Source: Agrococcus sp. Marseille-Q4369 | GTDB taxonomy: Bacteria; Actinomycetota; Actinomycetes; Actinomycetales; Microbacteriaceae | Length of the DNA: 64,000 nucleotides | Direction of reading: 5' to 3' | Assembly: GCF_018308945.1 (NCBI RefSeq) | Contig: NZ_CP070501.1 | Span: forward strand, 1,798,001-1,862,000 | Shown: piece by piece, positions 1-64,000 of the stretch | Numbering within the stretch: the stretch's first letter is position 1 | How the letters are laid out: every line of letters starts with the position of its first letter | Notes under the pieces: model-generated | What the model was told of the DNA's origin: nothing | The model's input: the letters and a program-made list of their open reading frames with translations, nothing else | Database searches by the model: none | Position numbers and translations under genes: made by a program

Positions 1-343
1 CGCCGAGGGCTTCGAGCTGCTCGAGCGCGCCGAGCGCGTGCACGATGTCGCCGGCAGCTTCCGCGCGTGGCAGCGCGGCACCGTCGTGCGCTCGTGGCTG
101 CTCGACCTCATGGTGCGCGCGCTCGACGAGGACGCCGATCTCTCGGAGATCGAGGGCTACGTCGATGACTCGGGGGAGGGCCGCTGGACGGTCGAGGAGG
201 CGATCGCGAACGCGGTGCCGATGCCGGCGATCTCGGCGTCGCTCTTCGCCCGCTTCGAGTCGCGCCAGGACGACAGCCCCGCGATGAAGGCCGTCGCCGC
301 GCTCCGCAACCAGTTCGGCGGCCACTCCATCAAGAAGGCCTAG
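1..343 (+). CDS. gnd: 6-phosphogluconate dehydrogenase (decarboxylating), C-terminal end
   Basis: Only the last 113 codons are in the window (reading frame from base 2, stop TAG at 341-343). The all-helical C-terminal domain of 6-phosphogluconate dehydrogenase is recognisable from SWLLDL, EGYVDDSGEGRWT, SLFARFESRQDD and the terminal ALRNQFGGH. The enzyme oxidatively decarboxylates 6-phosphogluconate to ribulose 5-phosphate in the pentose phosphate pathway. In actinobacteria this gene commonly stands between dnaN and recF, so the origin of replication is probably a few kilobases to the left. The stop codon abuts the GTG start of recF. Identity is secure; the N-terminal NADP-binding part lies outside the window. 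Confidence 0.9.
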   Translation, partial: AEGFELLERAERVHDVAGSFRAWQRGTVVRSWLLDLMVRALDEDADLSEIEGYVDDSGEGRWTVEEAIANAVPMPAISASLFARFESRQDDSPAMKAVAALRNQFGGHSIKKA

Positions 344-1435
344 GTGCGGGTCAGCCGACTCGCCCTCACCGACTTCCGCAACTACCGCGCAGCGGACGTC
401 GAGCTCGTCGACGGCGCGAACCTGCTCGTCGGCCGCAACGGCCAGGGCAAGACCAACATGGTCGAGTCGCTCGTCTGGATCGCGACCGGCTCGAGTCACC
501 GGGTGCCGAACGACTTCGCGCTCATCCGCGCGGGGGAGGAGCGGGCGATCGTGCGCTGCACGGTCACGAACGACGCGCGCAGCTTCCAGCTCGACGTCGA
601 GCTCAACGCGCGCGGTGCCAACCGCGCGCAGGCCAACGGGCAGCCCGTGCGCATCCGCGACCTGCCGCGCTACCTGCAGGCGGTGCTGTTCAGCCCCGAG
701 GACCTGCAGCTCGTGCGCGCCGACCCCGGTGGCCGGCGCCGGTTCCTCGACGAGCTCTCGGTCATGCGCGCGCCTCGCCTCGCGGGCGTGCACAGCGATC
801 TCGACCGCGTGCTCAAGCAGCGCAACTCGCTGCTCAAGAGCGCTCGCGCGGCGCGCTTGCGACCCGACGACCTCACGACGCTCGAGGTGTGGGACGGCCG
901 GCTCGTCGAGCTCGGGCTCGAGGTGATGCGCGCGAGGCGCGCCCTCGTCGCCGACCTCGCGCCGCACGTCGACGCCGCCTACCGGCTCGTCGCGGGCGAC
1001 GAGCACGAGGCCCGCATCGAGCTCACGACGAACGTGCCCGACTCGGCCGAGGCGTTCCACGCGATCCTCGCCGAGCGGCGCCGGGACGAGCTCGATCGCG
1101 GCGTGAGCCTTGTCGGGCCCCACCGCGACGACCTCGAGCTGCAGCTCAACGACCTGCTCGCGCGGCACTACGCGAGCCACGGCGAGTCGTGGTCCTTCGC
1201 GCTCGCGCTCCGGCTCGGCTCCGCCGAGCTGCTGCGCGACGGCTCGGGCGGCGACCCCGTCATGATCCTCGACGACGTGTTCGCCGAGCTCGATGCCGGT
1301 CGTCGGCAGCGGCTCGCCGAGGCCGCGGGCCGGTTCGAGCAAGTGCTCATCACGGCCGCGGTCGAGGAGGACGTGCCCGACGCGCTCCGCCACCACCGCA
1401 TCCGCATCGATCGCGGGGAGGTGCTGGATGCGTGA
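344..1435 (+). CDS. recF: DNA replication and repair protein RecF
   Basis: RecF is an SMC/Rad50-like ATPase that helps RecO and RecR load RecA at gapped DNA. The 363-residue product has the N-terminal LTDFRNYR motif, a Walker A GRNGQGKTN around residues 31-39, and the C-terminal Walker B/D-loop MILDDVFAELDAGRR. The GTG start directly follows the gnd stop codon; no other start is available upstream in this frame. The end overlaps the next gene by 8 nt. Position between gnd and the DciA-like gene is the usual actinobacterial arrangement. Slightly short for the family, but all motifs are present. Confidence 0.96.
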   Translation: MRVSRLALTDFRNYRAADVELVDGANLLVGRNGQGKTNMVESLVWIATGSSHRVPNDFALIRAGEERAIVRCTVTNDARSFQLDVELNARGANRAQANGQPVRIRDLPRYLQAVLFSPEDLQLVRADPGGRRRFLDELSVMRAPRLAGVHSDLDRVLKQRNSLLKSARAARLRPDDLTTLEVWDGRLVELGLEVMRARRALVADLAPHVDAAYRLVAGDEHEARIELTTNVPDSAEAFHAILAERRRDELDRGVSLVGPHRDDLELQLNDLLARHYASHGESWSFALALRLGSAELLRDGSGGDPVMILDDVFAELDAGRRQRLAEAAGRFEQVLITAAVEEDVPDALRHHRIRIDRGEVLDA

Positions 1436-1922
1436 GCTCGCCGTGACGGAGCCCGAACGGGTGTGGCTGCGACTCAAGGCCAAGTTCGGCGACCCGGAGA
1501 AGGTCACGCGCGACGGACGCCGACGCTCCCGTCGCGACCCCGACGCATCCGTGCCGTTCGGGAAGGGCCGCGATCCGCGCGCCCTCGGCGATGTCCTCGG
1601 CAGCTTCGCCGAGGACCGCGGCTGGACGACGACGCTCGCGCGCGCCGACGTCATGGCGCACTGGCCGGAGCTCGTCGGCGCCGAGAACGCCGATCGCACC
1701 GAGCCCATCGCGTTCGAGGACGGGGTGCTGACGGTGCGGTGCGCGTCGACCGCGTGGACGCAGCAGATGCGCATCCTGCGCGCGGAGACCACGACGCGCA
1801 TCATCGCTCGCTTCCCCGACTGCGGGCTCGAGTCGGTGCGCTTCATCGGCCCCGACCTGCCGAGCTTCAACCGCGGGCGCCGCTCGGTGCCGGGACGCGG
1901 GCCGCGCGACACCTGGGGCTGA
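1428..1922 (+). CDS. DciA-like protein (DUF721), replicative helicase loader candidate
   Basis: A 164-residue basic protein whose ATG lies inside the end of recF. It has the DUF721 pattern: a basic N-terminal stretch (RDGRRRSRRD) followed by the compact domain with VMAHWPELVG, ADRTEPIAFEDGVLTV and TAWTQQMRIL. DUF721 proteins include DciA, which assists loading of the DnaB helicase in bacteria lacking DnaC; assignment to that role here is by family. In related genomes gyrB follows immediately, but here a catabolic cassette of about 4.6 kb intervenes. A longer frame opens upstream inside recF; the start chosen is the one expected for the family. Confidence 0.88.
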   Translation: MRELAVTEPERVWLRLKAKFGDPEKVTRDGRRRSRRDPDASVPFGKGRDPRALGDVLGSFAEDRGWTTTLARADVMAHWPELVGAENADRTEPIAFEDGVLTVRCASTAWTQQMRILRAETTTRIIARFPDCGLESVRFIGPDLPSFNRGRRSVPGRGPRDTWG

Positions 1923-1964
1923 GCGACGGGGGTTGGACGAGGGGCGCCGGAAGCGCGGCTAGGG

Positions 1965-1973
1965 TGTCAGATA
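1965..1973 (+). promoter_or_regulatory. Putative GntR operator in front of the regulator gene
   Basis: TGTCAGATA here is the reverse complement of TATCTGACA, the core of the palindromic site at 2737-2750 in front of the kinase gene. It lies 22 nt before the regulator's ATG and just before a strong ribosome site (GAGGAGG, 1984-1990), a position that fits autoregulation. Only one half-site is well conserved. Confidence 0.45.
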
Positions 1974-1994
1974 CCCAGGTCTCGAGGAGGAGCC

Positions 1995-2692
1995 ATGCCC
2001 AGGCCATCGCGCACGCACGACGCGGTCGAGCGGCTGCTCGACGCCATCATCGAAGGCCGAGTGACCGCCGGCGAGCAGCTGCCGCCCGAGGGACAGCTCG
2101 CCGTCGAGTTCGGCATCTCGCGCCTGACGATGCGCGAGGCGGTGCGCTTGCTCCAGGCGCAGGGCGTCATCGTGCAGGTGCCCGGCAGCCGTCACCTCAT
2201 CGCGCCGGTGTCGGAGTGGACGGGCATGGATGCCGTGGTGCGGCACGCTCGGAGCGCGGGCCAGCGCAGGCAGTCGTCGCTCGAGCTGCTCGAGGTGCGC
2301 ATGATGATCGAGACCGGCGCGGCCGAGCTCGCGGCCGAGCGGCGCTCCGACGAGCACCTCTCGGCGCTCGAGGACTCGCTGGCTCGCATGCGGCACCACC
2401 ACGACGAGGCGGACGTCGACGCGTTCGTGCAGGCCGACCTCGAGTTCCACGACGTCGTCATCCGCGCTGCCGACAACCGCATCCTGGTCGCGGCGCTGCG
2501 GCCGCTCACGTCGATGCTCGCCGAGACGCGGGCGAGACGAGCGCGGTCGCCGAGATCCGGGCCCGCGCCATCGAGCAGCACCAGGCGGTGCTCGATGCGA
2601 TCCGCTCGGGGGTGCCGATCGCCGCGCGCGACGCGATGGCGAGCCACATGCGGCAGACGCGCGACGATCTCGTGGCGCTCGTGCGCGACTGA
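1995..2692 (+). pseudogene. FCD-type GntR regulator, frameshifted
   Basis: The first 180 or so codons read as a GntR-family winged helix (PPEGQLAVEFGISRLTMREA at about residues 31-50) followed by an FCD ligand-binding domain (LELLEVRMMIETGAAELA, ADLEFHDVVIRAADNRIL). After MLAETRA, near 2525-2545, the frame turns into a low-complexity arginine/serine tail ending at 2711, whereas the expected FCD C-terminus (AEIRARAIEQHQAVLDAI, SHMRQTRDDL) continues in the frame one base earlier and stops at 2692. One missing base in or near the GGG at about 2529 would explain it. It would have controlled the downstream sugar-acid genes. It may be a real mutation or a sequencing error; a strong GAGGAGG ribosome site precedes the ATG. 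Confidence 0.8.
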
Positions 2693-2707
2693 TCCCGCGA
2701 GATGGGC

Positions 2708-2750
2708 TTGACAGCCCGACGTGCGTGATCGAAGATATCTGACATCAGAT
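2708..2750 (+). promoter_or_regulatory. Promoter and palindromic operator of the sugar-acid operon
   Basis: A perfect -35 hexamer TTGACA (2708-2713) is followed after 18 nt by a -10-like AAGATA (2732-2737). The -10 abuts the palindrome ATCTGACATCAGAT (2737-2750, arms ATCTGA/TCAGAT around CA). The same TATCTGACA core recurs in inverted orientation before the GntR-family gene, so this is the probable binding site of that regulator, placed to block RNA polymerase. Confidence 0.7.
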
Positions 2751-2792
2751 TCGCGCGCCGCCTGCGCGGATCCCGCGGACAAGGGAGTTCTC

Positions 2793-4193
2793 GTGCACCT
2801 CGACGGCCTGCTGGCAGCCCTGCCCGCCCCGCTCGACATCTCGGCGGCCGAGGTCGCCGCCGCTCGCAGCCGCGATCTCGTCCTCATCGTGCTCGACGAC
2901 GACCCGACCGGCACGCAGTCCGTCGTCGACCTCCCGGTGCTCACGCACTGGGAGCCAGAGGATCTCGACTGGGCGCTCGCCCAGGACGCCGCCGCCGTCT
3001 ACGTGCTCACGAACTCGCGCTCGCTCGACGAGCAGCAGGCCGCCGCTCGCAACCTCGAGGTCGTCGAGGTCGCCCTCGCCGCCGCCGCGCGCGCCGGGAA
3101 GCGCGTCTCGTTCGTCAGCCGCGGCGACTCGACGCTGCGCGGTCACTTCCCGCTCGAGACCGATGTGCTGCGCGATGCGATCGCGGCGCGCGGCCAGGCC
3201 CCGCGGCTCACGATGCTCATCCCCGCCTTCCCCGACGCGGGTCGGCTCACGGTCGACTCGGTGCACTACTGGGTCGTCGACGGCGAGGCGACGCCCGTCG
3301 GCGAGACGGCGTTCGCGCGAGACGCGACCTTCGGCTTCCGGTCCTCCGACCTGCGCGACTGGGTCGCGGAGAAGACCGGCGGCCGCGTCGCGCGCGACGA
3401 GGTCGCCGCCCTCACGATCGACGTGATCCGCGCCGGCACGGATGCGGTCACCTCGTTCCTGCGCGAGCTCGCCCCCGGCACGGTCGTCGCCGTCGACGTG
3501 GTCGACGAGCACGACATGCGCCAGGTCGCACTCGCGCTCCACGCGCTCGACCGCGAGGGCATCGACGTGCTCCTGCGCATCGGGCCGCCCTACGTGCGAG
3601 CCCACATCGGGCAGGAGATCGCCGTGCCGGTCGGCGCCGACGAGATCACCGTCCGGCACGAGCGCGGCGGCCTCGTCGTCGTCGGCAGCCACGTGCCGCT
3701 CACGACCGCACAGCTCGATTCCCTCCGCGCCGACCGCCCCGGCACCGCGACCGTCGAGCTCGACGTGCGCGCGCTCATCGACGACCGGCGCGAGGCGCAT
3801 CTGACGGAGCAGGCGGATGCGGTGGCTCGCGCGATCGCGTCGGGCACCGTCATCGTCCACACGAGCCGCGAGCTCGTCACCGGCCGCGACGGGGCGGAGA
3901 GCCTCGAGATCGCGCGGCGCGTCTCCGCCGGGCTCGTCGAGCTCGTCGCGCGCGTGCTCGAGCTCGCTCCGCCTCGCTTCGTGATCGCGAAGGGCGGCAT
4001 CACCTCGAGCGACGTCGCGACAGAGGCGCTGCGCATCCGCCGCGCGCGCGTCGTCGGCCCGATGCTCCCGGGCATCGTCTCGCTCTGGCAGCCGCAGTCC
4101 GGGCCCGCCGAGGGAATCCCCTTCGTCGTCTTCGCCGGCAACGTCGGCGACACCGACTCCCTCGCGCGCGTCGTGCGCACGCTCGCCGATTGA
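2793..4193 (+). CDS. Four-carbon acid sugar kinase (DUF1537/OtnK family)
   Basis: The 466-residue product has both halves of the DUF1537 fold: the N-terminal substrate domain with LDDDPTGTQ (about residues 34-42), NSRSLDEQQA and SRGDSTLRGH, and the C-terminal nucleotide-binding domain with IAKGGITSSDVA and PGIVSLW. Characterised members phosphorylate 3-oxo- or 2-oxo-tetronate, or D-threonate, in tetronate catabolism. The start is taken as the GTG at 2793 because AAGGGAG (2781-2787) stands 5 nt before it; the frame is open further upstream through the operator, which makes earlier starts unlikely. It is the first structural gene of the cassette; the exact substrate is unknown. Confidence 0.85.
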   Translation: MHLDGLLAALPAPLDISAAEVAAARSRDLVLIVLDDDPTGTQSVVDLPVLTHWEPEDLDWALAQDAAAVYVLTNSRSLDEQQAAARNLEVVEVALAAAARAGKRVSFVSRGDSTLRGHFPLETDVLRDAIAARGQAPRLTMLIPAFPDAGRLTVDSVHYWVVDGEATPVGETAFARDATFGFRSSDLRDWVAEKTGGRVARDEVAALTIDVIRAGTDAVTSFLRELAPGTVVAVDVVDEHDMRQVALALHALDREGIDVLLRIGPPYVRAHIGQEIAVPVGADEITVRHERGGLVVVGSHVPLTTAQLDSLRADRPGTATVELDVRALIDDRREAHLTEQADAVARAIASGTVIVHTSRELVTGRDGAESLEIARRVSAGLVELVARVLELAPPRFVIAKGGITSSDVATEALRIRRARVVGPMLPGIVSLWQPQSGPAEGIPFVVFAGNVGDTDSLARVVRTLAD

Positions 4194-4257
4194 CCCGAGG
4201 CTGCGCCGGCCCGAGCCGGCCGGCATCACGCATCCACCCGCACAGATAGGAACAGCC

Positions 4258-5157
4258 ATGACCAGCACCGTCGCCGTCATCGGGCTCGGCGCCATGGGAC
4301 TCCCCATGGCGACGCGGCTCGCCGCGCGCTTCGACGTCCGCGGATTCGACATCGCGGCCGAGCGCCTGCACCTCGCCGAGCAGCAGGGCGTCGTGCCCGC
4401 TGCCTCGGCCGCCGCCGCCGTCGCGGGTGCCGACGCCGTGCTCGTCGCCGTGCGCACCGGCGAGCAGCTGCGCGAGCTGCTCTTCGGTGAGACGGGGCTC
4501 GCCGAGCACCTCGCCGACGGCGCCGTCGTCATCCTCACGAGCACGGTCGGCACCGACGGCATCGCCGACATCGCCGATCGGCTCGCCGCCTCCGGCGCCC
4601 ACCTCGTCGACGCGCCGCTCTCGGGCGGCCCCGTGCGGGCGGGCGAGGGCGACCTCCTCATCGTCGTCGGCGCCGAGCCCGCCGCGCTCGAGACCGCGCG
4701 GCCCGTGCTCGAGCAGCTCGCGTCGACCCTCTCGATCGTCGGCGACAAGCCCGGCGACGGGCAGGCGCTCAAGACGGTCAACCAGCTGCTGTGCGGCGTG
4801 CACATCGCCGCCGCCGCCGAGGCGCTCGCCCTCGCCGACGCGCTCGGGCTCGACCGCGAGCGCACCCTCGAGGCGCTCTCCGCCGGCGCCGCGAGCTCCT
4901 TCATGCTCGGCAACCGCGGCCCCCGCGCGCTGCAGGCCTACGACGAGGACGGCGCCGAGGTGCTCAGCCGGCTCGACATCTTCGTGAAGGACCTCGGCAT
5001 CGTCGGCGCCGCAGCGCGAGCGCACCACCTCGCGGCCCCCGTCGCCGCCGCCGCCGAGCAGCTCTTCCTGCTCGGCGAGGCGCAGGGCCTCGGCCACCTC
5101 GACGACTCCGCGGTCATCCGCGTCGTCGCCCCGACGCTGCGCGGGGAGGCGAGCTGA
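4258..5157 (+). CDS. 3-hydroxyisobutyrate dehydrogenase-family oxidoreductase, LtnD/GarR-like
   Basis: This 299-residue beta-hydroxyacid dehydrogenase has the N-terminal Rossmann motif GLGAMG (residues 9-14), the substrate-binding DAPLSGGPVRA and the catalytic-lysine segment GQALKTVNQL (Lys172). Relatives oxidise L-threonate or D-erythronate at C2, or reduce tartronate semialdehyde. Beside a DUF1537 kinase and a GntP permease the LtnD-like role (NAD-dependent oxidation of a tetronate before phosphorylation) is most likely. The aldolase and isomerase that complete the known tetronate pathways are not in the window. The stop TGA overlaps the ATG of the permease by one base, indicating coupled translation. 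Ribosome site: AGGAAC region before 4258. Confidence 0.85.
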   Translation: MTSTVAVIGLGAMGLPMATRLAARFDVRGFDIAAERLHLAEQQGVVPAASAAAAVAGADAVLVAVRTGEQLRELLFGETGLAEHLADGAVVILTSTVGTDGIADIADRLAASGAHLVDAPLSGGPVRAGEGDLLIVVGAEPAALETARPVLEQLASTLSIVGDKPGDGQALKTVNQLLCGVHIAAAAEALALADALGLDRERTLEALSAGAASSFMLGNRGPRALQAYDEDGAEVLSRLDIFVKDLGIVGAAARAHHLAAPVAAAAEQLFLLGEAQGLGHLDDSAVIRVVAPTLRGEAS

Positions 5158-6587
5158 TGGAGTACCCCCTCGGCGTGCTGATCGCCATCGGCCTCGGCGG
5201 CATCGGGCTCCTGCTGCTGCTCATCATCCGCTTCAAGGTGCAGGCGTTCTACGCGCTGCTGCTCACCTCGATCGTCGTGGGCATCGTCGCGGGGCTGCCG
5301 CTCACGACGATCCCCGCGACCGACGACGCTCCCGAGCGGCTCGGCGTCATCCAGGCGATCATCGCGGGCGTCGGCGGCACGCTCGGCTCGGTCGCCGTGC
5401 TCGTCGCGCTCGGCTCGATGCTCGGCAAGATCATCGAGATCTCCGGCGGCGCCGAGTCGCTCGCCGGGAAGTTCACGGGCTGGCTCGGCCCCAAGCGAGT
5501 GGCCGTGGCGCTCACCGCGGCGGCAGGCGTCCTCGCGATCCCGGTCTTCTTCGACGCGGGCTTCATCATCCTCATCCCGATCATCTACGCCTTCTCGAAG
5601 GCGGCGGGGCTCAGCCCGATGAAGTTCGGCCTGCCGATCGCGGGCATCATGCTCGCCGTGCACGTCGCGGTGCCCCCGCACCCCGGCATCGTCGGCGGCG
5701 CCACGATCCTCGGCGCCGACATCGGCTGGGTGACGATCCTCTCGCTCGGCATCTCCATCCCGCTCGCCTTCGCCTCCTACGTCGTCGCGAAGCGCATGAA
5801 CCGGCGCGAGTTCGCGATGCTCGCGGCGACGAAGGCGATGTTCGACTCCTTCGGCACCGAGGCCGACACCGTCGGCGGCGGCAGCTCGCTCGCCGAGGGG
5901 GAGAAGGCGCCGAGCGCCTGGACGATCCTCGCGATCATCATCCTGCCGCTCGCGCTCATCATGGTGGGCACGACGATCGCGCCCGCGATGGAGGTCGGCA
6001 GCTTCTGGCACGGCTTCCTCTCGATGATCGGCCAGCCGATCTTCGCCCTCATGGTCGCGATCGGCGTCGCGATGATCGCGCTCGGCGTGCGCCGCGGCTG
6101 GTCGGCGAGCCACCTCGGCGAGGTCATGGAGTCCGCGCTTCCCGCAGCCGCGGTCATCATCCTCGTCACCGGTGCGGGCGGCGCCTTCGGCCGCATCCTC
6201 ACCGAGACCGGCATCGGCGGCGCGGTCGCCGATGTCATGGCGGCTTCCGGCATGCCGGTGCTCCTGCTCGGCTTCCTCATCTCGCTCATCATGCGCGCCG
6301 CGCAGGGCTCTGCGACTGTCGCGATCACGACCGCCTCTGGCCTCCTCATCCCGGCGGTGGCGGGGCTCGGGCTCGACCCGATCCACCTCGCGCTCTTCGC
6401 GGTCGCGATCGGCTACGGCGCGCTCGGGCTCAGCCACGTGAACGACTCCGGCTTCTGGATCGTCACGCGCTACCTCGGCCTCTCGGTGAAGGACGGGCTG
6501 CGCACGTGGACCGTGCTGACGACCGTCCTCGGCGTGCTCGGCTTCCTCCTCACCGCGGCGCTCTGGCTCCTCATCCCCATGGGCTGA
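5157..6587 (+). CDS. GntP-family gluconate/sugar-acid:H+ symporter
   Basis: A 476-residue polytopic membrane protein with roughly a dozen hydrophobic segments and the GntP signatures IPVFFDAGFIILIPI, HVAVPPHPGIVG and the C-terminal GLSHVNDSGFWI. GntP permeases import gluconate and related aldonic acids. Being last in the operon with a four-carbon-acid kinase and dehydrogenase, it presumably imports threonate, erythronate or a similar tetronate. Its ATG overlaps the preceding stop codon. A strong hairpin terminator follows within 25 nt, so the cassette ends cleanly before gyrB. Long open frames upstream in this phase are shadows of the dehydrogenase gene. Confidence 0.9.
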   Translation: MEYPLGVLIAIGLGGIGLLLLLIIRFKVQAFYALLLTSIVVGIVAGLPLTTIPATDDAPERLGVIQAIIAGVGGTLGSVAVLVALGSMLGKIIEISGGAESLAGKFTGWLGPKRVAVALTAAAGVLAIPVFFDAGFIILIPIIYAFSKAAGLSPMKFGLPIAGIMLAVHVAVPPHPGIVGGATILGADIGWVTILSLGISIPLAFASYVVAKRMNRREFAMLAATKAMFDSFGTEADTVGGGSSLAEGEKAPSAWTILAIIILPLALIMVGTTIAPAMEVGSFWHGFLSMIGQPIFALMVAIGVAMIALGVRRGWSASHLGEVMESALPAAAVIILVTGAGGAFGRILTETGIGGAVADVMAASGMPVLLLGFLISLIMRAAQGSATVAITTASGLLIPAVAGLGLDPIHLALFAVAIGYGALGLSHVNDSGFWIVTRYLGLSVKDGLRTWTVLTTVLGVLGFLLTAALWLLIPMG

Positions 6588-6610
6588 GGCTCCACGGCGG
6601 ATGCCCTTCG

Positions 6611-6640
6611 GCGGCCCGGGACCGACAGGTCCCGGGCCGC
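6611..6640 (+). terminator. Hairpin terminator after the sugar-acid operon
   Basis: A perfect 13-bp stem (GCGGCCCGGGACC, 6611-6623, pairing with 6628-6640) closes a GACA loop and is followed by a pyrimidine run TCCCCCTTT. It separates the GntP gene from the gyrB promoter region. Confidence 0.88.
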
Positions 6641-6805
6641 TCCCCCTTTGCAGGCGGGTGTCCACCCCCGCTCGCGACCGGCCCTGGAAGCCCGCTCCGA
6701 GCGTCCAGGGCCGCAGAACCCGCTTTCGGGGGACTGTTCTCTCGCGGCGCACCGCGATCGTCCACGAGAGGCGCGCGTTGACGAGCCTTCCTCGCGCATC
6801 CGGGG

Positions 6806-8902
<2,097 letters not shown>

Positions 8903-8914
8903 GGCTGAGAGACG

Positions 8915-11574
<2,660 letters not shown>

Positions 11575-11578
<4 letters not shown>

Positions 11579-11982
11579 GCATCGCCGAGAAGCTGCAGAG
11601 CAAGACGCCTCGGCGCAGCGGCTCGAGCAAGCAGGTGAGGCTGCGCCTCGTGCACATCGACTTCTGGTCGGCCATGAAGGTCTCGGCGGTGCTCGGGCTC
11701 GTGCTCGGCATCGTCCAGGTCGTCGTGGTGTTCGTGATGTGGAGCCTGCTGCAGGTCGTCGGGCTGTTCGGCAAGGTCGACGAGGTGATGCGCGACATCC
11801 TCGCCGACCCGGAGTTCGCCATCACATCGCTGCTGTCGCTGCCGCAGGTGATGATGTTCACGCTGCTGGTCGCGGTGCTGAACTTCGTCGTCATCACCGT
11901 CCTCGGCGCGGTCATCGCCGTGCTGTACAACCTCTCGGTGCGACTGACGGGCGGCCTGCAGGTCGGCTTCGCCAACCAGTAG
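11575..11982 (+). CDS. DUF3566 membrane protein
   Basis: A 135-residue protein with a basic N-terminus ([15 protein letters not shown]), the DUF3566 start [12 protein letters not shown] and two hydrophobic segments (about residues 33-60 and 98-125). Proteins of this family sit directly after gyrA in most actinobacteria, ahead of the tRNA-Ile and tRNA-Ala genes, as seen here. No biochemical role is established to my knowledge. The ATG overlaps the gyrA stop codon by 4 nt, so translation is coupled to gyrase. Confidence 0.9.
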
Positions 11983-12044
11983 GCCGATCCGGCGCCGTGG
12001 TCGAGAGCACGCCGGCGCAGGTGGTAGCATCGATGATTGTGCTC

Positions 12045-12121
12045 GGGGCTATAGCTCAGGCGGTTAGAGCGCTTCGCTGATAACGAAGAGGTCCCTGGTT
12101 CGAGTCCAGGTAGCCCCACCA
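12045..12121 (+). tRNA. tRNA-Ile (GAT)
   Basis: A 77-nt cloverleaf beginning GGGGCTATAGCTC and ending TAGCCCC-A-CCA, with the acceptor stem fully paired. The anticodon GAT is at 12079-12081 in the loop of CTTCG/CGAAG. CCA is genome-encoded. A TAGCAT -10 element at 12025-12030 suits a start about 8 nt before the mature end. Confidence 0.97.
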
Positions 12122-12153
12122 CGCACAACTCCCACGGCCGGCCCGCCGGCCAC

Positions 12154-12229
12154 GGGGCCTTAGCTCAGTTGGTAGAGCGCCTGCTTTGCAAGCAGGATGT
12201 CGGGAGTTCGATTCTCCCAGGCTCCACCA
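12154..12229 (+). tRNA. tRNA-Ala (TGC)
   Basis: A 76-nt cloverleaf beginning GGGGCCTTAGCTC and ending AGGCTCC-A-CCA with one G-U in the acceptor stem. The anticodon TGC is at 12187-12189 within CCTGC/GCAGG. It lies 32 nt after tRNA-Ile, as downstream of gyrA in other actinobacteria, and is probably co-transcribed with it. The spacer holds a GGCCGGC/GCCGGCC hairpin. Confidence 0.97.
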
Positions 12230-12251
12230 CTGGTCCCCGAGCCCGCGCGCG

Positions 12252-12345
12252 ATGAGCGTGCTCGCCACGGACTCCGCGCGCACCGCGATCGTCACCGGCT
12301 CCGGCATCGGCCGCGCGACGGCGGTCGCCCTCGCCGAACTCGCGC
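12252..12345 (+). pseudogene. Short-chain dehydrogenase remnant (N-terminus only)
   Basis: About 30 codons from the ATG at 12252 resemble the start of an SDR oxidoreductase: TAIVTGSGIGRATAVALAE. The usual TGxxxGIG has lost two residues and homology stops near 12345, after which the frame runs into unrelated sequence. It begins 22 nt after tRNA-Ala and is best read as debris of a gene removed by deletion. Confidence 0.6.
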
Positions 12346-12426
12346 CTCGAGAGCGACGCCTGGCGCGAGGCCTGAGCAGCTCCCGGCATCCCCGCCGGCC
12401 TCCCGGCGGATGGGAGGATGGGAGGG

Positions 12427-13818
12427 ATGGACGGACGGCAGGACTGGCGGCAGCGCATCGCGCGCGCGATCCGCACCGACCCCGCCTCGCGGGCGATGAC
12501 GGAGGCGCTCCTCACGATCGACGAGGTGCACGCGCGGAAGGTCATCGACCTCGCGATGCGCATCGCCGAGGCGCTCCTGACGGTCGGCGCCTCAGCGAAC
12601 GACGTGACGCTCGCGACGACGCGCGTCGCCGCCGCGCTCGGCATCCGCCCCGTGCACGTCGACGTGACGTACAACTCGATCGGCGTCTCGTACCACCGGG
12701 GCCACGACGACCTGCCCATCACCCTCATCCGGGTCGTGCGGGCGCCCGTGCCGGACCACGCGAAGCTCCAGCGGCTGCAGGCGCTCGTCGTCGAGATCGA
12801 GGGCGGGCTCGACCTCGAGCACGCGCGCGCCCGCTTCGACGCCATCCGCCGCACGCCCTTCCTCTACCGGCCGACGTTCGTCGTGCTCGCGCAGGGGATG
12901 CTCGCGGTCGGCGTCACCGTGCTCTTCGGCGCCTCGTGGATCATCGGGCTCATCGCCTTCCTCGCGTCGTGCGCGGCGGCGGTCGCGCAGCGCGGCATGG
13001 CGAGGCTGCGCGTGCCGTTCTTCTTCTCGCAGATCGTCGGCGCGCTCGTCGTCACGGCCGCCGCGACCGCGACGAGCGCGCTCGCGAGGCTCGGGGTGCC
13101 GCTGCTCGCCGACGTGCGGCCCTCGATCATCATCGCCGCCGGCATCGTGCTCATGCTCGCGGGGCTCTCGGTCGTCGGCGCCGCCCAGGACGCGATCGAC
13201 GGCTTCTCGCTCACCGCGGGTGGACGCATCCTCGACCTCGTGCTCTCGACCCTCGGGGTCGTGATCGGCATCCTCGGCGGGCTCTCGCTCGCCCGCACGC
13301 TCGGGCTGGGCTTCGCCGTCACGAGCGAGGCGCCAGCGCTCGGCTCGCTGCCGCTGCAGTTGACCGGCGCGGTCATCATCGCGATCTCGGTCGCGATCAT
13401 GAACGGCGCCCGCCTCCGCACGACGCTCGTGAGCGCCGTGCTCGGCGGGCTCGCCTGGATCGGCTTCACGATCGGCTCGGGGGCCGGCGCGGGCGCGCCG
13501 GTGGCGAGCGGGGTCGGCGCGCTCGTCGCGAGCCTCGTCGGCATCATCATCGGGCACCGCCTGCACGTGCCGTCCATCGCAGTGACGACCGCCGCGATCG
13601 TGCCGCTCGTGCCGGGCTACGCGGTCTTCCGGGGGCTGCTGCAGCTCGTCGAGTCCGACGGCTCGGCCGCGAGCCTCGTGCTCGGGGTCGCGACGCTCAT
13701 CGGCGCCGGCGCGGTCGGCCTCGCGCTCGCATCGGGCGCCTCGCTCGGGCTCTTCCTCGGTGCGCCGCTGCGCGATTCCGTCGAGAGCAGGATGCGCGGG
13801 CGCGCTCGCCCTCGCTGA
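12427..13818 (+). CDS. ThrE-family threonine/serine exporter
   Basis: A 463-residue protein with the two-part ThrE layout: an N-terminal DUF1212-type domain (AEALLTVGASANDVT, NSIGVSYHRG) followed by about ten hydrophobic segments and the C-terminal DUF3815-like half (VPGYAVFRGLLQL). Characterised ThrE of Corynebacterium exports threonine and serine by the proton motive force. Two starts are possible; ATG 12427 is preferred, with GAGGAT 7 nt upstream as a leaderless-type -10 or, alternatively, GGGAGG 9 nt upstream as a ribosome site. The ATG at 12418 would add MGG. The substrate is inferred from family only. Confidence 0.85.
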   Translation: MDGRQDWRQRIARAIRTDPASRAMTEALLTIDEVHARKVIDLAMRIAEALLTVGASANDVTLATTRVAAALGIRPVHVDVTYNSIGVSYHRGHDDLPITLIRVVRAPVPDHAKLQRLQALVVEIEGGLDLEHARARFDAIRRTPFLYRPTFVVLAQGMLAVGVTVLFGASWIIGLIAFLASCAAAVAQRGMARLRVPFFFSQIVGALVVTAAATATSALARLGVPLLADVRPSIIIAAGIVLMLAGLSVVGAAQDAIDGFSLTAGGRILDLVLSTLGVVIGILGGLSLARTLGLGFAVTSEAPALGSLPLQLTGAVIIAISVAIMNGARLRTTLVSAVLGGLAWIGFTIGSGAGAGAPVASGVGALVASLVGIIIGHRLHVPSIAVTTAAIVPLVPGYAVFRGLLQLVESDGSAASLVLGVATLIGAGAVGLALASGASLGLFLGAPLRDSVESRMRGRARPR

Positions 13819-13853
13819 CGCGCGGCCCTCACGTCGCACCCAGCGGGTCGGAC

Positions 13854-14850
13854 TAGCGTTGCGGCGTCACGGACGAGCAACGGGCTGCTCGTCGCCGTGA
13901 TCGCGGTGCTGACGCTCGCGTTCGTCCTCTCCGCCGTCTCGGGCATCTCCCGCGGCATCAAGTGGCTCTCGAACACCAACATGGTGCTCGCGGGGATCCT
14001 CGCGCTCTTCGTGTTCGTCGTCGGGCCCACCGTCTTCATCCTCAACCTGCTGCCGACCACGATCGGCGGCTACGCCGAGCAGCTCGCGGTCATGTCGGCG
14101 CGCACCGAGGCGGCCGGCGGCGAGGAGGTCGCGGACTGGCTCTCGGGCTGGACGATCTTCTACTGGGCATGGTGGGTCAGCTGGACGCCGTTCGTGGGCA
14201 TGTTCATCGCGCGCATCTCGCGCGGCCGCACGATCCGCCAGTTCGTCACCGGGGTGCTCGTCGCGCCCACGCTCGTCTCGCTCGTCTGGTTCGCGATCTT
14301 CGGCGGGCTCGGCATCGACCTCGAGCTCGGCGGCACCGTGGCGATCTTCTTCATCTCCGGCGCCGATGCCGCATCGATCGTCATGGGCACGCTCTCGCAC
14401 CGCGGCTCGCTGCAGCCCTCGCGCGCGACCGTCATCTTCTGGGGCGTCGCGACGGGTGCCGTCGCGGCGATCATGCTGCTGCTGGGCGGCGAGGATGCCC
14501 TCACGGGCCTCCAGCAGGTCACGGTCGTCGCCGCCCTGCCGTTCGTCGTCGTGATGATCGGGCTCGCGGCGGCGCTCGCGAAGGACCTCGCGCTCGATCC
14601 CATGGTCGTGCGGCGCCGGTATGCCGTCGCGGCGGTCGAGCAGGCGATCGTCGCGGGGGTCACGGAGCACGGCGACGACTTCCAGCTCACGGTCGAGCAG
14701 ACCGCGCCGGGGGAGGGCGTCGGCGAGCTCGTCCCGACGCAGTCCGTCGACCCGACGCTCGCGCCCGCCGACGAGCACCGGCCCGACGAGCACTGGCGCC
14801 AGCTCCCGGCGAGCGACGGCGACGGCGAGGAGCGGCCGCCGGCGCGCTGA
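13854..14850 (+). pseudogene. BCCT-family osmolyte transporter, doubly deleted
   Basis: The open part reads as the second half of a betaine/carnitine/choline transporter: SGISRGIKWLSN, FYWAWWVSWTPFVGMFIARI and GRTIRQFVTGV are classic BCCT motifs. Intact members have about 500-650 residues; here the first six or so membrane segments are missing. A second, in-frame gap of roughly 40 residues lies between IFGGLGIDLELGG and TVAIFFISGADAAS, which in intact proteins are separated by another helix. The promoter box TAGCGT (13854-13859) survives but is followed by GTC where a start codon should be. Homology resumes near 13873. The C-terminal tail is acidic and unremarkable. Confidence 0.82.
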
Positions 14851-14872
14851 GGCTCCGCCGGGAGCGGCACCG

Positions 14873-14878
14873 TAGGAT
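14873..14878 (+). promoter_or_regulatory. -10 element giving a leaderless Nudix mRNA
   Basis: TAGGAT ends 6 nt before the ATG at 14885, and no purine-rich ribosome site intervenes. Transcription would start at or next to the A of the start codon. Confidence 0.65.
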
Positions 14879-14884
14879 GGCCGG

Positions 14885-15319
14885 ATGCGCATGCGAGTGG
14901 CCGCCTACGCCCTGATCACGAGGGGCGAGGGCGACGAGCGCGAGATCCTGCTGCCGCACTGGAACGAGGGCGACATGGCCGGGTGGACGCTGCCGGGAGG
15001 CGGTGTCGAGCCCGGCGAGCATCCCGCGGACGGCGCCGTCCGCGAGGTGCGCGAGGAGACCGGCTACGACGTGCGGCTCACGAGCCTGCTCGGCGTCGAC
15101 TCCGCCGTGCTCCCCACGACCGCGCGCGGCGACGAGATGCAGGCCCTGCGCATCCTCTACCGCGCCGAGATCACCGGCGGCGAGCTCGCGGTCGAGGTCG
15201 ACGGCACGACCGACGACGTCGCGTGGCACCGGCTCGCCGACGTGCCGGCCCTGCGCCACGTGCACGCGGTCGACTGGGCGATCCGGCACATCGACGACCA
15301 CGGCTCGCCGCTCCGCTGA
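14885..15319 (+). CDS. Nudix hydrolase
   Basis: A 144-residue Nudix-fold protein with a full Nudix box: GGGVEPGEHPADGAVREVRE followed by ETGY (residues about 39-62), matching GX5EX7REUXEEXGU. Such enzymes hydrolyse nucleoside diphosphates linked to another moiety; substrate cannot be deduced. The ATG is followed by a second Met (MRM). It sits between the BCCT pseudogene and a small membrane protein and has its own TAGGAT box. Confidence 0.9.
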   Translation: MRMRVAAYALITRGEGDEREILLPHWNEGDMAGWTLPGGGVEPGEHPADGAVREVREETGYDVRLTSLLGVDSAVLPTTARGDEMQALRILYRAEITGGELAVEVDGTTDDVAWHRLADVPALRHVHAVDWAIRHIDDHGSPLR

Positions 15320-15322
15320 CCC

Positions 15323-15508
15323 ATGCATCCCCTCATCGTCCTCGGCATCGGCCTCATGGTCGTCTCGTGCGTCATCAGCGGCATCGACTCCGTGCGCACC
15401 ATGCGCCAGGGTCGCGAGCCCGAGCGACGCATCCGCTCGTTCATGCTCGCGGCCGGCATGCTCGTGCTCGGCGGCATCCTCGTCGCGAGCGGCGCGGCGC
15501 TGTCCTGA
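15323..15508 (+). CDS. Small two-helix membrane protein
   Basis: A 61-residue protein with two hydrophobic segments (LIVLGIGLMVVSCVISG and FMLAAGMLVLGGILVASG) joined by a basic loop (RQGREPERRIR). It begins 3 nt after the Nudix stop codon and so is likely in the same transcript. I do not recognise a family. A terminator follows after 32 nt. Confidence 0.6.
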   Translation: MHPLIVLGIGLMVVSCVISGIDSVRTMRQGREPERRIRSFMLAAGMLVLGGILVASGAALS

Positions 15509-15540
15509 CCGGCACGACCGAGGCCTGATGCGCGCACGAC

Positions 15541-15568
15541 GAAGGGCCCCCGCGGACGGGGGCCCTTC
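15541..15568. terminator. Bidirectional hairpin terminator
   Basis: A perfect 12-bp stem (GAAGGGCCCCCG with CGGGGGCCCTTC) closes a CGGA loop. It lies between convergent genes ending at 15508 (+) and 15587 (-), and the GAAG/CTTC ends give short A and T-containing flanks in both directions. Confidence 0.85.
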
Positions 15569-15586
15569 GCTCGGGGCTCAGACGGC

Positions 15587-16183
15587 TCAGGCCTGGGGGG
15601 CGCCGGCCTCGGGGCCGTCGGGGATCCCGCCGGACGGCTGGTCGAACGGGCGCGCGGGCGCGTCGACCGCGGTGTCCTGGGCGTCGGGGATCCACAGGTC
15701 GTCGTCGGCACGCAGGGTCTGCCACGCGGCGTAGGCGGCGCTCACGACGGCGACCGAGCCGACGCCGATGAGGATCCACTGCCAGGCGTTCGGGCCGGAC
15801 TTCGCCGGCTGCGGGGCGAGGTCGGGCACGGTCGCGTAGCGGCGGACGTTCTCGATCGCGCTCTGCACGCGCTCGTCCTTGCCGACGGATGCGAGGGCCG
15901 CGACGGAGCCGAGCCCGGTCGCGAGGGCGGGCACGACGCTCGCGTTCCAGCCGCGGGCGGCCTTCGAGAGCCTGTCGATGCCGGCCTCCTTGCCGCGGTG
16001 CACGACGCGCTCGGCGGCGGGGCGGAGCGTCTCGGCGCCGTAGGCGCGAGCCTGCTCGCGAGCCTCGCGGGCGAGCGCTGCCGCGTGGTGGTTCACCGCG
16101 CGCTGCTCGGCCATGAGCTTGTCGGCCTGCTTGCGGAGCTTCTTGACCTGCTTCGCGCGCTTGCGCGTCAGTTCGAGCGACAT
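15587..16183 (-). CDS. Membrane-anchored helical protein of unknown function
   Basis: A 198-residue protein with a very basic, probably coiled-coil N-terminus (RKRAKQVKKLRKQADKLMAE), an alanine-rich helical middle, one predicted membrane segment (WQWILIGVGSVAVVSAAYAAW, about residues 133-153) and an acidic, proline-rich tail ending GAPQA. The ATG at 16183 has a GGAAGGA ribosome site close upstream. It is divergent from the cyclophilin gene. The layout resembles small actinobacterial membrane proteins of unknown function; I make no functional claim. Confidence 0.7.
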   Translation of the reverse strand: MSLELTRKRAKQVKKLRKQADKLMAEQRAVNHHAAALAREAREQARAYGAETLRPAAERVVHRGKEAGIDRLSKAARGWNASVVPALATGLGSVAALASVGKDERVQSAIENVRRYATVPDLAPQPAKSGPNAWQWILIGVGSVAVVSAAYAAWQTLRADDDLWIPDAQDTAVDAPARPFDQPSGGIPDGPEAGAPQA

Positions 16184-16324
16184 GTCTGTCCTTCCGTCGT
16201 GGAGCCTGCGCGTCATCCTTGCAGGTTTTCCTGGACGCGTCACCCACGCTCCGATGGTTTCGCTGTCGCCGAAATCGAGGCTGGCCGAGCGCTCCCGCCA
16301 AGCCCGCTGTGGGAGTATCGGGCC

Positions 16325-16864
16325 ATGGCTCATCACACCGCTGTCGCGACCATCCGCACGAATCTCGGGGAGATCAAGGTCAACCTCCTCGGCGACCACG
16401 CCCCCAAGACCGTGCAGAACTTCGTCGAGCTCGCCACTGGCAAGCGCGAGTGGACGCACCCCGCCACGGGCAAGACCTCGACCGACCCGCTGTACGACGG
16501 CGTCGTCTTCCACCGCATCATCCCCGACTTCATGATCCAGGGCGGCGACCCGCTCGGCCAGGGCGTCGGCGGTCCCGGCTACCAGTTCGACGACGAGATC
16601 CACCCCGACCTCGACTTCAACGCGCCCTACGTGCTCGCGATGGCGAACGCCGGCAAGATCGCGGGCCGCGGCACGAACGGCTCGCAGTTCTTCATCACGA
16701 CCGTCGCGACCCCGTGGCTGCAGGGCAAGCACACGATCTTCGGGCTCGTCGAGGACGAGGCGTCGCGCGGCGTCGTCGACGCGATCCAGGCGGTCGCGAC
16801 CGACGGCCGCGACCGCCCGCTCGAGGACGTCGTGATCGAGACGATCGAGATCACCGAGGCCTGA
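16325..16864 (+). CDS. Cyclophilin-type peptidyl-prolyl cis-trans isomerase
   Basis: A 179-residue cytosolic cyclophilin with no signal peptide. Recognisable are TNLGEIKVNL, the active-site block YDGVVFHRIIPDFMIQGGDP, and GTNGSQFFITT, FGLVED near the end. It accelerates proline isomerisation during protein folding. In many actinobacteria the same gene (ppiA) stands near the cell-division kinase cluster, as here. A GAGTAT box 6 nt before the ATG suggests a leaderless or near-leaderless start. It is followed after 6 nt by the rhomboid gene. Confidence 0.95.
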   Translation: MAHHTAVATIRTNLGEIKVNLLGDHAPKTVQNFVELATGKREWTHPATGKTSTDPLYDGVVFHRIIPDFMIQGGDPLGQGVGGPGYQFDDEIHPDLDFNAPYVLAMANAGKIAGRGTNGSQFFITTVATPWLQGKHTIFGLVEDEASRGVVDAIQAVATDGRDRPLEDVVIETIEITEA

Positions 16865-16870
16865 CCCGAG

Positions 16871-17737
16871 GTGTCATCCTCAGCGACGGGCGACCGCTGC
16901 TACCGGCACCCGGACCGCGTCAGCTGGGTGCTGTGCCAGCGGTGCGGGCGCACGGTCTGCGGCGAGTGCCAGCAGCCGTCGCCCGTCGGCGTGCGCTGCC
17001 CCGAGTGCGTGCGCGAGCTCGCGGCCGAGCAGCGCTCGCTGCAGCGGCAGGTGCGAGCGGCGAGCGGCGCGCCCCGCAGCGCCGCCGGCCGCCGCGTGCG
17101 CAGCTGGTTCGCCCAGCCCGCGCCCGTGACGATGTCGATCATCGCCGTCACCGCGGTCGTCGGGGCGCTCCAGCTGCTGCCCGGGGACGTCGCCGCGTCG
17201 CTGCTGTTCTTCCTGCCCTACTCGCTCATCGAGCCGTGGCGCTTCGTCACCTACGCGCTCGTGCACGCGGGCGTGCTGCACCTCGGCTTCAACATGCTCA
17301 TCCTGTGGCTCGTGGGCCCGTCGATCGAGCAGCGCATCGGCAGGCTGCCCTTCCTGGCCGCCTACGTCGTGAGCGCGGCGGGGGCCGCGGTCGCGATCTC
17401 CTGGCTCACCCCGCTCTCGGCGGTCGTCGGGGCATCTGGCGCGATCTACGCGCTCTTCGGCATGGTCATCGGCATGCAGCGCATGGTCGGCCGCGTGCAG
17501 CCGAGCATCCTCGTCATCGTCGCCATCAACCTCGTCCTGACGTTCGTGATCAGCAACGTGTCGTGGGCGGCGCACGTCGGCGGCCTCGTGATCGGGCTCG
17601 CGCTCGGCTTCGGCATCGGAGCGGTGCACAAGCGGCTCCGCGGCGATCAGGCGGCGAAGGCGGCGTGGCTCGTCATCGGCGCGGTCGCGGTCGTGCTCGC
17701 CGCGCTCTTCGCGCTGCGGCTCGCAGCGATCCTCTAG
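16871..17737 (+). CDS. Rhomboid-family intramembrane serine protease with N-terminal zinc finger
   Basis: The 288-residue product starts with a small Cys/His-rich, B-box-like module (C10, H13, C22, C25, C30, C33, C43, C46) and continues with six to seven hydrophobic segments. Rhomboid signatures are HLGFNMLILW with Asn141, the catalytic serine in VVGASGAIYALFG (Ser189) and the catalytic histidine in AAHVGGLVIG (His235). It should cleave membrane proteins within the bilayer; substrates are unknown. The GTG start follows the cyclophilin stop by 6 nt with CCGAGG in between, so the two are probably one transcript. Confidence 0.92.
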   Translation: MSSSATGDRCYRHPDRVSWVLCQRCGRTVCGECQQPSPVGVRCPECVRELAAEQRSLQRQVRAASGAPRSAAGRRVRSWFAQPAPVTMSIIAVTAVVGALQLLPGDVAASLLFFLPYSLIEPWRFVTYALVHAGVLHLGFNMLILWLVGPSIEQRIGRLPFLAAYVVSAAGAAVAISWLTPLSAVVGASGAIYALFGMVIGMQRMVGRVQPSILVIVAINLVLTFVISNVSWAAHVGGLVIGLALGFGIGAVHKRLRGDQAAKAAWLVIGAVAVVLAALFALRLAAIL

Positions 17738-17738
17738 C

Positions 17739-17772
17739 GTTCTCCACAGTTCTCTCCACAGCTGGGGAGAAC
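17739..17772. other. Imperfect hairpin with DnaA-box-like repeats between convergent genes
   Basis: GTTCTCCACAG (17739-17749) pairs with CTGGGGAGAAC (17762-17772) apart from one mismatch, which could end transcription from both sides. It also contains TTCTCCACA, one base from the DnaA box TTATCCACA, and a second weaker CTCTCCACA. Either reading is tentative. Confidence 0.35.
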
Positions 17773-17789
17773 TACACCGGTGTGATTCG

Positions 17790-18050
17790 CTACTTCCAGC
17801 GCGTGGTCATGATGAAGCCGATGAACATCACGCCGAAGCCGATGACGATGTTCCACGAGCCGAGCTGCGCGATCGGCAGCGTCGTGCCCGAGACGTAGTA
17901 GACGATCACCCAGAGGAAGCCGACGATCATGAAGCCGAACATCACCGGCTTGAACCACGCCGGGTTGTGCTGCTCGTCGTGCGGCGAGCGCTCCTTCGCC
18001 GACCGGCTCCGGTCGGCCTTGGCCTTCTCGACGGACTTCTCGCTGCTCAT
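17790..18050 (-). CDS. crgA: Cell division protein CrgA
   Basis: An 86-residue protein with a charged cytoplasmic N-terminus and two membrane segments. The family pattern NPAWFKPVMFGFMIVG...VIVYY, then IVIGFGVMFIGFIMTTRWK at the C-terminus, is clear. CrgA recruits and coordinates division proteins (FtsZ, FtsI, FtsQ) at the septum in mycobacteria and streptomycetes. It is divergent from the sortase gene; a TAGCAT box (18059-18064) lies 8 nt before the ATG. The neighbourhood (sortase, TrpG-like, pknB) is the standard actinobacterial one. Confidence 0.96.
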   Translation of the reverse strand: MSSEKSVEKAKADRSRSAKERSPHDEQHNPAWFKPVMFGFMIVGFLWVIVYYVSGTTLPIAQLGSWNIVIGFGVMFIGFIMTTRWK

Positions 18051-18078
18051 GGCACCCCATGCTAGTGCAGTGGCCGCC

Positions 18079-18084
18079 TAGGAT
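18079..18084 (+). promoter_or_regulatory. -10 element for leaderless sortase mRNA
   Basis: TAGGAT ends 6 nt before the GTG start at 18091 with no ribosome site between. The divergent crgA box TAGCAT (minus strand, 18059-18064) is only 14 nt away, so the two promoters are back to back. Confidence 0.6.
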
Positions 18085-18090
18085 TGAGCG

Positions 18091-18846
18091 GTGGCAGCCC
18101 TCGACGATCGCGCCCGCCGCTCGGCGCGCCCCCGGCGTCGGGCGACCGCCTGGAGCGTGCTCGGCGAGCTGCTGCTGACCGCGGGGGTGCTCGCGCTCGG
18201 CTACGCCGGTTGGCAGGTGTGGCTCTCCGACGCGGTGCTCGGCGAGCGGCAGCAGCAGGCGGCGCGCGTCTTCGCCGCCGATCTCGTGCCCGGGGCACCC
18301 GCGGTCGCCGACGCATCCGCCCTGCGCACCGACGAGCCGCCCGCCGAGGCGGCCGTCGCCGACCGCGAATCGTTCGCCGTCATGCACATCCCGCGGCTCG
18401 GCGAGTTCGAGCGCGTCGTGGGGGAGGGCACGAGCCGGGCGGTGCTCGACAGCCTCGAGCAGGGGCTCGCGCACTACAGCGAGTCGGCGATGCCGGGCGG
18501 GCTCGGCAACTTCGCGGTCGCCGGGCACCGCAACGGCCAGGGTGGCCCCTTCACGCACCTCGACGAGATGCGCCTCGGCGACCGCATCTACGTGCAGACG
18601 GCGAGCGCGTGGCACGTCTACGAGTTCCGCAACCACGAGTACGTGCCGCCGACGGCCATCGGCGTCGTCGCTCCCGTGCCGCAGCTGCCGCACGAGCCGA
18701 CGGATGGGCGCTACCTCACGCTCACGACGTGCAACCCGGAGTGGTCGGCGGCCGGCAGGCTCATCGCCTACGCCACCTGGGTAGGCTGGCAGAGTGCCGC
18801 CGACGGCATGCCGCTCGAGCTCGCCGAGACCCTCGGGAGGGCGTGA
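18091..18846 (+). CDS. Class E sortase
   Basis: A 251-residue membrane-anchored transpeptidase: basic N-terminus, one membrane segment (about residues 23-45), then the sortase barrel. The catalytic histidine is in AVAGHRNGQG (His146) and the cysteine in TLTTCNPEW (Cys214), with the supporting arginine in AAGRLIAYA. Class E sortases attach LPXTG-like proteins to peptidoglycan in high-GC Gram-positives and usually sit next to trpG/pknB, as here. The GTG start is taken because of the TAGGAT box 6 nt before it. The stop overlaps the ATG of the next small gene by one base. Confidence 0.93.
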   Translation: MAALDDRARRSARPRRRATAWSVLGELLLTAGVLALGYAGWQVWLSDAVLGERQQQAARVFAADLVPGAPAVADASALRTDEPPAEAAVADRESFAVMHIPRLGEFERVVGEGTSRAVLDSLEQGLAHYSESAMPGGLGNFAVAGHRNGQGGPFTHLDEMRLGDRIYVQTASAWHVYEFRNHEYVPPTAIGVVAPVPQLPHEPTDGRYLTLTTCNPEWSAAGRLIAYATWVGWQSAADGMPLELAETLGRA

Positions 18847-19034
18847 TGTACGCGGCCCTCTGGCGGGCGCTGCCCGGCCCGTGGCCCGTGCGGCTCGTGA
18901 TCGTGCTCGTGCTCCTGGCCGCCGTGGCCTACCTCCTCGTCTTCCACGTCTACCCGTGGGTGATGCAGACCTTCTTCCCGACCCCCGATCCGACCTTCGT
19001 CGGATCCGACCGCAGATCGAGTGCCCTCGCATGA
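18846..19034 (+). CDS. Small single-span membrane protein
   Basis: A 62-residue protein, MYAALWRALPGPWPVRL followed by one hydrophobic segment (VIVLVLLAAVAYLLVFHVY) and a short hydrophilic tail. It overlaps the sortase stop by one base and the TrpG-like ATG by four, so it is translated in the same operon. Small proteins at this position are common in actinobacteria; their function is unknown to me. Confidence 0.72.
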   Translation: MYAALWRALPGPWPVRLVIVLVLLAAVAYLLVFHVYPWVMQTFFPTPDPTFVGSDRRSSALA

Positions 19035-19699
19035 CCCGCATCCTCGTCGTCGACAACTTCGACAGCTTCGTCTACACGCTCGCCGGCTACCTCCAGGAGC
19101 TCGGCGCCGACGTCTCGGTCGTGCGCAACGACCGGGTCGATGCGCGCGGCATCGCCGAGTGGGACGCCGTGCTGCTCTCGCCCGGGCCGGGCACGCCGGC
19201 CGACGCGGGCGTCTCGATCCCCATGGTGCACGCCGCGATCGACGCCGGCACGCCGCTGCTCGGCGTGTGCCTCGGGCACCAGGCGATCGCGGAGGCGCTC
19301 GGCGCCGTCGTCACCCACGCGCCCGAGCTCATGCACGGCAAGACGAGCCTCGTCGAGCACGACGGCTCGACCGTCTTCGAGGGGCTTCCGAGCCCGCTGA
19401 CCGCGACGCGCTACCACTCGCTCGCCGTCGTCGACGGGACGGTGCCGGATGCGCTGCGCGTGACCGCGCGGACCGTGCCGGACGCCGATGGCGACCGGGC
19501 GGCCGGCGGCGTCATCATGGCGCTCGAGCACCGCGACGCGCCCGTGTGGGGCGTGCAGTTCCACCCCGAGTCGGTGCTGACCGAGGGCGGCTACCGCATG
19601 CTCGGCAACTGGCTCGAGTCGGCCGGGCTCGCCGGCGCCGCCGAGCTCGCCGCCGGCCGCGCGCCGCTCGTCACGCTCGCCTCGCCGCCGCAGCGCTGA
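19031..19699 (+). CDS. TrpG/PabA-type glutamine amidotransferase
   Basis: A 222-residue class I amidotransferase: VDNFDSFVYTL at the start, LSPGPGTP, the nucleophile cysteine in LGVCLGHQAIAE, and the catalytic His/Glu pair in VQFHPESVLTE. It makes ammonia from glutamine for anthranilate or 4-amino-4-deoxychorismate synthase. No TrpE/PabB partner is in the window. A TrpG homologue upstream of pknB, reading towards it, is conserved in actinobacteria (as in M. tuberculosis Rv0013), so its real partner is encoded elsewhere. The ATG overlaps the preceding stop. Confidence 0.92.
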   Translation: MTRILVVDNFDSFVYTLAGYLQELGADVSVVRNDRVDARGIAEWDAVLLSPGPGTPADAGVSIPMVHAAIDAGTPLLGVCLGHQAIAEALGAVVTHAPELMHGKTSLVEHDGSTVFEGLPSPLTATRYHSLAVVDGTVPDALRVTARTVPDADGDRAAGGVIMALEHRDAPVWGVQFHPESVLTEGGYRMLGNWLESAGLAGAAELAAGRAPLVTLASPPQR

Positions 19700-19717
19700 G
19701 GGCCCGCGAGCGACGGA

Positions 19718-21532
19718 TCAGCCCTCGTCGCCGCCCTCGCCCTCGTCGCCGCCCTCGCCGTCGCCGTCACCCGGACCGGGGTCGGCCGGGGGAGGCGGCG
19801 GCGTGCTCTGCCGCGGGGGCGCGGGCGGCGCCGCGCGGCGCACGCAGTAGGTGACCGTGACGCTGCTGCCCTGCGCGACGTCGCTCTCGGCCGCGACCGA
19901 CTGCGCGGTCACGAGGTTCGCGGCGGTGCACGAGGTGGTGGTCGCGCGGCGCACCGACAGCCCGAGCGCCTCGAGCTGCGACTGCGCGCTCGAGAGCGAC
20001 TGGCCGACGACGTCGGGCACCGTGACGCGTCCGTTCGAGAGCTGGATGTCGATCGACTGCCCGCGCGTCACGCTGGTGCCTGCGGTCGGGTCGGTGGCGA
20101 TGACCCGGTCGATCGCGACGGTCGGCGAGCTCGCGCGCGTGACCTCGCCGACGACGTAGCCCGCGGCCTCGAGCGCCTGCCGCGCCTGCTGCTCGGTGAG
20201 GTTCGCGACGCTGATGAGCGGCGTCGGCGGCGGCCCGTTCGAGACGACGATCGTCACGGGGGATCCCGGGGAGAGGCGCACGCCCGACTCCGGCTCCGAG
20301 CGCAGCACCGTGCCGACATCCGCCTCGTCGATCATGCGGCGCACCTCGGCCTCGAGGTCGGCGGCCTCGACGGCCGCGACCGCCTCGTCCTCGGTGAGGC
20401 CGGCGACCTCGGGCACGTTCGTGGAGAGCCCCGCGATCGGGAGGTTGAGCAAGTTCGTGGCCCATGCGACGGCGACGACGACGAGCACGGCGATGAGCGC
20501 TGCCGCACCCCACAGCCACGCGACGGGCGGTCGCCGGTCGCGCTGCAACGCAGCGGGCTCAGCCTCCGCATCGAGCTCCGGCTCGTCGACGGCGAGCGCG
20601 GCGAACATCGTCGTCGCGGCACCGATCTCGAGCGGTGCGGTCTCGGTCTTCTCGAAGGGCACGAGCACGCCCGCGAGGGCGTCGTCGAGCGCCTGCTTGA
20701 ACTCGGTCGCCGACTGGAAGCGGTCGTCGCGCGGCTTCTCGAGCGCCTTCGCGACGATCGAGTCCATCTCGGGCGTGATGCCCGGGGTGATCGACGACGC
20801 GGTCGGCGGCTCCTCGGCGACGTGCTGGTATGCCACGCCGACGGGCGTGTCCGACTCGAACGGCGCGCGGCCGGTCAGCAGCTCGAAGAGGATGACGCCC
20901 GTCGAGTACAGGTCGGTGCGGGCGTCGACCGCCTCGCCCCTCGCCTGCTCGGGGGAGAAGTACTGCGCCGTGCCGAGGATCATGCCGGTCTGGGCGACGT
21001 TCGCGCTCGTCTCGGAGACGGCACGGGCGATGCCGAAGTCCATCACCTTGATCTGCCCGCCGGGGGTGACCATGACGTTGCCGGGCTTGATGTCGCGGTG
21101 CACGATGCCGGCACGGTGCGAGTACTCGAGGGCGGTCAGGATGCCCTTCGTGATCCGCACGGCCTCCGACTCGGGCAGCGGACCCTCGGCGATGATGTCC
21201 TTCACCATCCGGCCGTCGACGTACTCCATGACGATGTACGGCACGGCCGCCGGCTGCCCGCTCGCGTCGACCGCGGGCTCCTCGCCGGCGTCGAAGACGC
21301 GCACGACCGTCGGGTGCGACATGCGCGCCGCCGACTGCGCCTCCTGGCGGAAGCGCGTGCGGAACTCCGGGTCCCTCGAGAGCTCGGGCTTCAGCAGCTT
21401 CACCGCGACCTGGCGGTCGAGCCGGGTGTCGCGCGCGAGGTGCACCTCGGCCATGCCGCCCTGCCCGATGAGCTCGCCGATCTCGTAGCGGTCGCCGAGG
21501 GTCCGCAGCGACGCGATGATGCTGTCGGTCAT
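19718..21532 (-). CDS. pknB: PASTA-domain serine/threonine kinase PknB
   Basis: A 604-residue receptor kinase. The Hanks-type domain covers roughly residues 15-275 (GQGGMAEVHLA, VAVKLLK, catalytic HRDIKPGNVMV, DFGIAR, activation loop to GTAQYFSPEQ). One membrane span (about 340-362) leads to three extracellular PASTA repeats, which in PknB bind muropeptides/lipid II, and a glycine/acid-rich low-complexity tail (EGGDEG repeats). It regulates cell-wall synthesis and division. It is the last gene of the leftward fhaA-fhaB-pstP-rodA-pbpA-pknA-pknB cluster, 98 nt behind pknA, and is countered by PstP. Mycobacterial PknB has four PASTA repeats; three are visible here. Confidence 0.96.
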   Translation of the reverse strand: MTDSIIASLRTLGDRYEIGELIGQGGMAEVHLARDTRLDRQVAVKLLKPELSRDPEFRTRFRQEAQSAARMSHPTVVRVFDAGEEPAVDASGQPAAVPYIVMEYVDGRMVKDIIAEGPLPESEAVRITKGILTALEYSHRAGIVHRDIKPGNVMVTPGGQIKVMDFGIARAVSETSANVAQTGMILGTAQYFSPEQARGEAVDARTDLYSTGVILFELLTGRAPFESDTPVGVAYQHVAEEPPTASSITPGITPEMDSIVAKALEKPRDDRFQSATEFKQALDDALAGVLVPFEKTETAPLEIGAATTMFAALAVDEPELDAEAEPAALQRDRRPPVAWLWGAAALIAVLVVVAVAWATNLLNLPIAGLSTNVPEVAGLTEDEAVAAVEAADLEAEVRRMIDEADVGTVLRSEPESGVRLSPGSPVTIVVSNGPPPTPLISVANLTEQQARQALEAAGYVVGEVTRASSPTVAIDRVIATDPTAGTSVTRGQSIDIQLSNGRVTVPDVVGQSLSSAQSQLEALGLSVRRATTTSCTAANLVTAQSVAAESDVAQGSSVTVTYCVRRAAPPAPPRQSTPPPPPADPGPGDGDGEGGDEGEGGDEG

Positions 21533-21630
21533 CGCGGCTCCTCTCCTCGTGCGTGGCCCGCGGCCGAGCCCCGGGATGGGGGATCGGTCGATTCTACGTC
21601 AGGGCCGCTCGACGGCCCCGGCGGGGCGCC

Positions 21631-23370
21631 TCACGGCTCGGTCGTGGGCTCCGGCGTGGGCGTCGGCGTCGGCGTGGGCGTCGGGGTCGGCTCGGGCTCC
21701 GGCGTCTCCTCCGGCACTGCCGTGATCGTCAGCGCGGGAGAGGCACCGCTCGTGAGCGTCTGCCCGCCCTCGACCTCGCAGCTGAAGGTGTAGGTGACGG
21801 TCGTGCTGCCGGCGCCGAGCCCGGGCGCGAGGATGTCGAAGCCCTCGACGGGCGTGACCTGGTCCTGCACACGGCCGTCGGGCCACGTGATCGTCGCGAC
21901 GTAGTCGCCGCGCGAGTAGCCCGAGGGGCACGTCGCGGCATCCCACACGATCGACGGCGTCGCGCCGACCTGCTGCGCGGTCGGGTCGGAGCCGTCGCCC
22001 AGCCGCGGCGCGGAGGTCGGATCCTCGACCTGGGCGACCGCGCTGTGGATCGTGCCCGTGAGCGTCGATCCCTCCGGCACCGGGCCCGTCGGGGCGACGG
22101 CGTAGATGCGGCCGACGAGCCCGGGGTCGGTCGCGGGGGCGCCCGTCTCGACCGAGGGGACGAGGTTCAGCGCCTCGACCGCGTCGCGGAACTCCTGCTC
22201 GTCCATCCCCTCGAACTGCTCGAGCGAGACCTCGACGAGGGCGGCGGACTGGCTCTCCGAACCGGGCGTCGACGCGGCGGGATCGGGTCGCTGCTGGTTG
22301 AACAGCATGAGCGCGATCGCGACGCCGGCGGCGACGAGCAGCACCGCGAGGATCACGACGGGCCAGATCCACGGGTTGGTGCGGCGCTTCCGCTCCTCGA
22401 GCGCGGTCGTCGCGCTCGTCACGGGCAGCGCGGCGGTCGCGGGCGACGACTGCGTCGTGATGACGCGCGTCGCCGCCTGCGTGGGGGAGTCGATCGTCGC
22501 GAACGAGTCGGTCGACGCGATGCCCGGCACGATCGCCGCGGCACCGGCGATGTCGCCGCGGCGCAGCATCGTGGCCGCGCGCGAGAGGTGCGCGGCCGAG
22601 GTCGGCCGATCGGCCGGCGTCTTGGCGATGCACGAGAGCACGAGGTTGCGCACGGGCTCCGGGACGGTGCCAGGCAGGTCCGGCGGCGCGTCGTTGATGT
22701 GCGCCATCGCGATCGCGACCTGCGACTCGCCGGTGAACGGCCGCCGACCGGCGAGCGCCTCGTAGGCCACGATGCCGAGCGAGTAGATGTCGGTCGACGG
22801 AGCCGCCTGCTGCCCGGAGGCCTGCTCGGGCGAGAGGTACTGCACCGTGCCCATCACCTGGCCGGTCGCGGTGAGCGGCACCTGGTCGGCGATGCGCGCG
22901 ATGCCGAAGTCGGTGATCTTCACGCGCCCCTCGGGCGTGATGAGCAGGTTGCCGGGCTTGACGTCGCGGTGCACGAGCCCCGCCTGGTGGGCCGCGTGCA
23001 GCGCCGCGGAGGTCTGCGCGACGATGTCGAGCACCTTGTCGGCGGAGAGCGTGCGGTCGCGGTCGAGGATCGCGCTGAGCGGCTCGCCCGGGACGAGCTC
23101 CATCACGAGGAAGGCGCTGCCGTCCTCCTCGCCGTAGTCGAAGACGTTCGCGATGCCCTCGTGGTTGACGAGCGCGGCGTGCCGGGCCTCGGCGCGGAAG
23201 CGCTCGAGGAACCCCGGATCGCCCATGTACTCGTCCTTGAGGATCTTCAGCGCGACGGTGCGCCCGATCACCTGATCGGTCGCCTGCCAGACCTCGCCCA
23301 TGCCGCCGATGGCGATCCGGCTGGTCAGCTGGTATCGCCCACCGAAGGTGAGTCCGCTGGATGGTCTCAT
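21631..23370 (-). CDS. Serine/threonine kinase, PknA-like
   Basis: A 579-residue membrane kinase. The N-terminal Hanks domain has GGMGEVWQA, VALKILK, HRDVKPGNLLI, DFGIAR and GTVQYLSPEQ; a membrane segment lies near WIWPVVILAVLLVAAGVAIAL cut at about residue 350. The extracellular part has one diverged PASTA-like unit (about 405-470) and ends in a repetitive PEPTPTPTP tail encoded by a GGCGTC-type DNA repeat (21657-21690). It corresponds by position to pknA, between pbpA and pknB, and overlaps the pbpA stop by 4 nt. PknA of mycobacteria lacks a PASTA unit, so the name is by context. Confidence 0.9.
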   Translation of the reverse strand: MRPSSGLTFGGRYQLTSRIAIGGMGEVWQATDQVIGRTVALKILKDEYMGDPGFLERFRAEARHAALVNHEGIANVFDYGEEDGSAFLVMELVPGEPLSAILDRDRTLSADKVLDIVAQTSAALHAAHQAGLVHRDVKPGNLLITPEGRVKITDFGIARIADQVPLTATGQVMGTVQYLSPEQASGQQAAPSTDIYSLGIVAYEALAGRRPFTGESQVAIAMAHINDAPPDLPGTVPEPVRNLVLSCIAKTPADRPTSAAHLSRAATMLRRGDIAGAAAIVPGIASTDSFATIDSPTQAATRVITTQSSPATAALPVTSATTALEERKRRTNPWIWPVVILAVLLVAAGVAIALMLFNQQRPDPAASTPGSESQSAALVEVSLEQFEGMDEQEFRDAVEALNLVPSVETGAPATDPGLVGRIYAVAPTGPVPEGSTLTGTIHSAVAQVEDPTSAPRLGDGSDPTAQQVGATPSIVWDAATCPSGYSRGDYVATITWPDGRVQDQVTPVEGFDILAPGLGAGSTTVTYTFSCEVEGGQTLTSGASPALTITAVPEETPEPEPTPTPTPTPTPTPEPTTEP

Positions 23371-24848
23371 GAGTTCAGCACCGCCTCGATCACTGCTCTC
23401 CCGATAGGTGCGGCGATCACGTTTGAAGTATCACCGACGATGTTCTCACTAGGCACGACCACGACGGCGACTGCCACGCTCCGGTCGCCGAGCTCTCCGT
23501 ACCCCGTGAACCACAGGTTGAACGGCTCACCGCGCTCGCCCGTCTCGGCGGTGCCCGTCTTCCCGCCGACCGTCGCGCCCGGCACGGCCGCGTTCGAGGC
23601 GAGCCCCTCGGTCACGCCGCGCTCCATCGCCCCGCGCAGCGCCGTCGCCGTCGCCGCCGAGATCGGGTTGCCGAGGATCTCGGCCTCCGGGTCGTCGACG
23701 ACGTCGAGGTTGGGCGCGAGCACGCGGTCGATCATCTGCGGGCGCAGCATCGTGCCGTCGTTGTTGATCGCGGCGGAGACCATCGCCATCTGCAGCGGCG
23801 TGACGCGCACGTCGTACTGGCCGAAGCCCGTGAGCATGAGGTTCGGCTCGTTGAGCTCGGCCGGGTACTGGCTCGGCGTGACCCGGAGCGGGATCTCGAG
23901 CTGCTCGCCGAAGCCGAACGCGGCGGCCTGCTGGCGCAGCGCGTCGGCGCCGAGCTCCTGCGCGAGCAGGGCGAACTGGATGTTGCACGAGAGCACGATC
24001 GCGGTCTCGAGCGTGACCGTCTCATCGGGTCCGCACGGCCCGCGCGTCGCGTTGCGCACGACCGCGGTCGACTGGGGCAGCTGCAGCTCCGCGGGGTTCT
24101 CGAACTCCGACTGCATCGTGTACCGGCCCGATTCGAGCGCCGCGGCCGCCGTGATGAGCTTGAAGACCGAGCCGGGGAAGTAGAGGTCGCCGGCGATCGT
24201 GCGGTTGACGAGCGGGTCGCCCGGGTCTGCCTCGAGCTGGTCGTGGAGCTGCTGCACGGCCGCGATGTCGTGCGACGCGAAGGCGTTGGGGTCGAAGGTC
24301 GGGCTCGAGTGCATCGCGAGCACGTCGCCCGTCTCGGGGTCGATCGCGATGACGGCGCCCTCGCGATCGCCGAGCGCGTCGGCGGCGGCCTGCTGCGCGG
24401 CGCTGTCGATCGTGAGCTCGACCGATGCGCCCGAGGGGTCCTGCCCGGTGAGCGTCGCGAGCACCTGCTCGAGGAACTGGCTGTTCGCGGTGCCCGTGAG
24501 CTCGGCGTTCATCGCGTCCTCGATGCCGCTGTTGCGCAGGCCCAGCGTGTTGAACCCGGTGACGGATGCGTAGAGCGGCCCGAGCGGGTACTGCCGCTGC
24601 CACTCGAACTCGTCGTCCGACGGCACCGAGAGCGCCACCGGCACGCCGTCGACGACGATCGACCCGCGCTCGACCGCGAACGAGTCGAGCAGCGTGCGCG
24701 TGTTGCGCGCATCCGTGTGCAGCGCATCCGCCTGGATCGCCTGGATCATCGTCGACGAGCCGAACAGCGCGACGAACATGACCATCAGCAGCATGCTCAC
24801 GCGGCGGATCGGCCGGCGCATGCTCTGCTCTCGCTCGGTGCTCGTCAT
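23367..24848 (-). CDS. pbpA: Penicillin-binding transpeptidase (PbpA)
   Basis: A 493-residue class B penicillin-binding protein: short cytoplasmic N-terminus, one membrane anchor (VSMLLMVMFVALFGSSTMI), a dimerisation domain, and a transpeptidase domain with the three active-site motifs FPGSVFKLITA (SxxK), LSCNIQ (SxN) and GKTGTAETG (KTG). It cross-links peptidoglycan together with the neighbouring RodA/FtsW polymerase. The ATG at 24848 overlaps the rodA stop (4 nt) and its own stop overlaps pknA. The frame is open far upstream through rodA, which is a shadow, not part of this protein. Confidence 0.95.
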   Translation of the reverse strand: MTSTEREQSMRRPIRRVSMLLMVMFVALFGSSTMIQAIQADALHTDARNTRTLLDSFAVERGSIVVDGVPVALSVPSDDEFEWQRQYPLGPLYASVTGFNTLGLRNSGIEDAMNAELTGTANSQFLEQVLATLTGQDPSGASVELTIDSAAQQAAADALGDREGAVIAIDPETGDVLAMHSSPTFDPNAFASHDIAAVQQLHDQLEADPGDPLVNRTIAGDLYFPGSVFKLITAAAALESGRYTMQSEFENPAELQLPQSTAVVRNATRGPCGPDETVTLETAIVLSCNIQFALLAQELGADALRQQAAAFGFGEQLEIPLRVTPSQYPAELNEPNLMLTGFGQYDVRVTPLQMAMVSAAINNDGTMLRPQMIDRVLAPNLDVVDDPEAEILGNPISAATATALRGAMERGVTEGLASNAAVPGATVGGKTGTAETGERGEPFNLWFTGYGELGDRSVAVAVVVVPSENIVGDTSNVIAAPIGRAVIEAVLNS

Positions 24849-26251
24849 GCGATCCCCCTTCCGCGCACGGAGTCGCTCAGCCGCAGCAGCAGCGCGACGA
24901 TGAGCCAGTTGGCCAGCAGCGACGAGCCTCCCGCCGCGAGGAACGGCGTCGTGAGGCCCGTGAGCGGGATGAGCCGCGTGACGCCGCCGACGACGATGAA
25001 GACCTGCAGGCCGATCGTGAAGGCGAGCCCGACCGCGAGCAGCTTCGTGAAGTCGTCGGGGCCCTGGAAGCCGATCCGGATGCCGCGCGAGACGAGGATG
25101 AGGTAGAGGCCGAGGATCGCGAAGATGCCGACGAGCCCGAGCTCCTCCCCGAGCGAGGGGATGATGTAGTCGCTGTTGGCGTAGGGCGTGATGTCGGGCC
25201 TGCCGAGGCCGAGGCCCGTGCCGAGCAGGCCGCCGTGCGCCATCCCGAAGACGCCCTGCACGATCTGGTACGAGCCGCCCTGCGCGTCGTAGACGCTCTG
25301 GTCGAAGGCGTGGATCCACGCCCCGATGCGGCGCTGCACGTAGCCGAGCGCGAAGTAGGCGGCGACGCCGCCGAGCGCGACGAGCCCGAGCCCGATGACC
25401 ATCCACGAGCGGCGGCCGGTCGCGACGTAGATCATCACGAGGAAGAGGCCGAAGTAGAGCAGCGAGGTGCCGAGGTCGCGCTGGAAGACGAGCACGAGCA
25501 GGCACATCGCCCAGACGATGAGGATGGGGCCGAGGTCGCGCACGCGCGGGAAGCGGATGCCGAGCACCTTGCGGCCGACGACCGAGAGCGAGTCGCGCGC
25601 GGTCATGAGGTAGCCGGCGAAGAAGATCGCGAGCGCGATCTTCGCGAGCTCGCCCGGCTGCAGCGAGAGCACGCTGCCGACGCCGATCCAGACGGTCGCG
25701 CCGTTGATCGTGCGGCCGAGGCCGGGCACGAGCGGCAGCACGAGCAGGATGATCGCGGCTGCCATCGCGAGGAAGCGGTAGCGGGCGAGCACCCGGTGGT
25801 TGCGGATGACGACGATCGTCGCGATCGCGATGAGCAGCGCGATGCCCGTCCAGGCGATCTGCCGCGTCGAAGCGGCGCCCCAGCCCGTCGCGCCCTCGGC
25901 GATGTCGATGCGGTAGATCATCGCGATGCCGAGCCCGTTGAGCACGGTCACGACCGGGAGGATGATCGCGTCGGCCTCGCGGGCGACGACGCGGAGCGCG
26001 ATGTGCAGCGCGAGCGTGAGCAGCCCGAGGAGCCCCGCGAGCTGCAGCGGCATCATGTCGACGCGCTGGAGCGCGCCGAGCTGCACGAGCACCATCGCGC
26101 CGCCCGCGAGCACCCACGCGATCACGAGCAGGAAGAGCTCGAGGTTGCGCAGCTTCGCGGGGTTGCGGATGCGCACCTTGATCGCCTCGGTGACGTCGCG
26201 CAGCTGCACGATGCCCGTCTGGAGCGCGGTGGGAGCGGTGCGGTCGGTCAT
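24845..26251 (-). CDS. rodA: FtsW/RodA/SpoVE-family peptidoglycan polymerase
   Basis: A 468-residue SEDS glycosyltransferase with a soluble N-terminal stretch and about ten to twelve membrane segments. SEDS motifs include LSLQPGELAKIALAIF, VFQRDLGTSLLYFGLF, the GGSYQIVQGVFGMAHGG / GTGLGLG loop and the C-terminal TTPFLAAGGSSLLANW. It polymerises lipid II with the class B PBP encoded next. Position between pstP and pbpA matches rodA of mycobacteria. ATG 26251 overlaps the pstP stop by 4 nt. Confidence 0.95.
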   Translation of the reverse strand: MTDRTAPTALQTGIVQLRDVTEAIKVRIRNPAKLRNLELFLLVIAWVLAGGAMVLVQLGALQRVDMMPLQLAGLLGLLTLALHIALRVVAREADAIILPVVTVLNGLGIAMIYRIDIAEGATGWGAASTRQIAWTGIALLIAIATIVVIRNHRVLARYRFLAMAAAIILLVLPLVPGLGRTINGATVWIGVGSVLSLQPGELAKIALAIFFAGYLMTARDSLSVVGRKVLGIRFPRVRDLGPILIVWAMCLLVLVFQRDLGTSLLYFGLFLVMIYVATGRRSWMVIGLGLVALGGVAAYFALGYVQRRIGAWIHAFDQSVYDAQGGSYQIVQGVFGMAHGGLLGTGLGLGRPDITPYANSDYIIPSLGEELGLVGIFAILGLYLILVSRGIRIGFQGPDDFTKLLAVGLAFTIGLQVFIVVGGVTRLIPLTGLTTPFLAAGGSSLLANWLIVALLLRLSDSVRGRGIA

Positions 26252-27489
26252 GGCGATCGCTCCAGCCGCTCGACGATGGCCTGCGCGTCGGCGAGCGACT
26301 CGGCCGAGATCGTCTGCTCGATGCTGCGCTGGTTGAAGGGCGTGAGCTCGGCGAGCTCGATGTCGGTGCGCTCGATCTCGGTCGCGAGCACGAACGGGCC
26401 GATCTGCTGCTGGATCCCCTGGTAGATCGCCACCTGCCCGGCGTCGTTGACGCCGACGAAGAAGCGGTCCTGGGTCCAGCTGTAGAACATGACGCTGAGC
26501 GTCACCGCGAGCGCGATCGCGAGCACCGCGCCGATGCTCCAGCTGATCCGCCGGTTGCGGCGCATGCGGCGCTGCTCGGCGAGCAGCTCCTGCAGGAACT
26601 CCTCGCTCTCGGGCTCGAAGTGCTCGAACGCGGGCTGCATGCGCGCCTGTCGCGGGTGCAGCAGCAGCTGCGACAGGCTCAGCGACGTGCGCTCGGGCTC
26701 GACGGCCTCGAAGCTGATGGGCGCGGCGGCGGAGCCGACGGTCGTGGGCTCGACCGACGAGGGCAGGCGCTCGTCGATGTCGACCACGACGACCGTGACG
26801 TTGTCGGGCGCTCCGCGCGAGAGCGACTCGTTCACGAGCCGCTGCACGGTCGACGGGGTGTCGAGCCGCTGCTCGAGGATCGTGCGGATGCGGTCCTCGT
26901 CGACGTAGGACGAGAGGCCGTCCGAGCACACGAGGTAGCGGTCGCCCGGCAGCGCGTCCTCGACCCACGTGTCGATCTCGGGGTCGGTCTCGATGTTGCC
27001 GAGCACGCGCATCACGACGTTGCGGCGCGGGTGGTGCTCCGCCTCCTCGCGCGTGATGCGGCCGGCGTCGACGAGGCGCTGCACGAACGTGTGGTCGGTC
27101 GAGAGCTGCTCGAGCGCGCCCACCCGGTAGCGGTAGATGCGGCTGTCGCCGATGTGGGCGAGGCCGAGCCGGTCGCCGACGCGGATGATCCCCGACGCGG
27201 TCGTGCCCATGCCCGAGAGCTCGGGGTGCTCGAGCATCGCCTGCTGCAGCGCCTCGTTGCCGGCGCGCAGCGCGTCGGCGAGGGCCTGCGCCGCCTGCTC
27301 CGCGCTCTCGTACTCGACGTCGGCCTCGCGCACCTTGCGGGTGACGATCGCGCTCGCGACGTCGCCGCCCGCGTGGCCGCCCATGCCGTCGGCGACGAAG
27401 CTCAAGTGGGCGCCCGTGTAGCCCGAGTCCTGGTTCTCGGTGCGGATGCGGCCGACATGGCTGATGGCGGCCGCGAGCGGTGCGCTCAA
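26248..27489 (-). CDS. pstP: PP2C-type Ser/Thr protein phosphatase PstP
   Basis: A 413-residue phosphatase that reverses PknA/PknB phosphorylation. The PPM domain (residues about 5-235) has RTENQDSGY, ADGMGGHAGG, GMGTTASGI, GDSRIYRY and VCSDGLSS, giving the Mn-binding aspartates. A juxtamembrane segment leads to a membrane span (ISWSIGAVLAIALAVTLSV, about 325-345) and a short extracellular domain. No ATG or GTG lies near the expected N-terminus; a TTG at 27489, 2 nt after the fhaB stop, gives LSAPLAAAISHVGRI and is the best start. Its own stop overlaps the rodA ATG. Confidence 0.93.
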   Translation of the reverse strand: MSAPLAAAISHVGRIRTENQDSGYTGAHLSFVADGMGGHAGGDVASAIVTRKVREADVEYESAEQAAQALADALRAGNEALQQAMLEHPELSGMGTTASGIIRVGDRLGLAHIGDSRIYRYRVGALEQLSTDHTFVQRLVDAGRITREEAEHHPRRNVVMRVLGNIETDPEIDTWVEDALPGDRYLVCSDGLSSYVDEDRIRTILEQRLDTPSTVQRLVNESLSRGAPDNVTVVVVDIDERLPSSVEPTTVGSAAAPISFEAVEPERTSLSLSQLLLHPRQARMQPAFEHFEPESEEFLQELLAEQRRMRRNRRISWSIGAVLAIALAVTLSVMFYSWTQDRFFVGVNDAGQVAIYQGIQQQIGPFVLATEIERTDIELAELTPFNQRSIEQTISAESLADAQAIVERLERSP

Positions 27490-27491
27490 GC

Positions 27492-28028
27492 TCAGCGCCT
27501 CAGCTCGAACGTCGTCGTGCCGATGCGCACCGAGCTGCCGACCCGCACGGGCGTCGACTGGGTGATCCGCTTGCCCTCGACGAACGTCCCGTTCGTCGAG
27601 TCGAGGTCCTGCACGACCCACTCGTCGCGCCAGCGCACGATCTTCGCGTGCGAGTTCGACGTGTAGTCGTCCTTGATCTGCAGGCCCGCGCTGCTCGAGC
27701 GGCCGATCGTCAGGCCCGTCTCGGGCAGCTCGATCTCGGTGCCCGCGCGCGGTCCCGACGTGATGACGACGCGGCGGGCGAGGCCGGATGCGCTCCCGGC
27801 GCTCGCGCGCTCGGTCACGGTCGTCGGGGCGTCGCCGCTCGCCGCTGCCGGGGCCGCTTGCGCGGCCGCCTCCTCGCGGGAGCGCTGGCTCTGCACCGCG
27901 ACGCGCTGCAGCGGCGTGAGCTTCGGGCCGAAGAGGTCGCTGCGCAGCGAATAGAGCACGATGAAGACGAACAGCCACAGGAGGGCGAGGAAGCCGATCC
28001 GGATGATGATGAGGGTCAGCTCGCTCAT
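27492..28028 (-). CDS. fhaB: FHA-domain protein FhaB/FipA
   Basis: A 178-residue protein with an N-terminal membrane segment (LIIIRIGFLALLWLFVFIV) and a C-terminal forkhead-associated domain (about residues 95-178): LTIGRSSSAGLQI, SNSHAKI and LDSTNGTFVEG are the phosphothreonine-binding motifs. In mycobacteria this protein (FipA) links PknA signalling to FtsZ/FtsQ. The ATG overlaps the fhaA stop (4 nt) and pstP starts 2 nt after its stop. Confidence 0.93.
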   Translation of the reverse strand: MSELTLIIIRIGFLALLWLFVFIVLYSLRSDLFGPKLTPLQRVAVQSQRSREEAAAQAAPAAASGDAPTTVTERASAGSASGLARRVVITSGPRAGTEIELPETGLTIGRSSSAGLQIKDDYTSNSHAKIVRWRDEWVVQDLDSTNGTFVEGKRITQSTPVRVGSSVRIGTTTFELRR

Positions 28029-28714
28029 GCTCGGCGCTCCTTCGACTGCGCGAGCACGCGGTAGACGATGCGCGTCGCGCCGATGTCGATGATCGAGTCG
28101 GGCTCGAGCAGCGCCGTCCCCAGCGCGCGGCCGTTGAGCGTCGTGCCGTTGGTCGAGCCGAGGTCGCTCACCTGGGCGCGCGTGCCGTCCCAGACGATCT
28201 CGGCGTGCTTGCGGGAGGCGCCCGCGTCGTCGACGGTGATGTCGGCGTCCGAGCCGCGGCCGATGACCGTGCGGCCCTTCCGCAGCTGGTGGCGCTTGCC
28301 CTTGATGTCGACGACCGCGCTCCAGACGACCTCGCCCGCCTCCGTGTCCGACTGGATCTCGAGCATCCCGGTCGACATCGCCTCGTCGGGCTCGAAGCCC
28401 AGGTCGACGGGGCCGGGGAAGGAGTAGCCCGACTGGCGGGCGTGGCTCTGCAGGGTCGAGGTCAGCTCGTCGAGCAGCGGCTCGCCCAGGCGGCGCAGCC
28501 GCTGGAAGTCGGCGGGTGCGAGGCGCACGGTGAGCCGGTTGGGCACGAGGATGCGGTCGCGGGAGACGACGGACGCGCTCGTGTCGAGCTCGCGCTTGAG
28601 CGCGCTCGCGATCTCGACCGGCTCCACGCCGGCGCGGAAGGTCTTCGCGAAGGCGCCGTTGACGGCCCGCTCGAGACCGCGCTCGATCGCGTCAAGGAAT
28701 CCCACTGCTGTCAT
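28025..28714 (-). CDS. fhaA: FHA-domain protein FhaA (DUF3662)
   Basis: A 229-residue cytosolic protein: an N-terminal DUF3662 domain (FLDAIERGLERAVNGAFAK, VEPVEIASALKREL, VPNRLTVRLAP) and a C-terminal FHA domain with VIGRGSDADITV, ASRKHAEI and LGSTNGTTLNG. FhaA binds phosphorylated pseudokinase MviN and the PBP in mycobacteria. The long disordered linker of the mycobacterial protein is short here. ATG 28714 is chosen because GAAGG is 6 nt upstream; two in-frame GTGs precede it. It is the first gene of the leftward kinase cluster. Confidence 0.93.
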   Translation of the reverse strand: MTAVGFLDAIERGLERAVNGAFAKTFRAGVEPVEIASALKRELDTSASVVSRDRILVPNRLTVRLAPADFQRLRRLGEPLLDELTSTLQSHARQSGYSFPGPVDLGFEPDEAMSTGMLEIQSDTEAGEVVWSAVVDIKGKRHQLRKGRTVIGRGSDADITVDDAGASRKHAEIVWDGTRAQVSDLGSTNGTTLNGRALGTALLEPDSIIDIGATRIVYRVLAQSKERRA

Positions 28715-28801
28715 CACCACCCTTCGTCGCCGCCGACAGCGTACCCGCCGTCGCTCCGAACCTGATATTCTCGTGTGGTTGCCCGGGCTGCCCCGGGCGT
28801 C

Positions 28802-28885
28802 GCGCGAGTGGCGGAATTGGCAGACGCGCTGGCTTCAGGTGCCAGTGTCCGTACGGACGTGGGGGTTCAAGTCCCCCCTCGCGCA
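28802..28885 (+). tRNA. tRNA-Leu (CAG)
   Basis: An 84-nt class II tRNA from GCGCGAG to CTCGCGC plus discriminator A, with a long variable arm (GTGTCCGTACGGACGT) and anticodon CAG at 28836-28838 between CTGGC and GCCAG. CCA is not encoded (CGA follows). A TATTCT -10 box at 28766-28771 lies about 30 nt upstream, divergent from fhaA. Confidence 0.97.
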
Positions 28886-28888
28886 CGA

Positions 28889-28918
28889 AGAGGCCCCGGG
28901 CTCCACCCCGGGGCCTCT
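28889..28918 (+). terminator. Terminator after tRNA-Leu
   Basis: A perfect 12-bp stem AGAGGCCCCGGG (28889-28900) pairing with 28907-28918 around the loop CTCCAC, beginning 3 nt after the tRNA and followed by CTCATCTC. Confidence 0.88.
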
Positions 28919-28938
28919 CTCATCTCGCGGCACCGGCT

Positions 28939-29017
28939 GGTCGAGCAGCGCCCGTATCGAGACCGTCGCTCCGAGCAGGGGTCTCGATAGGGCGGCCTCG
29001 CGGCCGCCTACTCGACC
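28939..29017. repeat. Intergenic palindromic repeat
   Basis: A 79-bp nested palindrome. Outer arms GGTCGAGCAG (28939-28948) and CTACTCGACC (29008-29017) match with one mismatch; inner arms TATCGAGACC (28955-28964) and GGTCTCGATA (28980-28989) are perfect; a GGCCTCGCGGCC hairpin lies in the right half. This form resembles the dispersed intergenic repeats common in Microbacteriaceae and relatives; it contains no ORF. Confidence 0.7.
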
Positions 29018-29058
29018 TTGCAGCGTCCGCGCTCAACGCGGCGGAGCCGCATCGAGCG

Positions 29059-30231
29059 CTACGGCTGCAGCACGACCTTGATGCAGTCGTCCTCCTTCTT
29101 CTGGAAGATCTCGTAGTACTCCGGCGCCTGCTCGAGCGGCACGAGGTGGGTCGTGAGGTCGCCCGTGCCGAGCGGGTCGCTCGGGTCCTCGACGAGCGGC
29201 ATGAGCTCGTCGCGCCACGACTGCACGTTGCACTGGCCCATCCGCAACGTGATCTGCTTGTCGAACAGCGTCATCATCGGCATCGGGTCGGCCGAGCCGA
29301 CGTAGACGCCGCTGAGCGAGACCGTGCCGCCGCGGCGCACCGCGTCGAACGCCGTGTGCATGGCCGAGAGCCGGTCGAGGCCCGCGTGCCGCATCATCGG
29401 CTTCGCGAGCAGGTCGGGGAGCGCGCCGACGAGCTGCTGCGCCGTCGCGGCGCCGGGCGCGCCGTGCGCCTCCATGCCGACGGCGTCGACGATCGCGTCG
29501 GGGCCGCGGCCGTCGGTGAGGTCCTTGAGCGCATCCGTCGCATCCGCCATGTCGAGCGTCTCGACGCCGTAGCGCTCGGCCATCGCGCGGCGCTCGGCGA
29601 CCGGCTCGACCGCGATCACGCGGTGACCGAGGTGCCGGCCGATGCGCGCGACGAACTGTCCGACGGGGCCGAGCCCCATGACGCCGAGCGTCTGGCCGGG
29701 CTCGAGGCCGGCGTACGCGACGCCTTGCCACGCGGTGGGCAGGATGTCGCTCAGGAAGAGGTAGCGGTCGTCGGCGAGCTCACTGCCCACCTTGGTCGCG
29801 TTGAAGTCGGCGTAGGGAACGCGCAGCCGCTCGGCCTGGCCGCCGGGCACCGAGCCGTAGAGCGACGTGTAGCCGTAGAGCGACGCGCCCGTGCCGGAGT
29901 GGCGGTTCTGCGTCGTCTCGCACTGCGTCGTCAGGCCCTTCTCGCACATGAAGCAACGACCGCACGCGACGACGAAGGGGATGACGACGCGGTCGCCGAC
30001 CTGCAGGTTCGACACCGCCGAGCCGACCTCCTCGACGATGCCCATCGGCTCGTGGCCGAGGATGTCGCCCTTCTTGAGGAACGGCGCGAAGAGCTCGTAG
30101 AGGTGGAGGTCGGAGCCGCAGATCGCGGTCGACGTGACGCGGATGACCGCGTCGGTCGGCTCCTGGATGACGGGGTCGGGGACCTCCTCGACCGAGACCT
30201 TGCGCTTGCCTTGCCAAGTGAGTGCTCGCAT
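29059..30231 (-). CDS. Zinc-dependent alcohol dehydrogenase, FdhA/class III-like
   Basis: A 390-residue medium-chain dehydrogenase. Catalytic zinc ligands are visible in STAICGSDLHLYE and LGHEPMG; the structural-zinc loop is VVACGRCFMCEKGLTTQC; the NAD-binding motif is VMGLGPVGQFVAR (about residue 185). The insertion pattern resembles glutathione-independent formaldehyde dehydrogenases and related enzymes oxidising small aldehydes or alcohols; the substrate is not known. A TACGGT box lies 7 nt before the ATG, so it is probably transcribed alone and leaderless. No partner genes adjoin it. Confidence 0.88.
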   Translation of the reverse strand: MRALTWQGKRKVSVEEVPDPVIQEPTDAVIRVTSTAICGSDLHLYELFAPFLKKGDILGHEPMGIVEEVGSAVSNLQVGDRVVIPFVVACGRCFMCEKGLTTQCETTQNRHSGTGASLYGYTSLYGSVPGGQAERLRVPYADFNATKVGSELADDRYLFLSDILPTAWQGVAYAGLEPGQTLGVMGLGPVGQFVARIGRHLGHRVIAVEPVAERRAMAERYGVETLDMADATDALKDLTDGRGPDAIVDAVGMEAHGAPGAATAQQLVGALPDLLAKPMMRHAGLDRLSAMHTAFDAVRRGGTVSLSGVYVGSADPMPMMTLFDKQITLRMGQCNVQSWRDELMPLVEDPSDPLGTGDLTTHLVPLEQAPEYYEIFQKKEDDCIKVVLQP

Positions 30232-30238
30232 GACTCCG

Positions 30239-30244
30239 ACCGTA
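30239..30244 (-). promoter_or_regulatory. -10 element for leaderless dehydrogenase mRNA
   Basis: TACGGT on the minus strand ends 7 nt before the ATG at 30231, without a ribosome site, as at several other genes of the window. Confidence 0.55.
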
Positions 30245-30304
30245 TGCGCCGCGACCCCCGAGGAGGCTGGATTCGGAGCGAACGGTCAGCGGATGCCGAG
30301 CGAT

Positions 30305-30430
30305 TCAGCGGATGCCGAGCTCGGCCGAGAGCGCCTCGAGCGCCGGCAGCGGATCCTCCCTCGCGGGCAGGATCTGCACGCACACGTGGTCGGCGCCCAC
30401 GTCGAGGTGCCGTGCGCCTCGAGCGGGCCG
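30305..30430 (-). pseudogene. F420-type LLM oxidoreductase remnant (C-terminus)
   Basis: About 36 codons read HLDVGADHVCVQILP then ALEALSAELGIR and stop at 30305, which is the C-terminal end of luciferase-like monooxygenase family (LLM) F420-dependent oxidoreductases. Nothing of the other 250 or so residues remains; upstream sequence is unrelated and then the MHS transporter gene ends. A 15-bp direct repeat TCAGCGGATGCCGAG occurs at 30286-30300 and 30305-30319. Confidence 0.6.
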
Positions 30431-30446
30431 CGCTACAGCCCGATGC

Positions 30447-31925
30447 TCACGACATGCCGCCGCCCCCGGTGCGCGGCGGCAGCTTGCCGTCGACGAGCTC
30501 GTGCTCGGGGTCGTGCACCTTGCCGATGAGGTCCTCGCCGATCGCGATGCGGTCGACGTCGTCGTCACCCGGCACGATGTCGCCGCGCAGGCTGCGGCCG
30601 GCCGTCTCGTTGAACGTGAGGATCGCGAGCAGGCCGATGATGCCCGCGGCCGTCATGTAGAAGCCGGGCACGAGCGTCGAGCCTGTCTCGCCGATGAGCC
30701 ACTCGTTGATGAGGCCCGCCGGCCCGCCGAGCAGCGAGGTCGCGACGTTGTAGCCGAGCGCGAAGCCCGCGTAGCGCACCGTGGTCGGGAAGAGCGCCGG
30801 CAGCGTCGCCGAGATGTTGCACAGCAGCATGACGAGGAAGAGCCCGAAGATCGCGAGCCCGAGCGCCTGCAGCACGACGTTGCCCGTCTGCAGCAGCATG
30901 ATCGCCGGGATCGAGAAGAGGGTGAAGCCGACCGCCGCGATGAGCAGCACCGGTCGCCGCCCGATCCGGTCGGTGAGCGCGCCCATCGGGATGATCACCG
31001 CCATCATCACGAGCTGCACCGCGACGAGCATGAGGCCGGCTTGCGTCGCCCCCATGTCGAGCGACGTCGTGAGGAACGTCGGCATGTAGGTGAGCACGAG
31101 GTAGAACGCCGTGTTGATGAGGATCGTGATGCCCATGATCTTCAGCAGCTGCTTCGGCTGCTTCGTGACGACGTCGCGCAGCGTCTCCCACGCGCTCGAG
31201 CGGGTGTCCTGCTCCTTCGCCTCGATGAACGTCTCCGAGTCGTGCAGGCGCGAGCGCATGAGGAGCGCGACGATGCCGAGCGGCAGCGTGAGCAGGAACG
31301 GCAGTCGCCACCAGCCCTCGGCCATGCCCTCCGGGCCGACGATGAGCTCGAGGCCCGTGACGAGGATCGCGGCCATCGAGAAGCCGAGCAGCGTGCCGAA
31401 CTCGAGGAACGAGCCCCAGAAGCCGCGGCGGTCGTCGGGCGCGTGCTCGGCCATGTAGACGGCGGCGCCGGCGTACTCGCCGCCCGCCGAGAAGCCCTGG
31501 ATGATGCGCAGCGTGAACAGCAGCACGGGCGCGAGCCAGCCGACCATGTCGAAGGTCGGCAGCACGCCGATCGCCGCGGTCGCGATCGAGATCATCAGGA
31601 TGGTGAAGACGAGCACCTTCTGGCGCCCGATGCGGTCGCCGAGCGGCCCGAGCACGGCGCCGCCGATCGGCCGGATGAGGAACGAGACGGCGAAGCCGAA
31701 GAGCGTCCAGAGGATCGCCTCCTCAGAGCCGCCGAAGATCTGCTGCGACAGGTGCACGGCGAGGTAGCCGTAGATGCCGTAGTCGAACCACTCGATGGCG
31801 TTGCCCGCCATCGCGCCCATGACCGACTTCCTGACGGTCTTGCGCTGCACGGGGGAGAGGTCGAGCTCCCTCGTGATGGGTGCGGGCTCGCGCGGGTGCC
31901 GCCGCGGTGCTGTCTGCTCGGTCAT
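30447..31925 (-). CDS. MFS permease, metabolite:H+ symporter (MHS) family
   Basis: A 492-residue, twelve-span transporter. The MHS pattern is clear: GNAIEWFDYGIYGYLA at the first helix, RPIGGAVLGPLGDRIGR with the loop 2-3 motif, and IIQGFSAGGEYAGAAVYMAE in helix 4-5. MHS members (ProP, KgtP, ShiA) import betaines, dicarboxylates or shikimate with protons. It lies 97 nt downstream of the M20 gene on the same strand with a GAAGGGA ribosome site, so it probably serves the same catabolic route. The acidic C-terminus carries no further domain. Confidence 0.9.
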   Translation of the reverse strand: MTEQTAPRRHPREPAPITRELDLSPVQRKTVRKSVMGAMAGNAIEWFDYGIYGYLAVHLSQQIFGGSEEAILWTLFGFAVSFLIRPIGGAVLGPLGDRIGRQKVLVFTILMISIATAAIGVLPTFDMVGWLAPVLLFTLRIIQGFSAGGEYAGAAVYMAEHAPDDRRGFWGSFLEFGTLLGFSMAAILVTGLELIVGPEGMAEGWWRLPFLLTLPLGIVALLMRSRLHDSETFIEAKEQDTRSSAWETLRDVVTKQPKQLLKIMGITILINTAFYLVLTYMPTFLTTSLDMGATQAGLMLVAVQLVMMAVIIPMGALTDRIGRRPVLLIAAVGFTLFSIPAIMLLQTGNVVLQALGLAIFGLFLVMLLCNISATLPALFPTTVRYAGFALGYNVATSLLGGPAGLINEWLIGETGSTLVPGFYMTAAGIIGLLAILTFNETAGRSLRGDIVPGDDDVDRIAIGEDLIGKVHDPEHELVDGKLPPRTGGGGMS

Positions 31926-32022
31926 GGCCGTGTCCCTTCGGTCGGTGCAGGGGTGTCCTGGTGGTGCAGTGTCCTGGTCGTGCTCGGGGGTCGTGCTGGC
32001 TGTGCGGTCGGGGAGGATGCGT

Positions 32023-33222
32023 TCAGGGGTCGAGGTCGAGGAGCAGGCGGGCGTACGCGCCCGCGGCTGCGGAGAGGTCGGCGATGCGCACGCGCTCGTC
32101 GGGCTGGTGGGCCTGGCCGGTGATGTCGCCCGGGCCGAGGATGATCGTCGGGCAGCCGTGGTGGCGCGCGATGTAGCCGCCCTCGCACGCGGCCGTCCAC
32201 GCCTCGATGCGCGGCTCGCGGCCCTCCGCCGAGATCGCGTCGACGGCGGCGGTGACGAGCGGATGCGCGGGCTCGGTCTCGAAGCCCGGCATCTCCATCA
32301 GGAGCGTCGCGCTCGCCTCGCAGCCCTCGTGCCCGAGCACGCGGGCGATCCCCGCCTCGAGCTCGCCGAGCGCCTGCTCGCCCGTCTCGCCCGGCATGAG
32401 CCGCCGGTCGACGAGCAGCGTGCACCGATCGGGCACGATCGAGGTGCCGTGGCCCCCTTCGATGCGGCCGACGCTCCAGGTCGCCGAGCCCAGCAGGCCC
32501 GTCGCGCCCCGACGCATCCGCTCGTGGTCGTCGGCGATCCAGCCCGCGATGCGCGCCGCGGTCGTGATGGCGTTCGCGCCGTCCTCCGGCCGGCCCGCGT
32601 GGGCGGCGCGGCCGCGCACCTCGACCTCGAGGTTCGCGGCGCCGCGGCACGCGACGACGACCGCGAGGGCGGTCGGCTCGGCGACGATGCACGCGCGGTA
32701 GGGCGCGGGCGGGTCGTCGAGGTGCGCCAGGATGCCGGTCGCGAGGTCCTCCTCGTCGACGGTCACGAGCAGCTCGAGCGGCAGCTCGGGGCGCACGCGG
32801 TGCACGGCGGCCATCGCCTGCAGCGCGGCGGCGAGCCCGCCCTTCATGTCGGCGGCGCCGCGGCCGGTGAGCCAGCCGTCCTGCACGCGCGGGCTGAAGG
32901 GGTCGGCGCTCCAGCCCTCGCCTGCCGGCACGACGTCGGAGTGGCCGAGCAGCAGGATGCCGGGCCGCGCCTCGGCGGGGTCGGGGCCGAAGCGGATGGC
33001 GATGTTGGGCCTGCCGGGCGCGACGGTCGAGCGCCGGCTGCGGCCGCCGAGCCGGGAGGCGATCGTCTCGAGCACGCGCACGGCGTCGAGCTCGGTGCCG
33101 CCCGGGTTCTCGCTCGCGGCGAGGATGAGCGACGAGGTGTCGGCGACGATCGTCGCCTCGTCGACGAGCGCGATGGCCCGGTCGACGTCGGTGCGCTCGC
33201 CGTTCGCGGGCGGGGCCGTCAC
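32023..33222 (-). CDS. M20-family metallopeptidase/deacylase (ArgE/DapE-like)
   Basis: A 399-residue di-zinc hydrolase: LLLGHSDVVPAGEGW and GRGAADMKGGLAA give the first His/Asp ligands, VTVDEEDLATG the Glu pair, and the dimerisation domain has RGAANLEVEVRGRAAHAG. Such enzymes remove N-acyl groups from amino acids or cleave dipeptides. Its GTG start overlaps the end of the M24 gene by 4 nt (GTGA), so the two act together. If the M24 partner is an ectoine-type hydrolase, this gene could supply the deacetylase step; that is inference. The frame is open upstream through the M24 gene but that is a shadow. Confidence 0.85.
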   Translation of the reverse strand: MTAPPANGERTDVDRAIALVDEATIVADTSSLILAASENPGGTELDAVRVLETIASRLGGRSRRSTVAPGRPNIAIRFGPDPAEARPGILLLGHSDVVPAGEGWSADPFSPRVQDGWLTGRGAADMKGGLAAALQAMAAVHRVRPELPLELLVTVDEEDLATGILAHLDDPPAPYRACIVAEPTALAVVVACRGAANLEVEVRGRAAHAGRPEDGANAITTAARIAGWIADDHERMRRGATGLLGSATWSVGRIEGGHGTSIVPDRCTLLVDRRLMPGETGEQALGELEAGIARVLGHEGCEASATLLMEMPGFETEPAHPLVTAAVDAISAEGREPRIEAWTAACEGGYIARHHGCPTIILGPGDITGQAHQPDERVRIADLSAAAGAYARLLLDLDP

Positions 33223-34394
33223 GCCGCCTCCACCACGATGAGCTCGCGCGGAGCGTCGGTGAGCAGCTCGGCGCCGCCCTCGCCGATCGCGACCGATTCG
33301 CTCAGCTCGCAGCCGTAGCCGTCCATCCACATGCCGGCGATGATGTGCAGGCACATGCCGGGCTCGATGACGGTGAGGTCGTCCTCGCGGATCGAGACGG
33401 TGCGCTCGCCCCAGTCGGGCGGGTAGCCGATGCCGATCGAGTAGCCGAGCCGCGAGGGCTTCTCGATCGCGTGCCGCGCGAGGTGCTCGCGCCAGATGCC
33501 GTGCACGTCGGCGACGACGCGGCCCGGCTGCAGGCCCCCGAGCACGGCCTCGAGCCCCTCGGCCGCGATGTCGGCGAGGCCCGCGAGGCGCGCGTCGGGT
33601 CGGCCGACCGCGACGGTGCGGGCGAGCGGCGCGTGGTAGCGGCGGTGGGCGCCCGCGAGCTCGATGGAGACGGCCTCGCCGGTCTCGACCCGCCGGGCGC
33701 TGAAGGTGAGGTGCGGGGTGTCGGCCGACTCGCCGGTGGGCAGCATCGGCACGATCGCCGGGTAGTCGCCCTCGGCGCCGTCGACGCCGGTGGCTTGCGC
33801 GAACTGGATCGCCGCGGCGACGTCGTTGAGCCGCACCCCCGCGCCGAGCGCGTCGACGCCCGCGCGCATCGCTGCGGAGGCGATGCGGCCGGCGCCGCGC
33901 ATGAGCTCGAGCTCGAACGGGCTCTTCACGAGCCGCACCCAGTTCACGAGGTCGTGCGCGTCGACGAGCTGCCACTCCGGCAGCGCCCGCTCGAGCGCGT
34001 GGAACGAACGCACGGTGAAGAAGTGCGCCTCGGCCTCGTACCCGATGCGGCCGCGCTGGGCGAAGCCGTGCTCCCGCAGCCGCTCGGCGACCCAGTCGAA
34101 GGGATGCGCGCCGCGCTGGTGCACGAGCGACTCGGGGTAGCCGAGGATCCGCTCGGGCGGCGTGCTCGCCGTGCGGTGCGCGCCGTCGGCGTCCATCTGC
34201 CGCATGATGAGCAGCGGCTCGCCCGTGAGCGGCACGAACAGCAGCTGCGGCATGTAGAACGACCAGGCGTCGTAGCCGGTCAAGTAGTGCAGGTTCGCGG
34301 GATCGGCCACCACGAGGCCGTCGAGGCCGGCGCGCTGCATGCGCGCGCGGGTGCGGGCGAGCCGCTCTGCGAGCTCCTCGGGTCTCGGCTGCAT
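33219..34394 (-). CDS. M24-family hydrolase resembling ectoine hydrolase (DoeA/EutD)
   Basis: About 391 residues with the creatinase-type N-domain (VADPANLHYLTGYDAWSFY, RQMDADGAHRT) and pita-bread C-domain (GYSIGIGYPPDWGERTVSI, GMCLHIIAGMWMDGYG, ELSESVAIGEGG). These blocks resemble ectoine hydrolases more than prolidases. The usual metal-ligand aspartate pair is absent: the strand reads VSIELAGAHRRYHAPLART. Ectoine hydrolase opens the ring of ectoine to N-acetyl-diaminobutyrate. ATG 34394 is preferred over the GTG at 34403 because the latter lies inside the TAGGGT -10 box. It leads an operon with the M20 and MHS genes. Confidence 0.72.
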   Translation of the reverse strand: MQPRPEELAERLARTRARMQRAGLDGLVVADPANLHYLTGYDAWSFYMPQLLFVPLTGEPLLIMRQMDADGAHRTASTPPERILGYPESLVHQRGAHPFDWVAERLREHGFAQRGRIGYEAEAHFFTVRSFHALERALPEWQLVDAHDLVNWVRLVKSPFELELMRGAGRIASAAMRAGVDALGAGVRLNDVAAAIQFAQATGVDGAEGDYPAIVPMLPTGESADTPHLTFSARRVETGEAVSIELAGAHRRYHAPLARTVAVGRPDARLAGLADIAAEGLEAVLGGLQPGRVVADVHGIWREHLARHAIEKPSRLGYSIGIGYPPDWGERTVSIREDDLTVIEPGMCLHIIAGMWMDGYGCELSESVAIGEGGAELLTDAPRELIVVEAA

Positions 34395-34401
34395 GCCAGC
34401 C

Positions 34402-34407
34402 ACCCTA
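34402..34407 (-). promoter_or_regulatory. -10 element of the M24-M20-MHS operon
   Basis: TAGGGT on the minus strand ends 7 nt before the ATG at 34394. It decides between two in-frame starts, since the upstream GTG would overlap the box itself. Confidence 0.6.
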
Positions 34408-34442
34408 GTCAGGCTCCGCCGCGAGCTCGGCTCGCCGCGGCG

Positions 34443-34782
34443 TCACCCGATGAGCGGCACGAACGCGTATCGCCCGCCGTCCGTCCGCACGCGCGCCCGG
34501 CCGCCGACCGCATCCACGACCGTCATGACGCCGGCGACCGGGGCGACCATGCGTCCGCCCTCGGCGAGCTGCACGACGAGCGCATCGGGCATGCGGCCGA
34601 AGTCTGCGGAGACGAGGATGCGGTCCCACGGTCCCTCACCGGGCAGGCCCAGGATGCGGGGGGTCGCCTGGCGCACGCGCGCGGGGCTGCCGTGCGCGGC
34701 GAGGTTGGCGTTCGCGAGCTCGATGAGCGCTGGCCGCTCGCACCCGCTCGCGCACGGCATCCGCCACCGGGATCTCGCGCAT
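34443..34782 (-). pseudogene. Protein-L-isoaspartate methyltransferase-like remnant
   Basis: From the ATG at 34782 the sequence reads MREIPVADAVRERV, then the frame breaks; in another frame it resumes as PALIELANANLAAHG, GLPGEGPWDRILVS and VVQLAEGGRMVAPV up to the stop at 34443. These are the start and C-terminal half of a PCMT-like methyltransferase; the S-adenosylmethionine-binding middle (about 100 residues) is missing. The promoter box TAGCGT (34790-34795) still stands 7 nt before the ATG. A deletion plus frameshift has inactivated the gene. Confidence 0.68.
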
Positions 34783-35003
34783 GGCGGGCACGCTACTCCG
34801 CGACGCGAGGCTCCGCGACCGGGCCGAGCGGCGCCGAGCGGCCACTCGCGGGCACGAAGAAGCGGTGCGGACTGGCGCTCGGCGCTTGCTCTACTCGCGA
34901 GTATTGGTGAAGGCGCCTGGTCTGTCCGCACCGCTTGCTTGCCGAGACTGTACGCCGACGCCGTCGCGGGCGCAACGGTGCGGCGCGGGCCTGGGGAGAG
35001 GGG

Positions 35004-35753
35004 TCAGTCGCCGGGGCGCGGGAGCGGCTTGCGGATGCCAGGGTGCGACTTCGGGATCGAGGCGAAGAGCACCCACCCCGAGATCGCGATGCACGCGATG
35101 ATGAGCGGGTAGGTGAGCGCCGCGCGCATGATCGCGAGCCACGTGGTCTCGTCGAGCCACCACAGCACGCTGAAGACGACGACGCGGATGACGTACTGCA
35201 GCACCCAGATCCACGACGCTCGGCGGTAGGCGCGCAGCAGCACCGGGTCGTGCCGCCAGCGCGCCTTCGTGCCGATGAGGGCGCCGACGATGAGCCCGAG
35301 GAACGGCCAGCCGATGACGATCGAGACGATCCACGCGAGGGCGCTCGCGGCGTTCGAGAGCAGCTGGATGAGGAAGAAGTTGCGCGCCTCGCCCGTGTAG
35401 TACGCGATCATCGCGGCGATCACGGTCATGAGCATGCCGATCACGACCGCCTTGGGCTTCCGCCGCTGCACGATGGCGGGCACGAGCGTCGCGGCGCTCG
35501 CGATGAGCGACCAGACGACGGCGGTGAGCAGCTCGCCGCCGCTCGCGAGCCACGCGATGAGGAACGCGATGGGCGGCACGCTGCCCTCGATCGCCGCGCG
35601 GCTCCCGCCGAGCACGCGCGCGAGCGACTCCTCGCGCGTCGGGTCGCCGTCGGCGTCCAAGCGGTCGTCGAGCTCGGGCGGCGGCACGAGCTCGGCCGAG
35701 GCGTCCTCGTCGGGCGTCGGCACCGCGCCGGTGCGGGGCGCGTCCACGGTCAC
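35004..35753 (-). CDS. DUF3159 membrane protein
   Basis: A 249-residue protein with an acidic soluble N-terminus (about 45 residues), then six hydrophobic segments. Motifs typical of DUF3159 are EGSVPPIAFLIAW, RRKPKAVVIGMLMTVIAA, YYTGEARNFFLIQLL and FVLQYVIR-like WVLQYVIRVVVFS. No function is known. The start appears to be a GTG whose bases overlap the stop of a tiny upstream ORF (35750-35797), so it may depend on translational coupling; no ribosome site is obvious. Intergenic space to the right holds a strong terminator for the ATPase gene. Confidence 0.82.
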   Translation of the reverse strand: MTVDAPRTGAVPTPDEDASAELVPPPELDDRLDADGDPTREESLARVLGGSRAAIEGSVPPIAFLIAWLASGGELLTAVVWSLIASAATLVPAIVQRRKPKAVVIGMLMTVIAAMIAYYTGEARNFFLIQLLSNAASALAWIVSIVIGWPFLGLIVGALIGTKARWRHDPVLLRAYRRASWIWVLQYVIRVVVFSVLWWLDETTWLAIMRAALTYPLIIACIAISGWVLFASIPKSHPGIRKPLPRPGD

Positions 35754-35797
35754 GCCGCGAGCGCAGGGCGCGCGGAGGAGGCGGTGGAGCTGGGCAT
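35750..35797 (-). CDS. 15-residue leader peptide coupled to DUF3159
   Basis: A short ORF, MPSSTASSARPALAA, starts at an ATG 6 nt after a TACCCT box (35804-35809) and ends with a TGA that overlaps the GTG of the DUF3159 gene. The arrangement copies the leaderless promoter seen at other genes here and the 4-nt GTGA overlap seen in operons. Alternatives are a chance ORF or a frameshift in the true N-terminus of the DUF3159 protein. Confidence 0.4.
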   Translation of the reverse strand: MPSSTASSARPALAA

Positions 35798-35856
35798 GCC
35801 TCCAGGGTATTGCCGCTGCGGCCCACTCCTCCAGGGCGGGCGCGACCAGGTCAGTT

Positions 35857-35896
35857 CCGCCCGACAGGGGCAGGCGCGCCAGCCCCTGTCGGGCGG
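35857..35896. terminator. Strong hairpin between ATPase and DUF3159 genes
   Basis: A perfect 15-bp stem (CCGCCCGACAGGGGC, 35857-35871, pairing with 35882-35896) with a 10-nt loop. It lies 35 nt after the stop of the leftward ATPase gene and probably ends that transcript; no T-run follows. Confidence 0.75.
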
Positions 35897-35930
35897 CACT
35901 GCCCCTCTCGAGGGAGGCGCACGCGACGCA

Positions 35931-37127
35931 TCAGCTCGTTCGGTCCCCGACGTCGTCGACGGCGCCCGTGAGGTCGGGCTCCGTCGCGGGGAACGTCGAT
36001 CTCGCAGGGCGCGTGAGCGGTGAAGGCACGTCATGCTCGCGCAAGTAGTCGCGGAGGTAGGGGAGCGTGAACGCCACCTTGCCCCAGCCTGCGCTCTCGA
36101 TCAGCCCTTGCAGCAGCAGGCGGTGGCGGTACACCGATGCGTACCTGCTCTCGACTCCCATGCGATCGGCGATGTCCGACATGCGAGCTGGACCGTCGTC
36201 GAGGGCCATCGCGGCGAGGAACGTCCGGTCGGTGAAGGAGAGCCTGCTCAGCGACGGCCCGTGCACGTTGGTGCCGAGCACTCGGTGAGCGCGCCGAGCG
36301 GCTTCTCGTACCGCCGCCGTCGAGATCTCGGGATCGTCCGGTGCGGCCGCCCAAGCGAACGAGCCGACGGCCTGCACGAGGAACGGATAGCCGCGGGATG
36401 CCAGCGCCGCCTCCTCGAGTGCCGCATCGCCGATGCTCCGGCCGGCCGTTTCGATCGGCTCCCGCAGGGCTCGACGGGTCTCGTCGAGCGTGAGCGAGTC
36501 GAGCTCGACGGACGCTGCGCGCCTGAGGAAGGTCGTGCCCTTGTCCTGCAGCACCTCCTCGATGCCGGCGGGCAAGCCGGCCGCGACGAAGCCGATCTCG
36601 GCTTCTTCGCGCTGGAGGTGCTGCAACGCGATCGTCAGCTGCCTGATCTCGCCGAGGACGTCTCCGTGCAGCTCGTCGAGCGTGATGAGCACTCCCGCGC
36701 CGCGGTCTGCCGCGATCCCGCATAGCTGCGTCAGCTGCTCGCGGAGCGCCTTCTCGGGCTGATGCTCATCGACGACGCGAGTCGAGAGCGACGCGCCGGA
36801 CACGCCGGCCCCGAGGAGCTCCCGTCGTCGGCCGTCGGGATCGTTGTCGCGGAGGAGTGCTGGGAGCGTCGTCTGCGCGAGCGCATCGGCAAGCCCATCT
36901 CTCGCAGTCTCGGAGATCACGAGCCAGCGATGCCGCCGAGCGGCATCCTCGATCGCGTTCAAGAGGACAGTCTTCCCGATGCCGCGCAGCCCGCGAACGA
37001 GGCTGACGCGATCGGGGATCCAGACGCCCGTCCGGAACGTCTCGGCGAAGGGCGCCACCAGCCGGTCACGGCCTGCGAGGAGCGGGGGCGTCCGGCCGAA
37101 GGTGGGACGGAATGGATTCTCGGACAT
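35931..37127 (-). CDS. Orphan AAA-type ATPase with C-terminal winged-helix region
   Basis: A 398-residue protein of the AAA/STAND-like type. It has FGRTPPLLAGRD near the start, Walker A LRGIGKTVLL (about residues 48-57), Walker B GVLITLDELH (about 140-149), a sensor region AAGLPAGIEEVL and a C-terminal half with helical and winged-helix-like character (LDDGPARMSDIADRMGV, YASVYRHRLLLQGLIESAG). Similar single ATPases occur widely in actinobacteria without known role, sometimes in mobile or defence settings. Ribosome site AAGGGAGG. Base composition is a little less GC-rich than its neighbours, hinting at acquisition. No partner gene is adjacent. Confidence 0.75.
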   Translation of the reverse strand: MSENPFRPTFGRTPPLLAGRDRLVAPFAETFRTGVWIPDRVSLVRGLRGIGKTVLLNAIEDAARRHRWLVISETARDGLADALAQTTLPALLRDNDPDGRRRELLGAGVSGASLSTRVVDEHQPEKALREQLTQLCGIAADRGAGVLITLDELHGDVLGEIRQLTIALQHLQREEAEIGFVAAGLPAGIEEVLQDKGTTFLRRAASVELDSLTLDETRRALREPIETAGRSIGDAALEEAALASRGYPFLVQAVGSFAWAAAPDDPEISTAAVREAARRAHRVLGTNVHGPSLSRLSFTDRTFLAAMALDDGPARMSDIADRMGVESRYASVYRHRLLLQGLIESAGWGKVAFTLPYLRDYLREHDVPSPLTRPARSTFPATEPDLTGAVDDVGDRTS

Positions 37128-37154
37128 CCGCGCCTCCCTTATGGAGATTTAGGA

Positions 37155-37183
37155 AGCATACGCCCGTTTAGGGTCTTTAGTAA
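37155..37183 (-). promoter_or_regulatory. Promoter of the AAA ATPase gene
   Basis: On the minus strand TTACTA (37178-37183) and TATGCT (37155-37160) are 17 nt apart. The -35 overlaps the zwf stop codon. Three CTAAA repeats (around 37175, 37166 and 37150) flank the -10 and could bind a regulator. Confidence 0.5.
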
Positions 37184-38556
37184 CCGCTCGTCGCCCAGCC
37201 GCGAGGACCTCGGGAGCCGGCCTCGTACTCCTCGAGGGGCACCGCATCCGCCCGCCACGCCTCGAGCACGGGCTCGACGATGCGCCAGCACTCCTCCGCG
37301 GCGTCGCCGCGCACCGCGAGCCGCGGGTCGGCGTCGAGGATGGCGCCGAGCACCTCGCCGTAGGGCAGGAGCTGACCTCCGCCGAGCTCGCCGCGCAGCA
37401 CGGTCTGCTCGAGGGTGAACGGCTCGCCCTTGCCGTTCGTCGTGAGGTGGAGCTCGAAGCCGTCGGGCTTGAAGTCGATGACGAAGCGGTCGGCGGTGTC
37501 GTGCCCGCGGAAGCCGTCCGGCACGTGAGCGGGCGGCCGCCAGTGCACGATCGCGCGCTTGCGCACGCCGCCGAGCGACTTGCCCGAGCGCAGCAAGAAG
37601 GGCACGCCGGCCCACCGCGCGTTGGCGATCTCGACCTCGATCTCGGCGAGCGTCTCGGTGCCGCGCGCCGGATCGACGCCGGGCTCGCGGGTGTAGTCGG
37701 GCACCGGCCTGCCCTCGACGCTCCCGGCGGTGTAGCGCGCGCGGCGCGAGTGGCGGACCGGGTCGACGACGCGCGCGGCGCGCAGCACGGTCGAGATCGC
37801 GTCGCGCAGGTCGCGCTCGCCGACGGTCGCGACGGGCTCCATCGCGATGAGCGCCATGATCTGCAGCAGGTGCGACTGGATCATGTCGCGCAGCGCGCCG
37901 TTGCGGTCGTAGTAGCCGGCGCGGTCCTCGAGCGTGACGGTCTCGTCGTAGAGCACCTCGACGCGCTCGATGCTCCCGCGGTCCCACGACGCCTGCAGCA
38001 GCCGGTTCGTGAAGCGCAGGCCCAGGAGGTTGAGCACCGTGTGCAGGCCGAGGAAGTGGTCGATGCGGAAGACCCGCTGCTCGGGGACGATGCGCGTGAC
38101 GAGCTCGTTGAGCTCGCGCGCGCTGCCCAGGCTGTCGCCGAAGGGCTTCTCGATCGCGAGGATCGTGCCGCTCGGCACGCCGATGCGCTCGAGCGTCTCG
38201 CACACGAGCCGCGTCACGTGCGGCGGCAGCGCGAAGTACATGACGAGCCGCTCGCAGTCGAGCGATGCGATGAGGGCCCGGAGGGCGTCGCCGTCGGTCG
38301 CGTCGGCGGCGACGTAGTGCGTGTGCTCGAGCACGGCGGCAGCAGCTGCGGGGCTCACCTCGGCGGCGTCGAGTGCCGTCTGCACGCGCCCGCGCCAATC
38401 CGCCGCGTCGAGCGCGCGGACGTCGGCGCCGACGACGCGCAGCCGCCGATCGGGCTCAGCTCGCAGCAGCGTGGCGATGCCCGGCAGCAGCAGCCTCGCC
38501 GTGAGGTCGCCGGAGGCGCCGAGGATGAGCAGGGTCGTGGTCGGCTGCGGGGCCAT
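37177..38556 (-). CDS. zwf: Glucose-6-phosphate dehydrogenase, divergent paralogue
   Basis: A 459-residue enzyme with the Rossmann start LLILGASGDLTARLLLP, IAIEKPFG-like AIEKPFGDS (residues 135-143), GALRDMIQSHLLQ and PFLLRSGKSL. The active-site segment reads RIDHFLGLHTVLN (164-176): His167 is present but the usual lysine after DHxLG is Leu171. Canonical G6PDH uses that lysine for substrate binding, so substrate or efficiency may differ. It would oxidise a hexose 6-phosphate to the lactone with NAD(P). A CAGGAT box is 6 nt before the ATG. It is monocistronic. Confidence 0.85.
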   Translation of the reverse strand: MAPQPTTTLLILGASGDLTARLLLPGIATLLRAEPDRRLRVVGADVRALDAADWRGRVQTALDAAEVSPAAAAAVLEHTHYVAADATDGDALRALIASLDCERLVMYFALPPHVTRLVCETLERIGVPSGTILAIEKPFGDSLGSARELNELVTRIVPEQRVFRIDHFLGLHTVLNLLGLRFTNRLLQASWDRGSIERVEVLYDETVTLEDRAGYYDRNGALRDMIQSHLLQIMALIAMEPVATVGERDLRDAISTVLRAARVVDPVRHSRRARYTAGSVEGRPVPDYTREPGVDPARGTETLAEIEVEIANARWAGVPFLLRSGKSLGGVRKRAIVHWRPPAHVPDGFRGHDTADRFVIDFKPDGFELHLTTNGKGEPFTLEQTVLRGELGGGQLLPYGEVLGAILDADPRLAVRGDAAEECWRIVEPVLEAWRADAVPLEEYEAGSRGPRGWATSGY

Positions 38557-38619
38557 GCCCCGATCCTGGCACCCGCGCGCGAGCGGCGGCTGGACGGCGT
38601 CGGCAGGACGGGCGCGGCG

Positions 38620-38625
38620 TACCGT
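38620..38625 (+). promoter_or_regulatory. -10 element for leaderless mRNA of the 38632 gene
   Basis: TACCGT ends 6 nt before the ATG at 38632. The intervening GGAGGC is too close to the start to serve as a ribosome site. Confidence 0.5.
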
Positions 38626-38631
38626 GGAGGC

Positions 38632-39108
38632 ATGCTCGCCCGCGCTGCCCGACTCGTGCTCCCCGCCGTCTGGCTGGGCCTCATCGTCGGCATCTCACTC
38701 ATCGAGGCGCCGCTCAAGTTCCAGGCGCCGGGCGTCACGGTGCCGCTCGGTCTCGGCATCGGACGACTCGTCTTCGCGGCGATGAACGTCGCGGAGGCGG
38801 CGCTCGCGGTGCTGCTCGTGACCGCGGCCTTCGCGTCGCGCGCGCCGCGAGCCGAGCGCATCCTCTCGCTCGTCCTCACCGCCGTGCTCGCGGTGAAGGC
38901 GCTCGCGATCCGGCCGATGATGCACGCGACGACCGACGCCGTGATCGCGGGGGAGAGCGAGGGCGGATCGGGGTTGCACTACCTCTACATCGCCGCTGAC
39001 GGGCTGCTCATCGTGGGCCTCGTCGCGCTGCTGTGGCTCGCTGTGCGCAGCCTGCTCGGCCGCGCTGTCGCCGCGGGTGCGGGGGCTGAGCGCTCGCGCG
39101 GCAGCTGA
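38632..39108 (+). CDS. Membrane protein of unknown function, four spans
   Basis: A 158-residue protein with four hydrophobic segments (about 5-22, 42-65, 76-93, 118-142). The blocks LPAVWLGLIVGISLIEAPLKF and RLVFAAMNVAEAALAVLL recur in small actinobacterial membrane proteins, but I cannot assign a function. It is divergent from zwf and has its own TACCGT box. Confidence 0.68.
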   Translation: MLARAARLVLPAVWLGLIVGISLIEAPLKFQAPGVTVPLGLGIGRLVFAAMNVAEAALAVLLVTAAFASRAPRAERILSLVLTAVLAVKALAIRPMMHATTDAVIAGESEGGSGLHYLYIAADGLLIVGLVALLWLAVRSLLGRAVAAGAGAERSRGS

Positions 39109-39126
39109 TCGCCGCGCGAAGCGGCG

Positions 39127-39381
39127 TCACCAGATGACGCCGCCGCCGATCGAGATGCCGCCGTAGGTCAGGAGCACGAAGACGATCGCCACGACCGCCG
39201 GCGCGATGCCGCGGCCGCCCGCGTGCCGCGACTTGAACAGGCCGATGGCCGCGAGGATCGCCGCGATCGCCGCGAGGCCGCCGCCGAGGATGAGCCCGAC
39301 GAAGAGCGGGATCGGCATGAGGACGAGGCCGAGCAGGCCGATCCACAGTGCCCACCAGGACCACGGGTTGCTGCGCTTCAT
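39127..39381 (-). CDS. Small DUF4190-like membrane protein
   Basis: An 84-residue protein with two to three hydrophobic segments separated by a basic loop (KSRHAGGRG), a pattern seen in DUF4190-type proteins. Function unknown. It converges on the gene ending at 39108 with an 18-nt gap. GAGGAT lies 6 nt before its ATG. The next 262 bp to the right contain no gene; they hold a CCCGCCTG/CAGGCGGG hairpin (39569-39591) and nothing else that I can name. Confidence 0.62.
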   Translation of the reverse strand: MKRSNPWSWWALWIGLLGLVLMPIPLFVGLILGGGLAAIAAILAAIGLFKSRHAGGRGIAPAVVAIVFVLLTYGGISIGGGVIW

Positions 39382-39643
39382 GGCTCCATCCTCCCAGTCG
39401 GGGATGCGAGCGCACTGAGCCGGGCCACGAGGGGAACCTCCAACCTGAAGATGCGATCAAGGAATGGAAACACTGTTGCGAAACGGCGTCGCGACGGCTT
39501 TGCTGTCCTCAGGCACCCGATCGGCTCCCCGAGCAGGCCGGGTGCCGGCGATCACCGCGTCCCCGCCTGTCGTGACCAGGCGGGGGCGCGGCTCGTCGTT
39601 GCAGGGCAAGCATCGCACCTGGTTGCCATGCCAGGCTGGAGCC

Positions 39644-40216
39644 ATGACTCGCGACCTCCACATCACCGGCGACGAAGCGGCCGACCGCCTCCTCTCGGAC
39701 GACGACTTCGCGCTCCTCGTGGGCATGCTGCTCGACCAGCAGGTGCCGATGGAGACGGCGTTCGCCGGGCCGGCGAAGCTGCGCGATCGCCTCGGCGTGC
39801 TCGACGCGGCGTCGATCGCGCGCATGGACCCCGAGGAGTTCCAGGCGGCCTTCGCCGAGAAGCCCGCGGTGCACCGGTTCCCCGGCTCGATGGCGAAGCG
39901 CGTGCAGCAGCTCGCCGCCGTCGTCGCCGACGAGTGGGGCGGCGACGCGGGCGCGATCTGGCGGCGGGGCGAGCCCGACGGCCCCGAGGTGCTGCGGCGG
40001 CTGCAGGCGCTGCCGGGCTTCGGCGACCAGAAGGCGCGCATCTTCCTCGCCCTGCTCGGCAAGCGCGCCGGCTTCGACGGCGCCGGGTGGGTGGATGCGT
40101 CGGACCCCTACGGCGAGGAGGACGCGAAGCGCTCGGTGGCCGACATCGTCGATGCGGCGTCGCTCGCCGAGGTGCGGGCGACGAAGCAGGCGGCGAAGCG
40201 CGCCGCGAAGGCCTAG
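39644..40216 (+). CDS. HhH-GPD-type base-excision repair protein
   Basis: A 190-residue protein of the short HhH-GPD family found in actinobacteria. LLVGMLLDQQVPMETAF resembles the glycosylase helix that starts the domain, and LQALPGFGDQKARIFLALLG is the helix-hairpin-helix; a DASDPYG segment follows in place of the GPD motif. Base damage specificity is unknown, and a catalytic lysine is not obvious. A lysine/alanine-rich tail ends the protein. The ATG is chosen where homology begins; CAGGCT is 6 nt upstream. The frame is open further upstream without homology. Confidence 0.78.
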   Translation: MTRDLHITGDEAADRLLSDDDFALLVGMLLDQQVPMETAFAGPAKLRDRLGVLDAASIARMDPEEFQAAFAEKPAVHRFPGSMAKRVQQLAAVVADEWGGDAGAIWRRGEPDGPEVLRRLQALPGFGDQKARIFLALLGKRAGFDGAGWVDASDPYGEEDAKRSVADIVDAASLAEVRATKQAAKRAAKA

Positions 40217-40276
40217 CTCCTCCCATCGACCTGGCGGCGGTGCCCGGCAGCGGGTGCATGCCGCCCTCGCCGCGGC

Positions 40277-40282
40277 TAGCGT
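40277..40282 (+). promoter_or_regulatory. -10 element for leaderless mRNA of the 40289 gene
   Basis: TAGCGT ends 6 nt before the ATG at 40289; the 72-bp gap to the previous gene has no ribosome site. Confidence 0.6.
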
Positions 40283-40288
40283 GAGCGC

Positions 40289-41215
40289 ATGAGCGCCGTC
40301 TCGCGAGCCATGGCCGCAGTCACCCCGCGGCCGACGCCGCGCGAGCCCGCCGAGCGCGACGTGCTGCAGCGCGAGCGGGCGCGGAGCGCGCACGGTTGGC
40401 TCGCGGCCGCCGTCGTCGGCGCCCACTACGCCGCGATGAGCGCTGCAGGAGTGCTCGCGGCGAGCTGGAGCGGGAGCGCGCTGTCATGGGCGGCGGCCGC
40501 GTCGGCGCTCGTGCTCTGCGTCGTCGCGGGCATGCTCGTGATCGGCGTCGGCCAGCTCGTGCTGCTCGTGCGCGCGGCGCCGCGGCGCTGGGCTGCCGCA
40601 TCGACGCCGGTCGTGCTCGTCGCGCTCGGTCTGCTGACCGCTCCGCTCGCGCCCTTCCTCGCCGTCGTCGGTGCACCGCTCCACCTCGTGCTGCCGCTCG
40701 TGGTCGCGGCGCACGGCATCGGGCTGCTGCTGCTCGACCCGAGCGTGCGCGCCGGTGCCCCTCGGCCCGTGCAGGGCGTCGTGCTCGGGCTCGGTGCGGC
40801 GATCAGCGTGCTCGTGGTTGGCCTCCTCGACGCGCTCGTCCTGCTGCCCATGACCCTCGCTCCCGGTGTGCCCCTCGACGCGCTGTGGTCGGGCATGGCA
40901 GCGGTCGGTGAGGCGGGCGGATGGGTCGTCCCGGTGCTGTGGGCAGGCGCGTGGGCGGTCGCCCTCCTCGTGCTCGGGCTGGGGCTGCTGCGCGCGCGTC
41001 GCGGCGACCGGGGCTCGCTCGGGCTGCTGCTCGGCGCGGCGGCGCTCGCGGTCGGCGGGCTGCCGGTCGCGGAGTTCTCCATCGGGATGGGCGTCGCCGA
41101 CACGTTCGGCACGCGCGGAGGCATGTCGCTGGCCTACCCGGCCATCGCGCTCGTCGCGACGGCGCTCGTCGCCGCGTCTGCCGCGCTGCTCATCGGCGCG
41201 CGGCGCTCCGACTGA
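40289..41215 (+). CDS. Polytopic membrane protein of unknown function
   Basis: A 308-residue protein with a hydrophilic, basic N-terminus (about 30 residues) and around eight hydrophobic segments of low sequence complexity (Ala/Leu/Val). I see no transporter or enzyme motif. Preceded by TAGCGT 6 nt before the ATG. It stands alone between the repair protein and a GNAT gene with a separate promoter. Confidence 0.65.
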   Translation: MSAVSRAMAAVTPRPTPREPAERDVLQRERARSAHGWLAAAVVGAHYAAMSAAGVLAASWSGSALSWAAAASALVLCVVAGMLVIGVGQLVLLVRAAPRRWAAASTPVVLVALGLLTAPLAPFLAVVGAPLHLVLPLVVAAHGIGLLLLDPSVRAGAPRPVQGVVLGLGAAISVLVVGLLDALVLLPMTLAPGVPLDALWSGMAAVGEAGGWVVPVLWAGAWAVALLVLGLGLLRARRGDRGSLGLLLGAAALAVGGLPVAEFSIGMGVADTFGTRGGMSLAYPAIALVATALVAASAALLIGARRSD

Positions 41216-41245
41216 GGCTCGCGCGGCACAGCGCGAGCGGAGACC

Positions 41246-41274
41246 TTGCTCCGGTCCACGCGCGGGTCTACCGT
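41246..41274 (+). promoter_or_regulatory. Promoter of the GNAT gene
   Basis: TTGCTC (41246-41251) and TACCGT (41269-41274) are 17 nt apart; the -10 ends 6 nt before the ATG at 41281. This is the clearest case in the window where a -35-like hexamer accompanies the leaderless box. Confidence 0.6.
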
Positions 41275-41280
41275 CGCCCC

Positions 41281-41868
41281 ATGCCGGAGGTCGACATCCG
41301 TCCAGCGACGCCCGATCGCTTCCCTCACGCCCAACGGGCGCTGAGCGGCGGGGGCGATGGGCGATCGTGCCAGTGCCAGTGGTGGACGATCACGAACGTC
41401 GAGTTCCAGCGCTCGAGCGTGGAGGAGCGCCGAGAGCTGCTCCGCGCCGAGCTCGAGGGCGAGCTCGCACCGGCGCTCATCGCCTACGTCGACGGCGAGG
41501 CGGCCGGCTGGGTGCGCGTCGGCCCTCGCACTCGACAGATCCGCTTGAGCAGGACGAAGCAGCTCGCGTCGACGACCGAGGAGCCGTGGGACGACGGCTC
41601 GGTGTGGGCGGTGTCGTGCTTCGTGGTGCGCACCGAGCACCGCGGCGAGGGGCTCGCGGGGCGCCTGCTCGCGGCCGCGATCGACTTCGCCGGCTCGCAC
41701 GGCGCTCGAGTGCTCGAGGGGTACCCGGTCGATCCGAGCGAGGGGAGGAAGAAGGCCTCCAACGAGCTCTACCGCGGCGTCGTCTCGACCTTCGCGCGCG
41801 CGGGCTTCCGCGAGGTGGGCCGGCCGAGGCCCGACCGCGCGCTCTACGCGCTCGATCTCAGCCGCTGA
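41281..41868 (+). CDS. GNAT-family N-acetyltransferase
   Basis: A 195-residue acetyltransferase. The acetyl-CoA loop is in VVRTEHRGEGLAGRLLAAAI (about residues 117-136), preceded by the strand WAVSCF; the end (YRGVVSTFARAGFREVGR) is the usual last helix-strand of GNATs. An unusual CQCQWW near residue 35 recalls GNATs annotated with a Cys/Trp-rich insertion. The acceptor molecule is unknown. Confidence 0.85.
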   Translation: MPEVDIRPATPDRFPHAQRALSGGGDGRSCQCQWWTITNVEFQRSSVEERRELLRAELEGELAPALIAYVDGEAAGWVRVGPRTRQIRLSRTKQLASTTEEPWDDGSVWAVSCFVVRTEHRGEGLAGRLLAAAIDFAGSHGARVLEGYPVDPSEGRKKASNELYRGVVSTFARAGFREVGRPRPDRALYALDLSR

Positions 41869-41876
41869 CGCGCCGT

Positions 41877-42878
41877 TCAGCTGTGCCGCTTCGCGCGCCC
41901 TCGCGGCAGCAGCTCGACCGACGGCAGCCGCGGGCTCGGCAGCGGCGGCGATGCGTCGTCGACGACCGAGCCGAAGCGCGGCCGGGCGTCCGGGCCCGAC
42001 TCGCGCTCGCGCATCCACTGCTCGCGTGCCTCGGCAACCTCGTCGTGATCGGTGCCGATGAAGTTCCAGAACATCACCACCTCCTCCTCGAACGGCTCGC
42101 CGCCGAGCAGGATCGCGATCGCATCGCGCTCGGCCGAGACGACGAGGGCCTCGCGCCCGGGCGCGGCGTAGGCCATCGCGCCGCGAGCGACCGCGACGTC
42201 GTCGACGCTCACGCCGTCGGTGAGGGCGAGCACGCCGTGCTCGAAGCCCGCGCGCAGCTCGAGCGCCACCTCGGTGCCTGCGAGCAGCCGCAGCTCGACC
42301 CCGAGCAGCGGCGAGTAGGCGCCGACGCCGCTCGCCGCTCCTGCGAACTCGCCGACGAAGACGCTCGCGGTCACCCCGCCGCCGAGCTCGACGCGCGGCA
42401 CGGCGTCGAGCCCGTCGAACCACGGCTCGCGCCCTCGCTCGTGGCTCGGCAGCACCGTCCACAGCTGCACGCCGTGCAGCACGTCGGTGTCGGTCGTCGA
42501 GTACTCGCTGTGCGAGATGCCGCGGCCCGCGGTCATGATGTTGAGCCCGCCGGGGCGCACGGTGTGGGCGAAGCCGGCCGAGTCGCGGTGCTCGATCGCG
42601 CCGTCGACGAGCCAGCTCCAGGTCTGGAGGCCGGTGTGCGGATGCGGTGGCACGTCCATGCCCGGACCCCCGCGCATCGACGTCGGCCCGAAGGCGTCGG
42701 CGAAGCACCACGCGCCGACGAAGTGCCGGTGCTTGTTGGGCAGCACGCGCTGCACCGGCATCGCGCGCGGACCGCCGAGCGGCACCTCGCGAGGCAGCAG
42801 CAGCTCGAGTCCGGCCGCGCGCGCCTCGTCGACGCACGCGTCGGCGCTCTCGAGCAGCAGGGCCTCGTCGTTGCTCAT
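41877..42878 (-). CDS. Pirin-family bicupin protein
   Basis: A 333-residue protein with the pirin N-terminal cupin: MDVPPHPHTGLQTWSWLVDG and GRGISHSEYS provide the metal-binding His/His/His/Glu set, and GVQLWTVLP and the C-terminal pirin domain with WNFIGTDHDEV follow. Bacterial pirins can act as quercetinases or regulators of central metabolism; the role here is open. A TAGCGT box (42885-42890) lies 6 nt before the ATG. Confidence 0.9.
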   Translation of the reverse strand: MSNDEALLLESADACVDEARAAGLELLLPREVPLGGPRAMPVQRVLPNKHRHFVGAWCFADAFGPTSMRGGPGMDVPPHPHTGLQTWSWLVDGAIEHRDSAGFAHTVRPGGLNIMTAGRGISHSEYSTTDTDVLHGVQLWTVLPSHERGREPWFDGLDAVPRVELGGGVTASVFVGEFAGAASGVGAYSPLLGVELRLLAGTEVALELRAGFEHGVLALTDGVSVDDVAVARGAMAYAAPGREALVVSAERDAIAILLGGEPFEEEVVMFWNFIGTDHDEVAEAREQWMRERESGPDARPRFGSVVDDASPPLPSPRLPSVELLPRGRAKRHS

Positions 42879-42884
42879 CCTGCC

Positions 42885-42890
42885 ACGCTA
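42885..42890 (-). promoter_or_regulatory. -10 element for leaderless pirin mRNA
   Basis: TAGCGT on the minus strand ends 6 nt before the pirin ATG at 42878; the same hexamer and spacing occur before the gene at 40289. Confidence 0.6.
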
Positions 42891-42901
42891 CGCGGCGCGC
42901 G

Positions 42902-43129
42902 TCAGATGCCGAAGAGCTGCTTGCCGAAGACGATCACGACGATGCCCGCGAGGGCGAGCAGCACGCACACGCCCAGGAGCGAGCGGCCGAGCGCGGTCGA
43001 TCCGGGTCGCTGGCTCTCGATCGAGCGGATGCCGACCGCGTAGATGAGCGGGATGCCCGCGCCGAGCAGCAGCCCGACGCCGAGCACGGAGGCGATCGCG
43101 ATCGCGAGCGCGCCGAAGTCGATGGCCAT
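42902..43129 (-). CDS. Small membrane protein coupled to the Pit transporter
   Basis: A 75-residue protein with two hydrophobic segments (residues 6-32 and 50-70) and a short basic loop (IRSIESQRPGSTALGR). Its ATG overlaps the stop of the phosphate transporter gene (ATGA), so it is translated with it. Two-span partners behind pit genes occur in other actinobacteria, but no function is established to my knowledge. Confidence 0.7.
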   Translation of the reverse strand: MAIDFGALAIAIASVLGVGLLLGAGIPLIYAVGIRSIESQRPGSTALGRSLLGVCVLLALAGIVVIVFGKQLFGI

Positions 43130-44376
43130 CAGGCTGCCCCTCCGTTGCCGCGATCCTTGCGCTTCTTCCGCTTGCGCGGCCGGGAGATCGGCGCGACGTG
43201 CGAGGCGACGGCGCTCAGCTCGCGGTCGATCTCTCGCTTGCGCTCCTTCTTGGGCTGCTCCCACTGCTCGGTGACGTTGTGCGAGCCGACGTGGCTCATG
43301 CGCGAGCGCAGCCACATCGCGGCGCACGCGGCGATGAGCAGCGCCGTCACGACGATCGAGCCCCACAGGTGGCCGAAGAGCCCCGCGATGACGAAGCACA
43401 GCGCACCGATCGCGCCCGACGCGGGCAGCGTGATGAGCCACGCGATGAGCATGCGGCGCGCGACCGACCACCGCACCTTCGCGTCGGTGCGCGCGACCCC
43501 CGAGCCGATCACGGAGCCGGAGGCGACGTGGGTGGTCGAGAGCGGCAGGCCGAGGTGGCTCGAGGTGAGGATGATGGATGCGCTCGAGAAGTCGGCGGAC
43601 ATGCCCTGCCTGGGCGAGATGTCGACGATGCCCTTGCCGAGCGTGCGGATGACGCGCCACCCGCCCATGTAGGTGCCCGCCGCGATCGCGACGGCGCACA
43701 CGACCCGCACCCACAGCGGCATGTCGGCATCCGGGTCGAGGGTGCCGTGGGCGACGAGCGCGAGGAAGATCACGCCCATCGTCTTCTGCGCGTCGTTCGT
43801 GCCGTGCGCGAGCGACATGAGTGAGGCCGCGCCGATCTGGCCCCAGCGGAAGCTCCGCTTCTCGGCGCGCTCGCTCAGGTTGGCCGTCACCCGCTGCACG
43901 AGCCACGTGCCGCAGAAGGCGACGAGGCCCGCGATGACGGGCGCGAGCAGTGCGGGGATGAGGATCTTCTGCGCGACGCCGCCCCACAGCACGCCCGTGA
44001 CGCCGAGCGCCGCGATCGTCGCGCCGATGAGCCCGCCGAAGAGCGCGTGGCTCGACGACGACGGCAGCCCGAACAGCCACGTCAGCACGTTCCAGACGAT
44101 CGCGCCCGTGAGGCCGCACAGCACGATGAGCATGAGGCTCTCGCCGTCGACGCCCGTCAGGTCGACGATCCCCGATCCGACGGTCTTGGCCACCTCGATC
44201 GAGAGGAAGGCGCCCACGAGGTTGAGCGACGCCGAGAGCGCGACGGCGGGCTTCGGCTTGAGCGCACCGGTCGCGACCGACGGCGCCATGGCGTTGGCGG
44301 TGTCGTGGAAGCCGTTGGTGAAGTCGAACGCGAGGGCGACGATGACGACGATCGCGAGGATCGCGAGTTCCTGCAT
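43129..44376 (-). CDS. pit: Low-affinity inorganic phosphate transporter (Pit family)
   Basis: A 415-residue transporter with about ten spans. The duplicated PiT signatures are FDFTNGFHDTANAMAPSVAT at the start with GLPSSSSHALFGG, and SLAHGTNDAQKTMG with LGLPLSTTHVASG in the second half. Pit proteins import metal-phosphate with protons. The C-terminal 60 residues are cytosolic and very basic (RPRKRKKRKDRG), an extension not essential for the family. GAGACT stands 6 nt before the ATG. The gene is followed by a coupled two-span protein. Confidence 0.92.
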   Translation of the reverse strand: MQELAILAIVVIVALAFDFTNGFHDTANAMAPSVATGALKPKPAVALSASLNLVGAFLSIEVAKTVGSGIVDLTGVDGESLMLIVLCGLTGAIVWNVLTWLFGLPSSSSHALFGGLIGATIAALGVTGVLWGGVAQKILIPALLAPVIAGLVAFCGTWLVQRVTANLSERAEKRSFRWGQIGAASLMSLAHGTNDAQKTMGVIFLALVAHGTLDPDADMPLWVRVVCAVAIAAGTYMGGWRVIRTLGKGIVDISPRQGMSADFSSASIILTSSHLGLPLSTTHVASGSVIGSGVARTDAKVRWSVARRMLIAWLITLPASGAIGALCFVIAGLFGHLWGSIVVTALLIAACAAMWLRSRMSHVGSHNVTEQWEQPKKERKREIDRELSAVASHVAPISRPRKRKKRKDRGNGGAA

Positions 44377-44496
44377 CGTGCCAGTCTCCACCACAGGCGC
44401 CGTGCGCTCCAAGACGAGCGCGCGAGGCGCGCCCGGCTCCCGCCGCTCGACGCCCTTCGGTCGGGGGATGCGTCGGGTCTCCGCGGCGCGGCTACG

Positions 44497-44670
44497 CTGC
44501 CGCGGGTCTTCCCCGACCTGCCGAAGGACGCCTTGAAGCGCCGCGGCGACGCGCTCGCCGAGGCGCCAAGGTGCAGCCGCGAGGTGCGCGACGCGATCGC
44601 GCCGGTGCAGGCGGCGATGACGGCGGTGCTCAGCGCGACCGTGATCGTGCCGTCGTCGACGAGCAGCTGA
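44497..44670 (+). pseudogene. Partial copy of the GPP34 gene (C-terminal fragment)
   Basis: Fifty-seven codons read VFPDLPKDALKRRGDALAE, then SREVRDAIAPVQAAM, matching the end of the intact GPP34 protein encoded just downstream (IFPDRPREPLLARGAELAE, SREVHRSIEAVQAAM) at roughly half of positions. There is no start codon: a TACGCT box (44493-44498) precedes the fragment by a few bases, as if a deletion had fused a promoter to the C-terminal part. It is the remnant of a diverged tandem duplicate. Confidence 0.75.
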
Positions 44671-44705
44671 CGCCATCGACGGGTGCGCACCGCAGGCGGA
44701 CGGCG

Positions 44706-44711
44706 TACCGT
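44706..44711 (+). promoter_or_regulatory. -10 element for leaderless GPP34 mRNA
   Basis: TACCGT ends 6 nt before the ATG at 44718, as at 38632 and 41281. Confidence 0.55.
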
Positions 44712-44717
44712 GGGGCC

Positions 44718-45389
44718 ATGGCGCTGACGATCCCCGAGGCGGTGCTGCTGCTCGCCATCGACGACGACGAGGGCTCGCCCCTCATCGAGGACTCGTCGCT
44801 CGGGATCGCGATCGCCGGCGCGGCCCTCGCGCAGCTGGTGGTGGACGGGCGGATGCGCGTGGTCGCGCACGGCGAGCCAGGTGGCGAGGCTGAGGTGCTG
44901 GTCGCCGCGAGCGGCACGACGAACCCGCACCTCGAGCCGCTCGTCGAGCGGATCGACGGAACGACCCCGTCGCAAGCGCTGAGCGTCGTCGCGGGCTGGG
45001 GCGGTCGCAGCGCTCCCACGACCCGGGTGCGCAGGGAGCTGCTCGAGGACTTCGCCGCAGCCGGCGTGCTCGCGCGCGAGGAGGACCGCTTCCTCGGCAT
45101 CCGGTGGCGCGAGCGCTGGGAGCGCGGCGAGCGCCGCGACGTCGAGGACGCGCTGCAAGCGCGAGCGATCGAGGTGCTCGACGGCGCCGACGACCCGACG
45201 GTCGGCGCGGCGCTCGCGATCCTGCACGGGGCCGAGGCGCTGCCGCCGATCTTCCCCGACCGGCCGCGCGAGCCGCTGCTCGCGCGCGGCGCGGAGCTCG
45301 CCGAGCGCTCGTGGGCGAGCCGCGAGGTGCACCGCTCGATCGAGGCCGTCCAGGCCGCGATGGTCAGCCTGATGATGTCGTCGACGTGA
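44718..45389 (+). CDS. GPP34/GOLPH3-family protein
   Basis: A 223-residue protein with the GPP34 fold start LTIPEAVLLLAIDDDEGSP and the helical core AGAALAQLVVDGRM, LEDFAAAGVLAREEDRFLGI and RWRERWERG. GOLPH3 proteins bind phosphatidylinositol 4-phosphate in eukaryotes; bacterial members, common in actinobacteria, have no settled function but may bind membranes. A diverged partial copy precedes it. Its stop overlaps the GTG of the next gene by 3 nt. Confidence 0.85.
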   Translation: MALTIPEAVLLLAIDDDEGSPLIEDSSLGIAIAGAALAQLVVDGRMRVVAHGEPGGEAEVLVAASGTTNPHLEPLVERIDGTTPSQALSVVAGWGGRSAPTTRVRRELLEDFAAAGVLAREEDRFLGIRWRERWERGERRDVEDALQARAIEVLDGADDPTVGAALAILHGAEALPPIFPDRPREPLLARGAELAERSWASREVHRSIEAVQAAMVSLMMSST

Positions 45390-46114
45390 GCGCTCCGACG
45401 GCGTCGCCGCCGGGGTCGGGCTTCGAGGCCGCCGCGTCGACCGTCACGGGCGTCGCCGGGCGCGCGCTCGGCGCGGCGTTCGCGACGCTCGCGGTGGTGC
45501 GTCGACCCCATCCCGTGCACCCGCACGGTGTCGTGCTGCACGGCGAGATCCGCCGCACCGGCAGCCCCATCCCCACCGGCATCGCGTGGATCGACGAGGC
45601 GGCGGGGCCGCTGCCCGTGATCGCCCGCGCCTCCCGCTCCGCCGGCGTCCCCGCGCCGCTGCCCGACGTCATCGGGCTCGCGGTGCGCTTCGACGGCCCG
45701 GAGGGACCGGCCGACATCGAGCTCGCCTCCACCGGCGTGGGCTGGCCGTGGCGCTTCGTGCTCCGCGCGCACCGCTCGCCCTCCCGCGCGCACCTGCACG
45801 CGATCCTCCCGTACCGTGCACCGACCGGGCCGGTGCTGCTCGCCGCGCGCACGATCGCTCCCGCTGATCTGCCGCCGTATCCCGACGCGCTCGCCGATCG
45901 GCTCGCCGCCGAGCCGTGGCGGCTCGAGCTGCTCGTCGCCCGCCCGCGCGGTGCATGGCGGCCGTTCGGCGAGCTCGAGCTGCGGCGGAGCCCCGGTCCG
46001 CTCGACCCGCTGCTGCGCTTCGACGCGGGCCGACGGCTGCTGCCCGGAGCACGCGAGTACGAGTGGGCGCACCGGTTGCGGCAGCCGGCCTACGACCGGG
46101 TCCAGGCGGAGTAG
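45386..46114 (+). CDS. Catalase-fold-like protein of unknown function
   Basis: A 242-residue protein starting at a GTG that overlaps the GPP34 stop (GTGA). HPHGVVLHGEIRR, IARASRSAGVPAPLPDVIG and LAVRFDG resemble, in order, the KGxGAxGxF, VRFSxxxG and DxRGxAxRF blocks of heme catalases, but the catalytic distal histidine and proximal tyrosine regions are not evident and the protein is about half catalase size. Related proteins occur in other actinobacteria without assigned function. A lipid- or membrane-related role with GPP34 is only a guess from coupling. Confidence 0.6.
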   Translation: MSAPTASPPGSGFEAAASTVTGVAGRALGAAFATLAVVRRPHPVHPHGVVLHGEIRRTGSPIPTGIAWIDEAAGPLPVIARASRSAGVPAPLPDVIGLAVRFDGPEGPADIELASTGVGWPWRFVLRAHRSPSRAHLHAILPYRAPTGPVLLAARTIAPADLPPYPDALADRLAAEPWRLELLVARPRGAWRPFGELELRRSPGPLDPLLRFDAGRRLLPGAREYEWAHRLRQPAYDRVQAE

Positions 46115-46125
46115 CGCGGGGCGCG

Positions 46126-47133
46126 TCAGCTCGGCGGCGCGGTCGAGGAGCGCACGACGAGCACCGGCGAGTACGCGGTGTGGCTGCGGTCCGGCTCGTC
46201 GTCGGGCTCGTCGAGCGCCGCCATGATCCACGCGACGACGTCCTCCCCGTGCTGCGCCGGGTCCTGCCGGATGGTCGTGAGCCCGAACGCGGCGGCGGCC
46301 GGCACGTCGTCGACGCCGATGACCGAGAGCTCCTCGGGCACGCGGATGCCGAGCTGATGCGCGGCGAGGAGCACCGCCATCGCGACCTCGTCGGTGCCGC
46401 CGACGATGCCCGTGGGGCGGTCGGCGCGGTCGATGATCTCGCGCACGACGGCGTGTGCGCACTCGAGCGTGGTCGGCACCGTCTGGACCGGTCGCATCCG
46501 CAGCCCGTGTCGCGCCGAGACGCGCTCGAACGCCCGCTTCCGCCGATCGGAGGAGGAGGCCTCGAACGGCTGCACCTCGGGCTCGGCGGCGATGTGCAGG
46601 AGGTCGGTGTGGCCGAGCCGCACGAGGTGCTCGGCGGCCTGCTCGCCGGCCGCCTCGTCGTCGAGCGCGAACGACCGCGTGTGCTCCGTGGGCTCGCCGA
46701 CGGTCGCGACCGGGATGCCGAGGTCAGCGAGGCGCGTGAGGTCGCCGCCGACGAGGCTCCACGTGATCGTCACGAGGCCGTCGACCTCGCCGCGCGTCAT
46801 GAAGCGCTCGAACTTCTCGTGCCCGCCCTTCCCGAACGCCCCGAGGTCGTAGAGCAGCACGTCGTGGTCGTGCGCATCGGCGGCGTGCGCGATGCCGTGC
46901 AGCACGCTGCCGAAGTACCAGCGGTTGACGGACGGCGTGAGCACGCCGATCGTGCGGGTCATGCCCGTCGCGAGCCGTCGCGCGGCACCGGAGACCCGGA
47001 ACCCGAGCTCGTCCGCGGTGCGCTGCACCCGCTCGCGGGTGCTCGCCGCGACCCCGGATGCGCCCGAGAGTGCGCGCGACGCGGTCGCCTTCGAGACGCC
47101 CGCAGCGCGGGCGACGTCGTCGAGCCTCGGCAC
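46126..47133 (-). CDS. LacI-family transcriptional regulator
   Basis: A 335-residue repressor: helix-turn-helix PRLDDVARAAGVSKATASRALSG cut at the hinge, with hinge helix RRLATGMTRTIGVL, then a periplasmic-binding-type core (VRLGHTDLLHIA, SVIGVDDVPAAAAFGLTTIRQD). The GTG at 47133 is chosen over the ATG at 47175 because GAGGAGG is 5 nt upstream of it, and the ATG would sit next to operator O1. It is divergent from the sugar importer and very probably controls it, responding to an oligosaccharide or its metabolite. Confidence 0.92.
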   Translation of the reverse strand: MPRLDDVARAAGVSKATASRALSGASGVAASTRERVQRTADELGFRVSGAARRLATGMTRTIGVLTPSVNRWYFGSVLHGIAHAADAHDHDVLLYDLGAFGKGGHEKFERFMTRGEVDGLVTITWSLVGGDLTRLADLGIPVATVGEPTEHTRSFALDDEAAGEQAAEHLVRLGHTDLLHIAAEPEVQPFEASSSDRRKRAFERVSARHGLRMRPVQTVPTTLECAHAVVREIIDRADRPTGIVGGTDEVAMAVLLAAHQLGIRVPEELSVIGVDDVPAAAAFGLTTIRQDPAQHGEDVVAWIMAALDEPDDEPDRSHTAYSPVLVVRSSTAPPS

Positions 47134-47176
47134 GGTCGCCTCCTCGCGCCCCGGGCGGATGACCGCCTCGATCATC

Positions 47177-47188
47177 GGAACCGGTTCC
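47177..47188. promoter_or_regulatory. LacI operator O1
   Basis: GGAACCGGTTCC is a perfect 12-bp palindrome of the LacI-type with central CG. It directly follows the regulator's own -10 box (TATGGT on the minus strand, 47190-47195), a position for autorepression. Confidence 0.82.
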
Positions 47189-47302
47189 GACCATAGCCCC
47201 GCCGCCGCGTTCCGCCAACGATCGGCGGTCCGGATCGTTGTCGAATCGAAACATCGTTCCTGAGTGCATCCTGTGGCGAGGTGCGCTACGGTCGCTCGAA
47301 GT

Positions 47303-47314
47303 GGAACCGGTTCC
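47303..47314. promoter_or_regulatory. LacI operator O2
   Basis: The identical palindrome GGAACCGGTTCC lies 126 bp from O1 and just downstream of a TACGGT -10 box (47287-47292) for the importer genes. Equal sequence and a spacing of about twelve helical turns suit joint binding of one tetramer with DNA looping. Confidence 0.82.
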
Positions 47315-47388
47315 GGTTTCGAGCACGCCGCCGTGCGCGTCGTTTCGCGGCACGTGCTCATCCGCTGAGTTTGAGCGAAGGAGTTCAC

Positions 47389-48750
47389 GTGAAGCACGCA
47401 CGCAGGATCGCGGTGCCGCTCGGCATCGCGGGCGTCGCGGCACTCGCCCTCACCGGCTGTGTCGGCGACGCAGAGCCCGGCGCGTTGGAGGCGCCCGGCA
47501 GCACCGGCGCTGCCGCCGAGGGCTGCGAGGCCTACGCCGACTACGGCACCTTCGACGGCGCCGAGGTCAACGTCTACGGCACGATCCTCGACGAGGAGGC
47601 GAACCGCCTCAACGAGTCCTGGGCCGAGTTCGAGGAGTGCACCGGCATCGACGTCGTTTACGAGGGCTCCGCGGAGTTCGAGGCGCAGATCAACGTCCGC
47701 GTGCAGGGCGGCAACCCGCCCGACCTCGCAATCTTCCCGCAGCCGGGCCTGCTCGCGTCGATCGCCGGCACCGGCAGCCTCCTGCCCGCGCCCGAGAGCG
47801 TCGCCGCGAACGCGGAGGAGTTCTGGACCGAGGACTGGCGCAACTACGGCACGGTCGACGGCACCTTCTACGCGGCACCGCTCATGGCGTCGGTGAAGGG
47901 CTACGTCTGGTACCAGCCGGCGCTGTGGGAGGAGAACGGCTGGGAGGTGCCGACGACGCTCGACGAGCTCGACGAGCTCACCGCGACGATCGCCGAGTCG
48001 GGCACGACGCCGTGGTGCGTGGGCTTCGGCTCCGGCGAGGCGACGGGCTGGCCCGGCACGGACTGGATCGAGGACTACGTCCTGCGCCTGCACGGCCCGG
48101 ACGTCTACGACCAGTGGATCGCGCACGAGATCCCGTTCGACGACCCGCAGATTGCTGAGGCGATGGACCGCGTCGGCGACCTGATCAAGAACCCCGAGTA
48201 CGTCAACGGCGGCATCGGCGACGTGTCGACGATCGCGACGACCGACTTCGGCGAGGCCGGCCTGCCGGTGCTCGACGGTGAGTGCGCGATGCACCACCAG
48301 GCCTCGTTCTACGAGGGCTTCTGGAGCGATGACAACTCCGTCACGGTCGCCGAGGACGGCGACGTCTGGGCCTTCGTGCTCCCGGGCACCGAGGCCGACG
48401 CGGCCGCGGTCACGGGCGGGGGCGAGTTCGTCGGCGCGTTCAGCGACGACGAGGAGGTCGTCGCGGTGCAGACGTTCCTCTCGAGCGACACGTGGGCCAA
48501 CAGCCGCGTCTCGCTCGGCGGCGTCATCTCGGCGAACTCGGGCCTCGACCCCGAGAACGCGAGCAGCCCGCTGCTGCAGTCCGCGGTCGAGACGCTGCAG
48601 GACCCGGAGACGACGTTCCGGTTCGACGGCTCCGACCTGATGCCGGGCGCGGTGGGCGCCGGCACGTTCTGGAGCGGCCTGGTCGACTGGGTCTCGGGCG
48701 CCGACACGGCGACCGTGCTCTCGCAGATCGAGCAGAGCTGGCCGCAGTAG
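47389..48750 (+). CDS. Sugar ABC transporter substrate-binding lipoprotein
   Basis: A 453-residue solute-binding protein of the family-1 (alpha-glucoside/maltose) type. The GTG start has GAAGGAG 5 nt upstream. A signal peptide ends in the lipobox LALTGC, so Cys24 is lipidated and the protein is anchored outside the membrane. Core motifs are YEGSAEFEAQINVRVQGG, PPDLAIFPQPG and FWSGLVDWVSG. It captures the sugar for the two permeases encoded next. The ATPase subunit is not in the cluster and is presumably a shared MsiK-like protein encoded elsewhere. A hairpin follows the stop. Confidence 0.92.
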   Translation: MKHARRIAVPLGIAGVAALALTGCVGDAEPGALEAPGSTGAAAEGCEAYADYGTFDGAEVNVYGTILDEEANRLNESWAEFEECTGIDVVYEGSAEFEAQINVRVQGGNPPDLAIFPQPGLLASIAGTGSLLPAPESVAANAEEFWTEDWRNYGTVDGTFYAAPLMASVKGYVWYQPALWEENGWEVPTTLDELDELTATIAESGTTPWCVGFGSGEATGWPGTDWIEDYVLRLHGPDVYDQWIAHEIPFDDPQIAEAMDRVGDLIKNPEYVNGGIGDVSTIATTDFGEAGLPVLDGECAMHHQASFYEGFWSDDNSVTVAEDGDVWAFVLPGTEADAAAVTGGGEFVGAFSDDEEVVAVQTFLSSDTWANSRVSLGGVISANSGLDPENASSPLLQSAVETLQDPETTFRFDGSDLMPGAVGAGTFWSGLVDWVSGADTATVLSQIEQSWPQ

Positions 48751-48763
48751 TCGCATGACGCGA

Positions 48764-48792
48764 GTGCGGGGGTCGTGAGCCGGCCCCCGCAC
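48764..48792 (+). terminator. Intercistronic hairpin after the binding-protein gene
   Basis: GTGCGGGGGTC (48764-48774) pairs with GGCCCCCGCAC (48782-48792), 11 bp with one G-U. Such hairpins between binding-protein and permease genes usually stabilise or partly end the message so that binding protein is made in excess. Confidence 0.6.
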
Positions 48793-48830
48793 CGCATCAT
48801 CGGCACGTCTCACGAACGGATGGGGTGCGC

Positions 48831-50375
48831 ATGACCTCGATGGATCTCGTCGGCAAGCTGCTGCAGGTGCTCGTCGGCCTGGTGGCCTTCGGCGCCGTGG
48901 TGGCGCTGCTGCTGGCCTTCCTCGACCGACCGGAGGACAAGCCGCGGGCGGCGAGCTGGCGCTCCGGGCTGCGACCGCGCATCATCCTCATCGCGGCGTT
49001 CGCGCTCCTCGCGCTCCTCGCGCGCCTGCTCTACGGACTGGTGCCGTGGATGACGCAGGCGCTCACGAACGCGGCGATCGCGGTCGGCGTCGCCGGCATC
49101 GCGATCGTCGTCCTCCAGTGGCTGCTCGACCGCCTGCTCCAGCCGGCGAGCCCCGCGGTGCGCAGCGCCGTGCTGCGCGGCGTCGGCGCCGCCATCGTCG
49201 TCGCGATCGTGCTCCTCGCTCAGTCGGCGGAGCGCATCCCGGCGCTCGACTGGGTCACGCCCGCCCTCGTGCTCGCAGCGACGATCGTGGGCTGGCCGCT
49301 CGTCGGCGCGCTCGTCGCGACGGCCGCCATCGCCTTCCTGCCCGACCGCATCCGCCGCAGCGCCCGGCTCGTCGCGTGGCTGCTCGCCGCCGTCGCGGTC
49401 GTGGTCGTCGCGCTCGTGCTCGAGGCCGGCCAGGAGCAGCAGGTGGGCGTGTGGCCCTGGGCCGCCGCTGCGGCGCTGAGCATCATCGGCCTGCTCGGCT
49501 ACCTCGCCGACAGGGACGACGACTCGAAGCCGATGCTCGTTTTCCTGCTGCCCTCGGCGCTGCTCCTCACGATCGGCCTCGTCTACCCGGCGATCCGCAC
49601 GACGCTGCTCGCCTTCACCGACAAGACCGGCTCGTTCAACGGGCTCGACAACTTCGTCTGGATGTTCACGCAGCCCGAGGCGCTCGTGACGCTCGCCAAC
49701 ACGGTCGTGTGGGTCATCCTCGTGCCGCTGCTGTCGACGGCCATCGGGCTCGCGTACGCGGTCTTCATCGACAAGAGCCGCGGTGAGCGCGTCTACAAGA
49801 TGCTCGTCTTCATGCCGATGGCCATCTCGATGGTCGGCGCGAGCATCATCTGGCGCTTCATGTACGCCTACCGCGGTCCGGAGCAGGAGCAGATCGGCCT
49901 CGTGAACCAGATCCTCGTCTGGTTCGGCGGGGAGCCGCAGCAGATCCTGCAGAACAGCCCGTGGAACACCCTCGCGCTCATCGTCGTGATGATCTGGATC
50001 CAGACGGGCTTCGCGATGGTCGTGCTCTCGGCCGCCATCAAGGGCGTGCCGACCGAGCAGCTCGAGGCCGCCGAGATCGACGGCGCGAACCCGTGGCAGC
50101 GGTTTGCGAACGTCACGGTGCCCGGCATCCGCACGTCGCTCGTCGTCGTCGTCACGACGATCTCGATCGCGACGCTCAAGGTGTTCGACATCGTCCGCAC
50201 CATGACCGCGGGCAACTTCAACACCTCCGTCGTCGCCAACGAGATGTACACGCAGGCGTTCCGCTCGGGCGAGCCGGGCCGAGGCGCGGCGCTCGCGCTC
50301 ATCCTGTTCATCATGGTGATGCCGATCGTCATCTACAACATCCGCGTCCTGAACCAGCAGAAGGGGATCCGATGA
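48831..50375 (+). CDS. Sugar ABC transporter permease with extra N-terminal membrane domain
   Basis: A 514-residue MalF/AglF-type permease; relatives have about 300. The canonical part starts near residue 231 (KPMLVFLLPSALLLTIGLVYP) and includes the EAA loop EQLEAAEIDGANPWQRF. Before it are about seven extra hydrophobic segments (LLQVLVGLVAFGAVVALLLAF, then six more up to LSIIGLLGYLA) with no transporter motif. The frame is continuous, so it is a real fusion or extension. ATG 48831 is preferred to GTG 48825. It pairs with the following permease, which overlaps by 4 nt. Confidence 0.9.
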   Translation: MTSMDLVGKLLQVLVGLVAFGAVVALLLAFLDRPEDKPRAASWRSGLRPRIILIAAFALLALLARLLYGLVPWMTQALTNAAIAVGVAGIAIVVLQWLLDRLLQPASPAVRSAVLRGVGAAIVVAIVLLAQSAERIPALDWVTPALVLAATIVGWPLVGALVATAAIAFLPDRIRRSARLVAWLLAAVAVVVVALVLEAGQEQQVGVWPWAAAAALSIIGLLGYLADRDDDSKPMLVFLLPSALLLTIGLVYPAIRTTLLAFTDKTGSFNGLDNFVWMFTQPEALVTLANTVVWVILVPLLSTAIGLAYAVFIDKSRGERVYKMLVFMPMAISMVGASIIWRFMYAYRGPEQEQIGLVNQILVWFGGEPQQILQNSPWNTLALIVVMIWIQTGFAMVVLSAAIKGVPTEQLEAAEIDGANPWQRFANVTVPGIRTSLVVVVTTISIATLKVFDIVRTMTAGNFNTSVVANEMYTQAFRSGEPGRGAALALILFIMVMPIVIYNIRVLNQQKGIR

Positions 50376-51346
50376 GCTCCGTCGCATTCACCCCCGACCC
50401 CGAGGTCACCCCCGACGAGGTCGCGCCGGCGGTGCGGACCCGCGCCGATCGCGTGAAGCGGCGCCTGACGAGCCCGTGGGCGACGATCGCCGCGCTCGTC
50501 ATCGCGGTCGTCTGGACGATCCCGACGTTCGGCCTGCTGCTGTCGTCCTTCCGCCCCGCCGACCAGATCCAGACGACCGGCTGGTGGACGTTCTTCTCCG
50601 ACCCGCAGCTGACGCTCGCGAACTACGGCGAGGTGCTGTTCTCGTCGTCGGCGTCGTCTCCGCAGCTCGGCGAGTACTTCGTCAACTCGCTCGCGATCGC
50701 GATCCCCGGCACCCTCATCCCGCTCGTGCTCGCGTGCCTCGCGGCGTATGCGTTCGCGTGGGTGAAGTTCAAGGGCTCGTCGACGCTGTTCGTGATCGTC
50801 TTCGCGCTCCAGATCGTGCCGCTGCAGATGGCGCTCATCCCGCTGCTGCAGCTGTTCGTGACGTTCCTGCAGCCGTTCCAGACGGCGCTGCACGAGGCCG
50901 TGCCGTTCATCAGCGAGCGGCAGTACCTGCCGGTGTGGATCGCGCACGCGATCTTCGGCCTGCCGCTCGCGATCTTCCTGCTGCACAACTTCATCTCGGC
51001 GATCCCGGCCGACGTCATCGAGGCGGCGCGCGTCGACGGCGCGGGCCACGGGCAGATCTTCTTCCGCATCATCCTGCCGCTCGCGATGCCGGCGATCGCG
51101 TCGTTCGCGATCTTCCAGTTCCTCTGGGTCTGGAACGACCTGCTCGTCGCGCTGGTGTTCTCGACCGGCACACCGGATACCGCGCCGCTCACGCAACGAT
51201 TGGCCGAGCTCGCGGGATCGCGAGGCGAGAACTGGGAGCGGCTCACGGCCGGTGCGTTCGTCTCGCTCGTCATCCCGCTCATCGTGTTCTTCAGCCTGCA
51301 GCGCTACTTCGTCAGAGGCCTGCTGGCGGGTTCTGCGAAGGGTTGA
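50372..51346 (+). CDS. Sugar ABC transporter permease, MalG/AglG type
   Basis: A 324-residue inner-membrane subunit with six spans. TIPTFGLLLSSFRP is the usual first extracellular start, and the EAA loop reads ADVIEAARVDGAGHGQIFF followed by the last two helices. The ATG overlaps the previous stop (ATGA) and AAGGGG stands upstream. With the binding protein and first permease it forms an alpha-glucoside-type importer. A terminator follows after 19 nt, so no ATPase or hydrolase belongs to the same transcript. Confidence 0.93.
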   Translation: MSSVAFTPDPEVTPDEVAPAVRTRADRVKRRLTSPWATIAALVIAVVWTIPTFGLLLSSFRPADQIQTTGWWTFFSDPQLTLANYGEVLFSSSASSPQLGEYFVNSLAIAIPGTLIPLVLACLAAYAFAWVKFKGSSTLFVIVFALQIVPLQMALIPLLQLFVTFLQPFQTALHEAVPFISERQYLPVWIAHAIFGLPLAIFLLHNFISAIPADVIEAARVDGAGHGQIFFRIILPLAMPAIASFAIFQFLWVWNDLLVALVFSTGTPDTAPLTQRLAELAGSRGENWERLTAGAFVSLVIPLIVFFSLQRYFVRGLLAGSAKG

Positions 51347-51365
51347 GCGCCCAGGATCGAGCAAT

Positions 51366-51390
51366 GAGGGGCGGCCATCGGCCGCCCCTC
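51366..51390. terminator. Hairpin between convergent importer and debranching genes
   Basis: A perfect 11-bp stem GAGGGGCGGCC/GGCCGCCCCTC closes an ATC loop, placed between genes ending at 51346 (+) and 51429 (-), so it can serve both. Confidence 0.85.
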
Positions 51391-51428
51391 TCCACGTCTC
51401 GAGATCCTCGGATCAGCCGAGCGCGAGC

Positions 51429-53456
51429 CTAGATCGAGGGCGTCCGGCCACCGTCGATGAGGCGCACGTGCGCGCGGCGCGGCGAGCTGTCGCCGCTCGT
51501 CGATCGCGTGCCGCCGGAGGCCGCCTCCGCCGGCACGGCGATCGTCGGCAGCGGCTCGACGGCGTGCAGGTGGCGCTCGCGGCGCGGTGCGTGCTCGGCC
51601 CTCCGGTCACCGAGCGCCCGCCAGACGGGCGCGACCGCCGCGGCGCTCCGGGCGTTGGGCGCACCCGCGCCCGGCAGCGGCACGGGCGCGCTCGCGTCGG
51701 CGAGCCCGTAGCCCGCGTAGCGCTCCGGCAGCGAGCCGTCGAACGCCTCCGCCGCCCGCTCGAGCTGCTCCGCGAGCCGGCGTGCCACGTCGTCGAGCCC
51801 CGCTCGCAGGAGGCCCTCGATCGCGACGGCCGTGTCGTGCGGCCGGATCGCGCCGCCGTTCCACGCGAGTGGCCAGTAGCCGGGGGCGTCGACCGCGATC
51901 GAGCGCAGGCCGAACCCGGATGACAGGCGCTCGTCGAGCAGGAGCCCTGCCACGGTGCGCTCCTCGTCGCGCGAGAGCAGCGTCGAGCCGATGAGGTGCG
52001 CGAGATCGGCCGAGAGCCAGTCGAGCCGCCCGCCGGTTCCGTCGATCGCCATCGCGGGATGGCGATCGTCGCCGCGAACCACCCAGAACGCGGCACGGAA
52101 CCGGCGGCGGAGTCTCTCAGCCCACTCGAGCCACGGCGCGCCGTCGTCGCCGAGCGCCTCGAGCAGCGCGGCGCCGCCCACGGCGGCGCGGCACGCGAGG
52201 GCCTGGAGCCGGGCGGTCGCGACGGGACCCTCGGCGGGCTCGCCCTCGGCGTCGCGCGGCAGCTCGGGGCCGTCGCCGACCGTGACGTCGCCGCCCGGCA
52301 GGGTGAGGAAACCGTCGCCCACCTGCTGCCCCAGCCAGCCGAGCGCGGCGTGCAGCGCGGTGCGCAGCTCGCGCACCGCCTCGAGCGGCAGGCCCGCGCG
52401 CCAGGCGTCGTGGAGCAGCACGATCCACAGCGGCGTCGCGTCGATCGAGTCGGTGAAGGTCGGAGGCAGCTCGGCGCCGGCGCGGACGCCCGCGGGACGG
52501 TGGGGCGAGAGCTCGTGCATCATGCGTCCCGGCTGCTCGCCCGTGCGGCCGTCGTGCTGCACGCCCTGACGCGCGGCGAGCGTGCGGAGGGTGGCCTCCG
52601 CGAGCGACGTGCCGAGCGGCAGCAGCAGTCGCGCCGCGCTCAGCGCGTCGCGCGCCACCATCGTCAGCCGCCACGGCGCGCCGGCGGCGAGCACGGGGCC
52701 GCTGCCGACGTCGAGCAGGAGATCCTCAAGATCGGCGACCGCCCGCTCGCCCCAGCGATCGAGCGCCGGGCGGCCGGTCGGCTCGAGGCCGCGGCTCGGC
52801 GCGTCGACGATCGCGCCCTCGACCGCGAGGGACGCGTCGTCGAGCAGCAGCTCGACCGAGAGCCCGCACCAGTCGTTGGGCTGCACGATCGCGCGGTGGC
52901 TCACGACGACGCGGCCGTCGACGAGCTCGACGGCACCGCCGCGGCTGCGCACGCGGAGGGTGCGGATGCCGTCGGTCGCGATCGCATCGGCGCCCTCGAT
53001 CGCGAGGTGCACGGGCACGGGGTCGCCGCGGCCGTCGCGCACGCGCTCGATGGGGCAGAAGGCGACGTCGACCGCGAGCTCGATGCGCACGTCGATCGGC
53101 AGCTCGCGGCCGTTCACGACCGTCGCCCGCTCGAGCACCGCGCCCGGGGTGACCTCCCGCATCCGCTCGACCGCGATGCGCGCGTCGCCCGGCTCCGAGT
53201 CGAGCGCTCGGGCGATGCCGCGGATGAGCGCCCAGTCGCCCGCGCTCGAGGTGGCGAGGTGCTCGATCGGCGCGCCGTCGACGCGCAGCTCGACCCGGCG
53301 CGCGAAGCGCCAGTCGCCGTGGAAGAGGCCGTGGATGGGGTGGTCGTCCATGGTGCCGTCGCGGTGCGACCAGGCCTGGGTCGGCGCCGAGACCGACGCG
53401 AGCTGGTCGTGGAGCAGGGGCGGCGGCTCGACCTGCTGAGCCTGCTCGTGACGCAT
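51429..53456 (-). CDS. Amylo-alpha-1,6-glucosidase/glycogen-debranching-like protein
   Basis: A 675-residue protein: an N-terminal GDE-type beta domain (LFHGDWRFARRVELRVDG, WCGLSVELLLDD) and a six-hairpin (alpha/alpha)-barrel (FTDSIDATPLWIVLLHDAW, WPLAWNGGAIRPHDTAVAIEG, DGSLPERYAG). Such proteins hydrolyse alpha-linked glucans or related oligosaccharides and often accompany sugar importers. The expected acid residues appear within the barrel (D in TDSIDATPLW, E in AIEG). It is cytosolic (no signal peptide) and convergent with the importer, with its own promoter. ATG 53456 is chosen; the frame runs on for 31 codons with no homology. Confidence 0.85.
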   Translation of the reverse strand: MRHEQAQQVEPPPLLHDQLASVSAPTQAWSHRDGTMDDHPIHGLFHGDWRFARRVELRVDGAPIEHLATSSAGDWALIRGIARALDSEPGDARIAVERMREVTPGAVLERATVVNGRELPIDVRIELAVDVAFCPIERVRDGRGDPVPVHLAIEGADAIATDGIRTLRVRSRGGAVELVDGRVVVSHRAIVQPNDWCGLSVELLLDDASLAVEGAIVDAPSRGLEPTGRPALDRWGERAVADLEDLLLDVGSGPVLAAGAPWRLTMVARDALSAARLLLPLGTSLAEATLRTLAARQGVQHDGRTGEQPGRMMHELSPHRPAGVRAGAELPPTFTDSIDATPLWIVLLHDAWRAGLPLEAVRELRTALHAALGWLGQQVGDGFLTLPGGDVTVGDGPELPRDAEGEPAEGPVATARLQALACRAAVGGAALLEALGDDGAPWLEWAERLRRRFRAAFWVVRGDDRHPAMAIDGTGGRLDWLSADLAHLIGSTLLSRDEERTVAGLLLDERLSSGFGLRSIAVDAPGYWPLAWNGGAIRPHDTAVAIEGLLRAGLDDVARRLAEQLERAAEAFDGSLPERYAGYGLADASAPVPLPGAGAPNARSAAAVAPVWRALGDRRAEHAPRRERHLHAVEPLPTIAVPAEAASGGTRSTSGDSSPRRAHVRLIDGGRTPSI

Positions 53457-53592
53457 GGGACCCCGACCTCGTGAATGCCCTTCGCCGTCACGGTAACGCT
53501 GTCTGCAACGGTCGGCGCGCAAGGCCGCCTGAGGCTTCGCGCATCCCAACCTCAGCGTCCGGGTGTCGTTCCGAGTCGCGCGGCGCCGAGCC

Positions 53593-55020
53593 CTACGGCG
53601 TCGGGGTGCGTGCGTCGTAGGCGAGGAACGAGCGCTGCGCGCGCGTCACGACCGCGATGAGCACGACGATGAGGAGGCCGCCGAACAGCGGCGGCGCCCA
53701 CAGCGCGACGAGGCTCGCGACGGCGCCGGCGTAGAGGTCGCCGAGGCGCGGCCCGCCCGCGACGACGACCTGGAAGAGGCCCTGCGTGCGGCCGCGCATG
53801 TCGTCGGGCGTCGCCGTGAGCATCATCGTCGAGCGGAAGATCGCGCTGATCTCGTCGCTCGCGCCCATGCCGGCCATCCCGATCGCGGCGACGATGAGCG
53901 CGGGCCACGACACCCGCGTCCAGTCGGGGCCGACCTCGCCGCCCAGGCCGAGCGTCATCGCGAGGATGACGGCGCCGACGAGCCCGACGAAGCATCCGTA
54001 GACCGTGATCGCGCGGGCGATCGCGATGCCGTGCCGGTGCACGTGCGCGACCGGGCCGGAGAAGAGGCTCGCGAGCAGCGTGCCGATCGCGGCGGCCGCG
54101 GTGAGCACGCCGACCGTGACCGGGCCGCCGCCGATCGCGAGGGCGCCGACCGCGGGCAGCAGCGCGAAGGGGCGACCGAACGTCATCGCGATGATGTCGA
54201 CGAGGAACGACATGCGGATGTTGGGTGCGTGCTCGAGGAATCGCCAGCCCTCGCGCAGCGACTCGAGGCCCGGCTTCGACACCGCGCCGAGCGGAGGCAG
54301 CTTCGGCAGCCCGATGATGCCGAGGAAGCCGGCGGTGAAGAGCACCGCGTCGATCGCGAACGTGATCGGCAGCCCGACCGTCGCGACGAGCACGCCCGCC
54401 GCGGCGGGACCGACGGTGAGCATCGTGCCGAACGAGATGCCGTTGAGCGCGGCGGCGCGGGAGATGAGGTGGGCGGGCAGGATGCGCGGGGTGACGGCCG
54501 AGCGCGTCGCTCCCGAGATCGTGGCCGCGACCGTGTTGATGGTCGTGAGCACGTAGAACGGCCACACGTGCGCGCGCTCACCCGCGGCGATGAGCGACGC
54601 GTCCCACGCGGAGAGCGCGACGAGCCCCAGCACCGCGGCCCAGCCGGTGAGGCTCGAGGCGATGAGGAGCGCGCGGCGGTCGAAGGCGTCGGCGAGCATG
54701 CCGCCCCAGAGCCCCGCGACGATCATGGGCGCGAGCGCGATGCCGCCCACGAGCGCGACCATCATGGTGCTGCCCGTCATGTCGAAGATCTGCAGGCCGA
54801 CGGCGACGATCGTCATCTGCGCGCCGATGCCGCTGATCGCGGTGCCGATCCACAGGCGGGCGAACGCCTTGCTCGCCTTGAGCGGCGCGAGGTCGACCAT
54901 GCGGCGGCGCCGCTCGGGCGCCTCGCCCGCCGTGTCGCGCGGGTCGGTCTCGACGCCCGCGGGCGGGAGGATGCCGTGCGAGCCGGTCGTCGGCTCGTCG
55001 CCCGACTCGAGGCGGGTCAC
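53593..55020 (-). CDS. MFS transporter, exporter-like (MFS_3)
   Basis: A 475-residue, twelve-span permease of the EntS-like MFS_3 group: LWIGTAISGIGAQMTIVAVG at the first helix, GGMLADAFDRRALL in loop 2-3, SAVTPRILPAHLISRAAALN, and the matching half later. A soluble N-terminus of about 30 residues precedes. The GTG start overlaps the hemA stop by 3 nt (GTGA), so it is co-transcribed with hemA; it might export a tetrapyrrole or siderophore, but only the linkage suggests that. Confidence 0.85.
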   Translation of the reverse strand: MTRLESGDEPTTGSHGILPPAGVETDPRDTAGEAPERRRRMVDLAPLKASKAFARLWIGTAISGIGAQMTIVAVGLQIFDMTGSTMMVALVGGIALAPMIVAGLWGGMLADAFDRRALLIASSLTGWAAVLGLVALSAWDASLIAAGERAHVWPFYVLTTINTVAATISGATRSAVTPRILPAHLISRAAALNGISFGTMLTVGPAAAGVLVATVGLPITFAIDAVLFTAGFLGIIGLPKLPPLGAVSKPGLESLREGWRFLEHAPNIRMSFLVDIIAMTFGRPFALLPAVGALAIGGGPVTVGVLTAAAAIGTLLASLFSGPVAHVHRHGIAIARAITVYGCFVGLVGAVILAMTLGLGGEVGPDWTRVSWPALIVAAIGMAGMGASDEISAIFRSTMMLTATPDDMRGRTQGLFQVVVAGGPRLGDLYAGAVASLVALWAPPLFGGLLIVVLIAVVTRAQRSFLAYDARTPTP

Positions 55021-56402
55021 GCGGCGGAGTCGTCGCCGAGCAGCGCGTCGATCGCCGAGAGGAGGTCGTCGTGGCGGCCCTCGGCCGCGAGCCGGCGGGC
55101 GCGCACGGTCGGCTTGTGCAGCACGACGCCCGCGAAGTGCCGCAGCGCCTGCTCGGCGAGCTTCCGCTCCGCCTCGGTGCCGCGCTTGCCGATGCGCGCG
55201 AGCTCCGCCTCGAGCGCGTCCTCGACGTGCTCGCGGAGCGTCGCGATCGCCGAGCCCACCTGGTGCTCGGCGGTGCCGCGCTCGAAGCGGCGCGCCGCCT
55301 TGCGCACGAGGTCGCGCGCGTCCTCCGTGGCCGTGAGGTGCTCGAGCGGCGCGTGGATGCGGATCGTCTCGAGGTCGAGCACCTCGACGCCCGGCACCGT
55401 CGCGACGTCGGGGTCGACGTTGCGCGGCATGCCCATGTCGACGACGAGCTGTGCGGCGCGGCCGTGCTCGACGGGGCACGCGTGCGCGGCATCCGAGTTC
55501 GAGTGCACGGGGCAGGAGGCTGCGGAGTCGTGGCCGCCCGATTCCTGGCCGACCGGGCAGACGGATGCGTCGTGCACGTGCTCGTCGGCGCCCGGGAAGG
55601 CGTGGGTCGCGGCGAGCCGCTCGCGGCCCGCGCGCAGCAGCGCGGCGTCGACGACGTGCTGGTCGGAGCTCGTGCAGGTCACGATGACGTCGGCGCTCGC
55701 GGCGGCGAGCGCGGCGTCGCGCGGGTCGACGTAGCCGATCGCGTGGCTGCGGGCGAAGCCCTCGCCGCGGTTCGAGGGGCTCCACACCTCGATGTGCTTC
55801 GCGCCGCGGCGGCGCAGCTCGGCGAGCGAGACGCCGGCGAAGCGCCCGGTGCCGACGAGCAGCACGCGCGCACCGGTCAGGTCGACGCGAGCGCTCGCGA
55901 GGTCGAGCGCGAGGCGCACGATCGAACGGCCCGCTTCGCCGAGGCCGGTGCGGTTCTTGATGCTGCGCTGCGTCTCGGAGGCGCGCTGGAAGAGCCGCTC
56001 GAGGTGCGCGGAGGTCGTGCCCGCCTCCTGCGCCGAGGCGAGCGCGCGCCGCACCTGGCCGGCGATCTCGCCCTCGCCGATCACGACCGACTCGAGGCCC
56101 GCCGCGACCGAGAAGAGGTGCTCCGCGGCGCGGGTGTCGACGAGCGGCTCGAGCGTCTCGGGGCGGTGGAAGCCGAGCGCGTCCGCGGCGGCGCCCTGCG
56201 CGATGCCGGCGGCCTCCTCGTGCTCGTCGGCGTCGACGTCGAGGTAGACCTCGAACCGATTGCACGTCGAGATGACGACGGCGCCGTCGACCGCGGGGTG
56301 CGCGGCGAAGGAGCTGGGGAGGGCGGAGGCGTCGGCGGACGACAGCGCCTCGAGGACGTCGAAGTCGGCGTTCTTGTGACTCGCCGTCAGGCAGATGAGC
56401 AC
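55017..56402 (-). CDS. hemA: Glutamyl-tRNA reductase with Cys-Pro-rich insert
   Basis: A 461-residue HemA, the first enzyme of C5 heme synthesis, which reduces glutamyl-tRNA to glutamate-1-semialdehyde. The catalytic cysteine is in ISTCNRFEVY (Cys47); GLESVVIGEGEIAGQVRRA, NRTGLGEAGRSI and LVGTGRFAG (NADPH) follow, and the dimerisation helices end the protein. Between HVVDAALLRAGRERL and AAQLVVDMGMPRNVD lies an insert of about 45 residues (266-315) with CPVGQ, CPVHS and CPVEH (Cys282, 297, 309). Cys-Pro dipeptides are typical heme-regulatory motifs, so feedback by heme is plausible. The GTG start is leaderless-type. Confidence 0.93.
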   Translation of the reverse strand: MLICLTASHKNADFDVLEALSSADASALPSSFAAHPAVDGAVVISTCNRFEVYLDVDADEHEEAAGIAQGAAADALGFHRPETLEPLVDTRAAEHLFSVAAGLESVVIGEGEIAGQVRRALASAQEAGTTSAHLERLFQRASETQRSIKNRTGLGEAGRSIVRLALDLASARVDLTGARVLLVGTGRFAGVSLAELRRRGAKHIEVWSPSNRGEGFARSHAIGYVDPRDAALAAASADVIVTCTSSDQHVVDAALLRAGRERLAATHAFPGADEHVHDASVCPVGQESGGHDSAASCPVHSNSDAAHACPVEHGRAAQLVVDMGMPRNVDPDVATVPGVEVLDLETIRIHAPLEHLTATEDARDLVRKAARRFERGTAEHQVGSAIATLREHVEDALEAELARIGKRGTEAERKLAEQALRHFAGVVLHKPTVRARRLAAEGRHDDLLSAIDALLGDDSAA

Positions 56403-56408
56403 CAGAGC

Positions 56409-56414
56409 ATCCTA
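56409..56414 (-). promoter_or_regulatory. -10 element for leaderless hemA mRNA
   Basis: TAGGAT on the minus strand ends 6 nt before the hemA GTG at 56402; no ribosome site is present. Confidence 0.62.
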
Positions 56415-56503
56415 CCGCGCCGCTGTACCCCGCTCCGAGTCCGCGCCGTCCGCCGTCAGCGATCGCACAGCGCACCGCGAGGCCCGGCCGTCACGCTGGC
56501 GGC

Positions 56504-57709
56504 ATGCGCGAGCTCGACCTCATCCTCTACGGCGCGACCGGCTTCGTCGGTCGACTCGTGGCCGAGCACCTCGCGGCCGCCGCGCCCGCTGACCTGCGCG
56601 TCGGCCTCGCGGGCCGCTCGATCGAGCGTCTCGAGCGCGTGCGGGCCGGGCTCGGGCCGTCGGCTGCGGGCTGGCTGCTCGCGCTCGCCGACAGCGGCGA
56701 CCCCGCGAGCCTGCGCTCGCTCGCCGAGCGCTCGCGCGTCGTCGTGAGCACCGTCGGCCCCTACCTCCGGCACGGGCTGCCGCTCGCGGAGGCGTGCGCC
56801 GACACCGGCACCGACTACCTCGACCTCACCGGCGAGGTGCTCTTCGTGCGAGAGCTCGTCGAGCGCTGCCACGAGCGTGCGGCGGCGAGCGGCGCGCGGC
56901 TCGTCGTCTCGAGCGGCTTCGACTCGGTGCCCTCCGACCTCTCGGTGCACGAGCTCGCCGCGCTCGCGGCCGAGCGGGGCGCCGGCGGCCTCACGGACAC
57001 GACCCTGCGGGTGCGCGAGCTCTCGGGCGGCATCAGCGGCGGCACGATCGACTCGCTCCGCGCGCAGCTCGAGCGCGCCCAGGACGATCCGCGCCTGCGG
57101 GCGATCCTCGCGGACCCCGCCGCGCTCACGGGCGGCGTACCGGTGCGCGAGGCGGCGGATGCGTCGCGGCACTTCCGCGACGACGAGACCGGGGAGTGGG
57201 CTGCACCGTTCGTGATGGCCTCGTACAACACCCGCCTCGTGCTGCGCTCGCACGCGCTGCGGGAGCGCGGCTACGGGGAGGGGTTCCGCTACCGCGAGAT
57301 CGTGCCGACCGGCCGTGGCACGGCCGGGCGGCTGCGCGCCGCGGCCCTCGCGGCCGGCGTGAACGCGCTCGCGGTCGCGCTGGCGACGCCGGGCCTCCGC
57401 CGCGTCGCCGACGCCGCGCTGCCCGCCCCCGGGGAGGGACCCTCGGAGGAGGTCCGCGCGCGCGGGCACTTCCGGATGGTCACCTCGGCGCGCACCGAGC
57501 GCGGCGACCGCCTCGAGGCGGTCTTCGCCGCGCAGGGCGACCCCGGCTACGCGGCGACCTCGGTCATGCTCGGCGAAGCGGCGCTCGCGCTCGCGGTCGA
57601 CGGCGAGCGCTGCAACCGGCGCGGCGGGGTGCTCACGCCCGCGACCGCGATGGGCGACGTGCTCGTCGAGCGCCTCCGCGCGCAGGGCTTCACGATCGAG
57701 ACGACCTGA
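56504..57709 (+). CDS. Saccharopine dehydrogenase-like oxidoreductase (trans-acting enoyl reductase type)
   Basis: A 401-residue protein with an N-terminal Rossmann domain (LDLILYGATGFVGRLVAEHL), STVGPYLRHG, and the typical VSSGFDSVPSDLSVHELA. The family includes mycobacterial trans-acting enoyl reductases (Rv2449c/Rv2953 type) and relatives of saccharopine dehydrogenase. Substrate here is unknown; lipid modification is possible. It is divergent from hemA, with CACGCT 6 nt before the ATG. It has no operon partner. Confidence 0.85.
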   Translation: MRELDLILYGATGFVGRLVAEHLAAAAPADLRVGLAGRSIERLERVRAGLGPSAAGWLLALADSGDPASLRSLAERSRVVVSTVGPYLRHGLPLAEACADTGTDYLDLTGEVLFVRELVERCHERAAASGARLVVSSGFDSVPSDLSVHELAALAAERGAGGLTDTTLRVRELSGGISGGTIDSLRAQLERAQDDPRLRAILADPAALTGGVPVREAADASRHFRDDETGEWAAPFVMASYNTRLVLRSHALRERGYGEGFRYREIVPTGRGTAGRLRAAALAAGVNALAVALATPGLRRVADAALPAPGEGPSEEVRARGHFRMVTSARTERGDRLEAVFAAQGDPGYAATSVMLGEAALALAVDGERCNRRGGVLTPATAMGDVLVERLRAQGFTIETT

Positions 57710-57781
57710 ACTCATCACTGCTCGAGGCGCTCAAGTTGGGCCGCTTCGGCGGATGTCGCAACCGCTGCCCCGCCTAGAGAG

Positions 57782-58528
57782 TCAGCCGTCGACGTAGCGC
57801 GACCACGTCCAGGCCAACTCGTTGTATGCGATTGTCCGACCGTGGAAGTCGTAGGCCTGCTCAAGACTGTCGGCATCGACGTCCTCGGGCAGCAGCGCGG
57901 CCAGCACATCAAGGAGCTGATCCATCGACAGCGTGGTCTCGGGCGGCACAGCAATGCAGAGCCAGCCTTGCTCCGCCTCCTCCGCGCCGTCGATGACTAG
58001 GTCGACCACAATCTCGACTGAACCCTGCTTATGTCGGGTCGACCGGAAGGTGTTGCTCACCTCTTGCCCCGGTTGCGCGCGAGCCTCGTCGTAGAGTTGC
58101 TGCCCCGCCGCTCTCAGCTCGTCCAACACGGCGAGCTCGGTGATCTCCTCTAGAAGTTCCTGGTCGGCGTCGCTCGGGAGGAGTTCGTCGCGCTGGCTGA
58201 GTCGCTCGAACCTTGCGTAGCCGTCCCGGCGCTCGCCGACTGCGTGCGTCTCGTCGAACGCTAGGAGCCAGCAGACGTCTTCGTCCGGGTCGTAGATGGT
58301 TACACCTCGGCCCGTTCCGACGTGCAACGTCTTGATGTGCCCGTAGGGCACGACGTTGAGCATGTTTTCGCCCTCAGCAGGAGCACCAGCACGCTTGTTC
58401 GTGAATGCTCTGAGGGCAGGGTGCAGGTGACAATAGGCCCGCGCGTCCCGAGCCGCGTGTTCTTCTGGAAGGGAGAGATCCTCAGTCAGACAACGCCTGG
58501 TGACGCGTAGCCGAGGAGAGTGGCCCAT
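57782..58528 (-). CDS. Hypothetical protein in a low-GC islet
   Basis: A 248-residue acidic cytosolic protein without membrane segments. Recognisable blocks are RAFTNKRAGAPAEGENMLNV, GRGVTIYDPDEDVCWLLAF, GYARFERLSQRDELLPSD and a C-terminal domain with EEAEQGWLCIAVPPETTL. I do not recognise a family with confidence; a middle part like this occurs in proteins from actinobacterial mobile regions. Codon choice is clearly less GC-rich than in flanking genes. It follows a 75-residue ORF by 9 nt, so the two are probably one transcript, possibly a two-component module such as toxin-antitoxin; this is only context-based. Confidence 0.6.
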   Translation of the reverse strand: MGHSPRLRVTRRCLTEDLSLPEEHAARDARAYCHLHPALRAFTNKRAGAPAEGENMLNVVPYGHIKTLHVGTGRGVTIYDPDEDVCWLLAFDETHAVGERRDGYARFERLSQRDELLPSDADQELLEEITELAVLDELRAAGQQLYDEARAQPGQEVSNTFRSTRHKQGSVEIVVDLVIDGAEEAEQGWLCIAVPPETTLSMDQLLDVLAALLPEDVDADSLEQAYDFHGRTIAYNELAWTWSRYVDG

Positions 58529-58537
58529 CCGAGCCGA

Positions 58538-58765
58538 CTAGAGCGAACGCAACCGAGCACTACGCGCTGCAGCACGCTCGCGACGAGACGCCGCGGCGAT
58601 GGCTTCGCGCTCCGCGGCCGACTGCCCCTTGCGGTTCTTGATCGCTCGCTGCAGCTCTTCGTTAGACATCCCGCGCACCTGCCGCACCAACGTTGCGTTG
58701 CTGAGCGGCGAAGTGCCACGGCGAGCAACACGGGCGCTTGTTGCGGTGTTCATGCTTGGCACCAT
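58538..58765 (-). CDS. Small basic protein paired with the 57782 gene
   Basis: A 75-residue protein rich in Arg, Ala and Ser, with a helical C-terminal half (SNEELQRAIKNRKGQSAAER, then AAASRRERAAARSARLRSL). Starts at ATG 58765 or 58753. It precedes the 248-residue gene by 9 nt on the same strand. It could be a DNA-binding or antitoxin-like partner, but no family is recognised. Confidence 0.5.
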   Translation of the reverse strand: MVPSMNTATSARVARRGTSPLSNATLVRQVRGMSNEELQRAIKNRKGQSAAEREAIAAASRRERAAARSARLRSL

Positions 58766-58835
58766 ATCGGAAAGTATGTGGGCGCTCTATACCCCGCCCA
58801 CAGAAGGCAGCAACTACGCGTGGGATGATGGAGGG

Positions 58836-59948
58836 GTGACCGCCCTGCCCGAGAACCACCCGCTCAACACGCGCACCGGCACCTCGCGGCTCGTGCGCGC
58901 GTACCGCGGCGATCGCCCCGAGACGACCCCGGTGTGGTTCATGCGGCAAGCGGGTCGCTCGCTGCCGGAGTACCGCGAGCTGCGCCAGCGCACCGACGGC
59001 CCCGACCGCGACATGCTCGACACGTGCCTCGTGCCCGAGCTTGCGAGCGAGATCACGCTCCAGCCCGTCCGCCGCCACGGCGTCGACGCCGCGATCTTCT
59101 TCAGCGACATCATGGTGCCGCTCAAGCTCGCGGGCGTCGACGTCAAGATCGCGCCCGGCGTCGGGCCCGTCGTGGCCGAACCCATCCGCACCCCTGACGA
59201 CGTCGCCCGGCTCGTCGCCAACGACCCCGCGATGCTCGACGCCGCGCTCGAGCCCGTCCGCGAGGGCGTGCGGCAGACGATCGCCGGCCTCGCCGAGCTC
59301 GGCGACGGCTCGACCCCGCTCATCGGCTTCGCCGGCGCCCCGTTCACGCTCGCCGCCTACCTCGTCGCCGGCCGCCCCTCGAAGGACCACCTGGAGGCCC
59401 GCACGCTCATGCGCGCGCACCCCGAGGCGTGGGACGCCCTCAGCCGCTGGGCCGCCGACGTGACCGGCCGGTTCCTCCGCGCCCAGGTGGAGGAGGGCGC
59501 GAGCGCCGCGCAGCTGTTCGACTCGTGGGCCGGCTCGCTGCCGCTCGAGCAGTACCGAGAGCACGTCGCCCCCGCGTCGCGCCTCGCGCTCGATCGCGTG
59601 CGCGACCTGGCCGACGCATCCGGCACCCGCGTGCCGCTCGTGCACTTCGGCGTCGGAGCCGGTGAGCTCTACGGGGCGATGGACCTCGACGTCGACGCGA
59701 TCGGCGTCGACTGGCGCGTGCCGCTCGATGTCGCGCTCGAGCGCATCGACGCCGACGTGACGGTGCAGGGCAACCTCGACCCGGCCGTGCTCGGCGCACC
59801 GTGGGAGATCATCGTCGCGGCGATCGACCACGTGATGCTCGCGGGCTCCGTCGCTCGCGCGCACGTGTTCAACCTCGGCCACGGCGTGCCGCCGACGACC
59901 GACCCCGAGGTGCTCACGCGCATCGTGCAGGCGGTGCACGCGCGGTGA
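58836..59948 (+). CDS. hemE: Uroporphyrinogen decarboxylase
   Basis: A 370-residue HemE converting uroporphyrinogen III to coproporphyrinogen III. Signatures: TPVWFMRQAGRSLPEYR near the N-terminus, the active-site loop FFSDIMVPLKLAGVDV, GFAGAPFTLAAYLV and HVFNLGHGVPPTTDP at the end. The GTG start has GATGAT 6 nt upstream and GGAGG only 1 nt upstream, so it is likely leaderless. It is first in the rightward hemE-hemY-hemQ-cpfC-hemC chain, whose members overlap by 4 nt. Confidence 0.95.
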   Translation: MTALPENHPLNTRTGTSRLVRAYRGDRPETTPVWFMRQAGRSLPEYRELRQRTDGPDRDMLDTCLVPELASEITLQPVRRHGVDAAIFFSDIMVPLKLAGVDVKIAPGVGPVVAEPIRTPDDVARLVANDPAMLDAALEPVREGVRQTIAGLAELGDGSTPLIGFAGAPFTLAAYLVAGRPSKDHLEARTLMRAHPEAWDALSRWAADVTGRFLRAQVEEGASAAQLFDSWAGSLPLEQYREHVAPASRLALDRVRDLADASGTRVPLVHFGVGAGELYGAMDLDVDAIGVDWRVPLDVALERIDADVTVQGNLDPAVLGAPWEIIVAAIDHVMLAGSVARAHVFNLGHGVPPTTDPEVLTRIVQAVHAR

Positions 59949-61522
59949 CCGACGACCGCGCGCACGTGCAGGCGGCGGATGCGTCCGCGCGCGCCGGTGC
60001 GCCGACCCACGACACGATCGTGGTCGGCGCGGGCGTCGCGGGCCTCACGGTCGCGCACGACCTCGCGGGCCGCGGCTACCGCGTGCTCGTGCTCGAGGCC
60101 TCCGATCGGCTCGGCGGCGTCGCGAGCGGCATCGAGGTCGACGGCCTCGCCCTCGACGCGGGCGCGGAGTCGTTCGCGACGCGCGGCGGCGCGGTCGCCG
60201 AGCTCGCGGCGGAGCTCGGGCTCGGTGACGACATCGTGAGCCCGAATCCCGCGGGCGCGTGGCTGCAGCTGCCGGGGCGCGCGGTGCCGCTGCCGAAGCA
60301 GACGCTGCTCGGCATCCCCGCGGTGCCGCTCGCGCGCGACGTCATCGACGCCCTCGGCTGGGGCGGAGCGATGCGCGCCTACGCCGACCGGCTCATGCCC
60401 GTGCTCAAGATCGGCAAGGACGAGGCGCTCGGCCCGCTCGTGCGCCGCCGCATGGGGCGGAAGGCGCTCGACCGGCTCGTCGCGCCGCTCGCGGGCGGCG
60501 TCTACTCCGCCGATCCCGACCTGCTCGACATCGCGGTCGTCGCCCCCGGGCTCAACAACGCCATCACGCGCGCGGGCTCGCTCTCGGGCGCCGTCGCGCT
60601 CGTGCTCGAGGAGCGCGCCGGCTCCGCGAAGCAGGCCGGCAAGCCCGGCTCGGCCGTGCAGGGCATCCGCGGCGGCATCCACCGCCTCACCGCGGCGCTC
60701 GCCGAGCGCGCGCGAGCGCACCACGCCGAGCTCCGCACGGGCGTGCGCGTGCTCTCCGCCGCGAAGACCGGGACCGGCTGGAGCGTGCAGACGGATGCGG
60801 GCGCGTTCGCCGCGTCGTCGCTCGTCGTCGCGCTCCCCGAGCGCGAGGCACGCCGCGTGCTCGGCGACGCGCTCGGCGCGGCAGCGCCCGCAGCGGAGCA
60901 GGGCGTCACCGTCGAGCTCGTCACGCTGATCTTCCCTTCCGGCGCGATCGAGGGCGACCCGCGCGGCACGGGCGTGCTCGTCGCCGCCGACGCGACGGGC
61001 GTGCGCGCGAAGGCGATGACCCACTCGAGCGCGAAGTGGCCGTGGCTGCGCGAGGCGGCCACGGGCCGCGAGGTCGTGCGCCTCTCCTACGGCTCGGGGG
61101 TCGCGGCGCCTGCGACCGAGGGGCTCGACGACGCCGCCGCGGCGGCGCTCGCGCTCGAGGACGCGAAGGCGATCCTCGGCATCGACGTCCCGCAACCGCG
61201 CGCGAGCGCCCGCGTGCGTTGGGAGCAGGGACAGCCCTCCTCGATCGTCGGCGCCAAGCGGCGCCAGCAGGCGCTTCGCGACGCCGCCACCGAGCACGAG
61301 AACCTTGAGGTCGTCGGCGCCGCCGTCGCCGGCACGGGGCTCGCGCAAGTCGTGCCGGATGCGCGCGAGGCGGCCCTCCGCATCCGCCGGGAGCGCTTCG
61401 CGATCGCCGGCACCCCCTGGACCGAGGACCTCGACGACGAGGCCGCCGTGACCGAGCCGGATGGCGCATCCGGCATTGCAGAGAACGGCACCATGACACC
61501 GAACGGACGAGGAGAGGCATGA
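59945..61522 (+). CDS. hemY: Coproporphyrinogen III oxidase (HemY/CgoX type)
   Basis: A 525-residue flavoprotein: IVVGAGVAGLTVAHDLAGRG (FAD, about residue 22), VLEASDRLGGVASG, GAESFATRGGAVAELA, and the C-terminal EVVGAAVAGTGLAQVV. In Gram-positive, coproporphyrin-dependent heme synthesis this enzyme makes coproporphyrin III rather than protoporphyrin IX; the presence of HemQ next door supports that use. GTG 59945 overlaps the hemE stop (GTGA) and its stop overlaps the hemQ ATG. Confidence 0.93.
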   Translation: MTDDRAHVQAADASARAGAPTHDTIVVGAGVAGLTVAHDLAGRGYRVLVLEASDRLGGVASGIEVDGLALDAGAESFATRGGAVAELAAELGLGDDIVSPNPAGAWLQLPGRAVPLPKQTLLGIPAVPLARDVIDALGWGGAMRAYADRLMPVLKIGKDEALGPLVRRRMGRKALDRLVAPLAGGVYSADPDLLDIAVVAPGLNNAITRAGSLSGAVALVLEERAGSAKQAGKPGSAVQGIRGGIHRLTAALAERARAHHAELRTGVRVLSAAKTGTGWSVQTDAGAFAASSLVVALPEREARRVLGDALGAAAPAAEQGVTVELVTLIFPSGAIEGDPRGTGVLVAADATGVRAKAMTHSSAKWPWLREAATGREVVRLSYGSGVAAPATEGLDDAAAAALALEDAKAILGIDVPQPRASARVRWEQGQPSSIVGAKRRQQALRDAATEHENLEVVGAAVAGTGLAQVVPDAREAALRIRRERFAIAGTPWTEDLDDEAAVTEPDGASGIAENGTMTPNGRGEA

Positions 61523-62214
61523 GCGAGCAGCAGGCATCGCCGCAGGCAGGGCAGCTGGGCGACGGGTTCACCATCTGGAGCGTGCACCGCCGCGGCGGCG
61601 CGACCGCCGGCGGAGCACCGCTCGCCGACGAGCTCGCGGCGCTCGAGGCCGACGGCGTCACGACGCGCGGCATCTACGACGTCTCGGGCATGCGCGCCGA
61701 CGCCGACGTGCTCGTGTGGATGCACGGCACCCCCGGCGCCGGGACGGGCGCCGAGGCGCTGCAGGCGGCCGTGCGCCGCGTGCGCCGCTCGCGCGAGCTC
61801 GCCGGCACGACGCAGACGTGGGGCGCGATGGGCGTGCACCGCGACGCCGAGTTCAACAAGTCGCACGTGCCCGGATTCCTCCGCGGCATCGAGCCGAAGC
61901 AGTGGGTGACGGTCTACCCGTTCAACCGCTCGTACGAGTGGTACCTGCTCGCGCCCGAGGAGCGCAGTCGCATGCTCGCCGAGCACGGCCGCGCAGGCGC
62001 CGCCTACCGCGGCGTGGTCGCGAACACCGTCGCGGCGTTCGCGCTCGGCGACTACGAGTGGATCCTGCCGCTCGAATCCGACGAGCTCGTCGAGCTCGTC
62101 GACATGATGCGCGAGCTGCGGGCCGTGGATGCGCGCCTGCACGTGCGCGAGGAGATCCCGTTCTTCACGGGCCGACGGATCACGATCGACGAGATCGAGG
62201 AGGTGCTCGCATGA
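61519..62214 (+). CDS. hemQ: Coproheme decarboxylase HemQ
   Basis: A 231-residue chlorite-dismutase-family protein: TIWSVHRRG near the N-terminus, GAMGVHRDAEFNKSHVPGFL, the key VYPFNRSYEWYLLAPEERSR and FALGDYEWILPLESD. HemQ uses peroxide to decarboxylate coproheme to heme b, the last step of the coproporphyrin pathway. The ATG overlaps the hemY stop by 4 nt and its stop overlaps the ferrochelatase ATG by 4 nt. Confidence 0.95.
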   Translation: MSEQQASPQAGQLGDGFTIWSVHRRGGATAGGAPLADELAALEADGVTTRGIYDVSGMRADADVLVWMHGTPGAGTGAEALQAAVRRVRRSRELAGTTQTWGAMGVHRDAEFNKSHVPGFLRGIEPKQWVTVYPFNRSYEWYLLAPEERSRMLAEHGRAGAAYRGVVANTVAAFALGDYEWILPLESDELVELVDMMRELRAVDARLHVREEIPFFTGRRITIDEIEEVLA

Positions 62215-63542
62215 GCGAGTCGACACAGGCAGGATCGAGCCAGGCGCAGGGCGGCTGCTGCGGCGGCGGGTGCTGCGGAGGCGCGGCCGTGCAGGCCCAG
62301 CCGGAGCAGCAGCAGGCGGAGCAGCAGGGCCGCCGCGAGACGAAGGCGCCCGCCGCGACCGGCGTGCACCTCGAGCCCGGCGCCGCGGTGCCGAGCGCGA
62401 CCGAGGCCGCGCAGGCCGGGCCCGAGCACGTCGAGGAGCCCGTCGCCTACGACGGCATCCTGCTGTCGGGCTTCGGCGGGCCGGAGGGGCAGGACGACGT
62501 GCTGCCGTTCCTCCGCAACGTCACGCGCGGCCGCGGCATCCCGGACGAGCGGCTCGAGGAGGTCGCGACCCACTACCGCCACTTCGGCGGCGTGAGCCCG
62601 ATCAACGACCAGAACCGCGAGCTCAAGGCCGCGCTCGAGGCGGCGCTCGCCGAGGCGGGCCTCGACCTGCCCGTCTACTGGGGCAACCGCAACTGGGCGC
62701 CCTACCTCGACGAGGCGCTGCAGCAGGCGGCCGACGCGGGCGCCTCGAAGCTCCTCGCCATCCCGACCTCCGCGTACTCGTCGTACTCCTCGTGCCGTCA
62801 GTACCGCGAGGACTGGGCCGACGCGCTCGAGGCGACGGGACTGCAGGCGTCGATGCAGATCGACAAGGTGCGCCAGTTCTTCAACCACCCGGGCTTCCTC
62901 GCGCCGTTCGTCGACGGCGTGCGCGCGAGCGTCGCCGAGGCGCGCGAGGCGGGCTTCGCCGAGGCCGACGTCGAGGTGCTCTTCGCGACCCACAGCATCC
63001 CCACCGCCGACGCGGAGCGCTCGGGCGCACCCGACCTGCACGAGTGGGGGCCGGGCGGCGGCTACGAGGCGCAGCACCTCGCCGCGGCCGAGCACGTGAT
63101 GGCCGAGGCGGCGCCGGGCGTCGCGTGGCAGCTCGTCTACCAGTCGCGCTCGGGGCCCGCCTCGCAGCCGTGGCTCGAGCCCGACATCAACGACGCGATC
63201 GAGGCGCTCGGCAAGGATGAGCACCGTGGCCGGAAGGCGGTCGTCATCGTGCCGCTCGGCTTCGTGAGCGACCACATGGAGGTCATGTGGGACCTCGACG
63301 AGGAGGCGATCGAGACGGCGACCGAGGCGGGCCTGTGGGTGCGCCGCGCCCCGACGCCCGGCGTCGACCCGCAGTACGTCGGCGCGCTCGTCGACCTCGT
63401 GCAGGAGCGGCTCGAGGGCCGGCCGGTCGCCGAGCGGAAGGCCGTCACCTCGATCCACCCCTGGTACGACGTCTGCCGCCCCGGCTGCTGCGAGAACCCG
63501 CGGCTCGGGTTCCGGCCGGCGATCGCGGGGCTGCAGCCGTGA
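62211..63542 (+). CDS. cpfC: Coproporphyrin ferrochelatase with Cys-rich N-terminal tail
   Basis: A 443-residue ferrochelatase inserting Fe(II) into coproporphyrin III. Core motifs: GILLSGFGGPEGQDDVLPFL, YRHFGGVSPIND, the active-site FATHSIPT, YQSRSGPASQPWLEPD and GFVSDHMEVMWDLD. Four cysteines that fit the actinobacterial [2Fe-2S] site are SSCRQYRED and the C-terminal DVCRPGCCEN. The first 80 residues are extra: GGCCGGGCCGGAAV (from residue 14) then a Gln/Ala/Glu-rich linker. Such a CC-GGG-CC tail could bind metal. Overlaps hemQ and hemC by 4 nt. Confidence 0.93.
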   Translation: MSESTQAGSSQAQGGCCGGGCCGGAAVQAQPEQQQAEQQGRRETKAPAATGVHLEPGAAVPSATEAAQAGPEHVEEPVAYDGILLSGFGGPEGQDDVLPFLRNVTRGRGIPDERLEEVATHYRHFGGVSPINDQNRELKAALEAALAEAGLDLPVYWGNRNWAPYLDEALQQAADAGASKLLAIPTSAYSSYSSCRQYREDWADALEATGLQASMQIDKVRQFFNHPGFLAPFVDGVRASVAEAREAGFAEADVEVLFATHSIPTADAERSGAPDLHEWGPGGGYEAQHLAAAEHVMAEAAPGVAWQLVYQSRSGPASQPWLEPDINDAIEALGKDEHRGRKAVVIVPLGFVSDHMEVMWDLDEEAIETATEAGLWVRRAPTPGVDPQYVGALVDLVQERLEGRPVAERKAVTSIHPWYDVCRPGCCENPRLGFRPAIAGLQP

Positions 63543-64000
63543 GCGCGCTCAAGGTCGGCACGCGCGGCTCCGAGCTCGCGATGGCTCAGTGCGCGGCGCT
63601 CGCCGAGCGCTTCGACGCCGAGGTCGAGCTCGTGCCGATCACGACGAAGGGCGACACCGACCGCTCGTCGCTGCAGCAGATCGGCGGCACGGGCGTGTTC
63701 GTCTCGGCGCTGCGGGATGCGCTGCTCGAGGGCCGCGTCGACGTCGCGGTGCACTCGATGAAGGACCTCCCGACGGCGCCCGCCGATGGGATCGAGCTCG
63801 CCGCGGTGTCGAAGCGGGAGGACGCCCGCGACGCGCTGTGCGCGCGCGACGGCCTCACCTTCGCCGAGCTGCCCGAGGGCGCGAAGGTCGGCACCGGTTC
63901 GCCGCGGCGCATGGCGCAGCTGCGGCTCGCGCGCCCCGACCTCGACGTCGTCGACCTGCGCGGCAACGTGCCGACGCGCCTCGCTCGCGCGCAGGGCCCG
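63539..64000 (+). CDS. hemC: Porphobilinogen deaminase (hydroxymethylbilane synthase), 5' part
   Basis: The first 154 codons of HemC are in the window; the gene continues past the right edge. LKVGTRGSELAMAQ, the VHSMKDLPT block and KVGTGSPRRMAQL are diagnostic. It condenses four porphobilinogens to hydroxymethylbilane, upstream of HemE in the pathway; uroporphyrinogen synthase, HemB and HemL probably follow outside. The GTG start overlaps the ferrochelatase stop (GTGA). Confidence 0.95.
   Translation, partial: MSALKVGTRGSELAMAQCAALAERFDAEVELVPITTKGDTDRSSLQQIGGTGVFVSALRDALLEGRVDVAVHSMKDLPTAPADGIELAAVSKREDARDALCARDGLTFAELPEGAKVGTGSPRRMAQLRLARPDLDVVDLRGNVPTRLARAQGP

Follow-up and report, generated by a model that had tools for sequence, protein, structure and literature searches.

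The hemA Locus and Its Neighborhood

The window analysed here, a 64,000-nucleotide stretch of the Agrococcus sp. Marseille-Q4369 genome, contains a gene for glutamyl-tRNA reductase (GluTR) on the minus strand and, to its right, several further heme biosynthesis genes on the plus strand:

55017..56402, minus strand, hemA, glutamyl-tRNA reductase (GluTR), 461 aa, GTG start (PF05201, PF01488 and PF00745; NF000750)
58599..59948, plus strand, hemE, uroporphyrinogen decarboxylase, a nearby heme gene whose true start is probably later
59801..61522, plus strand, protoporphyrinogen/coproporphyrinogen oxidase of the hemY/cgoX type
61519..62214, plus strand, chdC/hemQ (PF06778)
61716..63542, plus strand, ORF with a ferrochelatase domain (residues 246–565)

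The set formed by hemE, the hemY/cgoX-type oxidase, chdC, and the ferrochelatase domain fits the coproporphyrin-dependent pathway. Between hemA and hemE lie a gene with a saccharopine-dehydrogenase NADP domain (56504–57709) and an ORF with no family match (57782–58528).

HemA scored 423.5 bits against the NCBIfam model NF000750 (cut-off 289), contains the GlutR_N, NADPH, and dimerisation domains as well as the cysteine of the TCNR motif, and is the single GluTR match in the source genome (2.74 Mb, one contig). Among named relatives, Agrococcus lahaulensis and A. pavilionensis come closest (best tblastn segment at 95 percent), and the solved GluTR structures related by sequence are 4n7r (also 5che and 5yjl) and 1gpj. 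GluTR supplies the first committed precursor of heme.

An Insert in the NADPH Domain Carries Three Cys-Pro-Val Sites

The HemA sequence includes a variable loop delimited by alignment and by model confidence (pLDDT), in which translation places three Cys-Pro (CP) dipeptides, each followed by Val:

55452..55628, minus strand, insert, residues 259–317 (59 residues), a variable loop inside the NADPH domain
55557..55559, minus strand, Cys282 of CPVGQ (site 1)
55512..55514, minus strand, Cys297 of CPVHS (site 2)
55476..55478, minus strand, Cys309 of CPVEHGR (site 3)

The initial annotation, which had proposed three CP motifs with histidines nearby, was thus borne out on both counts, as the motifs are spaced by 15 (C282 to C297) and 12 (C297 to C309) residues and seven His lie in or adjoin the insert (267, 275, 277, 291, 300, 307, and 313). 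The only other cysteines of HemA are at positions 4, 47, and 243, none of them in a CP; C47 lies within the TCNR motif and is invariant across 40 aligned sequences. An AlphaFold2 model of one monomer, built from a 40-sequence alignment, has a mean pLDDT of 79.7, with segments 269–273 and 275–313 below 50, and most of the insert (269–313) is therefore predicted to be disordered. The insert had been placed between the NADPH domain and the dimerisation spine; the model instead bounds it by a helix (253–267) and a strand (318–322), within the NADPH domain.

In the window, a DNA pattern scan was uninformative, with 15 matches versus 16.67 expected, and a CP at residue 9 of the hemE ORF was dropped because it precedes the likely true start.

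CP Motifs Are Retained in Agrococcus HemA

HemA was found in all 24 genomes of the genus that were searched, and all 24 have CP in the insert (in one case solely in another reading frame), so that the motif is indeed retained in close relatives: the insert carries three CP in 17 genomes, two in three, and one in three, and is frameshifted in one. In this last genome (G018; loci L102 and L108) a frameshift within the insert splits HemA and the other frame has three CP; this one-contig assembly may contain a sequencing error here. Within the main Agrococcus group, insert length ranged from 51 to 82 residues among 20 distinct sequences; three CP were present in 17 of them and two in the other 3. 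The 17 three-CP inserts could be aligned with an average identity of 47 percent; since they were picked for having three CP, the invariance of the three CP in this alignment was not used as evidence. Site 2 is followed by a His at +3 in 16 of these 17 inserts, and site 3 reads CPV[ED]HGR in all of them. Over the 20 inserts the Cys codon of CP was always TGC (57/57) and the Pro codon varied (CCC 31, CCG 24, CCT 2), a variation that points to selection on the protein.

CP Motifs in Long Inserts across Microbacteriaceae

The CP survey covered the GluTR of Actinomycetota. For Microbacteriaceae, the set consisted of 160 distinct protein rows with 158 distinct inserts, drawn from 80 named loci, the genus genomes, and about one genome per genus from 120 (107 matched, 13 without a match); L109, in which no ORF was found, was left out. 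CP was present in 82 of the 103 inserts of at least 20 residues and in 1 of the 55 shorter ones. The residue that follows CP was V in 91 of 120 occurrences and V, I, M, A, or L in 117, and the last CP sits 7–15 residues ahead of the insert end, where the strand begins, in 78 of the 83 CP-bearing inserts; by this distance, site 3 of HemA matches in place the single CP of other Microbacteriaceae. The loop sequence is hypervariable around the retained CP, and conservation of a His close to CP is confined to some clades.

Neutral drift of the loop, or a bias in its composition, could in principle yield CP dipeptides, and Ala, Gly, and Pro are abundant in CP-bearing inserts. However, 120 of the 127 Cys in Microbacteriaceae inserts precede Pro, compared with a mean of 13.7 and a maximum of 28 in 2000 shuffles per insert, and with 6.0 percent of Cys in a background control of 640 gene-like ORFs (245,409 residues) from the loci of the 80 named relatives, making this explanation extremely improbable. 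The control ORFs were unannotated and chosen by codon-position GC; 71 HemA were excluded for the 80 loci, and any left in could only raise the background. CP[VILMA] occurred in them at 0.086 per 1000 residues, and three CP within 60 residues occurred in one ORF of the 640, a HemA fragment (L011) missed by the filter.

A second alternative, in which the three Cys of the Agrococcus insert and nearby His bind zinc or an iron-sulfur cluster, draws on the three Cys and seven His in or beside the HemA insert. Outside the main Agrococcus group, however, just one Cys is present in 60 of the 63 CP-bearing inserts, too few ligands for such a site, which would at best be an Agrococcus addition; as three or four kept ligands were not found, a zinc or iron-sulfur site was rejected for the clade as a whole, and we consider it very unlikely. 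A lone Cys suits a single axial heme ligand, rather than a zinc site or an internal disulfide, and thus favours a heme-regulatory reading of the CP motif.

CP was absent from 21 of the 103 long Microbacteriaceae inserts, including the frameshifted one (L102/L108); 12 of the other 20 belong to records named Agromyces. The motif is therefore dispensable, which counts against the heme-regulatory reading.

Distribution of Loop CP on the GluTR Tree and a Second Lineage with Long Loops

A quick tree of 214 rows was built after the insert had been removed. All 41 Microbacteriaceae rows with a loop CP fell in one 61-row subclade (support 89), and five loop-CP rows of family f18 were found in a separate 12-row subclade; none of the 78 rows of other Actinomycetota on the tree had a loop CP, and the two proteins with a loop CP among 88 distinct non-Microbacteriaceae proteins both belonged to f18. 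Within Microbacteriaceae the tree implies at least 9 changes of state, a figure to be read with the weak branches (11, 23, and 32) and the quick search in mind, given which gains and losses of CP are not safely countable.

The loop CP of family f18 was found in its genus g110, probably Streptomyces (genomes of 5.5 to 11.3 Mb); other genera of f18 had a loop CP in 0/25 loci. We parsed 50 g110 inserts from 54 loci examined; 30 of the loci were the top-ranking hits of a query that itself carried CP, 20 others were added, and 10 of the 61 genomes were not included. Four rows were left out, two without an ORF (L338 and L352) and two unparsed (L284 and L322), the latter showing by eye a short loop without CP and one CP, respectively. 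Every g110 insert of at least 99 residues contained exactly one CP (32/32), and shorter inserts contained none (0/10 of 25–78 residues and 0/8 shorter still). Because the query behind 30 of the loci itself carried CP, the share of g110 species with CP is biased upward; the rule of one CP per long loop is unaffected by this bias. Cys preceded Pro in 32 of 34 cases (shuffle mean 3.4, maximum 10), the commonest context being [DE][DE][GN]CP[LV][DG]L, and the g110 CP lies at the same place in the enzyme as the Microbacteriaceae loop.

Besides CP, many g110 inserts of 99–184 residues (L280–L282, L310–L358) have a common block like GEAAVAGMDAATLEQHAAW, which may represent a second function of the g110 loop. 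Some Streptomyces-like genomes (G356, G391, G397, and G399; G329 and G338) also contain a second, diverged GluTR match (41–47 percent identity), perhaps tied to secondary metabolism.

CP Motifs in C-Terminal Tails

Two further families, which from our inference are probably Micrococcaceae (f6) and Brevibacteriaceae (f10), carry CP in a different part of the enzyme (loci L359–L385 and L394–L418). Among 31 f6 enzymes examined, out of 41 genomes searched, none had a loop CP and 22 had CP in the variable C-terminal tail, where 22 of 24 Cys precede Pro (shuffle mean 2.2, maximum 9; 5000 shuffles), most commonly as CPVDH. The remaining nine have CP in neither loop nor tail, which weakens the heme-regulatory reading. 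In f10 (one genus), all 29 enzymes examined have a tail CP and none a loop CP; in the distinct tails 28 of 28 Cys precede Pro, nearly always as DACP[AV]. Two genomes of another f10 genus gave no match, and the C-terminal tails of Streptomycetaceae had no Cys among 77 examined. When the f6 and f10 tail statistics and the g110 shuffles are set beside the Microbacteriaceae shuffles and the ORF background, CP is kept beyond chance in loops and tails, and chance or drift was rejected.

Tail CP also occurs within Microbacteriaceae, in seven proteins, one of which (L121) has a loop CP too; L207, with the same genus code as L121, has a tail CP only. In genus g56, the loop is short and lacks CP in all five genomes searched, the motif appearing instead in the tail as CPVGG, CPITG, or CPVTG, and the quick tree places two g56 rows, weakly, among loop-CP rows. 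These cases are only suggestive of a tail CP replacing the loop CP, as the independent events are few. Taken as sequence comparisons, loops and tails suggest that the thing selected is a tethered C-P-hydrophobic motif that is movable, rather than a fixed position.

Movable short motifs on a tether are typical of docking motifs. The CP motif might accordingly be bound by a partner (a protease adaptor, GsaM, or GluRS), with Cys as a contact residue, and excerpts of one review describe recombinant M. tuberculosis GluTR as found with GluRS (PMC10991733). The near-absolute Cys would be unusual for a plain docking contact, however, and no partner was identified, so that we regard docking as rather unlikely. 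A thiol redox or mycothiol switch, in which stress leads to oxidation or S-thiolation of the CP cysteine and to a change in GluTR output, with heme not being a ligand, would agree with a single Cys on a predicted disordered tether, and titles cited in the literature describe the CP motifs of heme oxygenase-2 as a thiol/disulfide switch. Such a switch leaves unexplained why nearly every Cys is followed by Pro and then mostly by V, I, L, M, or A, and we consider it unlikely.

Candidate Heme-Regulatory Role of the CP Motifs

We hold with high confidence that the CP motif of GluTR is functional, and the conservation patterns support well that it belongs to an added element under selection. The best reading of the insert CP is, in our judgement, a heme-regulatory motif, which we consider somewhat more likely than not. 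The initial annotation had presented the insert as an added regulatory loop that senses heme: the selected, added element stands, and its candidate role as a heme sensor draws on the match to the CP class together with the known heme control of GluTR and of 5-aminolevulinate (ALA)-forming ALAS elsewhere. The HemA sites share the pattern of CP-type heme-regulatory motifs, namely CP in a flexible loop with aliphatic neighbours, a pattern derived from mammalian proteins (PMC10377097). The insert would thus serve as a disordered tether bearing heme-regulatory CP motifs; as free heme rises, the CP cysteine thiolate would bind ferric heme, together with nearby His in Agrococcus, and the heme-loaded loop would lower GluTR output, either because it blocks the NADPH domain or because it marks GluTR for degradation.

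The reading is weakened by the poor conservation of His outside some clades, by the S. aureus precedent (below), and by the lack of association between CP and heme oxygenase (PF01126), the gene being present in 17/22 genomes with a loop CP and in 37/59 without (P = 0.29, kinship ignored). The source genome has no PF01126 match; 78 of the 120 family genomes have one.

More broadly, the GluTR of Actinomycetota may have repeatedly evolved a location-independent heme sensor, consisting of one to three C-P-[V/A/L/I/M] motifs on any disordered tether (loop or tail) and movable between them, which would be the C5 counterpart of the ALAS CP motifs, both ALA routes having converged on the same product feedback; we see this generalization as evenly balanced between being right and wrong. 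For several actinobacterial lineages, the selected CP motif is a concrete candidate for direct feedback that can be mutated, and relatives that lack CP serve as natural controls. If true, such feedback would provide a parallel to ALAS and a handle for the production of ALA, heme, or porphyrin.

Comparison with Known Systems

The comparisons below rest on excerpts of the cited papers. CP motifs of heme-regulated proteins are described there as lying mostly in loops; heme bound to them is typically penta-coordinated and has its band near 370 nm, and binding shifts towards 420 nm where a His is close by (PMC10377097). ALAS1, the enzyme of the other route to ALA, resembles the present case as a first committed enzyme with CP motifs outside the catalytic core, with three such motifs reported in the leader (PMC6154995) and two per ALAS isoform elsewhere (PMC3570980). 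It differs in being an unrelated enzyme of the C4 rather than the C5 pathway, with motifs in a mitochondrial leader that act on import; heme also speeds ALAS1 degradation (PMC6154995, PMC12288459, PMC3570980). In Salmonella, GluTR (HemA) itself shows heme-dependent abundance involving a cysteine, but the excerpt describes heme binding via Cys170 and N-terminal proteolysis, with degradation by ClpAP and Lon, rather than an insert with CP motifs (PMC5801465). Both heme and GluRS accompanied recombinant M. tuberculosis GluTR on its isolation, GluTR rises in mycobacteria without Pup, and binding of heme by S. aureus GluTR is reported to leave homeostasis unaffected (PMC10991733). The GtrR-HemX systems of S. 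aureus and B. subtilis likewise involve heme-dependent control of the amount of GluTR in Gram-positives; they act through the membrane protein HemX, and no CP insert is described for them in the excerpts.

We found no report of a CP motif in GluTR in open-access full-text literature, the portion searched, most subscription journals being outside its scope; where "glutamyl-tRNA reductase" and "heme regulatory motif" occur in the same paper, the passages retrieved link the motif with other proteins (PMC11442138, PMC6154995, PMC12288459, PMC3570980). A 2024 review of Gram-positive heme synthesis lists heme- or iron-dependent transcription, HemX, phosphorylation, and pupylation as controls of GtrR, several of these links needing further study, and its available passages do not mention a CP motif for GtrR (PMC10991733). 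CP motifs and the control of GluTR by heme are each known separately; their union, recurrence, and mobility appear to be new. A bacterial CP with a close His is described for Irr of Bradyrhizobium, which differs in being a transcription regulator; its motif, GCPWHD (PMC11442138), is comparable to GCPVHA and CPVEH here.
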